The notes beneath the pieces were generated by a model. It ran no database searches. It saw only the letters and a list, made by a program, of their open reading frames with translations, and was not told where the DNA came from. The position numbers and the translations under genes are program-made. Below, piece by piece: positions 1 through 41,531 of a stretch of DNA of 41,531 nucleotides; position 1 is the first letter of the stretch, and every line of letters starts with the position of its first letter. The stretch covers positions 1-41,531 of the forward strand of contig JAIRQN010000027.1 of assembly GCA_031256445.1 (NCBI GenBank), read 5' to 3'. The stretch is from Treponema sp. GTDB taxonomy: Bacteria > Spirochaetota > Spirochaetia > Treponematales > Breznakiellaceae.

Positions 1-104
1 TAATACGTTTCAGGCGGTATCTTAAACACTGCTTTTAGTTCCGTAAAGGTATGTCCTTCATCTCTATAGGCGACTGCGCACCTAATAAAATCTATACTGT
101 ACAT
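1..104 (-). CDS. IS630-type transposase N-terminus, cut by window edge
   Basis: Reading the minus strand from an ATG at 104 gives 34 codons, beginning MYSIDFIRCAVAYRDEG and continuing through HTFTELKAVFKIPPETY, open to the left edge. This resembles the N-terminal helix-turn-helix of IS630-family (Tc1/mariner-like) transposases, which typically start with a short 'YS.DFR..AV.YRE.GHT..E....F.I' pattern. Only the DNA-binding N-terminus is visible; the DDE catalytic part would lie outside the window. I cannot tell whether the element is intact or a remnant. The 64 bases between it and the next gene hold no recognisable terminal inverted repeat. Confidence 0.6.
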   Translation of the reverse strand, partial: MYSIDFIRCAVAYRDEGHTFTELKAVFKIPPETY

Positions 105-168
105 ATTTTATTTATCGGCTTTTCTTCCAAATACTTAAATTAATTCACTATATCTCCTTTTTTTGGGA

Positions 169-870
169 TTACTTTACGGTATCGTCAAGAGGCATTCCAA
201 GATCGATATAAAGCTGTTTGCGGGATTTTTTATCAGCGCTTGCTTCCTGCCACGCGTAAACGGCTACATCTTTCGCGGCCTTGCGGGGGACTGCGATTAC
301 GCCGTCACCGTCGGCGACAATCACATCGCCGGGGTATATTGCCACTCCGCCAATGGCTATCGGAATGTCTTTTTCGATAAAACGGATTCGCGCCTGATCC
401 ATCGGCTGTGAGATGAAATATGACCATACATGTATCTTCTGCAGAATTACTTCGTCCGTATCGCGGATTCCCCCGCCGTTTGTCATAAAGCCTACAGCGC
501 CCGCTTTTTTACAATGAAGGGTATTGTTTGAACCAAGAAGGCCGACATTAATGCCGGCGACATCAAGGCAGATAAAATCGCCGCTTTGAATGTCTTTGCT
601 CCACGGATCATTGCAGATTGTGCTGTAGTACATGTTGACCCATTCGCGGTATTTTTCCGGAGGAAGCGCCGGCACAGGCCCTTCGTATGGCACATAACGC
701 GCCGTTCTGGCAATGCCGATAACGCTCGTTTCCGGGCGGAATAGCGGGCGGATTCCGTGATCGACAGAACCGTAATGATGATAACCCATCCAGTCCATCC
801 CGTCTCGGACATCCGTTACGCGCAATTTTTTAAACATTTCGATTAACTCAAGATTTTCTTTGCCGCTCAT
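169..870 (-). CDS. RraA-like family protein (HMG/CHA aldolase-type fold)
   Basis: A 233-residue protein of the RraA / 4-hydroxy-4-methyl-2-oxoglutarate aldolase-like family, often labelled 'dimethylmenaquinone methyltransferase' in older annotation. The family's metal/substrate loop is visible as GAVGFMTNGGGIRDTDE (about residues 125-141), and a C-terminal 'GDVIVADGDGVIAVPR' strand-turn is also typical. Family members are either divalent-metal aldolases/decarboxylases acting on oxo-acids or RraA-type regulators of RNase E; the Arg-Asp of the GG.RD motif is kept, so an enzymatic role is plausible. The substrate is unknown. It starts 29 bases after the purD stop on the same strand and may be cotranscribed with the purine genes, although no purine role is known for this family. 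An A/G-rich Shine-Dalgarno-like stretch precedes the ATG. Confidence 0.8.
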   Translation of the reverse strand: MSGKENLELIEMFKKLRVTDVRDGMDWMGYHHYGSVDHGIRPLFRPETSVIGIARTARYVPYEGPVPALPPEKYREWVNMYYSTICNDPWSKDIQSGDFICLDVAGINVGLLGSNNTLHCKKAGAVGFMTNGGGIRDTDEVILQKIHVWSYFISQPMDQARIRFIEKDIPIAIGGVAIYPGDVIVADGDGVIAVPRKAAKDVAVYAWQEASADKKSRKQLYIDLGMPLDDTVK

Positions 871-899
871 AATTCGCCTCCTTGTAAAAAAATGAATAA

Positions 900-2192
900 T
901 CAGTATTTCCCGATATCTTTTCGGTAATACATTCCGTCAAAATTAATCGTTCTTACGGCGTTATATGCCGTTTCAAGGGCAATATTAAGCGTTTGCCCTG
1001 ACGCCGTAACGTTAAGAACGCGGCCTCCTGTTGTATAAAAAGAGTTCCCTCTTTTTTCGGTCCCGGCGTGGTAAACGATTACTCCGTTTTTAAGCGCAAA
1101 TGAATCAATGCACATTCCGTTTTCGCCGAGCCCGGTGATTGCGGCTCCCGTTTTATATTCGGAAGGATACCCTCCGCTTGCAAGCACAACGCAGGCTGAA
1201 TAGGCGTTCGACCACTTGATATCCACGCTGTCGAGTTTTCCGTCTGTGACAGCTTCCATTATGTCAAGAAGTTCGGTTTCCAGAAGGGGAAGCACCGCCT
1301 GCGCTTCGGGATCGCCGAAACGGCTGTTGTACTCAATTACCTTGGGGCCGTCTGTTGTAAGCATCAGCTGAATGTAAAGGCAGCCCTTGAAAGGACATCC
1401 TTCTTTCTGCATAGCCTGTATTGTCGGGATAAAAATTGTTCTTTCGCAGATATCCGCGACATTCTTTGTGTACCGGAAGGCCGGAGCGACAACTCCCATT
1501 CCGCCCGTATTGGGCCCCTTGTTTCCGTCAAAAGCGCGTTTATGATCCATCGATGATATCATCGGTTTGATGGTTTTTCCGTCTGTAAAAGCGAGAATTG
1601 TAATTTCAGAACCTGTTAAATATTCCTCAATTACGATATTTAAACCGCTGTCCCCGAATTTTTTTTCGGTCATAATCAGTTTAATTGCGTTTAACGCTTC
1701 ATCCCTGTTTTCTGCTATTATAACTCCCTTTCCAAGGGCCAGCCCGTCCGCTTTTATGACAAGCGGGTATTTCAAGGATGCCAGTTTAACATATTCCGAG
1801 GCTTTTTCCGCGTTATTGAAAACTTCGTATAACGCAGTCGGAATTCCGTATTTTTTCATCAGGTTTTTGGAGAAAACCTTGCTGCTTTCTATGCGCGCCG
1901 CCTTTTTATCAGGACCGAAACACCGGATGCCTTTTCTTTCAAGAGCGTCCACCATGCCGGCCGCAAGAGGAGCATCTGGAGCCACAACGACATAATTAAC
2001 GCCGGTTTCAACCGCGAAATCCGTCATGGACGCAATGTTTACCGCGCTGAAAGAAACGCATTGCGCGTCACATCCGATGCCGCCGTTACCGGGCGCGGCG
2101 TAGATTTTTTTAATCCGGCTGCTTTTTTTCAGCGCCTTAACAATCGCGTGTTCGCGCCCGCCGCTTCCTATTACCAGAACTTTCATTTTCAA
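900..2192 (-). CDS. purD: Phosphoribosylamine-glycine ligase (GARS)
   Basis: PurD joins glycine to 5-phosphoribosylamine using ATP to give GAR, step 2 of de novo purine synthesis, in the cytoplasm. The 430-residue length is normal. Visible are the N-terminal nucleotide-fold start 'VLVIGSGGREHAI', the ATP-grasp region with 'KADGLALGKGV' and 'GPNTGGMGVV', and the C-terminal 'EYNSRFGDPEAQ' metal/ATP motif that is diagnostic of PurD. An AGGAG Shine-Dalgarno sequence lies about 7 bases before the ATG. The gene follows purN with a 35-base gap and is the last classical purine gene of the operon. Nothing is missing or truncated. Confidence 0.97.
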   Translation of the reverse strand: MKMKVLVIGSGGREHAIVKALKKSSRIKKIYAAPGNGGIGCDAQCVSFSAVNIASMTDFAVETGVNYVVVAPDAPLAAGMVDALERKGIRCFGPDKKAARIESSKVFSKNLMKKYGIPTALYEVFNNAEKASEYVKLASLKYPLVIKADGLALGKGVIIAENRDEALNAIKLIMTEKKFGDSGLNIVIEEYLTGSEITILAFTDGKTIKPMISSMDHKRAFDGNKGPNTGGMGVVAPAFRYTKNVADICERTIFIPTIQAMQKEGCPFKGCLYIQLMLTTDGPKVIEYNSRFGDPEAQAVLPLLETELLDIMEAVTDGKLDSVDIKWSNAYSACVVLASGGYPSEYKTGAAITGLGENGMCIDSFALKNGVIVYHAGTEKRGNSFYTTGGRVLNVTASGQTLNIALETAYNAVRTINFDGMYYRKDIGKY

Positions 2193-2227
2193 CTCCTTAT
2201 AATTTACTGTTCATTACGCGCTAACTG

Positions 2228-2827
2228 TTAAATCTTTTCTTCTCCATTGCAGAACATCGCGACCGCTTTTGGCAATAGAACCCATTCACATTCTTTCATG
2301 ACGCGCTGCTGCAGGGACTCTGCGGTATCATCAGGTAAGACATCAATTGCCTTTTGAAGAATAATTCTGCCTCCATCCACAACTTCGTTCACAATGTGAA
2401 CGGTCGCTCCTGTCACCTTTACCCCTTTTTCAAGAACCGCTTTGTGTACGCGCAAACCGTAAAATCCCTTTCCGCAGAAAGACGGTATTAGGGCCGGATG
2501 CACATTGATAATTTTATTTTTATACGCGCCCAGCGTCTTCTCTCCAAGAATCGACAGAAATCCGGCAAGAACGACAAGGCCGGTATCATTTTCCGCCAAA
2601 GCGTCCGCAACCGCGCTGTCAAAACCGCGAATATCAGGATATTTCTTCCTTGCGATTACAATTGTCTTAATGCCGGCGTTTTGCGCGCGCTCAAGGGCGA
2701 AAGCCTCCTCTGCTGATGAAATGACAAGAGAAAGCTCCCCGCCGCGCAGGCCGCCTGATTTCCATGCGTCAATCAGAGCCTGTAAATTGGTCCCGCCGCC
2801 GCTTACCAGCACTGCAATCTTTATCAT
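2228..2827 (-). CDS. purN: Phosphoribosylglycinamide formyltransferase
   Basis: PurN transfers the formyl group of 10-formyl-tetrahydrofolate to GAR, giving FGAR. At 199 residues it has normal length. The N-terminal 'VLVSGGGTNLQALID' phosphate-binding loop, the catalytic segment 'NVHPALIPSF' with the Asn/His pair, and the later 'VDGGRII' containing the catalytic Asp are all present. It starts 6 bases after the purM stop and is followed by purD, consistent with translational coupling in one purine operon. Folate dependence distinguishes it from the formate-using PurT; no purT is in the window. Confidence 0.96.
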   Translation of the reverse strand: MIKIAVLVSGGGTNLQALIDAWKSGGLRGGELSLVISSAEEAFALERAQNAGIKTIVIARKKYPDIRGFDSAVADALAENDTGLVVLAGFLSILGEKTLGAYKNKIINVHPALIPSFCGKGFYGLRVHKAVLEKGVKVTGATVHIVNEVVDGGRIILQKAIDVLPDDTAESLQQRVMKECEWVLLPKAVAMFCNGEEKI

Positions 2828-2833
2828 ATATTT

Positions 2834-3883
2834 CTATTCAATTATTACTCCGTCAATTCCATCGCGAATTTCGCCGATTATCGCAGCCTTTTCGCCGCAT
2901 GAATTCAGAATACACGCCGCTTCATCGGCTTTTTCAGCGCTGACAATGACGCACATTCCAACGCCCATGTTGTAAGTGTTGAACATATCCCTCTGCGGAA
3001 TTTTTCCTGCGCAGGCAATCAGGCTGAACACAGCTGGAATTTCAAAAGAGCTTTTCTGAATAACAGCGCCGACATTCCCGTTGAATGCGCGCGGAATATT
3101 TTCGTAAAAGCCGCCTCCTGTTATGTGACATACGGAGCGGACGCTGTCCGGCATTTTCTCAAAAAGGGAAAGAACCGGTTTAACATATATTTTTGTAGGA
3201 ATTAAAAGTTCTTCGCCCAATGTTCCGGAAAGCTCCCCGTAATGCCTGTCAAGAATGTCTCCGTCATTGTCAATATTGAACACTTTGCGCGTCAGGGAAA
3301 ACCCGTTTGAATGTACGCCTGATGACGCGAGAGCTATAACAGCATCGCCATGCCTGACTTTCTTTTTATCGGGAATTTTTGATTTTTCAGCTATACCTAC
3401 GGAAAAACCCGCTAAATCGTATTCATCTTCGCCCATTACGCCCGGATGCTCCGCAGTTTCTCCTCCTACAAGCGCGCATCCGGCCTGTACGCAGCCTTCC
3501 GCGACGCCTGCGACAATCTGTTCAACCTTTTCTGGAATATTTTTTCCAATGGCGATATAATCCAGGAAAAAAAGAGGTCTCGCTCCTGCGCAGATTATAT
3601 CGTTAACGCACATCGCGACACAGTCAATTCCGACAGTGCCGTGTTTATCCATCAGCATAGCGATTTTCAGCTTGGTCCCCACCCCGTCCGTGCCTGACAC
3701 AAGCACCGGTTCGCCAGAACCGGTTTTTGGAAGGGCAAAAAGTCCTCCAAACCCGCCGATTCCTTCGATTACGCCCGGGATCTTTGTGCGTTCAACGTGT
3801 TTTTTTATCAGTTCTACAGCGCGGTAACCGGAAGTAACGTCAACTCCGGCTTCTTTATAACTCTCACTGAAACTGTTTTGCAT
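2834..3883 (-). CDS. purM: Phosphoribosylformylglycinamidine cyclo-ligase (AIR synthetase)
   Basis: PurM closes FGAM to AIR with ATP. The 349-residue protein shows the family start 'YKEAGVDVTSGYRAVELI', the glycine-rich 'IGGFGGLFAL', the ATP/metal site 'SGTDGVGTKLKIA' and the 'GGETAEHPG' motif. It sits 8 bases downstream of purF and 6 bases upstream of purN. Its substrate is made by PurL, which is encoded about 4 kb away on the opposite strand, so the two steps depend on separate transcription units. Confidence 0.97.
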   Translation of the reverse strand: MQNSFSESYKEAGVDVTSGYRAVELIKKHVERTKIPGVIEGIGGFGGLFALPKTGSGEPVLVSGTDGVGTKLKIAMLMDKHGTVGIDCVAMCVNDIICAGARPLFFLDYIAIGKNIPEKVEQIVAGVAEGCVQAGCALVGGETAEHPGVMGEDEYDLAGFSVGIAEKSKIPDKKKVRHGDAVIALASSGVHSNGFSLTRKVFNIDNDGDILDRHYGELSGTLGEELLIPTKIYVKPVLSLFEKMPDSVRSVCHITGGGFYENIPRAFNGNVGAVIQKSSFEIPAVFSLIACAGKIPQRDMFNTYNMGVGMCVIVSAEKADEAACILNSCGEKAAIIGEIRDGIDGVIIE

Positions 3884-3891
3884 AACACAAC

Positions 3892-5331
3892 CTAAAACTT
3901 AAATTCGCCGATTTTTTGATCATACTTGCTTTTGGGCAATATTTCCGGCTCCGGAACAGGGTACCTGCCCGTAAAACATCCGTCGCAGAAACCGCATTTC
4001 GCGTTTTCCGCGATTTTTGTTACGTGATCAACCGACAGGTAGCCAAGGCTGTCGGCTCCCAGATATTCGCGGATTTCAGGAATTGTCATTCTGCACGCGA
4101 TAAGATAATCCCTGCTGTCAATATCAGTGCCGAAATAGCAGGGGTTTACAAACGGGGGAGACGATATGCGAAGGTGAACTTCTTTGGCGCCTGTTTCGCG
4201 AACCAGTTTGACTATCCGCCTCATCGTAGTGCCGCGCACAATTGAATCGTCAATTAAAACCACGCGCTTATCCCTGATAGTAGATTCAATAGTGTTAAGT
4301 TTTATGCGAACCGCGTTGTCGCGCTCTTCCTGGGTTGGCTGAATAAACGTGCGCCCTATGTAACGGTTTTTGATAAAGCCCACTCCGTAGGGAATCCCCG
4401 ACTGGCGCGAATAGCCGAGAGCTGCGTCAAGGCCGGAATCCGGCACTCCGAAAACCACATCCGCCTGAACCGGGTGCTCAAGAGCCAGAAAAGCTCCGGC
4501 GCGCTGACGGGCAGTATGAACGCCCGCTCCGTCTATTACAGAATCAGGGCGGGCGAAGTAGATATACTCAAATACGCACAGCCCGCCAGGTTTCCCGCAG
4601 TGCGTTTTAATGCTGCGCTGCCCTTCTTTATCTACTACTACAATCTCGCCGGGTTCAACATCGCGGATAAAATCAGCGCCGATGCTGTCAAGAGCGCAGC
4701 TTTCCGAAGCGAAGACAAATCCGCCGTTTAGGGCTCCCATGCATAAAGGACGAAAACCGTCGCTGTCACGAACGGCGATTAATTTACTCGGCGACATTAA
4801 AACAATGGAATACGCTCCCCTGATTTCGTACATCGCCTGTTCAACCGCTTCTTCTATCGACTGCGTATGAATCCTTTTTTTCGTAATTATATTTGTAATG
4901 ATTTCCGTATCATTTGATGTGTGGAAAACCGCACCTTCCTGTTCCAGCTCTTCCCTCAGATGCGCCGCGTTGGTAAGGCTTCCGTTATGCGCAATCGCCA
5001 TTGTGCCCTTGAAGTGCCTTACCACAAGAGGCAGCGCGTTGGCGCGGCTTTTCTGGTCCATTGTGGAATAGCGCACATGGCCTACGGCGATATTGCCCCT
5101 GCCAAGTTTTTCAAGGGTTTCTCTGGAAAAAACATCGGGCACAAGACCCAAATCGTTATGATAACGCACAAGTCCGTCATCGCATACCGCAATGCCGCAG
5201 CTTTCCTGCCCTCTGTGCTGAAGGGCGTATAACGCCAGATATGTTTGTGACACGACATCAATTTCGCTGTAATCTGAATAAATTCCGAATACTCCGCATT
5301 TTTCCTGTATGCTATCCCTGAAATAATCCAC
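3892..5331 (-). CDS. purF: Amidophosphoribosyltransferase, Fe-S type
   Basis: PurF makes 5-phosphoribosylamine from PRPP and glutamine, the committed purine step. The 479-residue protein starts with an 11-residue propeptide before Cys12 in 'EKCGVFGIY'; removal of the propeptide would free the N-terminal nucleophile of the Ntn glutaminase domain. The PRPP-binding loop '[13 protein letters not shown]' is intact. Four cysteines, in '[11 protein letters not shown]', '[10 protein letters not shown]' and 'KCGFCDGC', match the ligand positions of the Bacillus subtilis-type [4Fe-4S] enzyme, so this is the propeptide-plus-cluster class rather than the E. coli class. It lies 18 bases after purE. Confidence 0.97.
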
Positions 5332-5349
5332 AATTTTTTCCTTGGTATT

Positions 5350-5838
5350 TTATTTGATTTTTTCCTGTAATTGCCTGTCTTTCTCAATGGCTTTTTCCGC
5401 CATTTCAGTTTTAAAGGCGGCAAGTTTATCAGAAAGAAAATCATTTTCCAGAGCCAGAATCTGCGCGGCCAAAATCGCTGCGTTATCCGCGCCGTCAATG
5501 GCTACCGCCGCGACAGGAATGCCCGGAGGCATTTGCACTGTGGAAAGGAGCGCGTCCAGTCCGTCCAGCGATGATTTTACAGGAATTCCGATAACAGGCA
5601 GTGTGGTATGCGCCGCCAGCGCTCCTGCCAGATGCGCAGCCTTCCCCGCCGCGGCGATAATCACGCCAAACCCGCTGTTTTTCGCGTTTACGGCGAAATC
5701 CGCGGCCATTACCGGTGTTCGGTGCGCGCTTATAATATGAGCCTCGAACGGAATCCCAAATTCCTTTAATCGTTTAAACGCCGGCTCCAATACCGGTAAA
5801 TCGCTGTCGCTGCCCATGATAACTGCCGCTTTTTTCAT
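5350..5838 (-). CDS. purE: N5-CAIR mutase, class I PurE
   Basis: PurE makes CAIR in the carboxylation step of purine synthesis. I start it at the ATG at 5838, because '[16 protein letters not shown]' is the normal family N-terminus; a longer frame to 5898 adds 20 non-homologous residues. A GAGGGG Shine-Dalgarno sequence precedes this ATG. The protein is 162 residues. The signature parts 'GSDSD', 'ISAHRTP', '[11 protein letters not shown]' and 'QMPPGIPV' match class I PurE, which works on N5-CAIR supplied by PurK. Class II (AIR carboxylase) enzymes, known in Treponema denticola, differ in these positions. No purK is in the window. This is the first gene of the purine operon, 79 bases from the divergent cysK. 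Confidence 0.95.
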
Positions 5839-5917
5839 ATCCCCTCGCTTACATAAATTATTAATTATTGATAAACTATACCATATGTTTAATACCAATG
5901 AATAGCCGGAGGAATTT

Positions 5918-6841
5918 ATGGCAAGAGCTGAAAAAATTACAGACCTTATAGGGAATACGCCGCTTGTAAGGCTTAATAAAATTAATGAAAGCAGCGCCGA
6001 TGTTTATGTAAAACTTGAGTCTTTTAACCCTAACAGCAGCGTTAAAGACAGGATCGCGCTTTCCATGATCGAACAGGCGGAAAAAGACGGCAGGCTGAAA
6101 AAGGGATCTGTGATTATCGAGCCTACAAGCGGCAATACCGGTATCGGCCTTGCATGCGTCGCGGCGGTTAAAGGGTACAAAATTATTTTAACCATGCCGG
6201 AAACAATGAGCATTGAAAGGCGTAAGCTCCTTGCCGCGCTCGGCGCCGAGCTTGTTCTTACAGAGGGAGCCAAAGGAATGAAAGGCGCGATTGCGAAAGC
6301 GCATGAACTGGCCGGTGAAATTCCCGATTCATTTATACCTGCGCAGTTTGATAACCCGGCAAATCCCGCAATCCACGAGAAAACCACAGGCCCGGAGATA
6401 TGGAACGATACCGAAGGAAAAATAGACATCCTTGTAGGCGGCGTCGGAACAGGCGGAACTTTAAGCGGAGCCGGCAGGTATTTAAAATCGAAAAAACCAG
6501 GCATAAAAATAATCGCGGTGGAACCGGCAGCTTCCGCTGTTCTTTCAGGCGGTCAGGCGGGTCCGCATAAAATTCAGGGAATAGGAGCGGGATTTGTTCC
6601 CGCCATTTATGACGCGTCCGTGATTGATGAAGTATATCAAACCGATGATGTAAAAGCAAAAAAAGCGGCAATGCGTCTTGCCCGGGAAGAGGGAATTCTC
6701 GCGGGCATTTCATCGGGTTCGGCTCTTGACGCGGCGCTGTCCGCCGCAAAGCGTCCGGAAAACAAAGGCAAAACAATAGTTGCAATTCTGCCTGACTCAG
6801 GAGAGCGTTATCTGTCAACGTGGCTATGGGAAACTGAATAG
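5918..6841 (+). CDS. cysK: Cysteine synthase (O-acetylserine sulfhydrylase)
   Basis: A PLP enzyme that makes L-cysteine from O-acetylserine and sulfide in the cytoplasm. The 307-residue length is typical. The PLP lysine lies in '[11 protein letters not shown]' (about residue 42), the substrate loop is '[11 protein letters not shown]', the phosphate cup is '[13 protein letters not shown]', and the PLP-ring serine lies in '[11 protein letters not shown]'. A GGAGG Shine-Dalgarno sequence sits 6 bases before the ATG. The gene diverges from purE and converges on the YibE/F gene with only 8 bases between the stops. No serine acetyltransferase is nearby. Confidence 0.96.
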
Positions 6842-6849
6842 CGCAATAA

Positions 6850-7986
6850 TCAGTTTTTCTTCGGAAAAATCAGCGCGCTGAACAGGGCCGTTAACGGCAT
6901 CGCGAGCAGTATTCCAAAGCTGCCGGCAATTGCCTGAAGTATTTCCACTGCTATCATTTCGCTGTTGAACAGTCCCAAAAAAGAGCCTGAGAACACGCTT
7001 AAAAGTAAAACTACTGACAATGAGCTTCCGATATAGGCAAGGATAAGCGTGTCAGCCATTGTGCCCATTATATCGCGTCCAATATTAAGCCCGCTGCGGA
7101 ACAGTTCCTTAAATTGGATATCCGCGGCTTTTTCTTTGATTTCCCATAACGAGGATGATATTGATATCGCTACATCATTGACGGCGCCCATCGCCCCGAT
7201 TATTATTCCGGCGAAAACAATCGCTTTAAGGTTCAATCTGATATCTCCCGGAAGATTTATAAGATACCGTGAATGTTCGTCTATGATTCCGGTTAAAAAA
7301 AGCGTTTTATCCATGATAAGCGCGATGATGCCCGCGATCATTACTCCGCCTGTGCAGCCCAATATGGCTGCAAGGGATTTTTTGTTATACCCTATAACAA
7401 TTAAAGGCATCGTTATCATTATGTAAACGCAGACCAGTATGGACATTAAATAAATATTTCTGCCCGAAAGAACAGCCGGTATAAAAACCGCGAAAATAGC
7501 CGTGCATGTAAAGCCAAGTGAAAGCAAGGTGTTGAAACCGTTTTTGCGTCCCAAAAATAAAACGCATATTGCGAAGATGATTCCCAAACCAAGCAGTCTG
7601 TTTGTACGCAAAAAACCGTTAAAATACCATCCGTCATTTGAGTTAATTAATACCACAGAAGCGTTTTGCGCGACTTCCTTCTGCGCGCCGTATAATGAAC
7701 TGTTCAGATTCTGAGAAGCTGTAACAATTTCGCCTTTTCGCTCTCCGCTTGTTATTCTCGCCTCGAATATAATATTCTCTCCTGTCAATGACATCGGCAC
7801 AGGTTCTTCTGAATTATTATTGAATATAACGCGATCTGAAATACGCTGTACTTTGGCTTTTACAATATCCTGCGAATAATTCATTATTTCCAGGCTGCCG
7901 CTTACCGCTGTCTTGTTTCCGATAAATAAAAGCAGCGCGCAGATTATAACTGTAATCAGATATGAAATTTTTATTCTTATCTCCAT
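6850..7986 (-). CDS. YibE/F-family membrane protein
   Basis: A 378-residue integral membrane protein of the YibE/F family. It has an N-terminal membrane anchor (about residues 8-27), an extracytoplasmic beta-rich stretch to about residue 125, then roughly seven hydrophobic segments to the C-terminus. The conserved family region 'GAMGAVNDVAISISSSLWEI' (about residues 265-285) is present, as is a late 'GSFGILLAMPLTAL' helix. The biochemical function of the family is not established; a transport role is usually assumed. The gene is convergent with cysK and divergent from purL. A G-rich Shine-Dalgarno-like sequence lies just before the ATG. Confidence 0.85.
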   Translation of the reverse strand: MEIRIKISYLITVIICALLLFIGNKTAVSGSLEIMNYSQDIVKAKVQRISDRVIFNNNSEEPVPMSLTGENIIFEARITSGERKGEIVTASQNLNSSLYGAQKEVAQNASVVLINSNDGWYFNGFLRTNRLLGLGIIFAICVLFLGRKNGFNTLLSLGFTCTAIFAVFIPAVLSGRNIYLMSILVCVYIMITMPLIVIGYNKKSLAAILGCTGGVMIAGIIALIMDKTLFLTGIIDEHSRYLINLPGDIRLNLKAIVFAGIIIGAMGAVNDVAISISSSLWEIKEKAADIQFKELFRSGLNIGRDIMGTMADTLILAYIGSSLSVVLLLSVFSGSFLGLFNSEMIAVEILQAIAGSFGILLAMPLTALFSALIFPKKN

Positions 7987-8088
7987 CTATTTCCCCCAGG
8001 TATTCAATGTAAATAATGAATGAAAATTTTACAAGCAGCCATGCGTTCCGCACTAGCCAGCGCAGCCTCCCTGTTATATAATCCTGAC

Positions 8089-11000
8089 ATGAGCGTTTTC
8101 GGGATTTATGTTGAAAAAAGGCCCGGTTTTGCCGAAGAAGCGGCGTCAACTGCCGCGGATTTGCGTCTTGGGCTTCAGCTTGATAATATTGAATCAGTAA
8201 GAATAATCATCCGGTATTTCGCGGAAGGCATATCACAGGAAGATTTCAATTCAGTTAAAGACACTGTTTTCTCTGAGCCTCCCGCTGATTTTACATATAA
8301 CGAATTGCCTGTTATAAAAGACGCGCGTGTTTTTGCGGTTGAATACCTTCCCGGCCAGTTTGACCAGCGCGCCGACTCCTGCTGTCAGTGTATTTCCCTT
8401 GCCACGGGAAAAGAAAGGCCTGTAATTCACTCAGCGAAAATATACGCCGTTTACGGCAATTTAACGGATGATGAATTCGCGAAAGTAAAATCATGGCTTA
8501 TAAATCCTGTAGAGAGCCGCGAGGCTTCTCTTGTCAAGCCGCAGACTCTTGCCGTGAATTTTCCGCCGCCGGAGGATATCGCTGTAATCGAAGGTTTCAT
8601 TTCACTTAACGATGACGGCCTTGAAAAATTCCTTCATAACATGAACCTTGCGATGGATTTGGCTGACATTAAATTCTGCCAGCGGTATTTTAAAGATGAA
8701 AAAAGGGACCCCTCCGTTACGGAAATTCGGGTGCTGGATACATACTGGTCCGACCACTGCCGTCACACGACATTTTTGACGGAACTTGACGAAGTCCAAA
8801 TAGAAGACGAAGCGCTGCGTGAAAGTTATTATAATTATCTCGCGCTGCGTTCTTCCCTTGGAAGGGATGAAAAACCCGTAACGTTGATGGACATGGCCAC
8901 AATAGGCGCGAAAGCGCTTGCGTCCCGCGGGCTTCTTCCTGATTTGGACGAATCAGAAGAAATAAACGCGTGCTCTGTTAAAATAAAGGTTGACGTTGAC
9001 GGAAAGGATCAGGACTGGCTTTTAATGTTCAAGAACGAAACGCACAATCATCCGACAGAAATTGAGCCGTTCGGGGGAGCCGCCACCTGTCTTGGAGGCG
9101 CGATACGCGACCCGCTTTCGGGACGATCTTTCGTGTATCAGGCAATGCGCATAACAGGAGCCGGCGATCCCCTGCAAAGCGCCGCCTGTACCCTGCCCGG
9201 TAAGCTGCCTCAGCGCAAAATATGCCGCACCGCCGCGGCAGGATACAGCTCTTACGGAAATCAGATTGGGCTTGCTACAGGCCTTGTTCACGAGATTTAC
9301 CATCCCGGCTATGCCGCAAAACGAATGGAAATAGGAGCTGTAATCGGCGCGGCTCCCGCCAAAAATGTTATCCGCAAGACTCCCAAAAGCGGCGATGTTG
9401 TAATTCTTTTGGGCGGCAGGACAGGCCGTGACGGCATCGGGGGGGCGACAGGTTCATCAAAATCGCATACGCCGAGCTCTCTTGAAACATGCGGCGCGGA
9501 TGTGCAGAAAGGAAACGCTCCAGAGGAACGTAAACTCCAGCGGCTCTTCCGGAATCCTACCGCTACGCGCCTGATCAAACGATGCAACGATTTCGGCGCG
9601 GGAGGCGTGAGCGTTTCTGCCGGAGAGATTGCGGACGGAATAATAATTGATTTGGATAAAATTCCAAAAAAGTACGAAGGTCTTGACGGCACTGAACTTG
9701 CCATCAGCGAAAGCCAGGAGAGGATGTCTGTGGTCACCGCGAAAAAGGATGCGGATATTTTTATTGCGCTTGCGGCGAATGAAAATCTTGAAGCGACAGT
9801 TATAGCGGAAGTAACAGAAGAAAAGCGTCTTGTAATGAAATGGAACGGAAAAACAATTGTTAACCTTTCACGGAATTTCCTTAACTCAAACGGCGCTAAA
9901 AAACGCGCAAAAGCGCATGTAGGGGCGAATAGCGCGGAGCGTGAAGCGTGCAGTGAAAAGCAACCGGTAAACGGTGATGATTTAATAAAATTTATCAGCG
10001 GCTTGAATGTCTGTTCGCAGAAAGGACTTGGGGATCGTTTTGATTCATGTATTGGAGCCGCTACAGTTGTCTCTCCCTACGGCGGCAGGTACCAGTCAAC
10101 GCCCGCCCAGTATATGGCCGCAAAAATACCGGTTCTTGAAGGCGAAACCAGCGTCTGTTCCCTTATGTCATGGGGGTTTGATCCTGAAATTTCTTCCGTT
10201 AACCCATATTATGGAGCGGTTTACGCAATTGTTCATTCAGCGGCGAAAATAATCGCGGCGGGCGGAAGCAGAAGAAGATGCTGGCTTTCATTTCAGGAAT
10301 ATTTCCAAAGGCTGAAGGATGATCCAATCCGCTGGGGCCTGCCGTTAAGCGCTCTTCTTGGCGCGCTTGACGCTCAATTGGGGCTTGAAATAGCGGCTAT
10401 TGGCGGAAAAGATTCAATGTCAGGCAGTTATGCTGTAAATAACGAAAGAGAAATTAATGTCCCGCCTACGCTGGTTTCATTTGCGGTCTCAACCGCGAAA
10501 ATAGATAAAATTGTTACGCCTGAATTTAAAAAAGCCGGAAGCGCAGTATATCTGTTAAAACTACCCTTCCCTGCTTTTAAAAAACCGGATTTCGCCGCTC
10601 TTTGCCGGTTTTTTGACTGCATTGAGAATCTTGTTATGGAAGGTAAAACCCTCTCTGTCTGGGCTGTCGGCAGCGGCGGAACCGCCGAAGCTGTAATAAA
10701 AATGTGCATGGGCAATCATATAGGTTTTAAAGCCGAAAAAGAGCTGTTTGCAGGGGGTGCTTTCGGCGGCTTTGCAGTAGAAATGGAAGAAGAACTTTAC
10801 AACACAGGAAACAGAATTACACAGAACAATGAATTTGAGATTGAATATTTGGGAAAGACAACAGAAAACTATATTCTTAAAACGCCTTCTTTTGAAATTT
10901 CATTTGATAAAATACAGAACGCGTGGGAAAAAACACTCGAGAGTGTATATCCCTGTCTGATAAAACAAAATAATGTAACAGAAACTTTTATTTATAATCC

Positions 11001-11874
11001 AGAAAAACATAAGACATCATTAATAAAAGAAAATCATACAATTAAAAGTTCGAATGGTTCGTTGTTAAAAAACAATAAACCCTGTTTTGTAATTCCTGTC
11101 TTTCCCGGCACTAACAGCGAATATGATACAGCAAGGGCGGTTGAAAAAGCCGGAGGCAGAGCGCAGGTTTTTGTTATACGCAACCTGACTCCCGCCTGTA
11201 TCGGCGAAAGCGTCAGCGGATTTGAAAAAGCCGTCCGCTCGGCGCAGGGGATTGTCTTTCCCGGAGGATTTTCCGGCGGGGATGAGCCTGACGGCTCGGG
11301 CAAGTTTATAACGGCTTTTATCAGAAACCCGGTGATCTCGGACGCTGTTATGGAACTGTTAAAAAACAGGGACGGCCTTATCTGCGGCATTTGCAACGGG
11401 TTTCAGGCTCTTGTTAAACTTGGTCTTGTTCCTTACGGCGAAATAAGAGACATGACGGAAAGCTCCCCCACCCTTACCTTTAATACAATTGGACGGCATC
11501 AGTCAACTTTAGCCAACACAAGAATCGTTTCCAATAAATCGCCCTGGCTATCCCTCTATGAGGCAGGCGAATGTTTCATTGTGCCGGTTTCGCACGGAGA
11601 AGGCAGGTTTGCCGCCGGTGAAGACCTAATCCGCTCTCTTGCGGCCGGCGGCCAGATAGCGACTCAGTACGCGGATTTCGAAGGCAAGGCATCATCTGAT
11701 ATCCGTTTTAACCCTAACAATTCCTGTTTTTCAATAGAAGGCATAACATCCCCCGACGGCCGCGTCTTCGGAAGAATGGCGCATAACGAACGCTTTGATG
11801 ACGGCCTTTACAGGAACATTCCAGGCATGCGTAAAATGGATATTTTTTCCTCAGCGGTAAGGTATTTTAAATAG
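8089..11874 (+). CDS. purL: Phosphoribosylformylglycinamidine synthase, single-chain form
   Basis: Converts FGAR, glutamine and ATP to FGAM. This is the large fused form, 1261 residues, carrying synthetase and glutaminase in one chain, not the split PurS/PurL/PurQ form. Visible are 'TYWSDHCRHTTF', 'FKNETHNHPTEIEPFGGAATC' region (ATP site), 'GDVVILLGGRTGRDGIGGA', and in the last ~270 residues a class I glutaminase with 'FPGGFSGGDE', nucleophile Cys in 'CGICNGFQ' and catalytic His/Glu in 'VSHGEGRF'. I prefer the ATG at 8089 ('MSVFGIYVEKRPGF', the normal family start). An upstream ATG at 8020 would add 23 residues unlike the family; neither start has a strong Shine-Dalgarno sequence. It is separated from the other pur genes by cysK and the YibE/F gene. 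Confidence 0.95.
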   Translation: MSVFGIYVEKRPGFAEEAASTAADLRLGLQLDNIESVRIIIRYFAEGISQEDFNSVKDTVFSEPPADFTYNELPVIKDARVFAVEYLPGQFDQRADSCCQCISLATGKERPVIHSAKIYAVYGNLTDDEFAKVKSWLINPVESREASLVKPQTLAVNFPPPEDIAVIEGFISLNDDGLEKFLHNMNLAMDLADIKFCQRYFKDEKRDPSVTEIRVLDTYWSDHCRHTTFLTELDEVQIEDEALRESYYNYLALRSSLGRDEKPVTLMDMATIGAKALASRGLLPDLDESEEINACSVKIKVDVDGKDQDWLLMFKNETHNHPTEIEPFGGAATCLGGAIRDPLSGRSFVYQAMRITGAGDPLQSAACTLPGKLPQRKICRTAAAGYSSYGNQIGLATGLVHEIYHPGYAAKRMEIGAVIGAAPAKNVIRKTPKSGDVVILLGGRTGRDGIGGATGSSKSHTPSSLETCGADVQKGNAPEERKLQRLFRNPTATRLIKRCNDFGAGGVSVSAGEIADGIIIDLDKIPKKYEGLDGTELAISESQERMSVVTAKKDADIFIALAANENLEATVIAEVTEEKRLVMKWNGKTIVNLSRNFLNSNGAKKRAKAHVGANSAEREACSEKQPVNGDDLIKFISGLNVCSQKGLGDRFDSCIGAATVVSPYGGRYQSTPAQYMAAKIPVLEGETSVCSLMSWGFDPEISSVNPYYGAVYAIVHSAAKIIAAGGSRRRCWLSFQEYFQRLKDDPIRWGLPLSALLGALDAQLGLEIAAIGGKDSMSGSYAVNNEREINVPPTLVSFAVSTAKIDKIVTPEFKKAGSAVYLLKLPFPAFKKPDFAALCRFFDCIENLVMEGKTLSVWAVGSGGTAEAVIKMCMGNHIGFKAEKELFAGGAFGGFAVEMEEELYNTGNRITQNNEFEIEYLGKTTENYILKTPSFEISFDKIQNAWEKTLESVYPCLIKQNNVTETFIYNPEKHKTSLIKENHTIKSSNGSLLKNNKPCFVIPVFPGTNSEYDTARAVEKAGGRAQVFVIRNLTPACIGESVSGFEKAVRSAQGIVFPGGFSGGDEPDGSGKFITAFIRNPVISDAVMELLKNRDGLICGICNGFQALVKLGLVPYGEIRDMTESSPTLTFNTIGRHQSTLANTRIVSNKSPWLSLYEAGECFIVPVSHGEGRFAAGEDLIRSLAAGGQIATQYADFEGKASSDIRFNPNNSCFSIEGITSPDGRVFGRMAHNERFDDGLYRNIPGMRKMDIFSSAVRYFK

Positions 11875-11915
11875 AATAACATTAACCTGGAAAAACTTTT
11901 TAATTACAGTTTCCC

Positions 11916-11943
11916 TTGATTTAATTTTTACCGGATATATAAT
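11916..11943 (+). promoter_or_regulatory. Candidate sigma70 promoter placing the TSS at the DUF3791 ATG
   Basis: TTGATT (11916-11921), a 16-base spacer, then a perfect TATAAT (11938-11943). The start codon at 11950 lies only 6 bases beyond the -10 box and has no Shine-Dalgarno sequence before it, so this promoter would give a leaderless mRNA. Confidence 0.55.
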
Positions 11944-11949
11944 GTAAGT

Positions 11950-12150
11950 ATGAGCCGTCTTTCTTTTAAAACGTTCTGTATAGAATTATATGCGGAACGC
12001 AAATCTATACCCGGCAGCGAAGCATACTCTATATTCGAGAAAAACGGCATTCTTGATATGCTTGATGCAGATTATGAAATTCTGCACGGTCATGGTTTTG
12101 ATTACGTGCTTCATGACATTGAGCAGATACTGGAGAATAATCATTTATGA
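11950..12150 (+). CDS. DUF3791-family small protein, probable antitoxin or partner
   Basis: A 66-residue acidic, helical protein that resembles DUF3791: an N-terminal 'FKTFCIELYAERKSIPGSEAYSIFEKNGILDMLDADYEILH' region and a C-terminal 'GFDYVLHDIEQILE'. DUF3791 proteins are usually found next to DUF3990 proteins, as here. The last base of the coding frame overlaps the next start as ATGA, which implies translational coupling. The function is not known from experiment that I can cite; I infer an antitoxin or regulatory-partner role from size, position and coupling. The gene heads a three-gene unit and has no visible ribosome binding site. Confidence 0.7.
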   Translation: MSRLSFKTFCIELYAERKSIPGSEAYSIFEKNGILDMLDADYEILHGHGFDYVLHDIEQILENNHL

Positions 12151-12626
12151 TTCTATATCACGGCGGTACGGAAATAATTGAAAAACCTGTTATCCGAAAA
12201 TCTTCGTACACTCGTGATTTTGGCAATGGGTTTTATTGTACGAATATCCGGAGCCAGGCTGAAAAATGGGCTGTCAGGCAGGCTCGGATTAGAAAAAAAT
12301 CCGCTGTATTGAACATTTATGAATTTAATACTGGTGGTTTACAATCATTAAATAGCAGAATATTTGAAGATTATGCTGTTGAATGGCTTGAACTTGTTAT
12401 AAATTGCAGAAAAAATTCTGAACATATACATGGATTTGATATTGTTTACGGTAAAATTGCCAATGATGATGTTGGCGAGACAGTTCAGGCTGTAATAAAT
12501 GGCTTGATGCCAATGGATTTTGCATTACAAAAACTCATTTTTATGTCTGCGAACAATCAATATTGTTTTTGTACAGAAAAATCCCTGACATTTTTAATGT
12601 TTAAGGAATCGTTAAAGCTGGTGTGA
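12147..12626 (+). CDS. DUF3990-family putative ADP-ribosyltransferase toxin
   Basis: A 159-residue protein matching DUF3990. The start 'MILYHGG' and 'DFGNGFYCT' (residues 24-32) mirror the PARP-type 'HG[ST]' and 'FGKGIYF' motifs that position NAD, giving His5 and Tyr30 of an H-Y-[E/Q] triad. Near the C-terminus 'NNQYCFCTEK' offers Gln138 as the third position. From this I infer a small ADP-ribosyltransferase fold. The gene overlaps the DUF3791 gene by four bases (ATGA) and is followed one base after its stop by a third small gene, so the three form one unit. Base composition is more A/T-rich than the purine genes upstream, suggesting transfer. The target molecule and toxicity are unknown. Confidence 0.7.
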   Translation: MILYHGGTEIIEKPVIRKSSYTRDFGNGFYCTNIRSQAEKWAVRQARIRKKSAVLNIYEFNTGGLQSLNSRIFEDYAVEWLELVINCRKNSEHIHGFDIVYGKIANDDVGETVQAVINGLMPMDFALQKLIFMSANNQYCFCTEKSLTFLMFKESLKLV

Positions 12627-12627
12627 A

Positions 12628-12837
12628 ATGGCGCATGGAACGATAAGAGCTTCAACGTTAAAAACGATTATACCGCTTGTTATGGAACATTTTAATTGCG
12701 CAGAAAATGACGCGCTTAAATTATTTTATGAATCCCATACCGGCGTCTGCTATTCTGATGATGACACCGGTCTTTACGGCCAAAGCGCCCTATATGTTTT
12801 TTCTTTGTTCATGGAAGAGATGGAACATAAATTGTAA
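12628..12837 (+). CDS. Small hypothetical protein, third member of the DUF3990 unit
   Basis: A 69-residue protein, 'MAHGTIRASTLKTIIPLVMEHF...' ending in 'LYVFSLFMEEMEHKL'. I do not recognise a named family with confidence. The pattern of an N-terminal helix, a central 'ALKLFYES' helix, a short acidic 'DDDTGLYGQS' turn and a C-terminal amphipathic helix is common in small proteins encoded next to DUF3791/DUF3990 genes. It starts one base after the DUF3990 stop, so it is almost certainly cotranslated with it. It could be a second antitoxin component. Confidence 0.6.
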   Translation: MAHGTIRASTLKTIIPLVMEHFNCAENDALKLFYESHTGVCYSDDDTGLYGQSALYVFSLFMEEMEHKL

Positions 12838-12850
12838 AAATTAATACCTG

Positions 12851-13303
12851 TTATAATCCTTTCCAAATTTTATATGTAATATAATCTCTTATATAATCTT
12901 CTGCGTTATATGTATCGGATGCCAAAACAAGACATATTGAACCTGACGAAAAATATTGCTCACTTGCCCATATTCCAGGTGGAATATGTAAACCATAATA
13001 AGGTTTGTTCAACATTATTGTCCTTTTTGTTTTACCGTCATCTAATTCTACTTCAAATGCCCCACTGGCAGCAACAATGAACTGATGACATTGTTTATGC
13101 GCATGTGCGCCTCTGGATTCACCACCAGGTATATCATATAAATAAAATATTCTTTTTGCAGAAAATGGTATATTAACATCATTTTCAACCACAGTCAGAT
13201 TCCCTTTCATGTTTTCTTGTTTATTCATTTCTATCAATGAGCAATCATAAACTGAAAGATGTTTTATGCCATCTATGCCGGTGTTATGTTTTACAGCCTC
13301 CAT
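12851..13303 (-). CDS. FdtA/QdtA-type dTDP-sugar 3,4-ketoisomerase (cupin)
   Basis: A 150-residue WxcM-like cupin. Enzymes of this family (FdtA, QdtA) move the keto group between C-3 and C-4 of dTDP-4-keto-6-deoxyglucose on the way to amino-deoxysugars of surface glycans. The catalytic His pair lies in 'GGESRGAHAHKQCHQF', followed by the beta-strand 'GAFEVELDDG' and 'HIPPGIWAS'. Start 'MEAVKHNTG' is preceded by GAGGTAA about 7 bases upstream. No aminotransferase, nucleotidyltransferase or dehydratase for dTDP-sugars is in the window, so it is an orphan here. The gene is strikingly A/T-rich compared with flanking housekeeping genes. Confidence 0.8.
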   Translation of the reverse strand: MEAVKHNTGIDGIKHLSVYDCSLIEMNKQENMKGNLTVVENDVNIPFSAKRIFYLYDIPGGESRGAHAHKQCHQFIVAASGAFEVELDDGKTKRTIMLNKPYYGLHIPPGIWASEQYFSSGSICLVLASDTYNAEDYIRDYITYKIWKGL

Positions 13304-13372
13304 AATACATTACCTCTTTAAAATAAATCTAAAAAATCATTGAATATACAATTATGTCTTTATTGAATCATA

Positions 13373-13405
13373 ATTAGCAATATGCTATACCATATTAATT
13401 AGCAA
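13373..13405. promoter_or_regulatory. Direct repeats, possible XRE operator
   Basis: Two exact ATTAGCAA copies at 13373-13380 and 13398-13405, 25 bases apart, lie in the A/T-rich divergent region between the FdtA-like gene and the XRE regulator. A related TAGCTAAT lies at the regulator's start codon. Spacing of about two helical turns would suit binding by the adjacent XRE protein, but this is inference only. Confidence 0.3.
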
Positions 13406-13450
13406 ATAGAACATTGTCAACGGAAAGATTTTTATATGTACTAATAGCTA

Positions 13451-13783
13451 ATGAATTTAAAAAGAATATTTATTCAAAACCTGCGGAACTGCCGTAAAAA
13501 CAGGGGAATTTCTCAAATGACCCTGGCGGAAATGTGTAATACTTCGACTTCCTATATTGGGCAAATTGAAATTGGAAACAGGTTTCCTTCTCTGAAACTA
13601 ATAGAAAAAATCGCTCTTGCCCTGGAGATTAAACCATATCTGCTTTTCTGTGATGAATTTGACAGGAAAAGTAATCAAAAAGCACAGTCTGAAAAAAAGG
13701 GAAGGTTGCCAAATTCAGTCAAAAGCGAACTCATTGATAACCTTACAGGCGCTATTCGCAAAATTATAAATCAGACCTATTAG
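13451..13783 (+). CDS. XRE-family HTH transcriptional regulator
   Basis: A 110-residue protein with a Cro/CI-type helix-turn-helix at about residues 8-65: 'NLRNCRKNRGISQMTLAEMCNTS' then 'SYIGQIEIGNRFPSLKLIEKIALAL', the standard pattern with the recognition helix around 'STSYIGQIE'. The remaining residues are lysine-rich and lack a recognisable ligand or peptidase domain. It diverges from the FdtA-like gene and precedes the TonB operon by about 155 bases. Its target is unknown; autoregulation through the upstream ATTAGCAA repeats, or control of the neighbouring island, are both possible. Confidence 0.85.
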   Translation: MNLKRIFIQNLRNCRKNRGISQMTLAEMCNTSTSYIGQIEIGNRFPSLKLIEKIALALEIKPYLLFCDEFDRKSNQKAQSEKKGRLPNSVKSELIDNLTGAIRKIINQTY

Positions 13784-13797
13784 TATTATTAAAAAAC

Positions 13798-13847
13798 GAA
13801 CCGCTTTTACGCGCCAACTGCAAGTGAAGACGCCGCAGGTTCTTTTT
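13798..13847 (+). terminator. Weak rho-independent terminator candidate after the XRE gene
   Basis: GAACCGC (13798-13804) can pair with GCAGGTTC (13835-13842) with one bulge, followed by five T. The loop is about 30 bases, longer than usual, so the call is tentative. The rest of the gap up to 13938 is A/T-rich and holds only poor promoter matches. Confidence 0.3.
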
Positions 13848-13938
13848 GACCATTTCTATAATTACCAAAGTATACCTTTTAATAAAAACATTCTGTACCT
13901 GTTATACACCGTCTATAAATGTTAAAATAACTTCCCGG

Positions 13939-16572
13939 ATGAAAATAAAATTAAACAGTTTTCTGCTTTTATTCCCGCTGTTTTTTTCCGCCGTTTTACT
14001 CAACGCCCGCGATATTGCCATAACCGTTATCGATCAGGATTTGAATCTTCCGCTGGAGGGAGCCGTAATCCGCAGTTGGGACGGAGCCGAACACATCTGC
14101 GATGAAAACGGAATAGCTGTGATACAGGCGCCGGAAAACAGGCAGGTAATCATTCAGGCAGGCTACCCCGGATATGAGACAGGAAGGCTTGTGATAAGCG
14201 TTTCGGAGAATTCATATACTCTTGCCCTGCGGCTTTCGGGTATAATGGAAAACAAGGAACTTGTTATCGAAGCGGCAAAGCCAGGAACAAGCGAAACAAG
14301 AACCGGACGAAGCGTCGCGATATCCGCGCGGGAAATAGCACAGACTGCTGAAATAGGAGTTATTGAAGATGTAATGAGTTCCGTAAAGCTGCTGCCGGGG
14401 GTGGGTTTCACCGGGTTATTCAACGCGCAGCCAAGCATAAGAGGCGGCGATCCAGGAGATATGCGCGCCTCTCTTGACGGTTATTATATTTTAAACCCGT
14501 ACCACTGGGGCGGCGGTTTTTCCATCTTCGATCCGCGTATGGCAGAAAGCGCGCAGTTGTCGCACGGCGTTTTTTCAACCCGTTACGGGCACAGCATTTC
14601 AGGACTTCTGGAAATAACAGCGAAAAAACCATCGTATACGGATATTCAAATAGATATTGGCCTTAATACAAGCGCGGCAAATTTGAATTTATCAGTGCCT
14701 GTTTCGGGAAAGGGAGGCATTCTATTCATGGGGCGGGTAACCTACTACGATCCTGTCGTAGCCCTGGCGAAAGAACTGTCAAAAACGTTTCCGGCGATTG
14801 ATCTTATAAATTCTGTAAGAGTTCCTCCGTACATCAGAAGCGGGACTGTTACGGGAAATTACAGATTTACAGGCGATCTGGAACTGAAAGCCGCTGGATT
14901 CTGGGGGATGGACGGCGTCGGCGCGAGTTACAGGAACCTCAGCGATACATCTTCCCTAAGAAGCAATACTTCAGCTGATTTTGATTTTATCAATTACCAG
15001 GGATTTTTTAACACGGCCCTTTCATGGAATCCGCGGAATGACATGCTTTTAAAATTTACCGCTGGAACAGGATATGAAAAATCAGATGTAAACGGCGATA
15101 TGCGTTTTGATATTTACAGCAGATCTTTTATGCTGACGGAGAATAACACCTGGTATTATAATATGCTGCAAAGCCTGTATGATGATGAATCGTATGATTT
15201 CTATACAAGAAGTTATATGGAACAGACCGATCTTGCCGTTAACGCCCAAAGCCGCGTTGATTACGATTGGGAACTCGGGAAAGGTTTTCTTCTGGCAGCG
15301 GGCGTACAGGAAATGTTTACATATTACAAAACATCAGGCAGGCAGCAGGATCACATAGAAAAAAATCTGCGCAGCTTTGATGAGCAAACCCAGGAGGAAT
15401 TATTCCTTCAAATGGGCATAACAGATCCCGCGTTAAAGGATTTTCTTCGCAGGTATTTAATAATAAGCATGCCGGTAAATTACAATCCCGATACGGATAA
15501 CAAATTGTTTACTACATCAGGTTACAGCCTTGCCGAGTACAGTTCAAAAGACAACAGATTCCGGGCTGAACTTGGGCTGCGCCTTGATCATTTTTATTTA
15601 ACAGGCAAAGATTTTTCGCATCAGTCAAAACCGGTTTTGAACCCGCGCCTTAATCTTGATTTTACAGTATTCAGGGATTTGGGAATTTTTAAATCATTGG
15701 ATATTGGCGCGGGAACAGGTCTTTTTTCATCCATGAACAACAGTGTATATATTGCGGAAAATGAGTACGAAATTGACGAGTTAAAACCGAACAGGAGCTG
15801 GACATCCGTACTCGGGACAAGACTGGAATTGCAAAGCGGCCTGATTTTCAATATAGAAGGTTATTTCAAATATAATTTTGATCGTATGTATATTCCCATA
15901 AACGCAGGGCTTAATAACCTTGAAATACGTCCTCAGTTTAACGGAGAGGGAAAAATATGGGGAATAGACGTTCTTATACAGAAATTACAGTCCCGTTACT
16001 GGGACGGCTGGATTTCTTATTCATGGTTATGGGTAAAATACCGCGATCCTGACAGCGGCAGGGCCGATATGGGTATCTCCGGCGGAACAAGGGGAAATGA
16101 ATGGTACTTTCCCGATTTTCACCGGTTTCATAACCTAAACATGGTATTGAACGTAAAGCCTGTTAAAAACATAAATATTTACACCCGATTCGGCCTTGCC
16201 TCCGGAGTGCAATTGTCGCGGCGGCTTACGGACAGTCCCGACAGTTATCCGGTTTATGTATATGATTCCAATGATCCGCAAAACAATAAATATATCGAAA
16301 TATTTTACTGGCGTTCCGTGCGTGATGAAAAAAACCGCACCACAGCTTCCCTTCCAATGGATATAAAATTTTCCATTTACGGAAAAAATAAAAACGGCAA
16401 AACAAGATTCGAGGTATATGCCGCAGTAGAAAATGTACTTGCCCTGTGCTATACTGCTCAGGGAAATACCAGTTTTAACAGGTATACAGGCCAGATAGAC
16501 AGAGGAAGCAGCTCGGCAAGCTATGAAATGCCCATTCCCATACCGTCCTTTGGGTTTAAACTGAGTTATTAA
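13939..16572 (+). CDS. TonB-dependent outer-membrane receptor
   Basis: An 877-residue outer-membrane receptor. I start it at the ATG at 13939, giving a clear signal peptide (MKIKLNSFLLLFPLFFSAVLLNA, cleaved near residue 23); the frame extends further upstream but those residues are not signal-like. An N-terminal carboxypeptidase-regulatory-like beta domain ('ITVIDQDLNLPLEGAVIRSWDG') is followed by the plug with 'SVKLLPGVGF' and 'PSIRGGDPGDMRASLDGYYI' (about residues 150-190), then a 22-strand-type barrel rich in aromatic residues and ending in 'GFKLSY' with a terminal aromatic. The substrate cannot be read from sequence. It heads an operon with a lipoprotein, ExbB, two ExbD and TonB, which would energise it. 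Confidence 0.88.
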   Translation: MKIKLNSFLLLFPLFFSAVLLNARDIAITVIDQDLNLPLEGAVIRSWDGAEHICDENGIAVIQAPENRQVIIQAGYPGYETGRLVISVSENSYTLALRLSGIMENKELVIEAAKPGTSETRTGRSVAISAREIAQTAEIGVIEDVMSSVKLLPGVGFTGLFNAQPSIRGGDPGDMRASLDGYYILNPYHWGGGFSIFDPRMAESAQLSHGVFSTRYGHSISGLLEITAKKPSYTDIQIDIGLNTSAANLNLSVPVSGKGGILFMGRVTYYDPVVALAKELSKTFPAIDLINSVRVPPYIRSGTVTGNYRFTGDLELKAAGFWGMDGVGASYRNLSDTSSLRSNTSADFDFINYQGFFNTALSWNPRNDMLLKFTAGTGYEKSDVNGDMRFDIYSRSFMLTENNTWYYNMLQSLYDDESYDFYTRSYMEQTDLAVNAQSRVDYDWELGKGFLLAAGVQEMFTYYKTSGRQQDHIEKNLRSFDEQTQEELFLQMGITDPALKDFLRRYLIISMPVNYNPDTDNKLFTTSGYSLAEYSSKDNRFRAELGLRLDHFYLTGKDFSHQSKPVLNPRLNLDFTVFRDLGIFKSLDIGAGTGLFSSMNNSVYIAENEYEIDELKPNRSWTSVLGTRLELQSGLIFNIEGYFKYNFDRMYIPINAGLNNLEIRPQFNGEGKIWGIDVLIQKLQSRYWDGWISYSWLWVKYRDPDSGRADMGISGGTRGNEWYFPDFHRFHNLNMVLNVKPVKNINIYTRFGLASGVQLSRRLTDSPDSYPVYVYDSNDPQNNKYIEIFYWRSVRDEKNRTTASLPMDIKFSIYGKNKNGKTRFEVYAAVENVLALCYTAQGNTSFNRYTGQIDRGSSSASYEMPIPIPSFGFKLSY

Positions 16573-16643
16573 GGTATTTTTACGGATTGAATATTCAGAA
16601 TTTTATTGGCAGTATTTTTTCTGCCGGAACAGGAGCGGCGTTA

Positions 16644-17540
16644 ATGAATATTAATAAAATCAGGAAACCGGCCCTTTTTTTATTTGTTTTTATTATAATT
16701 TTTTTTAACTCTGGCTGCGTTTCAGTAATGGAAAAAACAGGCAGGTTTATTGACGGATCGGCGGCAGCCCAAAAAAGAGTCGCAGTGTTCCAGGCAAGCC
16801 AAAAAGACGGCGCTCCTTTGAATATGCAGGTAAAAATTGTCAGAAATAAAAAAAGCATGCCTGTAAAAAACGAGCAATCGGTGGTTATTGCATTAACAGA
16901 TTATCCTATGATGGAACTGCGCGGTTCATATCCAGATAAAGACGCGGGATTCTATCTTACATCACTTGTGTACTTAAGCGGCGGCATTAACGGCTGGAAT
17001 GAATACACAATGGATCTTACAGGAGACGGTGCGCTGTTTTTCAGCGGAGATTCCCCCAATGAAACCGCGGCGCTGAAATTAAACGAAGATATTGAATTTG
17101 TGCAGATAACATCCGGCAGGATTCAGCGTTACGACACACGCATAACAGGCGCTGACGCTTTAACCGGGCTGCGCAACCGCAGGGAGCGGATTACCGCTGT
17201 TACCGGATGGATGTCCGCTCTGGACGGCGCTCCTTCAGGGCAAACTGTCGCCGCTTTTGAAAAACACTGGAAACCGCTGTTGTTTCCGGAAATGGTTTCC
17301 AAAAAGAAAAGACCTTCCGGCTGGTTAAAAGAAGGCGACAGATTCGCAAAAGCGGAAGATATTCGCTGGAACACCAGTTATACGGATCGCGTTTTCCCGG
17401 AAGAAATAAAACCGGTGCGCGACTCAGGGACTCTGCTGCGTGATTGGGAAGAAGCCCTTTCCTGGATATATCTTGAATATGAATGGGAAAATATTAAAAA
17501 AAGCCTTTCCCGCGAAATAACCCTTAAAAAAATAAAGTGA
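16644..17540 (+). CDS. Lipoprotein of unknown function in the TonB operon
   Basis: A 298-residue predicted lipoprotein. I choose the ATG at 16644 because GGAG lies 9 bases upstream and the resulting N-terminus, with KIRK then a long hydrophobic stretch and 'NSGC', forms a lipoprotein signal with Cys25 as the lipidated residue; Asn at -3 is a relaxed lipobox, as seen in spirochaetes. I recognise no domain in the mature part, which is mixed alpha/beta with several Trp and charged residues. It lies between the receptor and exbB (8-base gap to exbB), so a role as a surface or periplasmic partner of the receptor is the natural inference. Confidence 0.7.
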   Translation: MNINKIRKPALFLFVFIIIFFNSGCVSVMEKTGRFIDGSAAAQKRVAVFQASQKDGAPLNMQVKIVRNKKSMPVKNEQSVVIALTDYPMMELRGSYPDKDAGFYLTSLVYLSGGINGWNEYTMDLTGDGALFFSGDSPNETAALKLNEDIEFVQITSGRIQRYDTRITGADALTGLRNRRERITAVTGWMSALDGAPSGQTVAAFEKHWKPLLFPEMVSKKKRPSGWLKEGDRFAKAEDIRWNTSYTDRVFPEEIKPVRDSGTLLRDWEEALSWIYLEYEWENIKKSLSREITLKKIK

Positions 17541-17548
17541 GGTAATGT

Positions 17549-18256
17549 ATGGAAACATCTTCGTTTTCGCTGATGGAACTGTTTAAACTCGGAGGCATTA
17601 TCATGTGGCCTCTGCTTGCGTATTCAATCGCGGCAGTCGCTATTGCCATTGAACGCATTGTTTACCTGACATACCACAACATGGAAATTGACGACTTGGC
17701 TGAAAAAGTTTCAGATTTCATTAAAACAAACGACTTTGCGGGCGCAGCCGGGTACCTGTCGCCGCTTACAAAACGGCGTATGGGAGCGAGAATCCTCCTT
17801 ACGATGATTCAAAATGTAAAAACCGGAAAAAGATTCTCCGAGCGCCGCGTTGAACGCGCCGCTGAAATAGAGGCTGCAAGTTGCATAAATTCACTCGAAA
17901 ACGGCTTTAATTTCCTTGTCGCGCTTGGTTCTTTATCGCCGTTAACCGGGTTTTTGGGCACGGTAACAGGAATGATCGGCGCGTTCAGGTCAATCGCGGA
18001 AGCCACTGAGGTTAACGCGCAGATCGTTGCGAACGGCATTTACGAAGCGCTGATCACAACCGTATTCGGGCTTGTAATCGCCATTATAGCGATGGTCGCT
18101 CATTCCATCTTCAGCCATATCGTTGATAAATTCGCCTCCAGGGTAGAAGGCGTCTGTTCCGATTTAACCGCCCAGCTTGCGGAAAGCCGAGCGGAAAACC
18201 TGGAGGAAAGCCAGATCGGCGCCGGCATTCAAGATTCTCAAAGCGATCCGGAATAA
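17549..18256 (+). CDS. exbB: ExbB/TolQ/MotA-type proton channel
   Basis: A 235-residue inner-membrane protein of the MotA/TolQ/ExbB family that, with ExbD, uses the proton gradient to drive TonB. Three membrane segments are visible: about residues 15-35 ('GGIIMWPLLAYSIAAVAIAI'), about 118-140 containing 'ALGSLSPLTGFLGTVTGMIGAF', and about 160-185 ('EALITTVFGLVIAIIAMVAH'). The 'SPLTGFLGTVTGMI' and 'ALITTVFGL' motifs are the family signature. A GAGG Shine-Dalgarno sequence precedes the ATG. The next gene, exbD, starts 5 bases after the stop. Confidence 0.93.
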   Translation: METSSFSLMELFKLGGIIMWPLLAYSIAAVAIAIERIVYLTYHNMEIDDLAEKVSDFIKTNDFAGAAGYLSPLTKRRMGARILLTMIQNVKTGKRFSERRVERAAEIEAASCINSLENGFNFLVALGSLSPLTGFLGTVTGMIGAFRSIAEATEVNAQIVANGIYEALITTVFGLVIAIIAMVAHSIFSHIVDKFASRVEGVCSDLTAQLAESRAENLEESQIGAGIQDSQSDPE

Positions 18257-18261
18257 AACAC

Positions 18262-18666
18262 ATGAAGATCAAACGCCCCAAAAGACAGGGCTTTCTTGAA
18301 TCCTGCGCGGCGAGCGATCTCGCCTTCCTGCTGATTATCTATTTTCTTGTTATAGCGGGCTTTAACATCAACAAAGGCTTTTTAATGCATCTTCCAGCGA
18401 AAGATTCGGCAAGGCTGATACTAAGGGACGACCTTATGCGTTTTGATATGGACAGCGAAGGGAAGGTAATTCACGACGGAGAAACGCTTGATTTGCTCCA
18501 GGCAAGATCCCTTATACAGAGCGCGCAGAACGGTAATCCCAATATCGCCGTCATCATTACTATCGACGGGCAGGCTCTGTGGCAGAATGTGGTATCCTTT
18601 GTGGAACTCGCGCAGGACATGAAAGTTGATTCTTTTTCATTCTCCATGAAAAAGGAAAATCAGTAA
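18262..18666 (+). CDS. exbD: ExbD/TolR-family protein (first copy)
   Basis: A 134-residue ExbD/TolR protein with a short cytoplasmic N-terminus, one membrane segment (about residues 18-38, 'ASDLAFLLIIYFLVIAGFNI') and a periplasmic domain. The membrane-embedded Asp that carries protons is in 'AASDLAFLL'. The periplasmic part contains the 'HDGETLDL' and 'VIITIDGQALWQNVVSFVELAQD' elements usual for the family. It is paired with a second, diverged exbD 10 bases downstream, an arrangement also seen in other operons with dedicated receptors. Confidence 0.9.
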   Translation: MKIKRPKRQGFLESCAASDLAFLLIIYFLVIAGFNINKGFLMHLPAKDSARLILRDDLMRFDMDSEGKVIHDGETLDLLQARSLIQSAQNGNPNIAVIITIDGQALWQNVVSFVELAQDMKVDSFSFSMKKENQ

Positions 18667-18676
18667 AGGCAAACCC

Positions 18677-19078
18677 ATGAAGATCAAGCGCAGAAAAAGA
18701 AATTTTCTTATAACCATTTTCTCCACCTCAGACATAGCATTTTTACTTTTAATTTTTATCATGCTTGTTTCGCTGATCAACTACCGCAAGGAAGTTAAAA
18801 TTGAATACCCTGAAGCAAAGACAGCTCTCAGAACGCAGGCTGAAAAAAATCTTGAGGTTTGGGTGGATAAAAACGGCGGCATTTACATAAACGGAGACAG
18901 CGCCGATTATCTTGAGCTTGAATACCGGATAGCGGATCTGTACCAGAACGCGCCGGATACCAGAGTGCATATCATCGCCGACCGCAGTACCCCATACGAG
19001 AAAATCAACTCCATCCTGGAGGTATTCCAGATTCTCCAGTACCGGGTCGTCAGTTTTGTGGTAAAGACCGATGAATGA
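18677..19078 (+). CDS. exbD: ExbD/TolR-family protein (second copy)
   Basis: A 133-residue ExbD/TolR paralogue. It has a basic N-terminus, a membrane segment about residues 10-32 with the proton-carrying Asp in 'STSDIAFLLLIFIM', and a periplasmic domain ending in 'YEKINSILEVFQILQYRVVSFVV'. It shares the MKIKR start and fold with the first copy but is clearly diverged, so the two probably form a heteromeric partner set with ExbB. It overlaps tonB by 8 bases, implying coupled translation. Confidence 0.9.
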   Translation: MKIKRRKRNFLITIFSTSDIAFLLLIFIMLVSLINYRKEVKIEYPEAKTALRTQAEKNLEVWVDKNGGIYINGDSADYLELEYRIADLYQNAPDTRVHIIADRSTPYEKINSILEVFQILQYRVVSFVVKTDE

Positions 19079-19721
19079 AAAACTTGTACGGTTTTTTATT
19101 TTTATTTTCGCCGTGGGTCTGCATGTTTTCCTTATTTTATTCCTGGTTTTCGAATCAGAGAAAACCGTCATGGAAGAAATTGAAAACGCAAGGGTGATGA
19201 AACTTACAGACCTTAACGAAGCTCCTCCCCCCCCGCCGCCGCCTCCCCCGCCTGACGCCGCGCCGGTTCCGGTGGTTGAAGAAATAGCCGAAACAATGAT
19301 AGAAACAGACATCGCCCCTTTGCAGACTGTGGTCGCGGCCGGCTCAATTACCACACCGCCGGTTCACATTCCCGCTGTTATCGCGGAAATTGAAGCCGTT
19401 GTTCCTGTCGAGGAAGACTACCTTCCCATGCACAGGCTTTCCAGCCCGCCCCATTTTGACGCATCTTCAATTGCCGCCGATCTTGTTTACCCGCCAATCG
19501 CCCTTCGCTCCGGCATAGAGGGCAGGGTTATTCTTGAATTGTTTGTTGACCGCACGGGCAGAGTTACGCGAATAACTATTTTGCGCGAAGAGCCCGACAA
19601 CCGCGGTTTCGGCGAAGCGGCTGTTAAGGCGTTTACAGACAGGAAAGGAACCCCCGCCGTTTCCAACGGAGAACCGGTATCCGCCAGATACCGATACCCT
19701 GTAGCCTTCAGGATAAAATAA
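19071..19721 (+). CDS. tonB: TonB energy-transducing protein
   Basis: A 216-residue TonB: an N-terminal membrane anchor (about residues 5-27), a proline stretch 'APPPPPPPPPPDAAP' (about residues 51-65) followed by a Val/Glu/Pro-rich periplasm-spanning region, and a C-terminal TonB domain (about 135-216) with 'YPPIALRSGIEGRVILELFVD' region and a closing 'ARYRYPVAFRIK'. It transmits ExbB/ExbD energy to the receptor at the start of this operon. The proline codons include a run of eight C at 19227-19234, a slippage-prone tract. The stop is 3 bases from that of the convergent queA. Confidence 0.92.
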   Translation: MNEKLVRFFIFIFAVGLHVFLILFLVFESEKTVMEEIENARVMKLTDLNEAPPPPPPPPPPDAAPVPVVEEIAETMIETDIAPLQTVVAAGSITTPPVHIPAVIAEIEAVVPVEEDYLPMHRLSSPPHFDASSIAADLVYPPIALRSGIEGRVILELFVDRTGRVTRITILREEPDNRGFGEAAVKAFTDRKGTPAVSNGEPVSARYRYPVAFRIK

Positions 19722-19724
19722 TTT

Positions 19725-20822
19725 CTACCTGATCAGCATTGCGTCCCCGTAACTGAAAAAACGGTATCCCTCCCGGACAGCTTCGGCATAAGTATCCAGA
19801 ATTAACTGTCTGCCGGCGAACGCGCAGACCAGCATCAGCAATGTAGATTCGGGAGTGTGAAAATTTGTAAAAATAGCGTCAACTGCCCTGAATTTAAAAC
19901 CGGGATAAATAAAAACCGAAGTGCTGCCCTCCCCTCTTTTTAACCTTCCGTCTTCCCACGCGCTTTCCAAAGTACGGACGCTTGTTGTTCCGACAGCGGT
20001 AATTTTTCTCCCCTGTTCTTTGGCTTTCTCTATTTTTAACGCAGTCTGTTCGTCAATACTGAATGTCTCGCTGTGCATTACATGGTCTTCGATATTCACG
20101 CTTCGCACAGATAAAAAAGTTCCAAGCCCTACGTGAAGCGTCACAAACGCACTTTCAATGCCTGCCTGTGAAATACTGTCCAGCAATTCGCACGTAAAAT
20201 GAAGCCCGGCTGTAGGAGCGGCTGAGGAGCCGTATTCTTTTGCGTACACAGTCTGGTAACGCTCGGCATCGGCCGCTTTGTCCTCTCTTTTGATATAGGG
20301 AGGCAGAGGAATATGCCCGTATTTATCCAGCCAATCATCATCAATGAGACGGTCAAACTCAAGAATTAGAAAATCATCTTCAAATCCTGCGGCTTTTGCG
20401 CCTGCTGTTTTTTTGCCTTCGCCGTCATAAAAAAAGTAGCCGCTGCCCTTTTTCTTTTGCCTGGCGCGCTTTGTCAGCACTTTCCAGCAGTCCTGCGCGG
20501 GCGGCTGTGTTTCAATATGAGCCTCGCGGTTTTTAACCCTTTCCAGTAAAAGGAATTCTGTTAATACGCCTGAAACGGACGATTGAGCGAAAAGTCTTGC
20601 TTTCCTGACTTTTGAATTGTTGAAAACCAAAAGCGGTTTTTGCCCGTCCGCGCCCAGGAAATTTCTGCCGCAGAGGATTTCAGGCAGGGCGCAGACTGCG
20701 CTGTGGGAATGTTTTCCTGTTACACGATCCAGTGTCAAAAGCCGGCTCTGTCCTCTTTTTTCCGGAGGATACTGCGCAATCAAATGCCCGGGAAGATTAT
20801 AATTAAAATCGAGAGTCTTCAT
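19725..20822 (-). CDS. queA: S-adenosylmethionine:tRNA ribosyltransferase-isomerase
   Basis: QueA transfers and isomerises the ribosyl part of SAM onto preQ1 in tRNA, making epoxyqueuosine. The 365-residue protein shows 'FNYNLPGHLIAQYPPEKRGQSRLL' region at the start, 'AAPTAGLHFT' and 'HVGLGTF' mid-chain, and 'TNFHTPESTLLMLV' near the end, all family signatures. It overlaps ruvB by one base (TAATG) and is the last gene of the yebC-ruvC-ruvA-ruvB-queA series, a common gene order. Confidence 0.96.
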   Translation of the reverse strand: MKTLDFNYNLPGHLIAQYPPEKRGQSRLLTLDRVTGKHSHSAVCALPEILCGRNFLGADGQKPLLVFNNSKVRKARLFAQSSVSGVLTEFLLLERVKNREAHIETQPPAQDCWKVLTKRARQKKKGSGYFFYDGEGKKTAGAKAAGFEDDFLILEFDRLIDDDWLDKYGHIPLPPYIKREDKAADAERYQTVYAKEYGSSAAPTAGLHFTCELLDSISQAGIESAFVTLHVGLGTFLSVRSVNIEDHVMHSETFSIDEQTALKIEKAKEQGRKITAVGTTSVRTLESAWEDGRLKRGEGSTSVFIYPGFKFRAVDAIFTNFHTPESTLLMLVCAFAGRQLILDTYAEAVREGYRFFSYGDAMLIR

Positions 20823-21877
20823 TATTGGTCAAAAAGAGAATTTTCGCCGCCGACTGAAGAAGAAGGCGCGAGTCCCAGATGCCCGTAAGCCAGCGTTGTT
20901 ACAATTCTTCCCCTGGGGCTTCGCTGCAAAAGTCCCGCCTGAATTAAATACGGCTCATAATAATCTTCCAGCGTTTCTACAGACTCGCCGATTGTAATAG
21001 CCAGGTTTTCCGCTCCTACAGGGCCGCCTTTGTAACGTTCAATGATAATTTTTAAAATTTCGCGGTCCTGTCTTTCAAGGCCAAGCGAATCAATCTCAAG
21101 ACGCGAAAGCCCTGATTTGACTACAGGCAGCGTAATGGAAACCTCTCCTTCGTATTGCGCGAAATCCCTCATGCGCCGCAGCAGCCGGTTTACAACACGC
21201 GGAGTGCCTCTGGAGGACTTTGCCAAAAGAGAGGCGGCGTCTGCGTCAATCTGCACATTCAGCAAATCCGCAGAGCGGCTGACAATCGCTTCCATATCTT
21301 CCTGTTCGTAAAATGAAAAGCGGCAGGTAATTCCAAAGCGGCTTATCAAAGGGCTGGAAACAATTCCCGCTTTTGTAGTCGCGCCTACAAGAGTAAATGG
21401 TTTTATGGCAATCCTCAGCGTCCGCGCCATAGGCCCCTGCCCCACTACCCAGTCAATGCCGTAGTCTTCCATCGCGATATACAGCAGCTCTTCGATAGCC
21501 GGCTTTAACCTGTGAATTTCATCAATAAAAAACACGTCTCCTTTTTTTAAATTGGTTAAAAGACCCACTAAATCTTTCGGCTTATCCAGGGCAGGGGCCG
21601 ATGTCTGAACAAAGCCGGCTTCAAGTTCATTTGCCACTACCTGCGCCAGCGTGGTTTTTCCCAGACCCGGCGGTCCTATCAAAAAAAGATGATCCAGACT
21701 TTCGCTTCTCTGTTTGGCGGTAGAGATAAAGACAGAAAGATTCTCCTTCATTCCCTTTTGCCCGACAAATTCACGGAGAAAGCGCGGACGCAGGGTCATG
21801 TCTTTTTCGTCATCTTCAATTTGCTGCGGACTGACAATACTGGTTTTTTTGTTATTATTGCCTTTTGATTTTCCCAT
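20822..21877 (-). CDS. ruvB: Holliday junction branch migration ATPase RuvB
   Basis: RuvB is the hexameric AAA+ motor that drives branch migration of Holliday junctions with RuvA. At 351 residues the length is normal. Walker A 'GPPGLGKTTLA', Walker B 'FIDEIHR', sensor 1 'LVGATTKAG' and the 'SRFG' arginine region are all present, followed by the winged-helix domain with 'GGPVGAENLAITIGE' region. It directly abuts ruvA and overlaps queA by one base, so ruvA-ruvB-queA is one unit. Confidence 0.97.
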   Translation of the reverse strand: MGKSKGNNNKKTSIVSPQQIEDDEKDMTLRPRFLREFVGQKGMKENLSVFISTAKQRSESLDHLFLIGPPGLGKTTLAQVVANELEAGFVQTSAPALDKPKDLVGLLTNLKKGDVFFIDEIHRLKPAIEELLYIAMEDYGIDWVVGQGPMARTLRIAIKPFTLVGATTKAGIVSSPLISRFGITCRFSFYEQEDMEAIVSRSADLLNVQIDADAASLLAKSSRGTPRVVNRLLRRMRDFAQYEGEVSITLPVVKSGLSRLEIDSLGLERQDREILKIIIERYKGGPVGAENLAITIGESVETLEDYYEPYLIQAGLLQRSPRGRIVTTLAYGHLGLAPSSSVGGENSLFDQ

Positions 21878-22471
21878 TTATGCCCCGCTTAAATACATTA
21901 TGGCTTCTTTAAACAGCAGTTTTTCCCGTTCGGTTTCGGAAAGATTCGCGCCGTCAGTACCGGCATTCGCTTTCGCCAGGGCTTCGGACGCCGCGCGCCT
22001 GTCGTATCCCATGCCGACAAGAGCTTCAACCAGGTCATTGTACGGAGAAGAACCAACAGAAGTACTCTGTGCGGAAACAAGTTTTCCTTTCAGCGAAAGA
22101 AGCATTTTTTGCGCCGTCTTTTTTCCAAGACCAGGCACCGCCTCAAGGCGCGCAAGATCGCCCGCTTCAAGAGCTTTTTCCAGATCGTCCTGGCTTATGC
22201 CGCCGATTATTTTTACCGCTCCCTTTGGACCGATGCCTTCAACCTTTAAAAGTTCCAGGAAGGTAGTGCGCCGCTTTTCACTGATAAAACCGAAAAGACG
22301 CATCTGGTCTTCCCTGTGGTACAGCCAGATAAAAACCCTGCACTCACTGTTCAGAGTCAGCTCCTGTATGTCGTTTGCCGGCATGGCTATATCCCACTCG
22401 ATATCGCCGGACAGTATAAAAACCGCTTCACCGCTTTTCGCGCTTACAATCCCCCTAATACTGTTAAACAT
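21878..22471 (-). CDS. ruvA: Holliday junction-binding protein RuvA
   Basis: RuvA binds four-way junctions as a tetramer and loads RuvB. I start at the ATG at 22471, giving 'MFNSIRGIVSAKSGEAVF', the usual N-terminus; GAGG lies about 8 bases upstream. The frame is open to 22561 but those residues are not family-like. The 197-residue protein has the OB domain, two helix-hairpin-helix motifs ('VEGIGPKGAVKI' and 'VPGLGKKTAQKM') and the C-terminal UBA-like domain that binds RuvB. It is separated from ruvC by an opposite-strand toxin-antitoxin pair, so it probably needs its own promoter within 22472-22607. Confidence 0.96.
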   Translation of the reverse strand: MFNSIRGIVSAKSGEAVFILSGDIEWDIAMPANDIQELTLNSECRVFIWLYHREDQMRLFGFISEKRRTTFLELLKVEGIGPKGAVKIIGGISQDDLEKALEAGDLARLEAVPGLGKKTAQKMLLSLKGKLVSAQSTSVGSSPYNDLVEALVGMGYDRRAASEALAKANAGTDGANLSETEREKLLFKEAIMYLSGA

Positions 22472-22545
22472 GGTTAACCTCGCCAGTGTCCTGTTATTTA
22501 TAATTCTGATCATATCAAAAAAAATAAAAAAAAACGAGAAACCGC

Positions 22546-22590
22546 TTGACAGACAGTTCATTATATTATATAGTCATACTAGTCTGACTA
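22546..22590 (+). promoter_or_regulatory. Promoter and overlapping palindromic operator of the vapBC pair
   Basis: TTGACA (22546-22551), a 17-base spacer and TATAGT (22569-22574) form a near-consensus sigma70 promoter. A dyad TAGTCA (22571-22576) ... TGACTA (22585-22590) overlaps the -10 box, the normal place for Phd/VapB autorepression. A GGAGG ribosome binding site follows at 22598-22602. Confidence 0.75.
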
Positions 22591-22607
22591 TTTATATGGA
22601 GGTATTT

Positions 22608-22883
22608 ATGCCAAGCAAGGTACTGTCAAAAAGGAAAACCGAATGGCAATTACAGGAGGCAAAAGCAATGTTCAGCGAGGTTATTAAATCGGCTGTTTCA
22701 AAGCCGCAGATTATCACAGTTCACGGAAAGAAAACGGCTGTTATCCTTTCCTTCGATGAATATCAAAACCTTTCCGGGCCAAAACAAAACCTGTTCAGTT
22801 TCATTCAAAACTCGCCTCTTTACGGCGTGGAACTTGAATTACCTCCAAGGCTCCCCGAATCAATGAGAGAGGCAAATCTGTGA
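22608..22883 (+). CDS. Phd/YefM-family antitoxin
   Basis: A 91-residue type II antitoxin. The start at 22608 is fixed by the GGAGG 5 bases upstream and by the family-like N-terminus; the same frame is open much further upstream but runs through ruvA on the other strand. The first ~55 residues form the Phd/YefM DNA-binding fold ('EWQLQEAKAMFSEVIKSA', then 'PQIITVHGKKTAVILSFDEYQNL'); the rest is the toxin-binding tail. Its stop overlaps the toxin start as GTGA. It should repress its own promoter through the palindrome at 22571-22590 and neutralise the downstream PIN toxin. Confidence 0.88.
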   Translation: MPSKVLSKRKTEWQLQEAKAMFSEVIKSAVSKPQIITVHGKKTAVILSFDEYQNLSGPKQNLFSFIQNSPLYGVELELPPRLPESMREANL

Positions 22884-23305
22884 AATACCTTTTGGATACA
22901 AATGTGATATCAGAAATTAAAAAACCTGACTGTAATGAATATGTAAGGTCATTTGTTGAAACAATACATTGGGAGGATCTTTACCTATCGGTAATTACGA
23001 TAGGAGAACTCTGTTACGGAGTTGAAAAACTCCCTGCCGGCAAAAAAAAGCACGAGCTGTCAATCTGGCTTTACACGGAATTACCTCAATGGTTTAAAAG
23101 GCGCATTATTAAATTTGATACAGAGGTATTAACGGAATGGGGAAAACTCCGCGCGAGAGCCGGAAGGACACTGCCCGCTGCCGATTCATTAATAGCGGCC
23201 GCGGCAATTGTTCATCACATGTTCATTGTTACGCGAAATGTAAAAGACTTCCGGGATATAGACGGCATTAACCTGCTAAATCCATGGGAGTATTTAAACG
23301 GTTAG
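22880..23305 (+). CDS. vapC: VapC/FitB-type PIN-domain toxin
   Basis: A 141-residue PIN-domain endoribonuclease toxin with a GTG start that overlaps the antitoxin stop. The acidic metal site is complete: Asp in 'YLLDTNVISE', Glu in 'SVITIGELCYGVEKL', Asp in 'PAADSLIAAAA' and the C-terminal 'IVTRNVKDF'. These features place it with VapC/FitB toxins that cleave RNA when the antitoxin is degraded. Its last four bases overlap the 3' end of ruvC on the other strand, so the pair is inserted exactly between ruvC and ruvA with almost no spare DNA. Confidence 0.9.
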   Translation: MKYLLDTNVISEIKKPDCNEYVRSFVETIHWEDLYLSVITIGELCYGVEKLPAGKKKHELSIWLYTELPQWFKRRIIKFDTEVLTEWGKLRARAGRTLPAADSLIAAAAIVHHMFIVTRNVKDFRDIDGINLLNPWEYLNG

Positions 23306-23850
23306 CCGCCGCTGTTTACCGCGCCGCTGTTTGCAGCGCAGATTGCCGCTCCAAGCGCGTCCGCGCTGTGATCCGGCCTGGGGATTTCGTCAAGATTCAG
23401 AATAATCCTCACCATTTCCTGCACCTGCTCTTTGTCAGCCCGTGCGTGTCCTGCGACTCCCAGTTTGATTGCGTTAGGTGTCAATTCCAGCAGGGGAATG
23501 CCGCGTTCAGCTATTGCCGCCGAAATAACCCCGCGGGCTTCGGCTACAGGAATTGCGCTTGATACATTTTTTCCGAAATACAGCGTTTCAATTGCGGCCT
23601 CGGTCGGGTTAAACTTTTTTATTATTGAACGAATGCGTTGCAATATAAAAAAAAGGCGGTCTGACCGAGGACAGCCTGCCTTCGTTACAATAGTGCCATG
23701 ATCAATGTAAACAATACTTCCGGCGGCATTATCAACCACGCCCCAGCCTGTGCTTGCAAGACCGGGGTCTATGCCCAATATCCTTCTGATGCATTTTCCG
23801 TCCTGCGGCGCACCGCTCACGCTAAAGCTTTCACGCTTTATTCCTCTCAT
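23302..23850 (-). CDS. ruvC: Holliday junction resolvase RuvC
   Basis: RuvC cuts Holliday junctions. Catalytic acidic residues are seen in 'RRILGIDPGLASTGWG', 'AAIETLYFGKN' and the C-terminal 'HSADALGAAI'; 'GHARADKEQVQEMV' is also typical. The ATG at 23850 gives 182 residues with about 20 extra residues before the normal start of the fold ('RRILGIDPG'). No in-frame ATG lies closer, but a GTG in 'SFSVSG' could serve. The order yebC-ruvC-(vapBC)-ruvA-ruvB is a standard operon interrupted by the opposite-strand toxin pair. Confidence 0.95.
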   Translation of the reverse strand: MRGIKRESFSVSGAPQDGKCIRRILGIDPGLASTGWGVVDNAAGSIVYIDHGTIVTKAGCPRSDRLFFILQRIRSIIKKFNPTEAAIETLYFGKNVSSAIPVAEARGVISAAIAERGIPLLELTPNAIKLGVAGHARADKEQVQEMVRIILNLDEIPRPDHSADALGAAICAANSGAVNSGG

Positions 23851-23908
23851 TGACTCTTATTACGCGCCGCGCAATGCAAAAATCTTCAGCCGCATGCAAA
23901 CGCGCGCG

Positions 23909-24649
23909 CTATTCTGCATCAAATCCTTCAGGAATGGAGATATTGGAGTAGACGTTCTGAACGTCGTCGTTTTCTTCCAGTTTGTCAATCAGCCGCAGAG
24001 CTTTGGCAGTCGCGTCATTGTCAAGGGAGACTTCAGCGTCAGCAACCATGCTGATCTCGGCACTCATGGTTTCAAATTCCTTGGCGGAAAGAGCGTTTAA
24101 AACAGACTCAAAGTCTTCCGGCGCGGTTGTCACCTCGATTATGCCGTCTGAAAGAGCTACATCTTCAGCTCCGCCTTCAAGAGCGGCTTCCATTACCTGG
24201 TCTTCCGTATATTTCTCGCCGTCCATGGTAATTACGCCCATGCGCTTGAAAAGTCTTGACACTGAACCTGTCGTTGCAAGCTGCCCTCCGGCGCGCGTTA
24301 ATATATTGCGTATATCAGCCGCCGCCCGGTTTTTGTTATCCGTCAGAACTTCAATAAAGATCGCAACCCCTCCGGGAGCAAAAGCTTCATAAATGAGTTC
24401 TTCGTAACTTACGCCTTCCAGCTCGCCGGTGCCTTTCTTGATTGCCCTGTCGATATTATCCTTGGGCATATTGGCGGCTCTGGCTTTAATAATGGCAGTC
24501 CGCAGCCGCGGGTTGCCGTCCATATTTCCTCCGCCCATTCGCGCGGCAATGGAAATCTCCTTGATTAATTTTGTAAACATCTGGCCGCGCTTTGCGTCCG
24601 CGGCGCCTTTTGCATGTTTAATCGTCGCCCATTTACTGTGGCCCGACAT
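23909..24649 (-). CDS. yebC: YebC/TACO1-family protein
   Basis: A 246-residue YebC-family protein with the exact family N-terminus 'MSGHSKWATIKHAKGAADAKRG', the 'MGGGNMDGNPRLRTAI' stretch and the acidic C-terminal domain. Members act either as transcriptional regulators (PmpR-type) or as ribosome-associated factors that help translation of proline runs (TACO1/YebC); sequence does not separate these. It precedes ruvC by 58 bases, a widely conserved linkage. An AGGAG sequence lies before the ATG. Confidence 0.95.
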   Translation of the reverse strand: MSGHSKWATIKHAKGAADAKRGQMFTKLIKEISIAARMGGGNMDGNPRLRTAIIKARAANMPKDNIDRAIKKGTGELEGVSYEELIYEAFAPGGVAIFIEVLTDNKNRAAADIRNILTRAGGQLATTGSVSRLFKRMGVITMDGEKYTEDQVMEAALEGGAEDVALSDGIIEVTTAPEDFESVLNALSAKEFETMSAEISMVADAEVSLDNDATAKALRLIDKLEENDDVQNVYSNISIPEGFDAE

Positions 24650-24697
24650 GATTACTCCTTATATTGTGAAGATAAAAACTCCAAATGAATTTTAAAA

Positions 24698-24922
24698 TTA
24701 GATTTTTCCCTTTTGAATTGCCTTGCTGATTGAATCATCAAGATATTTTTCATACCAGTCAGTCGTGTACGGTTCTTTTTCCCTGATTGTTGATTTAACC
24801 TGTAATTCCAGGCTGTCTTTACAAGGTTCGCATAGGCTGTGGTTGGCGTAATAATGAAATGAAAGGCCGGTTATCGGGTTATCTACTTTCTTCTTGCAGA
24901 TGTCGCATATTAAGGTTATCAT
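24698..24922 (-). CDS. Small zinc-ribbon-like protein
   Basis: A 74-residue protein with two CxxC pairs, 'LICDICKKKV' and 'LCEPCKDSL', spaced about 27 residues apart, which would form a zinc ribbon. The C-terminal half is charged and helical ('YEKYLDDSISKAIQKGK'). A strong AGGAGG lies 7 bases before the ATG, supporting expression. It is upstream of yebC by 48 bases on the same strand. I do not recognise a named family; nucleic-acid or protein binding is likely but unproven. Confidence 0.65.
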   Translation of the reverse strand: MITLICDICKKKVDNPITGLSFHYYANHSLCEPCKDSLELQVKSTIREKEPYTTDWYEKYLDDSISKAIQKGKI

Positions 24923-24970
24923 AATAGCCTCCTGATTTTATCTGGAACTTCTTTTCATAAAAGCTCCGTA

Positions 24971-25000
24971 TTGATTATAGTATATAAAAACTTTTAGAAT
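24971..25000 (+). promoter_or_regulatory. Candidate promoter of the NeuB-family gene
   Basis: TTGATT (24971-24976), 18-base spacer, TAGAAT (24995-25000), 13 bases before the start codon. The leader would be short and no clear Shine-Dalgarno sequence is present, so the match is only moderate. Confidence 0.4.
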
Positions 25001-25013
25001 ATGTCGAGTACCT

Positions 25014-26165
25014 ATGAATGAAAATGAGAAAAAAACAGTATTAATCAACGGTATAGCATACAGTCCGCACAAACCGCTTATTATCGCCGAATTGGGCACT
25101 TCCCATAATGGAGATATATCGAGAGCGAAAGAAATGATTGACGCGGTACGGCAGACAGGAGCCGATTGCGTAAAATTTCAAATGGTTATAGCCAGCGAAA
25201 TTCTCCACCCGAATACAGGCGAAGTCGCCCTTCCCGGAGGAAATATCAGACTGTATGACCGGTTCAAAGAACTGGAATCGCCTCCTGAATTCTTTAAGGA
25301 AGTGAAAAATTACGCAGAATCCAAAGAGCTTTTATTCCTGTGTACCCCTTTTGGTTTAAAAAGCGCGTCAATTTTAAGGGATTTACAGCCGCAGGCGGTA
25401 AAAATCGCGTCTCCGGAACTGAATTTTACAGGATTATTAAAAGAAATCGCAGGCTGGGAACTGCCGGTTTTGCTTTCCAGCGGCGTATCAAAGCTTTCAG
25501 ATATTGAAACTGCTGTAGAGATACTAAAAAGCGGCGCAATGAAAGCAAACAATAAACAAATTCCCGATTCCCGGATATGCCTACTGCATTGCGTTACTTC
25601 CTATCCTGCTGCGGAAACCGATTACAATTTAAGAGTTCTGCCTCTCCTTTCGGAGGTTTTCGGAGTCCCTGTCGGAGTAAGCGATCACAGCGCTGACAGC
25701 GCGTTAATACCCGCGCTTGCGGTATGCATGGGCGCCTGCGTAATTGAAAAGCATTTCTGTCTGTCAAGATCCGATCCCGGTCTTGACGACCCAATCGCCC
25801 TGCCGCCTGATGATTTTTCGCTGATGGTAAAAGCTGTCAGACAGGCGGCGCAAGCCGGGCCTGAGGAAACGCTTGCGGTTTACAGAAACAAGCGCGGAGA
25901 AGCGCTGATTGAAAGCATACTGGGGAACGGCATTAAGGAACTTGCGCCCTGTGAAAAAGCGAATTACCGTTATACGAACCGGTCCATTCACGCGTTACGG
26001 GACATTGAAAAAGATGAAATAATAAAAAAAAGCGATTACGCGGTTCTGCGAACGGAAAAAAATCTCCGGCCCGGCCTTGAACCATTTTGGGAAGACGCGA
26101 TAGAAGGGAGAACAGCGCGGAACTTTATTCCCGCCGGGGAAGGAATTCGGTTCGAAGATATTTAA
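25014..26165 (+). CDS. NeuB-family sialic/pseudaminic acid synthase
   Basis: A 383-residue NeuB-family enzyme that condenses phosphoenolpyruvate with an N-acetyl-hexose to make a nonulosonic acid (neuraminic, legionaminic or pseudaminic acid) for surface glycans. The TIM-barrel start 'PLIIAELGTSHNGDISRAKEMI' region, 'ADCVKFQ', 'CTPFGLKSA', 'LLSSGVSKLSDIE', 'LLHCVTSYPA' and 'GVSDHSADS' are all visible, as is 'VIEKHFCLSRSDPGLDDP'. The last ~65 residues ('NRSIHALRDIEKDEII... EGIRFEDI') form the antifreeze-like SAF domain. The exact sugar cannot be told. No neuA/neuC or pse partners are in the window. It overlaps the last gene of the APE-type cluster by 4 bases, tail to tail. Confidence 0.85.
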   Translation: MNENEKKTVLINGIAYSPHKPLIIAELGTSHNGDISRAKEMIDAVRQTGADCVKFQMVIASEILHPNTGEVALPGGNIRLYDRFKELESPPEFFKEVKNYAESKELLFLCTPFGLKSASILRDLQPQAVKIASPELNFTGLLKEIAGWELPVLLSSGVSKLSDIETAVEILKSGAMKANNKQIPDSRICLLHCVTSYPAAETDYNLRVLPLLSEVFGVPVGVSDHSADSALIPALAVCMGACVIEKHFCLSRSDPGLDDPIALPPDDFSLMVKAVRQAAQAGPEETLAVYRNKRGEALIESILGNGIKELAPCEKANYRYTNRSIHALRDIEKDEIIKKSDYAVLRTEKNLRPGLEPFWEDAIEGRTARNFIPAGEGIRFEDI

Positions 26166-26971
26166 ACGGCGGCAGCCGGGTGAATTTCTTCCGGCGGGAA
26201 AAGCGAGCCGAAAATTTCATTTGTCAGAAGTTTTGCGGATGCTGACTGGCAAAGATCTTTATATTTTTCCGGGGTAATTTCTTTTCCCATGGTAAGTTTA
26301 TAAACATAGCGTTCACGCGTATTAAAACCTCTCCATGGATCTTTTTTTCCCAGGCCGAATTTATCCGTGCCTCCTATTTTCACAGGCACGATTGAGCAGC
26401 CGGAAGCAAGGGCGATACGGGCGGCTCCTTTTTTTAAAATCACTTTGCCGGATCTGCGGGTTCTTGTTCCTTCAGGAAATATAATAAGGCAGTTGCCCAT
26501 TTCAAGTGATTCTGCGCAGGTTTGCATTAAACCGTTAAAGTCAGGGTTATTCAATATATAGAGCTGACGCACTACTCCTGTCAGGATATTGTGACTGAGG
26601 TATGCGTTTACAATACAGTCGGCGTTTGGGATTAACGCAATCAGCATTACCACATCAAGAAGCGAGGGATGGTTGGCAACTACAACCTTTGATGAAAGGC
26701 TGCGGTAATTTTCCCGGTTGTCAGGCTCAAAATTAACAATTCCCAGAAAATGCATCATTCCTATAAAAAACCTAAATGAAAAGGAAATAAAACGCCTTCC
26801 GTATTTTTGAAACCTCAGTCTTGAGCCGCAAAACAGGCGCATCGGCGGAAGAACCAAAATCGCGACAAGTACCGAGCCAAGGCCAAAGAAAAAGAACGAA
26901 AACCATTTTACAAAAACGCGCCAGCAATATAAAGGCCAGTTTGTCACAGGAGGAAGATCAGGGGGAAACAT
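26162..26971 (-). CDS. apeD: Lysophospholipid/glycerol acyltransferase (ApeD-like)
   Basis: A 269-residue PlsC-type acyltransferase with an N-terminal membrane segment (about residues 18-45), the catalytic HX4D as 'NHPSLLDVV' (about residues 93-101) and the acceptor motif 'FPEGTRTRRSG' (about 165-175). The HX4D box has Pro-Ser in place of the usual Gln/Ser. In aryl-polyene clusters the acyltransferase is thought to take part in attaching the polyene to its lipid anchor. It overlaps the preceding ketosynthase-like gene by 14 bases and is the last gene of the cluster. Confidence 0.85.
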   Translation of the reverse strand: MFPPDLPPVTNWPLYCWRVFVKWFSFFFFGLGSVLVAILVLPPMRLFCGSRLRFQKYGRRFISFSFRFFIGMMHFLGIVNFEPDNRENYRSLSSKVVVANHPSLLDVVMLIALIPNADCIVNAYLSHNILTGVVRQLYILNNPDFNGLMQTCAESLEMGNCLIIFPEGTRTRRSGKVILKKGAARIALASGCSIVPVKIGGTDKFGLGKKDPWRGFNTRERYVYKLTMGKEITPEKYKDLCQSASAKLLTNEIFGSLFPPEEIHPAAAV

Positions 26972-27641
26972 GGATATCCCCGCAAAGCAGAAGCTGTTTT
27001 AAAAAAGCAAGAGGGTCATCTTCATTTATAAATTGCGAAAGCCCTGCCTTAAAGGCAGTATCCTGCACTCTGTTACGCGATAACAAAAGGCCGAACGCGG
27101 CGGGAATATTCCCCGCAGACAAGCTGTCGTACTCATCAGGACCTTTTTCATCCGCGTATACAAGTATGATCTCCCGCGCCGGGCCGCATAAAAGAGCCGC
27201 CTGAGCCGCTTTCAGTCCTGACGAAAAAGAATTATTATCCGGATAAACAGCGCAGTACCCGCCTTTCAGTTTCAATGCCATTGCGGCCAGTGCGACAGGC
27301 GCGTTAAAAACGGAAAGTGAAAATACAGCCGGACTGATACCGCCTTCTTCTATCAGCGTTTTATTTATCTGAAACTGCTTCGTTATTTCTCCGCGAAAAG
27401 AAAGAAAAATAATTTTTGTATCTTCTGATACAGGAAGAAGATCGCGGATTACCTGTATTGTCATTCTGGAAATCTGGCTTAAGCGCCTGCGGAATAACGA
27501 GTCGGTAAAAGCAATATCCGGACCTTTTTTATCAGGCAATATATCCCTTTTGCCCAAAGCCCATTCATTCCATTCTTCCCTGCCGCCAATTCCCGGCGCC
27601 CATGCGCTTAAACGCGTAACGCAGATATCGTTATCTGTCAT
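26958..27641 (-). CDS. apeC: Ketosynthase-like chain-length factor (ApeC-like)
   Basis: A 227-residue protein resembling only the N-terminal half of a ketosynthase (Ketoacyl-synt_2 type), e.g. 'FSLSVFNAPVALAAMALKLKGGYCAVYPDNNSF' region and 'PAAFGLLLSR' at the end. It has no catalytic Cys-His-His set, as expected for the non-catalytic partner that pairs with the ApeO ketosynthase and helps set chain length in APE systems. It overlaps the methyltransferase stop by one base and the acyltransferase start by 14, so it is translationally coupled to both. Confidence 0.8.
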   Translation of the reverse strand: MTDNDICVTRLSAWAPGIGGREEWNEWALGKRDILPDKKGPDIAFTDSLFRRRLSQISRMTIQVIRDLLPVSEDTKIIFLSFRGEITKQFQINKTLIEEGGISPAVFSLSVFNAPVALAAMALKLKGGYCAVYPDNNSFSSGLKAAQAALLCGPAREIILVYADEKGPDEYDSLSAGNIPAAFGLLLSRNRVQDTAFKAGLSQFINEDDPLAFLKQLLLCGDIHVSP

Positions 27642-28771
27642 TAATCGTTTTCCGTGTTTTTTATGCGGCAGCGAAGAAGCGAATAATCGTTGGAACCCAG
27701 CTTATGCCAGTCCTGCGCTATATCGAAACCGGCGCTTTCAACCGCCTTTTTAAATTCCTTGTAGTTGTACATCTTGCTGTTGCCGTTTGCCATACAGGTA
27801 AAATATAGAGACGTAGCCTGAAGCGAATAGGATGCGGCTTCAAAACGCTGCATATCCCAAAAAGGCTCAAAAATAAAAATATCCGCCGCCTTTCCTGACG
27901 CGCGGCGGACTTTATTTAAAATCCGTCCGGCATCTTCAAGTGAAAAACAGTCAAGAAACTGACTCATCCAGATAACGTCAGCTCCGCCTGGAATTGCGGT
28001 TTCTTCGTTTAGAACATTGCAGGCGCAGACGCTTATTCTGTGTTTAAATCCGGCTTTCTCAATTTCATTTTTGGCCGTCCGTGTCTGTCCCGGCAGATCG
28101 ACAATAACCACTTCTACGCCGGGATTGAACCGGCAGCAGCGTATGGCGAATTTAGCTGTATTCCCGCCTATGTCAATTATTTTTTTTGGGTTATTCGCGA
28201 AAACAAGCGGAAGCGCTTCCTCAAATCCAATATCAGAATAAAAATGATCAAACTCAAACCAGCTCTTTTTTACCTTATCGGGAAGCGCGGAAAGGACTTC
28301 ATAAATCGTTTTTCCTTTGTATCTGAAGACTCCCATCCCGTTTGGTTTTCCGTCTTTTATGGATTCTGCAAGCTCGAACGCCCCCTTATAACATACGTCA
28401 TTAACAAAGTTAAAATTGACCTTTGTCATTTCGTCTTCCAGAAGGAACCACCCGGTTTTCCCAAGAATAAAACGATCGTCATTTTCTTCAGACTGCCCGT
28501 CTTCTGATTTTATTTTCACAAGATTCATGCCCAGTGCGATTTCCAGAAGGACTTTTACTCCGTAATATGAAACGCCTGTCTTACCGGCCGCTTCTTCCAG
28601 AGTAAGGCCGTTTTCCGCGGAATCTGATATTGCTTTTAAAATTCCAAGTTCAATAAGAGCCCTTACAGCCTGGTAAGTTAAGGGAGCGAAGGCGATTTTT
28701 TGCGCTTCAAATTTGGCGTCTACAGCTCTGATTTTATCTTTTATATAATTTTCATTTGAATATTCCCGCAT
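27641..28771 (-). CDS. SAM-dependent O-methyltransferase (ApeB position)
   Basis: A 376-residue methyltransferase with an N-terminal winged-helix dimerisation domain ('YQAVRALIELGILKAISDSAENGLTLEEAAGKTGVS' region) and a C-terminal Rossmann domain whose SAM loop is 'IIDIGGNTAKFAIR' (about residues 188-201) followed by 'VVIVDLPGQ'. This two-domain build is that of small-molecule O-methyltransferases. In APE clusters a methyltransferase decorates the aryl head group, so methylation of a phenolic hydroxyl is a reasonable guess. It begins a three-gene block (methyltransferase, chain-length factor, acyltransferase) separated from the second ketosynthase gene by about 100 bases holding a good promoter. 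Confidence 0.8.
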   Translation of the reverse strand: MREYSNENYIKDKIRAVDAKFEAQKIAFAPLTYQAVRALIELGILKAISDSAENGLTLEEAAGKTGVSYYGVKVLLEIALGMNLVKIKSEDGQSEENDDRFILGKTGWFLLEDEMTKVNFNFVNDVCYKGAFELAESIKDGKPNGMGVFRYKGKTIYEVLSALPDKVKKSWFEFDHFYSDIGFEEALPLVFANNPKKIIDIGGNTAKFAIRCCRFNPGVEVVIVDLPGQTRTAKNEIEKAGFKHRISVCACNVLNEETAIPGGADVIWMSQFLDCFSLEDAGRILNKVRRASGKAADIFIFEPFWDMQRFEAASYSLQATSLYFTCMANGNSKMYNYKEFKKAVESAGFDIAQDWHKLGSNDYSLLRCRIKNTEND

Positions 28772-28782
28772 AATTATTAATC

Positions 28783-28811
28783 AGTATGGTGTTAATAATC
28801 CTCCATGTCAA
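28783..28811 (-). promoter_or_regulatory. Internal promoter before the methyltransferase gene
   Basis: On the minus strand TTGACA (28811-28806), a 17-base spacer and CATACT (28788-28783) lie 11 bases before the ATG at 28771. The predicted leader is about five bases, with GGAGG in the spacer but too far upstream to serve that ATG. The remaining gap up to 28873 is A/T-rich and shows no clear terminator. Confidence 0.5.
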
Positions 28812-28873
28812 GCAAAATAAATTACGCCAGTTTAAACCGCTTTTAAAAATAATAAATTTTAAAACAAAATGAG

Positions 28874-30100
28874 TTAAAATCTTTTAAAGATAAGCGAGGT
28901 GTTTATGCCGCCAAAAGCGAAATTATTCGACATGATGTAATCTGTGTCAATTTCCCTGCCGGCGCCTGTTATATAATCCAAAGGACCTACTTCCGGATCG
29001 AGCTCTTCAAGATTCAAATTCGGACAGAACCATTTTTCATTCATCATGTTAATTGAAATCCAGGCTTCTATCGCTCCGCAGGCTCCCAGAGTGTGGCCTA
29101 TATAGTTCTTTAATGTGCTCGCCGGAACCGGTCTTTTAAAAATATCTGCCGTAGCCCAGCTTTCCGCTACGTCTCCCGTATCTGTGGCGGTTCCGTGCGT
29201 ATTTACATAACCAATGGCGTCAGGAGATATTTGCGCGTCCTGAAGAGCCAGTTCCATAGCAATGCTCATCGTGCTTCTGTTGGGGTGGGTAATATGAGTC
29301 CCGTCAGTATTTGTTCCAAAACCGGCGATTTCCGCGATAATATTCGCGCCGCGTTTTATTGCGTGTTCATATTCTTCCAGTATCAGCGTACCCGCTCCCT
29401 CGCCTACTACAAGACCGTCCCTGTTTTTATCGTAAGCAGCCGGGGTTTTTTCCGGGATTTTATTCTTCGCGCTTGCGGCGAAAAGGGTATCAAAAACGGC
29501 GGCATCCATCGCGCTGAGTTCTTCCGCGCCGCCTGCGACCATGATATCCTGAACTCCCTGCTTTATGGCTTCGTACGCGTATCCGATCGCCTGACTGCCG
29601 GATGTGCAGGCTGTGTTGGTGGTTATAATTCTTCCTGTAAAACCGAAAAAGACGCCGATGTTTACGGCGCAGGTTTGCGGCATTGCCTTTATATAGGTAG
29701 TCGCGGTAATTTTTTTTACATCATCAAGAATTAGCATACTGTAGAAATCCAGAAGAGGATCTATGCTGCCCATTGAAGAACCGTACGCGACGCCGCAACG
29801 GCCGTTTCTCAATTCCGGATCTTCAGGATTAATACCGGCGCTTTTAAGCGCCTTGTCGGCGGAAACAAGCGCCAACTGGCCTACCCTGCCAAGTCCGCGG
29901 ATTTTTTTTCGCGGAAAATCCGGCATTTCAAAATCCACCGGAGCGGCAAGCATGGTATTCATATACGTGTATCTTTCCCACTCTTTCATATAACGAACGC
30001 AGTTTTTAAGCGTCTTTAATGTTTTAAATATTTCCTGCCAATCATTGCCAAGGGCGCTTATCACAGAACCGCCTGTTATTACTACCCGCCTTTTCATCAA
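28874..30100 (-). CDS. apeR: Beta-ketoacyl-ACP synthase, elongating (ApeR-like)
   Basis: A 408-residue FabF-type ketosynthase with the full catalytic triad: Cys165 in 'NTACTSGSQ', His302 in 'VNTHGTATD' and His336 in 'YIGHTLGACG'. It would catalyse Claisen condensation with malonyl-ACP. It overlaps the ketoreductase stop as ATGA. In APE systems ApeR is a homodimeric ketosynthase thought to act at a different chain stage from the ApeO:ApeC pair. It is followed by the promoter that precedes the methyltransferase block. Confidence 0.92.
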   Translation of the reverse strand: MMKRRVVITGGSVISALGNDWQEIFKTLKTLKNCVRYMKEWERYTYMNTMLAAPVDFEMPDFPRKKIRGLGRVGQLALVSADKALKSAGINPEDPELRNGRCGVAYGSSMGSIDPLLDFYSMLILDDVKKITATTYIKAMPQTCAVNIGVFFGFTGRIITTNTACTSGSQAIGYAYEAIKQGVQDIMVAGGAEELSAMDAAVFDTLFAASAKNKIPEKTPAAYDKNRDGLVVGEGAGTLILEEYEHAIKRGANIIAEIAGFGTNTDGTHITHPNRSTMSIAMELALQDAQISPDAIGYVNTHGTATDTGDVAESWATADIFKRPVPASTLKNYIGHTLGACGAIEAWISINMMNEKWFCPNLNLEELDPEVGPLDYITGAGREIDTDYIMSNNFAFGGINTSLIFKRF

Positions 30101-30822
30101 TACATTCCTCCATTCACTGATATTACCTGCCGTGTTATATATGCCGCCGAATCAGAAAGAAGAAAAACGGCAAGAGCCGCGACTTCTTCGGCTTTGCCAA
30201 TCCTTCCCATTGGTATTGTCGGAAGAATTTTATCCAAAGGCGCTTCGCTTATCATCGCGGTTTCGATAACCCCAGGAGCGATGCAGTTAACAGTAATGGA
30301 ACGGCTCGCAAGCTCAACGGCAAGCGCTTTTGTAGCGCCTATTATGCCCGCTTTCGCCGCGCTGTAGTTTACCTGTCCCCTGTTTCCCATAAGCCCTGAT
30401 ACCGAAGAAACAGTGATAATTCTTCCCTGTTTTTTACGGCAGAGCGGCATTATTAACGGATGCAGTACATTGAAAAAACTGTCAAGATCTGTGCGCATAA
30501 CCAAATCCCATTCATCATCGCTCATCGCGGGAAAAGCGTTATCAGCGCATACTCCGGCATTGCAGATAATGCCCCAGAAAACGCCGTTTTCCGCGGTATA
30601 CTTTTCCAGTTTTTCGCGGCATTCTTCCCTGTTTGAAACATCAAACTGTATCAAATCTATCCTGCCGCCTTTTGAAAGAATTTCCTTTTCAAGGGACTGA
30701 GCCTGTTCCTTTCCCCTGTTGTAATGCGCCGTTATACTGTAACCGGCATCAGAGGCGGCAAGCGCCGCCGCTCTTCCTATGCCTCTGCTTGCGCCTGTTA
30801 TTAGAACCTTTTTTTCATTCAT
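30097..30822 (-). CDS. apeQ: 3-ketoacyl-ACP reductase (ApeQ-like, FabG family)
   Basis: A 241-residue short-chain dehydrogenase with the NADP motif 'GASRGIGRAAA' near residue 10, 'CNAGVC' near 88, and catalytic Ser140, Tyr153 and Lys157 ('SSVSGLM', 'NYSAAKAG'). It would reduce the 3-keto group after each condensation. The gene starts one base after the dehydratase stop and overlaps the next ketosynthase by four bases. No enoyl reductase is present in the cluster, consistent with product double bonds being kept. Confidence 0.93.
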   Translation of the reverse strand: MNEKKVLITGASRGIGRAAALAASDAGYSITAHYNRGKEQAQSLEKEILSKGGRIDLIQFDVSNREECREKLEKYTAENGVFWGIICNAGVCADNAFPAMSDDEWDLVMRTDLDSFFNVLHPLIMPLCRKKQGRIITVSSVSGLMGNRGQVNYSAAKAGIIGATKALAVELASRSITVNCIAPGVIETAMISEAPLDKILPTIPMGRIGKAEEVAALAVFLLSDSAAYITRQVISVNGGMY

Positions 30823-30823
30823 T

Positions 30824-31327
30824 TTATTTTTCCTCTTTCATGGACATAGCCGTTTCATCGTCCACATCAATAACTGTTAATTTTCCTTCAAGAACCTTAT
30901 TCTCCGTTAATTCCTGTCCCTGACCGGAGAACTCCGCCGCGTTTTGTTCAAAAATTTCTCCTTCGTAAATAAAAAACGAATCCATCCGTTCAACTTCTTT
31001 CGCTTTAACGGTGAGCACTGTCCCGTTTTTAAAAAAAGGAACCGCTATATTCATCCGGGATATTCCCAGAATAAAACCAATCCTGGGCGGCTTTCCTTTT
31101 TCACGGTAATCAATGCCTGTATAGGCGGAAATTGCCTGGGCAATAAATTCAAATCCCGCCCATGCCGGAACGCCGTCAGCCTGCGAATCGTAAAAAAGAC
31201 AGTCACTGGTTATCCGGTATTCCGCTTCTATAGACTTTTCCCCCAGATTATAACATTTGACATTGTCAAGCATCAACATTCTGTTTCTATGGGGAATAAT
31301 TGTCAGCAGTTCTTCTTTTTCAATCAT
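30824..31327 (-). CDS. apeP: Hot-dog dehydratase (ApeP-like)
   Basis: A 167-residue hot-dog protein of the 3-hydroxyacyl-ACP dehydratase type: 'LTIIPHRNRMLMLDNV' then 'VPAWAGFEFIAQAISAYTG', where the long helix carries the acidic position of the fold. In APE systems ApeP pairs with ApeI, and the matching ApeI domain is at the C-terminus of the ligase fusion in this cluster. I use the ATG at 31327; a TTG at 31339 would add four residues. The start overlaps the upstream ketosynthase stop. Confidence 0.85.
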   Translation of the reverse strand: MIEKEELLTIIPHRNRMLMLDNVKCYNLGEKSIEAEYRITSDCLFYDSQADGVPAWAGFEFIAQAISAYTGIDYREKGKPPRIGFILGISRMNIAVPFFKNGTVLTVKAKEVERMDSFFIYEGEIFEQNAAEFSGQGQELTENKVLEGKLTVIDVDDETAMSMKEEK

Positions 31328-32567
31328 TATTGTTTCCAAGAATTAAGCTGACATTGCATCCGCCAAAAGCGAAACTGTTGCTCATGCAGACAGAAGGTTT
31401 ATTTGCGTTTCCCTTAACTGCGGGAAGGAAAGGCGCCTGTTCATCTTTTACGCCGTCCCAGCAATGCGCGGGAAGCCCTTTTTTTTCCGTCAGTGTCATC
31501 CAGCAAATTGCAGCTTCCAGCGCGCCGGCTGCGCCTAAAGTATGTCCTGTAATCGGTTTTGTTGAACTTGAAGGCGCGTCAGTTTTGAAAACTGATTTCA
31601 TAGCCAGAGATTCTGCCTTGTCGTTTAAATCGGTGCCTGTACCGTGAAGATTTATATATTCTATTTTTTCGCTGTCCAGAGCAGCGTCAAGAAGAGCGGC
31701 TTTCATCGCGTTTGCGGGACCCTGGCCGTCAATACCGGGCGCCGTCATGTGATAGGCGTCACAGCTCTCCCCTGCGCCTAGAAGCTCCACATCGGAAATT
31801 TTTTCGGATGAGAGAAGGAAAAAAGCGGCTCCTTCCCCAAGGTTGATTCCCTTTCTGTTTTTACTGAAAGGATTTGTCAGGCTGTTAGAAACCGCTTCAA
31901 GGGCGTGAAATCCGGTAAAAACTGTCTGCGAGACTATATCAGCTCCGCCGGCTATTACAGCATCGCAGTATCCTGATTTAATAAGTTCCGCTCCTCTCAT
32001 AATCGCGCTTGCTCCTGAAGCGCACGCTGTAGCTATTGTAAAAGCCGGGCCTTTAATTCCGAATTTTTCTGTTATAAACATCATGGCGAAAGACGCGCTC
32101 TGGTAACGCAGGCTGTAATCATCAGGAAAGGCGCATCCGGCAGGAGCGCCGCATCCGCCAGATGCGGCGCAGTTTTTAAAGAACGCGTTATGCGCAATAT
32201 ATGACGCCTCGCTGCCGTTGTCGCAGGAGCCGAAACATACGCCGACTCGTTTCGGCCCGTACATGGAAACCGCCTTTTGCACTACTGGACGCAATTGTTC
32301 AAGAGCGCAGTCAATGACGCGCATTATCCTTGTATTGCCGCCGTATTTTCCGGGCGGGAAACCAGCAGGTGAACCATTGCGCATTGCGCCTGCCGCAGGT
32401 TCCGGCAATTCGCCGGGAATTGTTCCGACAGGAAATTCCGCATTGTTAAATTCGCGCATAACAAAACCGCCCTGAAAACCGGAAAGACAGGATTCGTATA
32501 ATTCAAATCTGTTTCTTCCGGCGCAGCAGACAAGAGCGGGTTCTGACAGAAATATTCTCTTTTTCAT
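31320..32567 (-). CDS. apeO: Beta-ketoacyl-ACP synthase (ApeO-like)
   Basis: A 415-residue ketosynthase with a complete triad: Cys182 in 'TACASGASA', His308 in 'NLHGTGTDL' and His342 in 'TGHTLGAAG'. It is clearly diverged from the ApeR-like enzyme. In characterised APE systems ApeO forms a heterodimer with the half-length ApeC. Here the ApeC-like gene is about 4 kb downstream in another sub-block. It starts 13 bases after the DUF3261 lipoprotein gene. Confidence 0.92.
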   Translation of the reverse strand: MKKRIFLSEPALVCCAGRNRFELYESCLSGFQGGFVMREFNNAEFPVGTIPGELPEPAAGAMRNGSPAGFPPGKYGGNTRIMRVIDCALEQLRPVVQKAVSMYGPKRVGVCFGSCDNGSEASYIAHNAFFKNCAASGGCGAPAGCAFPDDYSLRYQSASFAMMFITEKFGIKGPAFTIATACASGASAIMRGAELIKSGYCDAVIAGGADIVSQTVFTGFHALEAVSNSLTNPFSKNRKGINLGEGAAFFLLSSEKISDVELLGAGESCDAYHMTAPGIDGQGPANAMKAALLDAALDSEKIEYINLHGTGTDLNDKAESLAMKSVFKTDAPSSSTKPITGHTLGAAGALEAAICWMTLTEKKGLPAHCWDGVKDEQAPFLPAVKGNANKPSVCMSNSFAFGGCNVSLILGNNND

Positions 32568-32580
32568 TTATGTATACCTT

Positions 32581-33168
32581 TCACATTACGCTATCTTCCA
32601 GGGAATATGAATATCCCCTCAGATGATTGGTAATTTTTACAGAATTCATGTTTTTTTCGATTTCCATAATTACTGTTTTTCCCTTAAGAACCCGCCTTAA
32701 ACCTCCTGTATCTTCCAGAACTAGCCCGCAGTCTTTTAAAGCCTTTGCAAGCGCCGCGCTTTCATAAAAACACAACTGGAAATCCGCGATTATATATTCG
32801 GGTTTTAAGGATTTTGGGAATACGGATGATGAAAAATAAATTTCTCCGTTACGCCATGACAGCTCCCCCATATTGGCTCCAAGCTCATTGAAGAGCGTCA
32901 TATTCATCCCTGTCCCGTCGGCAATTACAAGAGCGTTTACCTGAAATTCCTGTTTATCATAAGCCGCTGAAAAAAGCTGGAAACCATTTATCGGGTTTTC
33001 AATATACTGCGCAGGCAGTAGAATAAATCTTGAACTGTTTGTCAGCCAGACATAAAGACTGCCATCTTTCGCCTTTGCGGCTGATACACAGGATGACAAG
33101 ATCGCTGTTATTGTAAATAATAAGGGTATAACAGTAATGGACAAAAAAACACTTTTTTTACAACTCAA
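32581..33168 (-). CDS. apeN: DUF3261-type lipoprotein (ApeN-like)
   Basis: A 195-residue predicted lipoprotein. I choose a TTG start at 33168 because AGGTGAT, complementary to the 16S anti-Shine-Dalgarno, lies 5 bases upstream, and the product then begins with a compact lipoprotein signal ending 'ILSSC' with Cys27 as lipid site. An upstream start at 33225 would add 19 residues and overlap the divergent PPTase gene. The mature part is beta-rich with 'WLTNSSRFILLPAQYI', as in DUF3261 lipoproteins of APE clusters, whose role is unknown but presumed to lie in export or anchoring. Confidence 0.7.
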   Translation of the reverse strand: MSCKKSVFLSITVIPLLFTITAILSSCVSAAKAKDGSLYVWLTNSSRFILLPAQYIENPINGFQLFSAAYDKQEFQVNALVIADGTGMNMTLFNELGANMGELSWRNGEIYFSSSVFPKSLKPEYIIADFQLCFYESAALAKALKDCGLVLEDTGGLRRVLKGKTVIMEIEKNMNSVKITNHLRGYSYSLEDSVM

Positions 33169-33191
33169 GATATCACCTGGAGATGAATGAT

Positions 33192-33878
33192 ATGTCATTC
33201 TACATTGGTTTATCGATTTTGTCAAATAATGAAAAAGCGGATAAAAGACGGCAGGCAGGCAGGCGCATTTTATCTGTGTTTGAAGGCAGAGATATCGAAG
33301 AAAGCGACATCGGAAAAGAAGATCAGGGACGGCCTTTTTTTAAACAGCGGCATGCCGATTTTAATATTTCTCACTCTGGATCTCTATTGGCGGTTTCATA
33401 TATCAAGAGAGGGGATACGCGAACCGGCTGCGATATTGAATTTATAAGGACACGCTGCAGAGCGGAAAATATCGCTAAAAATTATTTTTCTTCCGCCGAA
33501 TACGGATATATTTTTTCATCCGGAACATCTGACGAAACAAGATTTTTTGAAATTTGGACATTGAAAGAATGTTATCTAAAATTACGCGGGCTTTCGGTAT
33601 TTGATATGAAAACTTCTCCTTCGTTTATAAAAGAAGACTCCGCTTTTTCGCAGGAAAAATATTTTTTTTCTTTCGGTGAAACCGTTAACACAGAAATTTC
33701 ATTTTATCTTTACAGGATTTCAAATTCTGGCGGACAATACATGATGGCAGTGGCAATTGAAGGCGAAGATGAAGAACCGGAAATAAAAATGTTTTCTCAG
33801 ATTTCTCTGGACTGTAAAAGAATTGTAAAGATAAAAGCCGCCCCTAACCCCGAAGAAACCGTTATGCCGAAAAGATAA
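33192..33878 (+). CDS. Sfp-type 4'-phosphopantetheinyl transferase
   Basis: A 228-residue PPTase that would convert the cluster's two apo-ACPs to holo form using CoA. Motifs are intact: 'GRPFF' (P1), 'FNISHSG' (P2), 'GCDIEF' with Mg-binding Asp81 and Glu83, and 'WTLKECYLKLRG' with Lys125, Glu126 and Lys130 (P3). I use the ATG at 33192, with GGAG 9 bases upstream; the ATG at 33183 touches that GGAG. It is the only plus-strand gene in the cluster, diverging from apeN by 23 bases and overlapping the 3' end of the exporter gene by 82 bases, so its last ~26 codons are antisense to the exporter. Confidence 0.9.
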   Translation: MSFYIGLSILSNNEKADKRRQAGRRILSVFEGRDIEESDIGKEDQGRPFFKQRHADFNISHSGSLLAVSYIKRGDTRTGCDIEFIRTRCRAENIAKNYFSSAEYGYIFSSGTSDETRFFEIWTLKECYLKLRGLSVFDMKTSPSFIKEDSAFSQEKYFFSFGETVNTEISFYLYRISNSGGQYMMAVAIEGEDEEPEIKMFSQISLDCKRIVKIKAAPNPEETVMPKR

Positions 33879-36187
33879 ACGGGCATAAAACTGCTAAGCG
33901 AAAGGGCGCCGAATGAAAGAATTGTGGTTAAAAATGACAAAACCACTCCTGTTAAAACAATTTTTTTGCTGATGCCGCGCGTATTCAGCCTGTCAGCCGC
34001 CTTCTTTGCGTCTGTCATATAAAAAATATAATCAAGTCCAAGGCCGAAAACCAGAACCAAAGCCGCGGCGGAGAAAAACCCAATAGGAATTCCGTTAGCT
34101 GCAAGCGCCGCGATTACCGATAACACCTGAAAGAGCGGAACTGAAATTATTTTTATAAATGTCCGCAGAGGATAAATAAAGAAAATAATAACCGCGATAA
34201 CAACATACGCCGCCAGGAAAAGCCCAAGCATTGTCCTTGTAAGGGTATCAAGATCGCGGCCTATGTCTTTTGCCTTGTTTATAAAGTAAACATTATCAAA
34301 TTCTTCGGCTATTGCCCTGAAAACCGCCTCGTCCGAGGGTTTAAGAGGCAAAACGCACGTATAGGTCTTCCCTTCTGTCTCTCCAATCCACAGGTTTGAA
34401 ACTCCGGCCTGGGAAGGAGCGTTTTCGGGAGAGCAGTAATTTTCCGAAGAAGCAAACTCCAATTTAAAATTATCAGCGTAACCCGAAGGAAAACCAAGGT
34501 TAAAAAACTGCTCCTCTGCCAGAGGCAGCAGCGCTTTCATAGCCTCGTAGGTTCTTTGCTGCGTTTTTACAGAAGGGACAAAAACGGAAGTTGCAAGAAT
34601 ATCGCCAGAATTTCCGCGCAGCGCCTCTTCTTTAAGGCGGGAAACAAGCCTTTCTTCGTTTTCCAGCGTTTCCTGGGCGCCGCCTCCTTCCACAATAAAA
34701 TACCATCCAGGCGATCCGTAATCCAAAACAGCCGCCGCCCTTTTTTCAGATTCCATCAAATTATCAGACATTGTATACAGCGAAGAAATATTATTTTCAA
34801 TTTTAATGTTTGAAAAGTTAAACCCAATAACAAAAATTATTATAATAATAAGGCATATTAAAACAACAGGCCCTGTAAAAGCCGGCAATAAATTTTTATT
34901 TTTTTTATACGACTCAATATTTTTTACCGGGGGAACTTTCAGGCGGGGAAAAATGCAATACGCAGTAAGGAATGAACTTAAAAGCCCTGTCATGGAAAAA
35001 AGGGCGAACTGCCTGAATATGGGGAACGGCGCAAAAAAGAAAGCAAAAAAACATATTTCTGTGGATATAAAACAAATGGATATTTTTTTTAATATATGCG
35101 AGCGGATTTGGGCGCCGGTTTGTAAAAGGGGGTTTTTCTTCCAATGTATAAAAAAATGCACTGAATAATCAACGCAGGTTCCGATTAGCGTAGTGCCAAA
35201 AACAAATGTGATAATGTGGATTTCCCTGAAAAACAGCAATGCGGCTGCCGCCGCAAGGCCAAGCGAGATTCCTATATCCACAATGGAAAAAATTACAGGC
35301 AAAGGAGAGCGGAACGTATACAAAAACAGCAGCAGAATAATTATCAGCGTAACTGCGCTTATCAGCGATACTTCCTTCTGGGCGCCCGAAGAACTTTCGT
35401 AACTGTGAAAAGGCATTCCGGAAAAATAAAATTCCAGACCGGCGGACTTATCTTTTATTTCTGAACAGACGGCGTATATTCTTCCTATTACATTTCTGTC
35501 CGCTTTAAGAGTCACAGCGTCTGTCACAAGCGTTATGCGCATTAAAATGTACCATGCGCCGTCAATTTCGGCGGCAAGAACATCATCTTTCAGCGTCATA
35601 TTTCCGGAAAACAGCGAAGAGAAAAGAAATTCCTGCATCCGCCTTTCGGCCAGAAGAAAGGGATCGCCTTCCAGATTTTCCAGCGGAACAAAGTTAAACG
35701 CGCCGAAAGCCGACGCGAGCGCATCAAAGGCTATCTCCTGCGCTCCTCCGTTTTCCAGAATGGATAATGTCTGACTCCCCGCGATTGTATAGCGGTGATC
35801 GTAAAGATAGCCGCTGAATTCCCTGATAACGTCCGAATCATAATAAAAAGAAACAGATTCAAATTCATTATTTTTACATAGCTCCCCGTAAAGAAGTACG
35901 GCTCCGTTTTTGGCGTCATGGAACGTATCCGCGCAGGCGAGAATGATAATTTCCCTTCCGTTTCTGCCGCTGAAAACCGCGTCAGCTTTCATTACGGCTT
36001 TTGACTGGCTGGATTTGGGGAGCATATCAAACAGTGATGTATTTATTCGCAAAGGGCCGGCAAAGAACAAAGAAAAGAGCAAAAGCAGAGGAATTGAAAT
36101 GTGAACAAAAAGCCAGACAGCCAGTTCGAAGGAAGGCGAATTTTTTAAAAAACCCGGATCAGGGATATGTGAAAAGGGATTTTTCAT
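33797..36187 (-). CDS. apeM: MMPL/RND-type lipid exporter (ApeM-like)
   Basis: A 796-residue membrane protein with the MMPL/RND plan: TM1 (about residues 22-45), a large periplasmic loop to about 245, a block of five or six helices ('VTLIIILLLFLYTF', 'VFGTTLIGTCVDYSVHFFIHW'), a second periplasmic loop, and a final block of helices ending 'AAFIFTILLQSREI'. The segments 'TCVDYSVHFF' and 'GLGLDYIFYM' hold the Asp-Tyr pairs of the proton relay. It would move the polyene-lipid from the inner membrane. The ATG at 36187 gives 'MKNPFSHIPDPG'; a TTG at 36256 would extend it by 23. It overlaps the LolA-like gene by 29 bases. Confidence 0.88.
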   Translation of the reverse strand: MKNPFSHIPDPGFLKNSPSFELAVWLFVHISIPLLLLFSLFFAGPLRINTSLFDMLPKSSQSKAVMKADAVFSGRNGREIIILACADTFHDAKNGAVLLYGELCKNNEFESVSFYYDSDVIREFSGYLYDHRYTIAGSQTLSILENGGAQEIAFDALASAFGAFNFVPLENLEGDPFLLAERRMQEFLFSSLFSGNMTLKDDVLAAEIDGAWYILMRITLVTDAVTLKADRNVIGRIYAVCSEIKDKSAGLEFYFSGMPFHSYESSSGAQKEVSLISAVTLIIILLLFLYTFRSPLPVIFSIVDIGISLGLAAAAALLFFREIHIITFVFGTTLIGTCVDYSVHFFIHWKKNPLLQTGAQIRSHILKKISICFISTEICFFAFFFAPFPIFRQFALFSMTGLLSSFLTAYCIFPRLKVPPVKNIESYKKNKNLLPAFTGPVVLICLIIIIIFVIGFNFSNIKIENNISSLYTMSDNLMESEKRAAAVLDYGSPGWYFIVEGGGAQETLENEERLVSRLKEEALRGNSGDILATSVFVPSVKTQQRTYEAMKALLPLAEEQFFNLGFPSGYADNFKLEFASSENYCSPENAPSQAGVSNLWIGETEGKTYTCVLPLKPSDEAVFRAIAEEFDNVYFINKAKDIGRDLDTLTRTMLGLFLAAYVVIAVIIFFIYPLRTFIKIISVPLFQVLSVIAALAANGIPIGFFSAAALVLVFGLGLDYIFYMTDAKKAADRLNTRGISKKIVLTGVVLSFLTTILSFGALSLSSFMPVYLFGITVSSGLGAAFIFTILLQSREI

Positions 36188-36839
36188 GATTATCCAATTG
36201 CGCCGGATAGCTGTGGTTTGAAAGATTATATATAATACTGTCTCCGTTCTGTTCAAATATTTGAATTGATCTGATTGCGGCGTCTCCTTTCATTATTATT
36301 TTTTCGGCAAAGGCGTTAATCGCGGTGTCTGAGGGAGAAAGTCCTATTTCCCAGACATTTCCCGCGCTCTGATAAAAAACCTTAAAATTATCAACAAGAG
36401 CGCGGCTGTTGCCGGAAAAAACCGCGTTTAAAACATCGGCCATTCGCAGAAACGTTTCATTCCCCTGCGCGCTTAAAACATTTTTTTGCCCTCCCGGTCT
36501 TGACTGAATAAGAAAATCCTTTCCCAGAGCAAGAGTGGACGGAAAAGGTTTAACAGTATTCCAAACCATTCCAAGCTGCGCCGCTATTATAAAATTACCC
36601 GATGATTTTAATGATCTGTTATAACGGCCAAAAATTTTCTCCTGATCAAAGCTGCCGCGTATTAAAGGATGCTCTGACAATTTTTGGCATGTCGCCAAAA
36701 AGGCTTTTTCCGTCTGCGATCCAAGCGGGTAACGGAAAACCCCATCGCCTGAGGACTGCGCATTGAGCAGGCAGGGCGTGAAACCAAAAATAAACAGTAA
36801 ACCGCATAAAAAGGCAGATTTGCCAGACGCGCAGATCAT
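36159..36839 (-). CDS. apeL: LolA-like outer-membrane carrier (ApeL-like)
   Basis: A 226-residue secreted protein. From the ATG at 36839 a signal peptide of about 28 residues is seen ('SAFLCGLLFIFGFTPCLLNAQ'), followed by a LolA-like domain with 'LIRGSFDQEKIFGRYNRSLKSSGNFII' region and 'VWNTVKPFPSTLALG', matching the LolA 'F.Q.k....l..sG.f.......W....P....l' pattern. Such proteins ferry lipids or lipidated products across the periplasm; in APE clusters one is always paired with the exporter. It overlaps the thioesterase stop by four bases (ATGA). Confidence 0.85.
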   Translation of the reverse strand: MICASGKSAFLCGLLFIFGFTPCLLNAQSSGDGVFRYPLGSQTEKAFLATCQKLSEHPLIRGSFDQEKIFGRYNRSLKSSGNFIIAAQLGMVWNTVKPFPSTLALGKDFLIQSRPGGQKNVLSAQGNETFLRMADVLNAVFSGNSRALVDNFKVFYQSAGNVWEIGLSPSDTAINAFAEKIIMKGDAAIRSIQIFEQNGDSIIYNLSNHSYPAQLDNHEKSLFTYP

Positions 36840-37294
36840 TGTTTTTCCCTTTTTAAAAGCGCCTCTACCTTGTCTACAAGAATTTGCGGACACAAAAAGC
36901 AGGATTCCATTTTTCTCATGTCAATTGCCATTTGCGTGCTGACGCCTTTTGTAGTTATCCGCCCTGTCGCGGCATTGCGGATTTCGTATCTTATCCGCAG
37001 GCGGTTTTCGTATTCCACAAGAATCGCCTTTACAACAGCCCTGTCTTTGAATTTGAGCGAATCAAGATATTTGGCGGAAATTTCTATAACCGGAAAAGCA
37101 AAACCGGACTCTTCCATCTCGTAATAATCGTATTTGATTTTCGCAAGAAGGCTGCGCCGTCCTGTTTCAAAATAATTAATGTAATTACCGTGCCATACAA
37201 TCCTCATTGGATCAAGATCGTAAAACTCAACGGAAATTTCCGTTTCCGCGTAAATGTTATAAGGCCCGTTATCCTGATTTTTTTTCATTTTCAC
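36836..37294 (-). CDS. apeK: 4HBT hot-dog thioesterase (ApeK-like)
   Basis: A 152-residue YbgC/FadM-type acyl-CoA/ACP thioesterase. The signature 'VEFYDLDPMRIVWHGNYINYFETGR' region (about residues 23-47) contains the catalytic Asp in 'DLDPM' and the following helix. It may release or proofread chains bound to ACP. It overlaps its neighbours on both sides by four bases (ATGA), which indicates coupled translation with the glycosyltransferase and LolA-like genes. Confidence 0.88.
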   Translation of the reverse strand: MKMKKNQDNGPYNIYAETEISVEFYDLDPMRIVWHGNYINYFETGRRSLLAKIKYDYYEMEESGFAFPVIEISAKYLDSLKFKDRAVVKAILVEYENRLRIRYEIRNAATGRITTKGVSTQMAIDMRKMESCFLCPQILVDKVEALLKREKQ

Positions 37295-38088
37295 TCCCTT
37301 TCATTTTCATTTTTACGTTTAATATTCCGCGTTATCAATACCGGAAAACGAATTAACATTCCGAAAAAAAGCCTTGCAAACGTTAAACTAATCCGGATAT
37401 TGTCGTTTACTGCGTTAAAATTTGAAACGCCGTCCTTCGGGTAGTTCACCTTTATAGGGTGGTAATCGGGATAGATTTTTTTCCAGAAAAGACGCACCAG
37501 AATTTCAGGATCAAAGCCCATTCGCTTGTCCATAAAATTATTTTTAATTATGTTAAATGTTTCATTAACAGGATAAATCCTGAAACCGCACAGAAGGTCT
37601 TTGAGTTCTGCGGATAACGTGACGGCCATTCCCCAGAAAGTGGAAATCCTGCGGCCTTTTACCCTGCTCTTCGGAGCCGTATCGTCAAATTCCGGATATC
37701 CGCAGATTATTTTATCCGGGTATTTAACTGACTGTTCAAGGAAAAATTCAATCCTTCCTGTGTCATGCTGGCCGTCCGCGTCTATCTGAAGAGCATGGGT
37801 TATACCCATTTCCCGCGCTTTTTTAATGCCTGCGCAGACAGCCCCGCCTTTGCCGGAATTTTTTTCCAGTCTTACCAGAGTGATTAAACTGTCTTTTTGG
37901 TCCGCCTCTTCAGATGAACGGGAAACATCACAGCAGGACGCGGCGTAAGCAGCCAGAATATTTTTGGTTTCTTCATCGTTTCCGTCATCCACAATTATTA
38001 CCGGCATCCTGAATGAAGCAAGATACTCCGCAAGGACGCATGCTGTTTTTCCGTGACGGTAAACCGGTATAATAAAGCCATGTTTCAT
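37291..38088 (-). CDS. apeJ: Family 2 glycosyltransferase (ApeJ-like)
   Basis: A 265-residue GT-A glycosyltransferase: 'FIIPVYRHGKT' start, nucleotide-binding 'VIIVDDGNDEET', 'NSGKGGAVCAGIKKA' and the metal-binding 'QIDADGQHD' (about residues 100-108). It lacks long C-terminal membrane helices, having only one hydrophobic stretch near the end ('LTFARLFFGMLIRFPVLI'). The dolichol-phosphate-mannose-synthase-like pattern suggests transfer to a membrane lipid. It is coupled to both neighbours by ATGA overlaps. Its role would be glycosylation of the polyene or its anchor. Confidence 0.88.
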   Translation of the reverse strand: MKHGFIIPVYRHGKTACVLAEYLASFRMPVIIVDDGNDEETKNILAAYAASCCDVSRSSEEADQKDSLITLVRLEKNSGKGGAVCAGIKKAREMGITHALQIDADGQHDTGRIEFFLEQSVKYPDKIICGYPEFDDTAPKSRVKGRRISTFWGMAVTLSAELKDLLCGFRIYPVNETFNIIKNNFMDKRMGFDPEILVRLFWKKIYPDYHPIKVNYPKDGVSNFNAVNDNIRISLTFARLFFGMLIRFPVLITRNIKRKNENERE

Positions 38089-40508
38089 AACGGCGCGACT
38101 ATCCCTGAGGAAAATGAAATTCCGCCGTCACAGGAACTCAAATTAAAAGAAATTATATTACTGTTATTTTCAAGCCTAAGGCGCATTGCTGTAAAAGGAC
38201 GGACAAGATTTGAAAATTTAACCCGTTTAATCTGCGAAAGACTGATCTTTGTCCCAAAATAACGCGCTGAAAACCGCATTACAAGTTCAATTTGCGCAAC
38301 CGCGGGAAGTATCGGAAAATCGGGAAAATGGCCGGTAAAATACGGGCTTGTACCAGGAATGATAAATTCCAATGTTACAGAATTATCATTTTTTTCAATT
38401 AACTTTTCATTCTCCAGACTTTTAAAACCGTCTGTCATAAATTCAGGACTGATGTTATTTTTCATAGAGGATTTTTTTTCATCTGCGAAAAGCAATTTTA
38501 TATCTTCTTTTTGCTTTTTTCCCTGCGAATTCAGGGGAAAAGCGTCAGGATAACGCCATTTTTTGGGGATTACAAGATTTTCAAAATATTTGATCAGGTA
38601 TTCTCTCCAGAATTTATTAACAGCATTTTTTTCCATGTTTAAAAATTTTTCTTTTCCGGTATCGTTAAAAACCACCGCGGCGGCAAGATACTGCCTTTTG
38701 TCTTCCATGGCGATTACGCTCACGTCACTGACAAGGCCGGATTGCAATATTCGCTCTTCCATCTCTGTAAGCGAAACGCGCTTCTCTTCGATTTTAACAA
38801 CCGAATCCGTTCGTCCTTTTAAAATGAATCTTCCGTCTTCCAGCATATCAGCCATGTCAGCGGTAATAAAGCCGGAACTTTCCTTTATGTACGGAGATCG
38901 TATAACAAGACATCCGTCTTCGTTTCTGCTGAGCTGCGCGTTGTCAAAAGCTGTCCACTCAGGGCCGTTTGAAGACTGCCTCCACGCGATGCCGGAGGTC
39001 TCCGTGCTGCCGTATACTTCAACAGGCCAAAAACCAAATATCTGACTTGTCAATTTCGCAGTTTCCGGGCTTAACACTCCTCCCGACGTGAATATCCATG
39101 GAGAGTTAAGGTGAATGCCTGAATGTTTTTCTATTTCTACAATGCGCTTTAAAAAGGCGGGAACCGTTATGATCATATACTGAGCGCCGGTAAGTTTTTC
39201 AAATTCATCCGGGAACTCTATTCTGTTTCTTCTGAAAGGGACAGCCGCCGTAAAAGGAAGGAGTATCGAATACAAAAGCCCGTAAATATGATGCTGGTTT
39301 ACAGTTGAACATAACTTGCGTTTTAAAAATTCTTCTCCCCACATGGAAAGCGCAAAACGGTTGTCATTTTCAAATTCGGTAAGCCGCTGCTTTACCGCTT
39401 TCGGTTTGCCTGTGCTGCCCGATGTATACATGATAATGGAAGTCTCATCGGCGTTAATAGCGGGAACATCTTCCGGCAAAAGCCGTCGCGGCTCAATATC
39501 TGAAACCAGCAGATCATTAATATCAAAAGTGTTATCCGGTTTCTCGCCCCTGGCCGGGAACTTTTCAAAATTAATATCCGTAAGAAAAGGCGCGCATTTG
39601 CTTTCATCTCCGCAGGCTGCTCTGATTTCCGCGGCGTAGGACGGGCTTATATTGGCGCTAAGCAGTATTTCCTTTTTGCACTGAAGCAGCGCCGTAAACG
39701 CCAAAAGGAAGAGCCAGCAGTCATCGCAGTATAAAAGCCATCTGCCGCTGTCAACTGAATTTATTTTACGCCTGAGAATCGCGGTTCCTTCAAGAAAATC
39801 TCCCCATGTTTTATGTCTGGATTTTTCCCATGCGTCTTCATAGCACATAACAGCCGAAAGGGGGCGCGAATTATTTTTAAAAGCCGAAAGCGCAATTGCC
39901 CTGGGCATTTTTTTCTGCACATTTTTTCTTATTATGAACTCAACAGTAAAAATAAGACCCGTTAAAATATAGGAAACCGCCCCGTTATAGGCGGTCCACA
40001 TTATGTCAGAGCCGGAAAAAACAGTAAAAGAGGCAATGCTTCCGTTTAAAACAAAAAAGCAGCACCAGGCGATTGTAACTTTGCGGCAGTAGGCCTCTAC
40101 CCTCTTTTCTGTCATGGAGCCTTTGATGGTTTTATCGGCAAGCGTTGCGAAGCGGAAGATCATATTCGGAGCTGAAAAAAATGTAGAGGCGAAAGCGGCA
40201 AGAAAAATGACATTCATAAGCACAGGGTAAAATTTCAGGACTACCGGAGAATTTGTGATTAGGCAAATAACGCCCAGGCATAACAAAAGAAGAGAACTCT
40301 GAAGGAATGTCTTTCCCTTTGCCTTGCCGCGCCCTGTGCCAAGAATGAAAATAAGGACAGCAAAAACAATAACAAAAACGGAAAAAGAACGCAGCGGAGC
40401 CTTGCGCACTGCAAGGAAATAGAAAATTAAAACAGGATAAAGCGCGGCCGCAGTATAAAAGAGAACCGCAGAAAGGCGCTTTGCTGTTTCTTTATACCCG
40501 CCGGTCAT
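38085..40508 (-). CDS. Fused membrane domain + acyl/aryl-AMP ligase + dehydratase (ApeG-ApeH-ApeI)
   Basis: An 807-residue protein joining three parts usually encoded separately. Residues 1-200 have about six membrane helices like the COG4648 protein ApeG. Residues ~205-675 are an adenylating ligase: P-loop 'YTSGSTGKPKAVK' (361-373), 'YGSTETSG' (499-506), 'GRTDSVVKI' (565-573) and the C-terminal Lys in 'NSQGKKQK' (660-667). Residues ~700-807 are a FabZ-like hot-dog domain with catalytic-type His in 'TGHFPDFPILPAV' (725-737), equivalent to ApeI. It would activate the starter acid, load it on ACP at the membrane, and supply half of the ApeI:ApeP dehydratase. It begins at the ACP stop and overlaps the glycosyltransferase by four bases. 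Confidence 0.88.
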   Translation of the reverse strand: MTGGYKETAKRLSAVLFYTAAALYPVLIFYFLAVRKAPLRSFSVFVIVFAVLIFILGTGRGKAKGKTFLQSSLLLLCLGVICLITNSPVVLKFYPVLMNVIFLAAFASTFFSAPNMIFRFATLADKTIKGSMTEKRVEAYCRKVTIAWCCFFVLNGSIASFTVFSGSDIMWTAYNGAVSYILTGLIFTVEFIIRKNVQKKMPRAIALSAFKNNSRPLSAVMCYEDAWEKSRHKTWGDFLEGTAILRRKINSVDSGRWLLYCDDCWLFLLAFTALLQCKKEILLSANISPSYAAEIRAACGDESKCAPFLTDINFEKFPARGEKPDNTFDINDLLVSDIEPRRLLPEDVPAINADETSIIMYTSGSTGKPKAVKQRLTEFENDNRFALSMWGEEFLKRKLCSTVNQHHIYGLLYSILLPFTAAVPFRRNRIEFPDEFEKLTGAQYMIITVPAFLKRIVEIEKHSGIHLNSPWIFTSGGVLSPETAKLTSQIFGFWPVEVYGSTETSGIAWRQSSNGPEWTAFDNAQLSRNEDGCLVIRSPYIKESSGFITADMADMLEDGRFILKGRTDSVVKIEEKRVSLTEMEERILQSGLVSDVSVIAMEDKRQYLAAAVVFNDTGKEKFLNMEKNAVNKFWREYLIKYFENLVIPKKWRYPDAFPLNSQGKKQKEDIKLLFADEKKSSMKNNISPEFMTDGFKSLENEKLIEKNDNSVTLEFIIPGTSPYFTGHFPDFPILPAVAQIELVMRFSARYFGTKISLSQIKRVKFSNLVRPFTAMRLRLENNSNIISFNLSSCDGGISFSSGIVAPL

Positions 40509-40756
40509 CAGGCTTTTTGAATGAGGGGATAGAGTAATTCTATCACATCCTGAACAGTAACAGCCTTTTTAAACATTTCGGGATCGATCTTCCCGGGAAT
40601 AAATTCCTTCATTTTTACAAGAAGATCCACCGCGTCAATGGAGTCCAGTTCAAGATCGTCATAGAGTTTTGCCTGCGGGGTAATGGAGGAAGCATCCAAC
40701 TGGAATTCTTCGACCAAAATATCCCGCATCTTATTTAAAATATCTTCTTTTGTCAT
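40508..40756 (-). CDS. apeF: Acyl carrier protein (second in operon, ApeF-like)
   Basis: An 82-residue ACP with the phosphopantetheine Ser in 'DLELDSIDAVDLLVKM' (about residue 39) and the typical acidic four-helix pattern. It overlaps the first ACP by four bases and shares its final base region with the start of the ligase fusion. Two distinct ACPs at the head of the operon is a hallmark of APE clusters, one likely carrying the starter and one the growing chain. Confidence 0.92.
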   Translation of the reverse strand: MTKEDILNKMRDILVEEFQLDASSITPQAKLYDDLELDSIDAVDLLVKMKEFIPGKIDPEMFKKAVTVQDVIELLYPLIQKA

Positions 40757-41019
40757 GATGCCGCTCCTCCCGAAGCCTCAATATAGGCTGCCAAAGCGTC
40801 TACCGATGCAAAATGCTTTTTATTATCTGCGTTTTCCGCGGAAAATTTTACGCCGAATTTCTTTTTTAACGCCACACCCAATTCCAGCGCGTCAATAGAA
40901 TCAAGACCCAGCCCTTCGCCAAAAAGAGGATCGCCGTCCGCGATATCCTCCGGTTTTACATCCTCAAGCTCCAGGGCGTTAATAATCAATTCTTTAATTT
41001 GCTGCTTTAAATTGTCCAT
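40753..41019 (-). CDS. apeE: Acyl carrier protein (first gene of the APE-type operon, ApeE-like)
   Basis: An 88-residue ACP with the modified Ser in 'GLGLDSIDALELGVALKKKFG' (about residue 40). Unlike the second ACP it carries a short hydrophobic 'YIEASGGAAS' tail. It is the first gene after a good promoter and has a GGTAGG-like ribosome binding site about 6 bases before the ATG. Confidence 0.92.
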   Translation of the reverse strand: MDNLKQQIKELIINALELEDVKPEDIADGDPLFGEGLGLDSIDALELGVALKKKFGVKFSAENADNKKHFASVDALAAYIEASGGAAS

Positions 41020-41040
41020 TTTTTCCTACCTTAATGTGGA

Positions 41041-41069
41041 CTTTTATCATTTTTATGGGAATTTGTCAA
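41041..41069 (-). promoter_or_regulatory. Main promoter of the APE-type operon
   Basis: On the minus strand TTGACA (41069-41064), exactly 17 bases, then TAAAAG (41046-41041), about 21 bases before the ATG at 41019, with a Shine-Dalgarno-like sequence in between. This is the only strong promoter match upstream of the first ACP gene. Confidence 0.65.
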
Positions 41070-41096
41070 GTGGGAATCCCTGCGGACACCAATATG

Positions 41097-41135
41097 GGGG
41101 CTGTCCGAGAAGTTGGTTACTTCACGGACAGCCCC
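41097..41135. repeat. 39-base hairpin of unknown nature
   Basis: GGGGCTGTCCG (41097-41107) pairs perfectly with CGGACAGCCCC (41125-41135). After one A/A mismatch the stem continues as GAAGT/ACTTC around a five-base TGGTT loop. No T-tract follows on either strand, so it is not a standard terminator. The G-rich end resembles insertion-sequence termini, but this cannot be settled from one copy. The remainder of 41070-41183 holds nothing else I recognise. Confidence 0.6.
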
Positions 41136-41183
41136 AGATATGAAATATAAAAGCACCGGCGTACAGTTTGGTTAATAAGTTTT

Positions 41184-41531
41184 TTAACGCCTATTATAAT
41201 TTTTACTAATCGTATTATCTACCCGTTCAATAAAAGACGGGTAATTCTTGTGTATTCTGTTCAGGGCAGGACTTGCGTCTAAACCATCGCTGCCTATATA
41301 CTCATACCAGTACTCATCAGTCCAGTAACATAATCTTAACTGAAGCCACCAGCGGCTGCCTCTGATTGTAAACATGATAAACCCGCTTCCTTCGGCGTCT
41401 ATTGGGTACTTTAGAATCTCAAGGCTCGCTTTAGCCACAGTATGAAATGTCTGCACATCAATAGGCATACGAATACGGTTTCCCTGCGTTAGTTCAAAAT
41501 TCCCCGGTCTGGCAGGGGTTTTCTTTATTGG
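41184..41531 (-). CDS. Hypothetical protein, probably cut by the right edge
   Basis: An ATG at 41468 gives 94 residues rich in Trp and Tyr ('SRWWLQLRLCYWTDEYWYEYIG'). The frame is open for another 21 codons to the window edge (encoding 'TPARPGNFELTQGNRIRMP'), so the real start may lie outside. I do not recognise a family. The sequence looks protein-coding, with no internal low-complexity, and the gene runs toward the APE-type operon, ending about 165 bases before it. Confidence 0.5.
   Translation of the reverse strand, partial: PIKKTPARPGNFELTQGNRIRMPIDVQTFHTVAKASLEILKYPIDAEGSGFIMFTIRGSRWWLQLRLCYWTDEYWYEYIGSDGLDASPALNRIHKNYPSFIERVDNTISKNYNRR

Follow-up and report, generated by a model that had tools for sequence, protein, structure and literature searches.

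The ape cluster of Escherichia coli CFT073 is a close described counterpart of the locus analysed here. A direct reading of that cluster and the published account (PMC8253772) both give ApeG (c1198), ApeH (c1197) and ApeI (c1196) as separate, overlapping neighbours in this order, as the original prediction had said of characterised ape loci. The overlaps are short, 4 nt between apeG and apeH and 14 nt between apeH and apeI. A partial fusion is known from Acinetobacter baumannii, in which ApeI is joined to ApeH, is described as a heterodimer with ApeP, and was used in this joined form together with ApeP in an in vitro assay (PMC8041823). In the A. baumannii locus compared here (L208), a 552-aa ApeH-ApeI protein is preceded directly by a separate 184-aa ApeG gene. 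The Xenorhabdus ApeI:ApeP heterodimer 6qsr is the best solved relative of both the ApeI domain and the ApeP protein described below.

The window, that is, the whole 41,531-nucleotide stretch of Treponema sp. DNA that was analysed, shares with E. coli CFT073 the genes, their order and their neighbours (acyl carrier proteins upstream, ApeJ to ApeN downstream), with homology domain by domain. It differs in that the three separate genes of E. coli are one fused gene, and in that ApeJ lacks the acyltransferase half that belongs to the same protein in E. coli. As in A. baumannii, ApeI lies at the C-terminus of ApeH and ApeP is separate; the A. baumannii enzyme, however, has no membrane anchor by fusion, ApeG being a gene of its own. 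In 6qsr, ApeI is a free subunit in a soluble pair with ApeP, whereas in the window it is a domain of a longer chain. The new part is therefore the membrane domain in the same chain, since the ApeH-ApeI fusion is already known from Acinetobacter. No description of the triple fusion was found in the openly accessible papers searched.

The fusion gene

The gene at 38085-40508 had been predicted as a single 807-residue frame with all ligase motifs and the GHFP dehydratase motif intact. The frame is real and lies on the minus strand, which corrects the strand; it opens with ATG and runs for 807 codons with zero internal stops. In one chain the ORF encodes a six-helix membrane domain of the ApeG type, an AMP ligase of the ApeH type that is intact, and the dehydratase half ApeI (Table 1). 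Residues 1-200 match E. coli CFT073 ApeG (40% over 111 aa, E 5e-25), residues 201-682 match ApeH (28% over 483 aa, E 3e-57), and residues 691-807 match ApeI (30% over 81 aa, E 7e-11). The domain search that the prediction called for placed two families above their Pfam cut-offs, AMP-binding PF00501 at residues 286-510 (65 bits, cut-off 29.9) and ApeI-like PF22818 at residues 708-789 (30.4 bits, curated cut-off 28.5). The membrane domain is assigned to ApeG by homology with E. coli, and its COG4648 label is taken from PMC8253772 rather than from a COG profile. The ligase C-terminal family PF13193 reaches 16 bits in the window protein, against a cut-off of 24.5, and is found at E<0.01 in 14 of 20 homologues.

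The ligase carries the motifs expected of the ANL (AMP-binding) ligases: YTSGSTGKPK at residue 361 (motif A3), YGSTET at 499 (A5), GRTD at 565, KIEEKR at 572 (A8) and QGKK at 662 (A10). The dehydratase motif GHFP is present at 726. Across 20 aligned triple fusions K370, E503 and the catalytic K664 of the ligase are invariant, as is the catalytic H727 of the dehydratase. The best PDB match of the ApeI domain is 6qsr chain A (E 2e-8).

The surrounding cluster

The region 26162-41019 holds what an ape cluster comprises: a KS/CLF pair, an initiating KS, a KR, ApeI and ApeP, the ligase, acyl carrier proteins, and transport genes of the LolA, MMPL and DUF3261 types. Genes were identified by their best E. 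coli ape matches together with Pfam/NCBIfam, ApeN by DUF3261 only. The stop of apeF overlaps the start of the fusion gene, and the stop of the fusion gene overlaps the start of apeJ, in both cases as ATGA; the fusion gene thus lies within one tightly packed operon. In the ApeP of the window the histidine of GHFP is replaced.

The acyltransferase half of ApeJ, which sits between apeJ and apeK in relatives, is absent from the corresponding place in the window cluster (37291-37294), and a 58% identical copy lies on another contig (G000 contig C88:4481-5440). The same genome also carries a second, standalone ApeH-type ligase, 60% identical, on contig C101 (L054:7720-9225); no other ape gene was detected within 17 kb of it.

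Table 1. Positions of the fusion gene domains, the other ape genes of the window, and two sets of sites in relatives.
Feature	Position	Strand	Evidence
ApeG/COG4648 membrane domain (residues 1-206)	39891-40508	-	ApeG homology, AlphaFold, hydropathy and loop charge
ApeH-type AMP-forming acyl-ACP ligase domain (residues ~201-682), motifs intact	38463-39908	-	PF00501, motif table, ApeH homology
Variable H-I linker (residues 681-700)	38409-38468	-	homologue alignment
ApeI dehydratase half (residues 691-807 and stop), GHFP at 726	38085-38438	-	PF22818, 6qsr chain A
ApeE acyl carrier protein, predicted starter acceptor	40753-41019	-	PF00550; 54% to E. coli ApeE
ApeF acyl carrier protein	40508-40756	-	PF00550; 45% to E. 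coli ApeF
ApeJ glycosyltransferase half	37291-38088	-	PF00535; 43% to E. coli ApeJ
ApeK thioesterase	36839-37294	-	PF13279; 44% to E. coli ApeK
ApeL, LolA-like	36159-36893	-	PF03548
ApeM, MMPL transporter	33797-36256	-	PF03176
Phosphopantetheinyl transferase, inside the cluster on the opposite strand	33183-33878	+	PF01648
ApeN, DUF3261 lipoprotein	32581-33225	-	PF11659
ApeO KS	31320-32567	-	E. coli ape match, Pfam/NCBIfam
ApeP, predicted partner of the ApeI domain	30824-31339	-	PF22817, 33.0 bits (cut-off 27); 6qsr chain B, E 9e-9
ApeQ KR	30097-30822	-	E. coli ape match, Pfam/NCBIfam
ApeR KS	28874-30100	-	E. coli ape match, Pfam/NCBIfam
ApeB methyltransferase	27641-28771	-	E. coli ape match, Pfam/NCBIfam
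ApeC chain-length factor	26958-27641	-	E. coli ape match, Pfam/NCBIfam
ApeD acyltransferase	26162-26971	-	E. coli ape match, Pfam/NCBIfam
Standalone ApeG homologues	L202:5457-6218, L205:130-843, L204:2644-3357, L052:7704-8345, L203:5407-6114, L206:5229-5936		
Ten-A (A10) runs in apeG of relatives, examples among others	L035:8618-8627, L084:6136-6145, L096:4707-4716, L097:5978-5987, L100:1075-1084, L113:1451-1460, L123:6133-6142, L157:1802-1811		

The fusion among relatives

Homologues were surveyed across Spirochaetota and plasmid records. ApeG, ApeH and ApeI (G, H and I below, with J for ApeJ) stand in one frame in 37 of 76 related ligase sequences from three families of Spirochaetia, a count that includes tips in which the first half of ApeG is split off at the ten-A run discussed below. 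Triple fusions of the same genus come from independent assemblies (G004, G038, G010, G023 and G001) at 55-66% identity. Others are found in further genera of the same family, in a second family, whose members include a Treponema brennaborense MAG (L098) and rumen Treponema, and in a third, within the same class. Among named relatives, the nearest are for the most part MAGs called Treponema or Spirochaetaceae, whose isolate codes suggest termite gut and rumen as sources, and for the window we infer a termite-gut origin.

Close relatives with the genes apart had been named in advance as grounds for doubting the fusion. Such relatives exist (L118, and L102/L103 with G-H and a separate I) alongside the common fused form and, read from the sequences compared, their presence is evolutionary lability rather than artefact. 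The window is not alone in its G-H-I order, which is widespread among spirochaetes and whose parts are often split or re-joined. An apparent triple fusion in A. baumannii, a tblastn piece covering residues 119-779, was rejected because the annotation has a stop between ApeG and ApeH-I; ApeG is separate in A. junii, Caballeronia and Cupriavidus too.

Membrane anchoring and a proposed mode of action

Six transmembrane helices are predicted in the ApeG domain, with both termini inside, and its AlphaFold model is entirely helical (pLDDT 84). By hydropathy and the positive-inside rule, positive charge clusters at the N-terminus, in the TM2-TM3 and TM4-TM5 loops and at the C-terminus, so that both ends, and hence the ligase, would be cytoplasmic; the TM1-TM2 loop is also positive, in mild conflict with a simple topology. 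The predicted topology supports anchoring of the ligase at the membrane by the fused ApeG, and with it the earlier proposal that starter activation and one dehydratase half are tied there. Confidence in the full-length model is low in the C-terminal part of the ligase (pLDDT 66), and the packing of the domains is therefore not read from it. Among 19 homologues the G-H junction (residues 191-210) is gapless with an identity of about 0.6, whereas the H-I linker (681-700) has an identity of 0.11-0.12 and gaps of up to 75%. In three genomes of the third family (L066, L067 and L071) the fusion begins at about TM3, with no TM1-TM2 match upstream; the first hairpin of ApeG may be dispensable there.

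Frame, homology, motifs, cluster content and conservation together make it likely that the product of the window ORF is a start-and-dehydrate module of an aryl-polyene type II synthase, built as a single chain and anchored in the membrane. The six helices of ApeG would sit in the inner membrane with both ends cytoplasmic, the last running through the conserved junction into ApeH. ApeH would adenylate an aryl acid starter and load it onto ApeE, encoded just upstream. The variable linker of about 20 residues would carry ApeI, which with the separate ApeP would form a one-site dehydratase acting in every elongation cycle. The benefit of the tether would be that the starter is loaded, and dehydration takes place, at the membrane, which is also the site of the later attachment of the polyene to lipid and of its export. 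The putative product would be an aryl polyene built from a hydroxybenzoate-type starter. That an ApeI:ApeP heterodimer would assemble on a membrane-anchored platform, as first suggested, is plausible by analogy with 6qsr, and the ApeP partner is indeed encoded in the same cluster.

A possible role of ApeG beyond anchoring

ApeG has been proposed to be a pyrophosphatase that powers export (PMC8253772). For the window ApeG, no fold or family match in Pfam, Foldseek or VIA-align points to a pyrophosphatase. It is quite possible, though somewhat short of an even chance, that ApeG is more than an anchor and takes part in lipid-head or lipid-anchor metabolism, in which case the fusion would couple polyene synthesis to a phospholipid-like acceptor and not to export energy. 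Standalone ApeG homologues within the family lie directly upstream of genes for PS decarboxylase and CDP-alcohol phosphatidyltransferase in L202 and L205 (verified by Pfam) and in L204 and L052 (by sequence). In L203 the homologue directly precedes a CDP-alcohol phosphatidyltransferase, after which come a choline kinase/nucleotidyltransferase and a BCCT transporter; the arrangement in L206 is the same, its phosphatidyltransferase being the one gene checked by Pfam. This context points to a shared role in lipid-head metabolism rather than in export energy. The evidence is, however, guilt by association, and the model of the ApeG domain adds no fold match to it: Foldseek returned zero matches at E<=0.001, and the rows from VIA-align were generic helical bundles (best Z 9.1), uninformative on function.

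Lability of the fusion and alternative explanations

Arrangements within a single genus are G-H-I, G-H with a separate I, G-H with I-J, H-I without a nearby G (without an adjacent G in L044), and G-H-I-J with a dead ligase. An intact G-H-I-J in one 1084-aa frame is found elsewhere in the family (L120/L137; L120:425-3679), and I-J forms a single 375-aa frame at L086:7950-9077. On a tree of 76 ligase domains the architecture labels change 24 times, and the starred branches force at least nine changes for G-H-I. Standalone ligases nest among fused ones at three separate places: the C101 ligase of the window genome with those of G021 and G037 (100*), L118 beside a fused relative (100*), and G031/G034/G032. 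With the tree rooted on a single distant outgroup, the direction of change suggests that standalone ligases arose at least three times. At L118:5493-9637 the order is G, I, J, a second ApeE-like carrier protein copy, and H; in this close relative the ligase and the extra carrier protein were relocated together.

In some genomes the ligase of the fusion has decayed or disappeared. The fused ligases of G031 and G034 are devoid of any motif (L047:7086-8756, L049:729-3278) and an intact standalone ligase lies elsewhere (L048, L050). The fusions of G021 and G569 contain no ligase, G running directly into I (L051:8246-9229, L162:3366-4085); a standalone ligase is present in G021, and none was found in the incomplete genome of G569. 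The window genome, which has both an intact fused ligase and a standalone one, looks like the state before such a loss. Because G-I is kept where the ligase is dead or gone, membrane tethering of ApeI can outlast that of the ligase, which suggests that the ApeG-ApeI link can be kept after the ligase link is dropped.

The main rival to the membrane-anchored module, conceivable but on the doubtful side, is that overlapping genes gave rise to the fusion as a near-neutral by-product, which only fixes co-expression and stoichiometry and provides no spatial platform. Overlaps such as those of E. coli mean that a single indel can join the genes, and since architecture changes so often on the ligase tree, with splits, re-joins and excisions in close relatives, the benefit of fusion is perhaps weak. 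Against near-neutrality stand the persistence of G-I after ligase loss, the conservation of the G-H junction and the spread of the fusion through three families. Cleavage after translation, for instance in the H-I linker, with the products working as separate proteins, is improbable: the linker is long and variable and relatives with a separate I exist, but no known cleavage motif was recognised and the linker is as expected of a flexible tether. That a sequencing or assembly error joined three separate genes is extremely unlikely, the window assembly being a MAG in 107 contigs but the single frame recurring at 51-66% identity in many independently assembled species and neither junction of the window fusion bearing a homopolymer.

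A ten-A run in apeG of relatives

At least 15 relatives, which share descent and are not independent (one genome per species), have a run of exactly ten A, then G, in the apeG loop between TM2 and TM3. In these the gene after the run is one nucleotide out of frame and needs one extra nucleotide to be in frame. In L019/L049 the run has the opposite offset, three relatives have ten A in frame and one has eleven A in frame; where the run in the loop is no longer than eight A, the frame is kept. The apeG of the window lacks such a run at this loop and reads in frame constitutively.

Across 155 kb of 21 selected loci there was no further A/T run with a length of ten or more. Genome-wide such runs are rare: G514 has two positions and G487 three, and in each genome one of these lies in apeG. 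In pairs in which both members have the out-of-frame run, dN is well below dS on both sides of it (for L035/L036, 0.08 vs 0.53 downstream and 1.03 for dS vs 0.13 for dN upstream), and by this measure both halves of the split apeG are under purifying selection. Efficient slippage of bacterial RNA polymerase on nine A or T has been described (PMC5009743), and in Citrobacter tssM1 20-25% of transcripts carry a +1 slip at an A11 run (PMC4256274). Restart of translation in place of frameshifting was rejected: in at least 8 of the 15 loci the downstream frame has its first start codon within TM3 or beyond it, and with no such codon before the end of TM3 a restart could not give an intact TM3-TM6.

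Slippage appears to fit these data best. We lean towards the view that apeG(-H-I) of these treponemes is governed by a selected slippage site, the full-length fusion arising only from slipped transcripts or ribosomes, as a fixed ratio or a phase switch. Slippage would set a fixed ratio between the full-length enzyme and a short two-helix ApeG peptide; alternatively, phase variation at the run may act as a switch for the pigment lipid.

Implications

The G-H-I fusion is real and common in its clade and, on the evidence of its motifs and their conservation, functional-looking. It presents a type II polyketide/fatty-acid-like system in which starter loading and dehydration would be physically wired to the membrane. 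The separate, H-I, G-H, G-H-I, G-dead H-I, G-I and G-H-I-J arrangements form a natural series for finding out what tethering is for. The standalone homologues open a new approach to ApeG, a still unexplained component of a gene-cluster family that ranks among the most widespread in bacteria. If the ten-A run proves functional, uncultured gut spirochaetes would possess in it a conserved element for recoding or switching.
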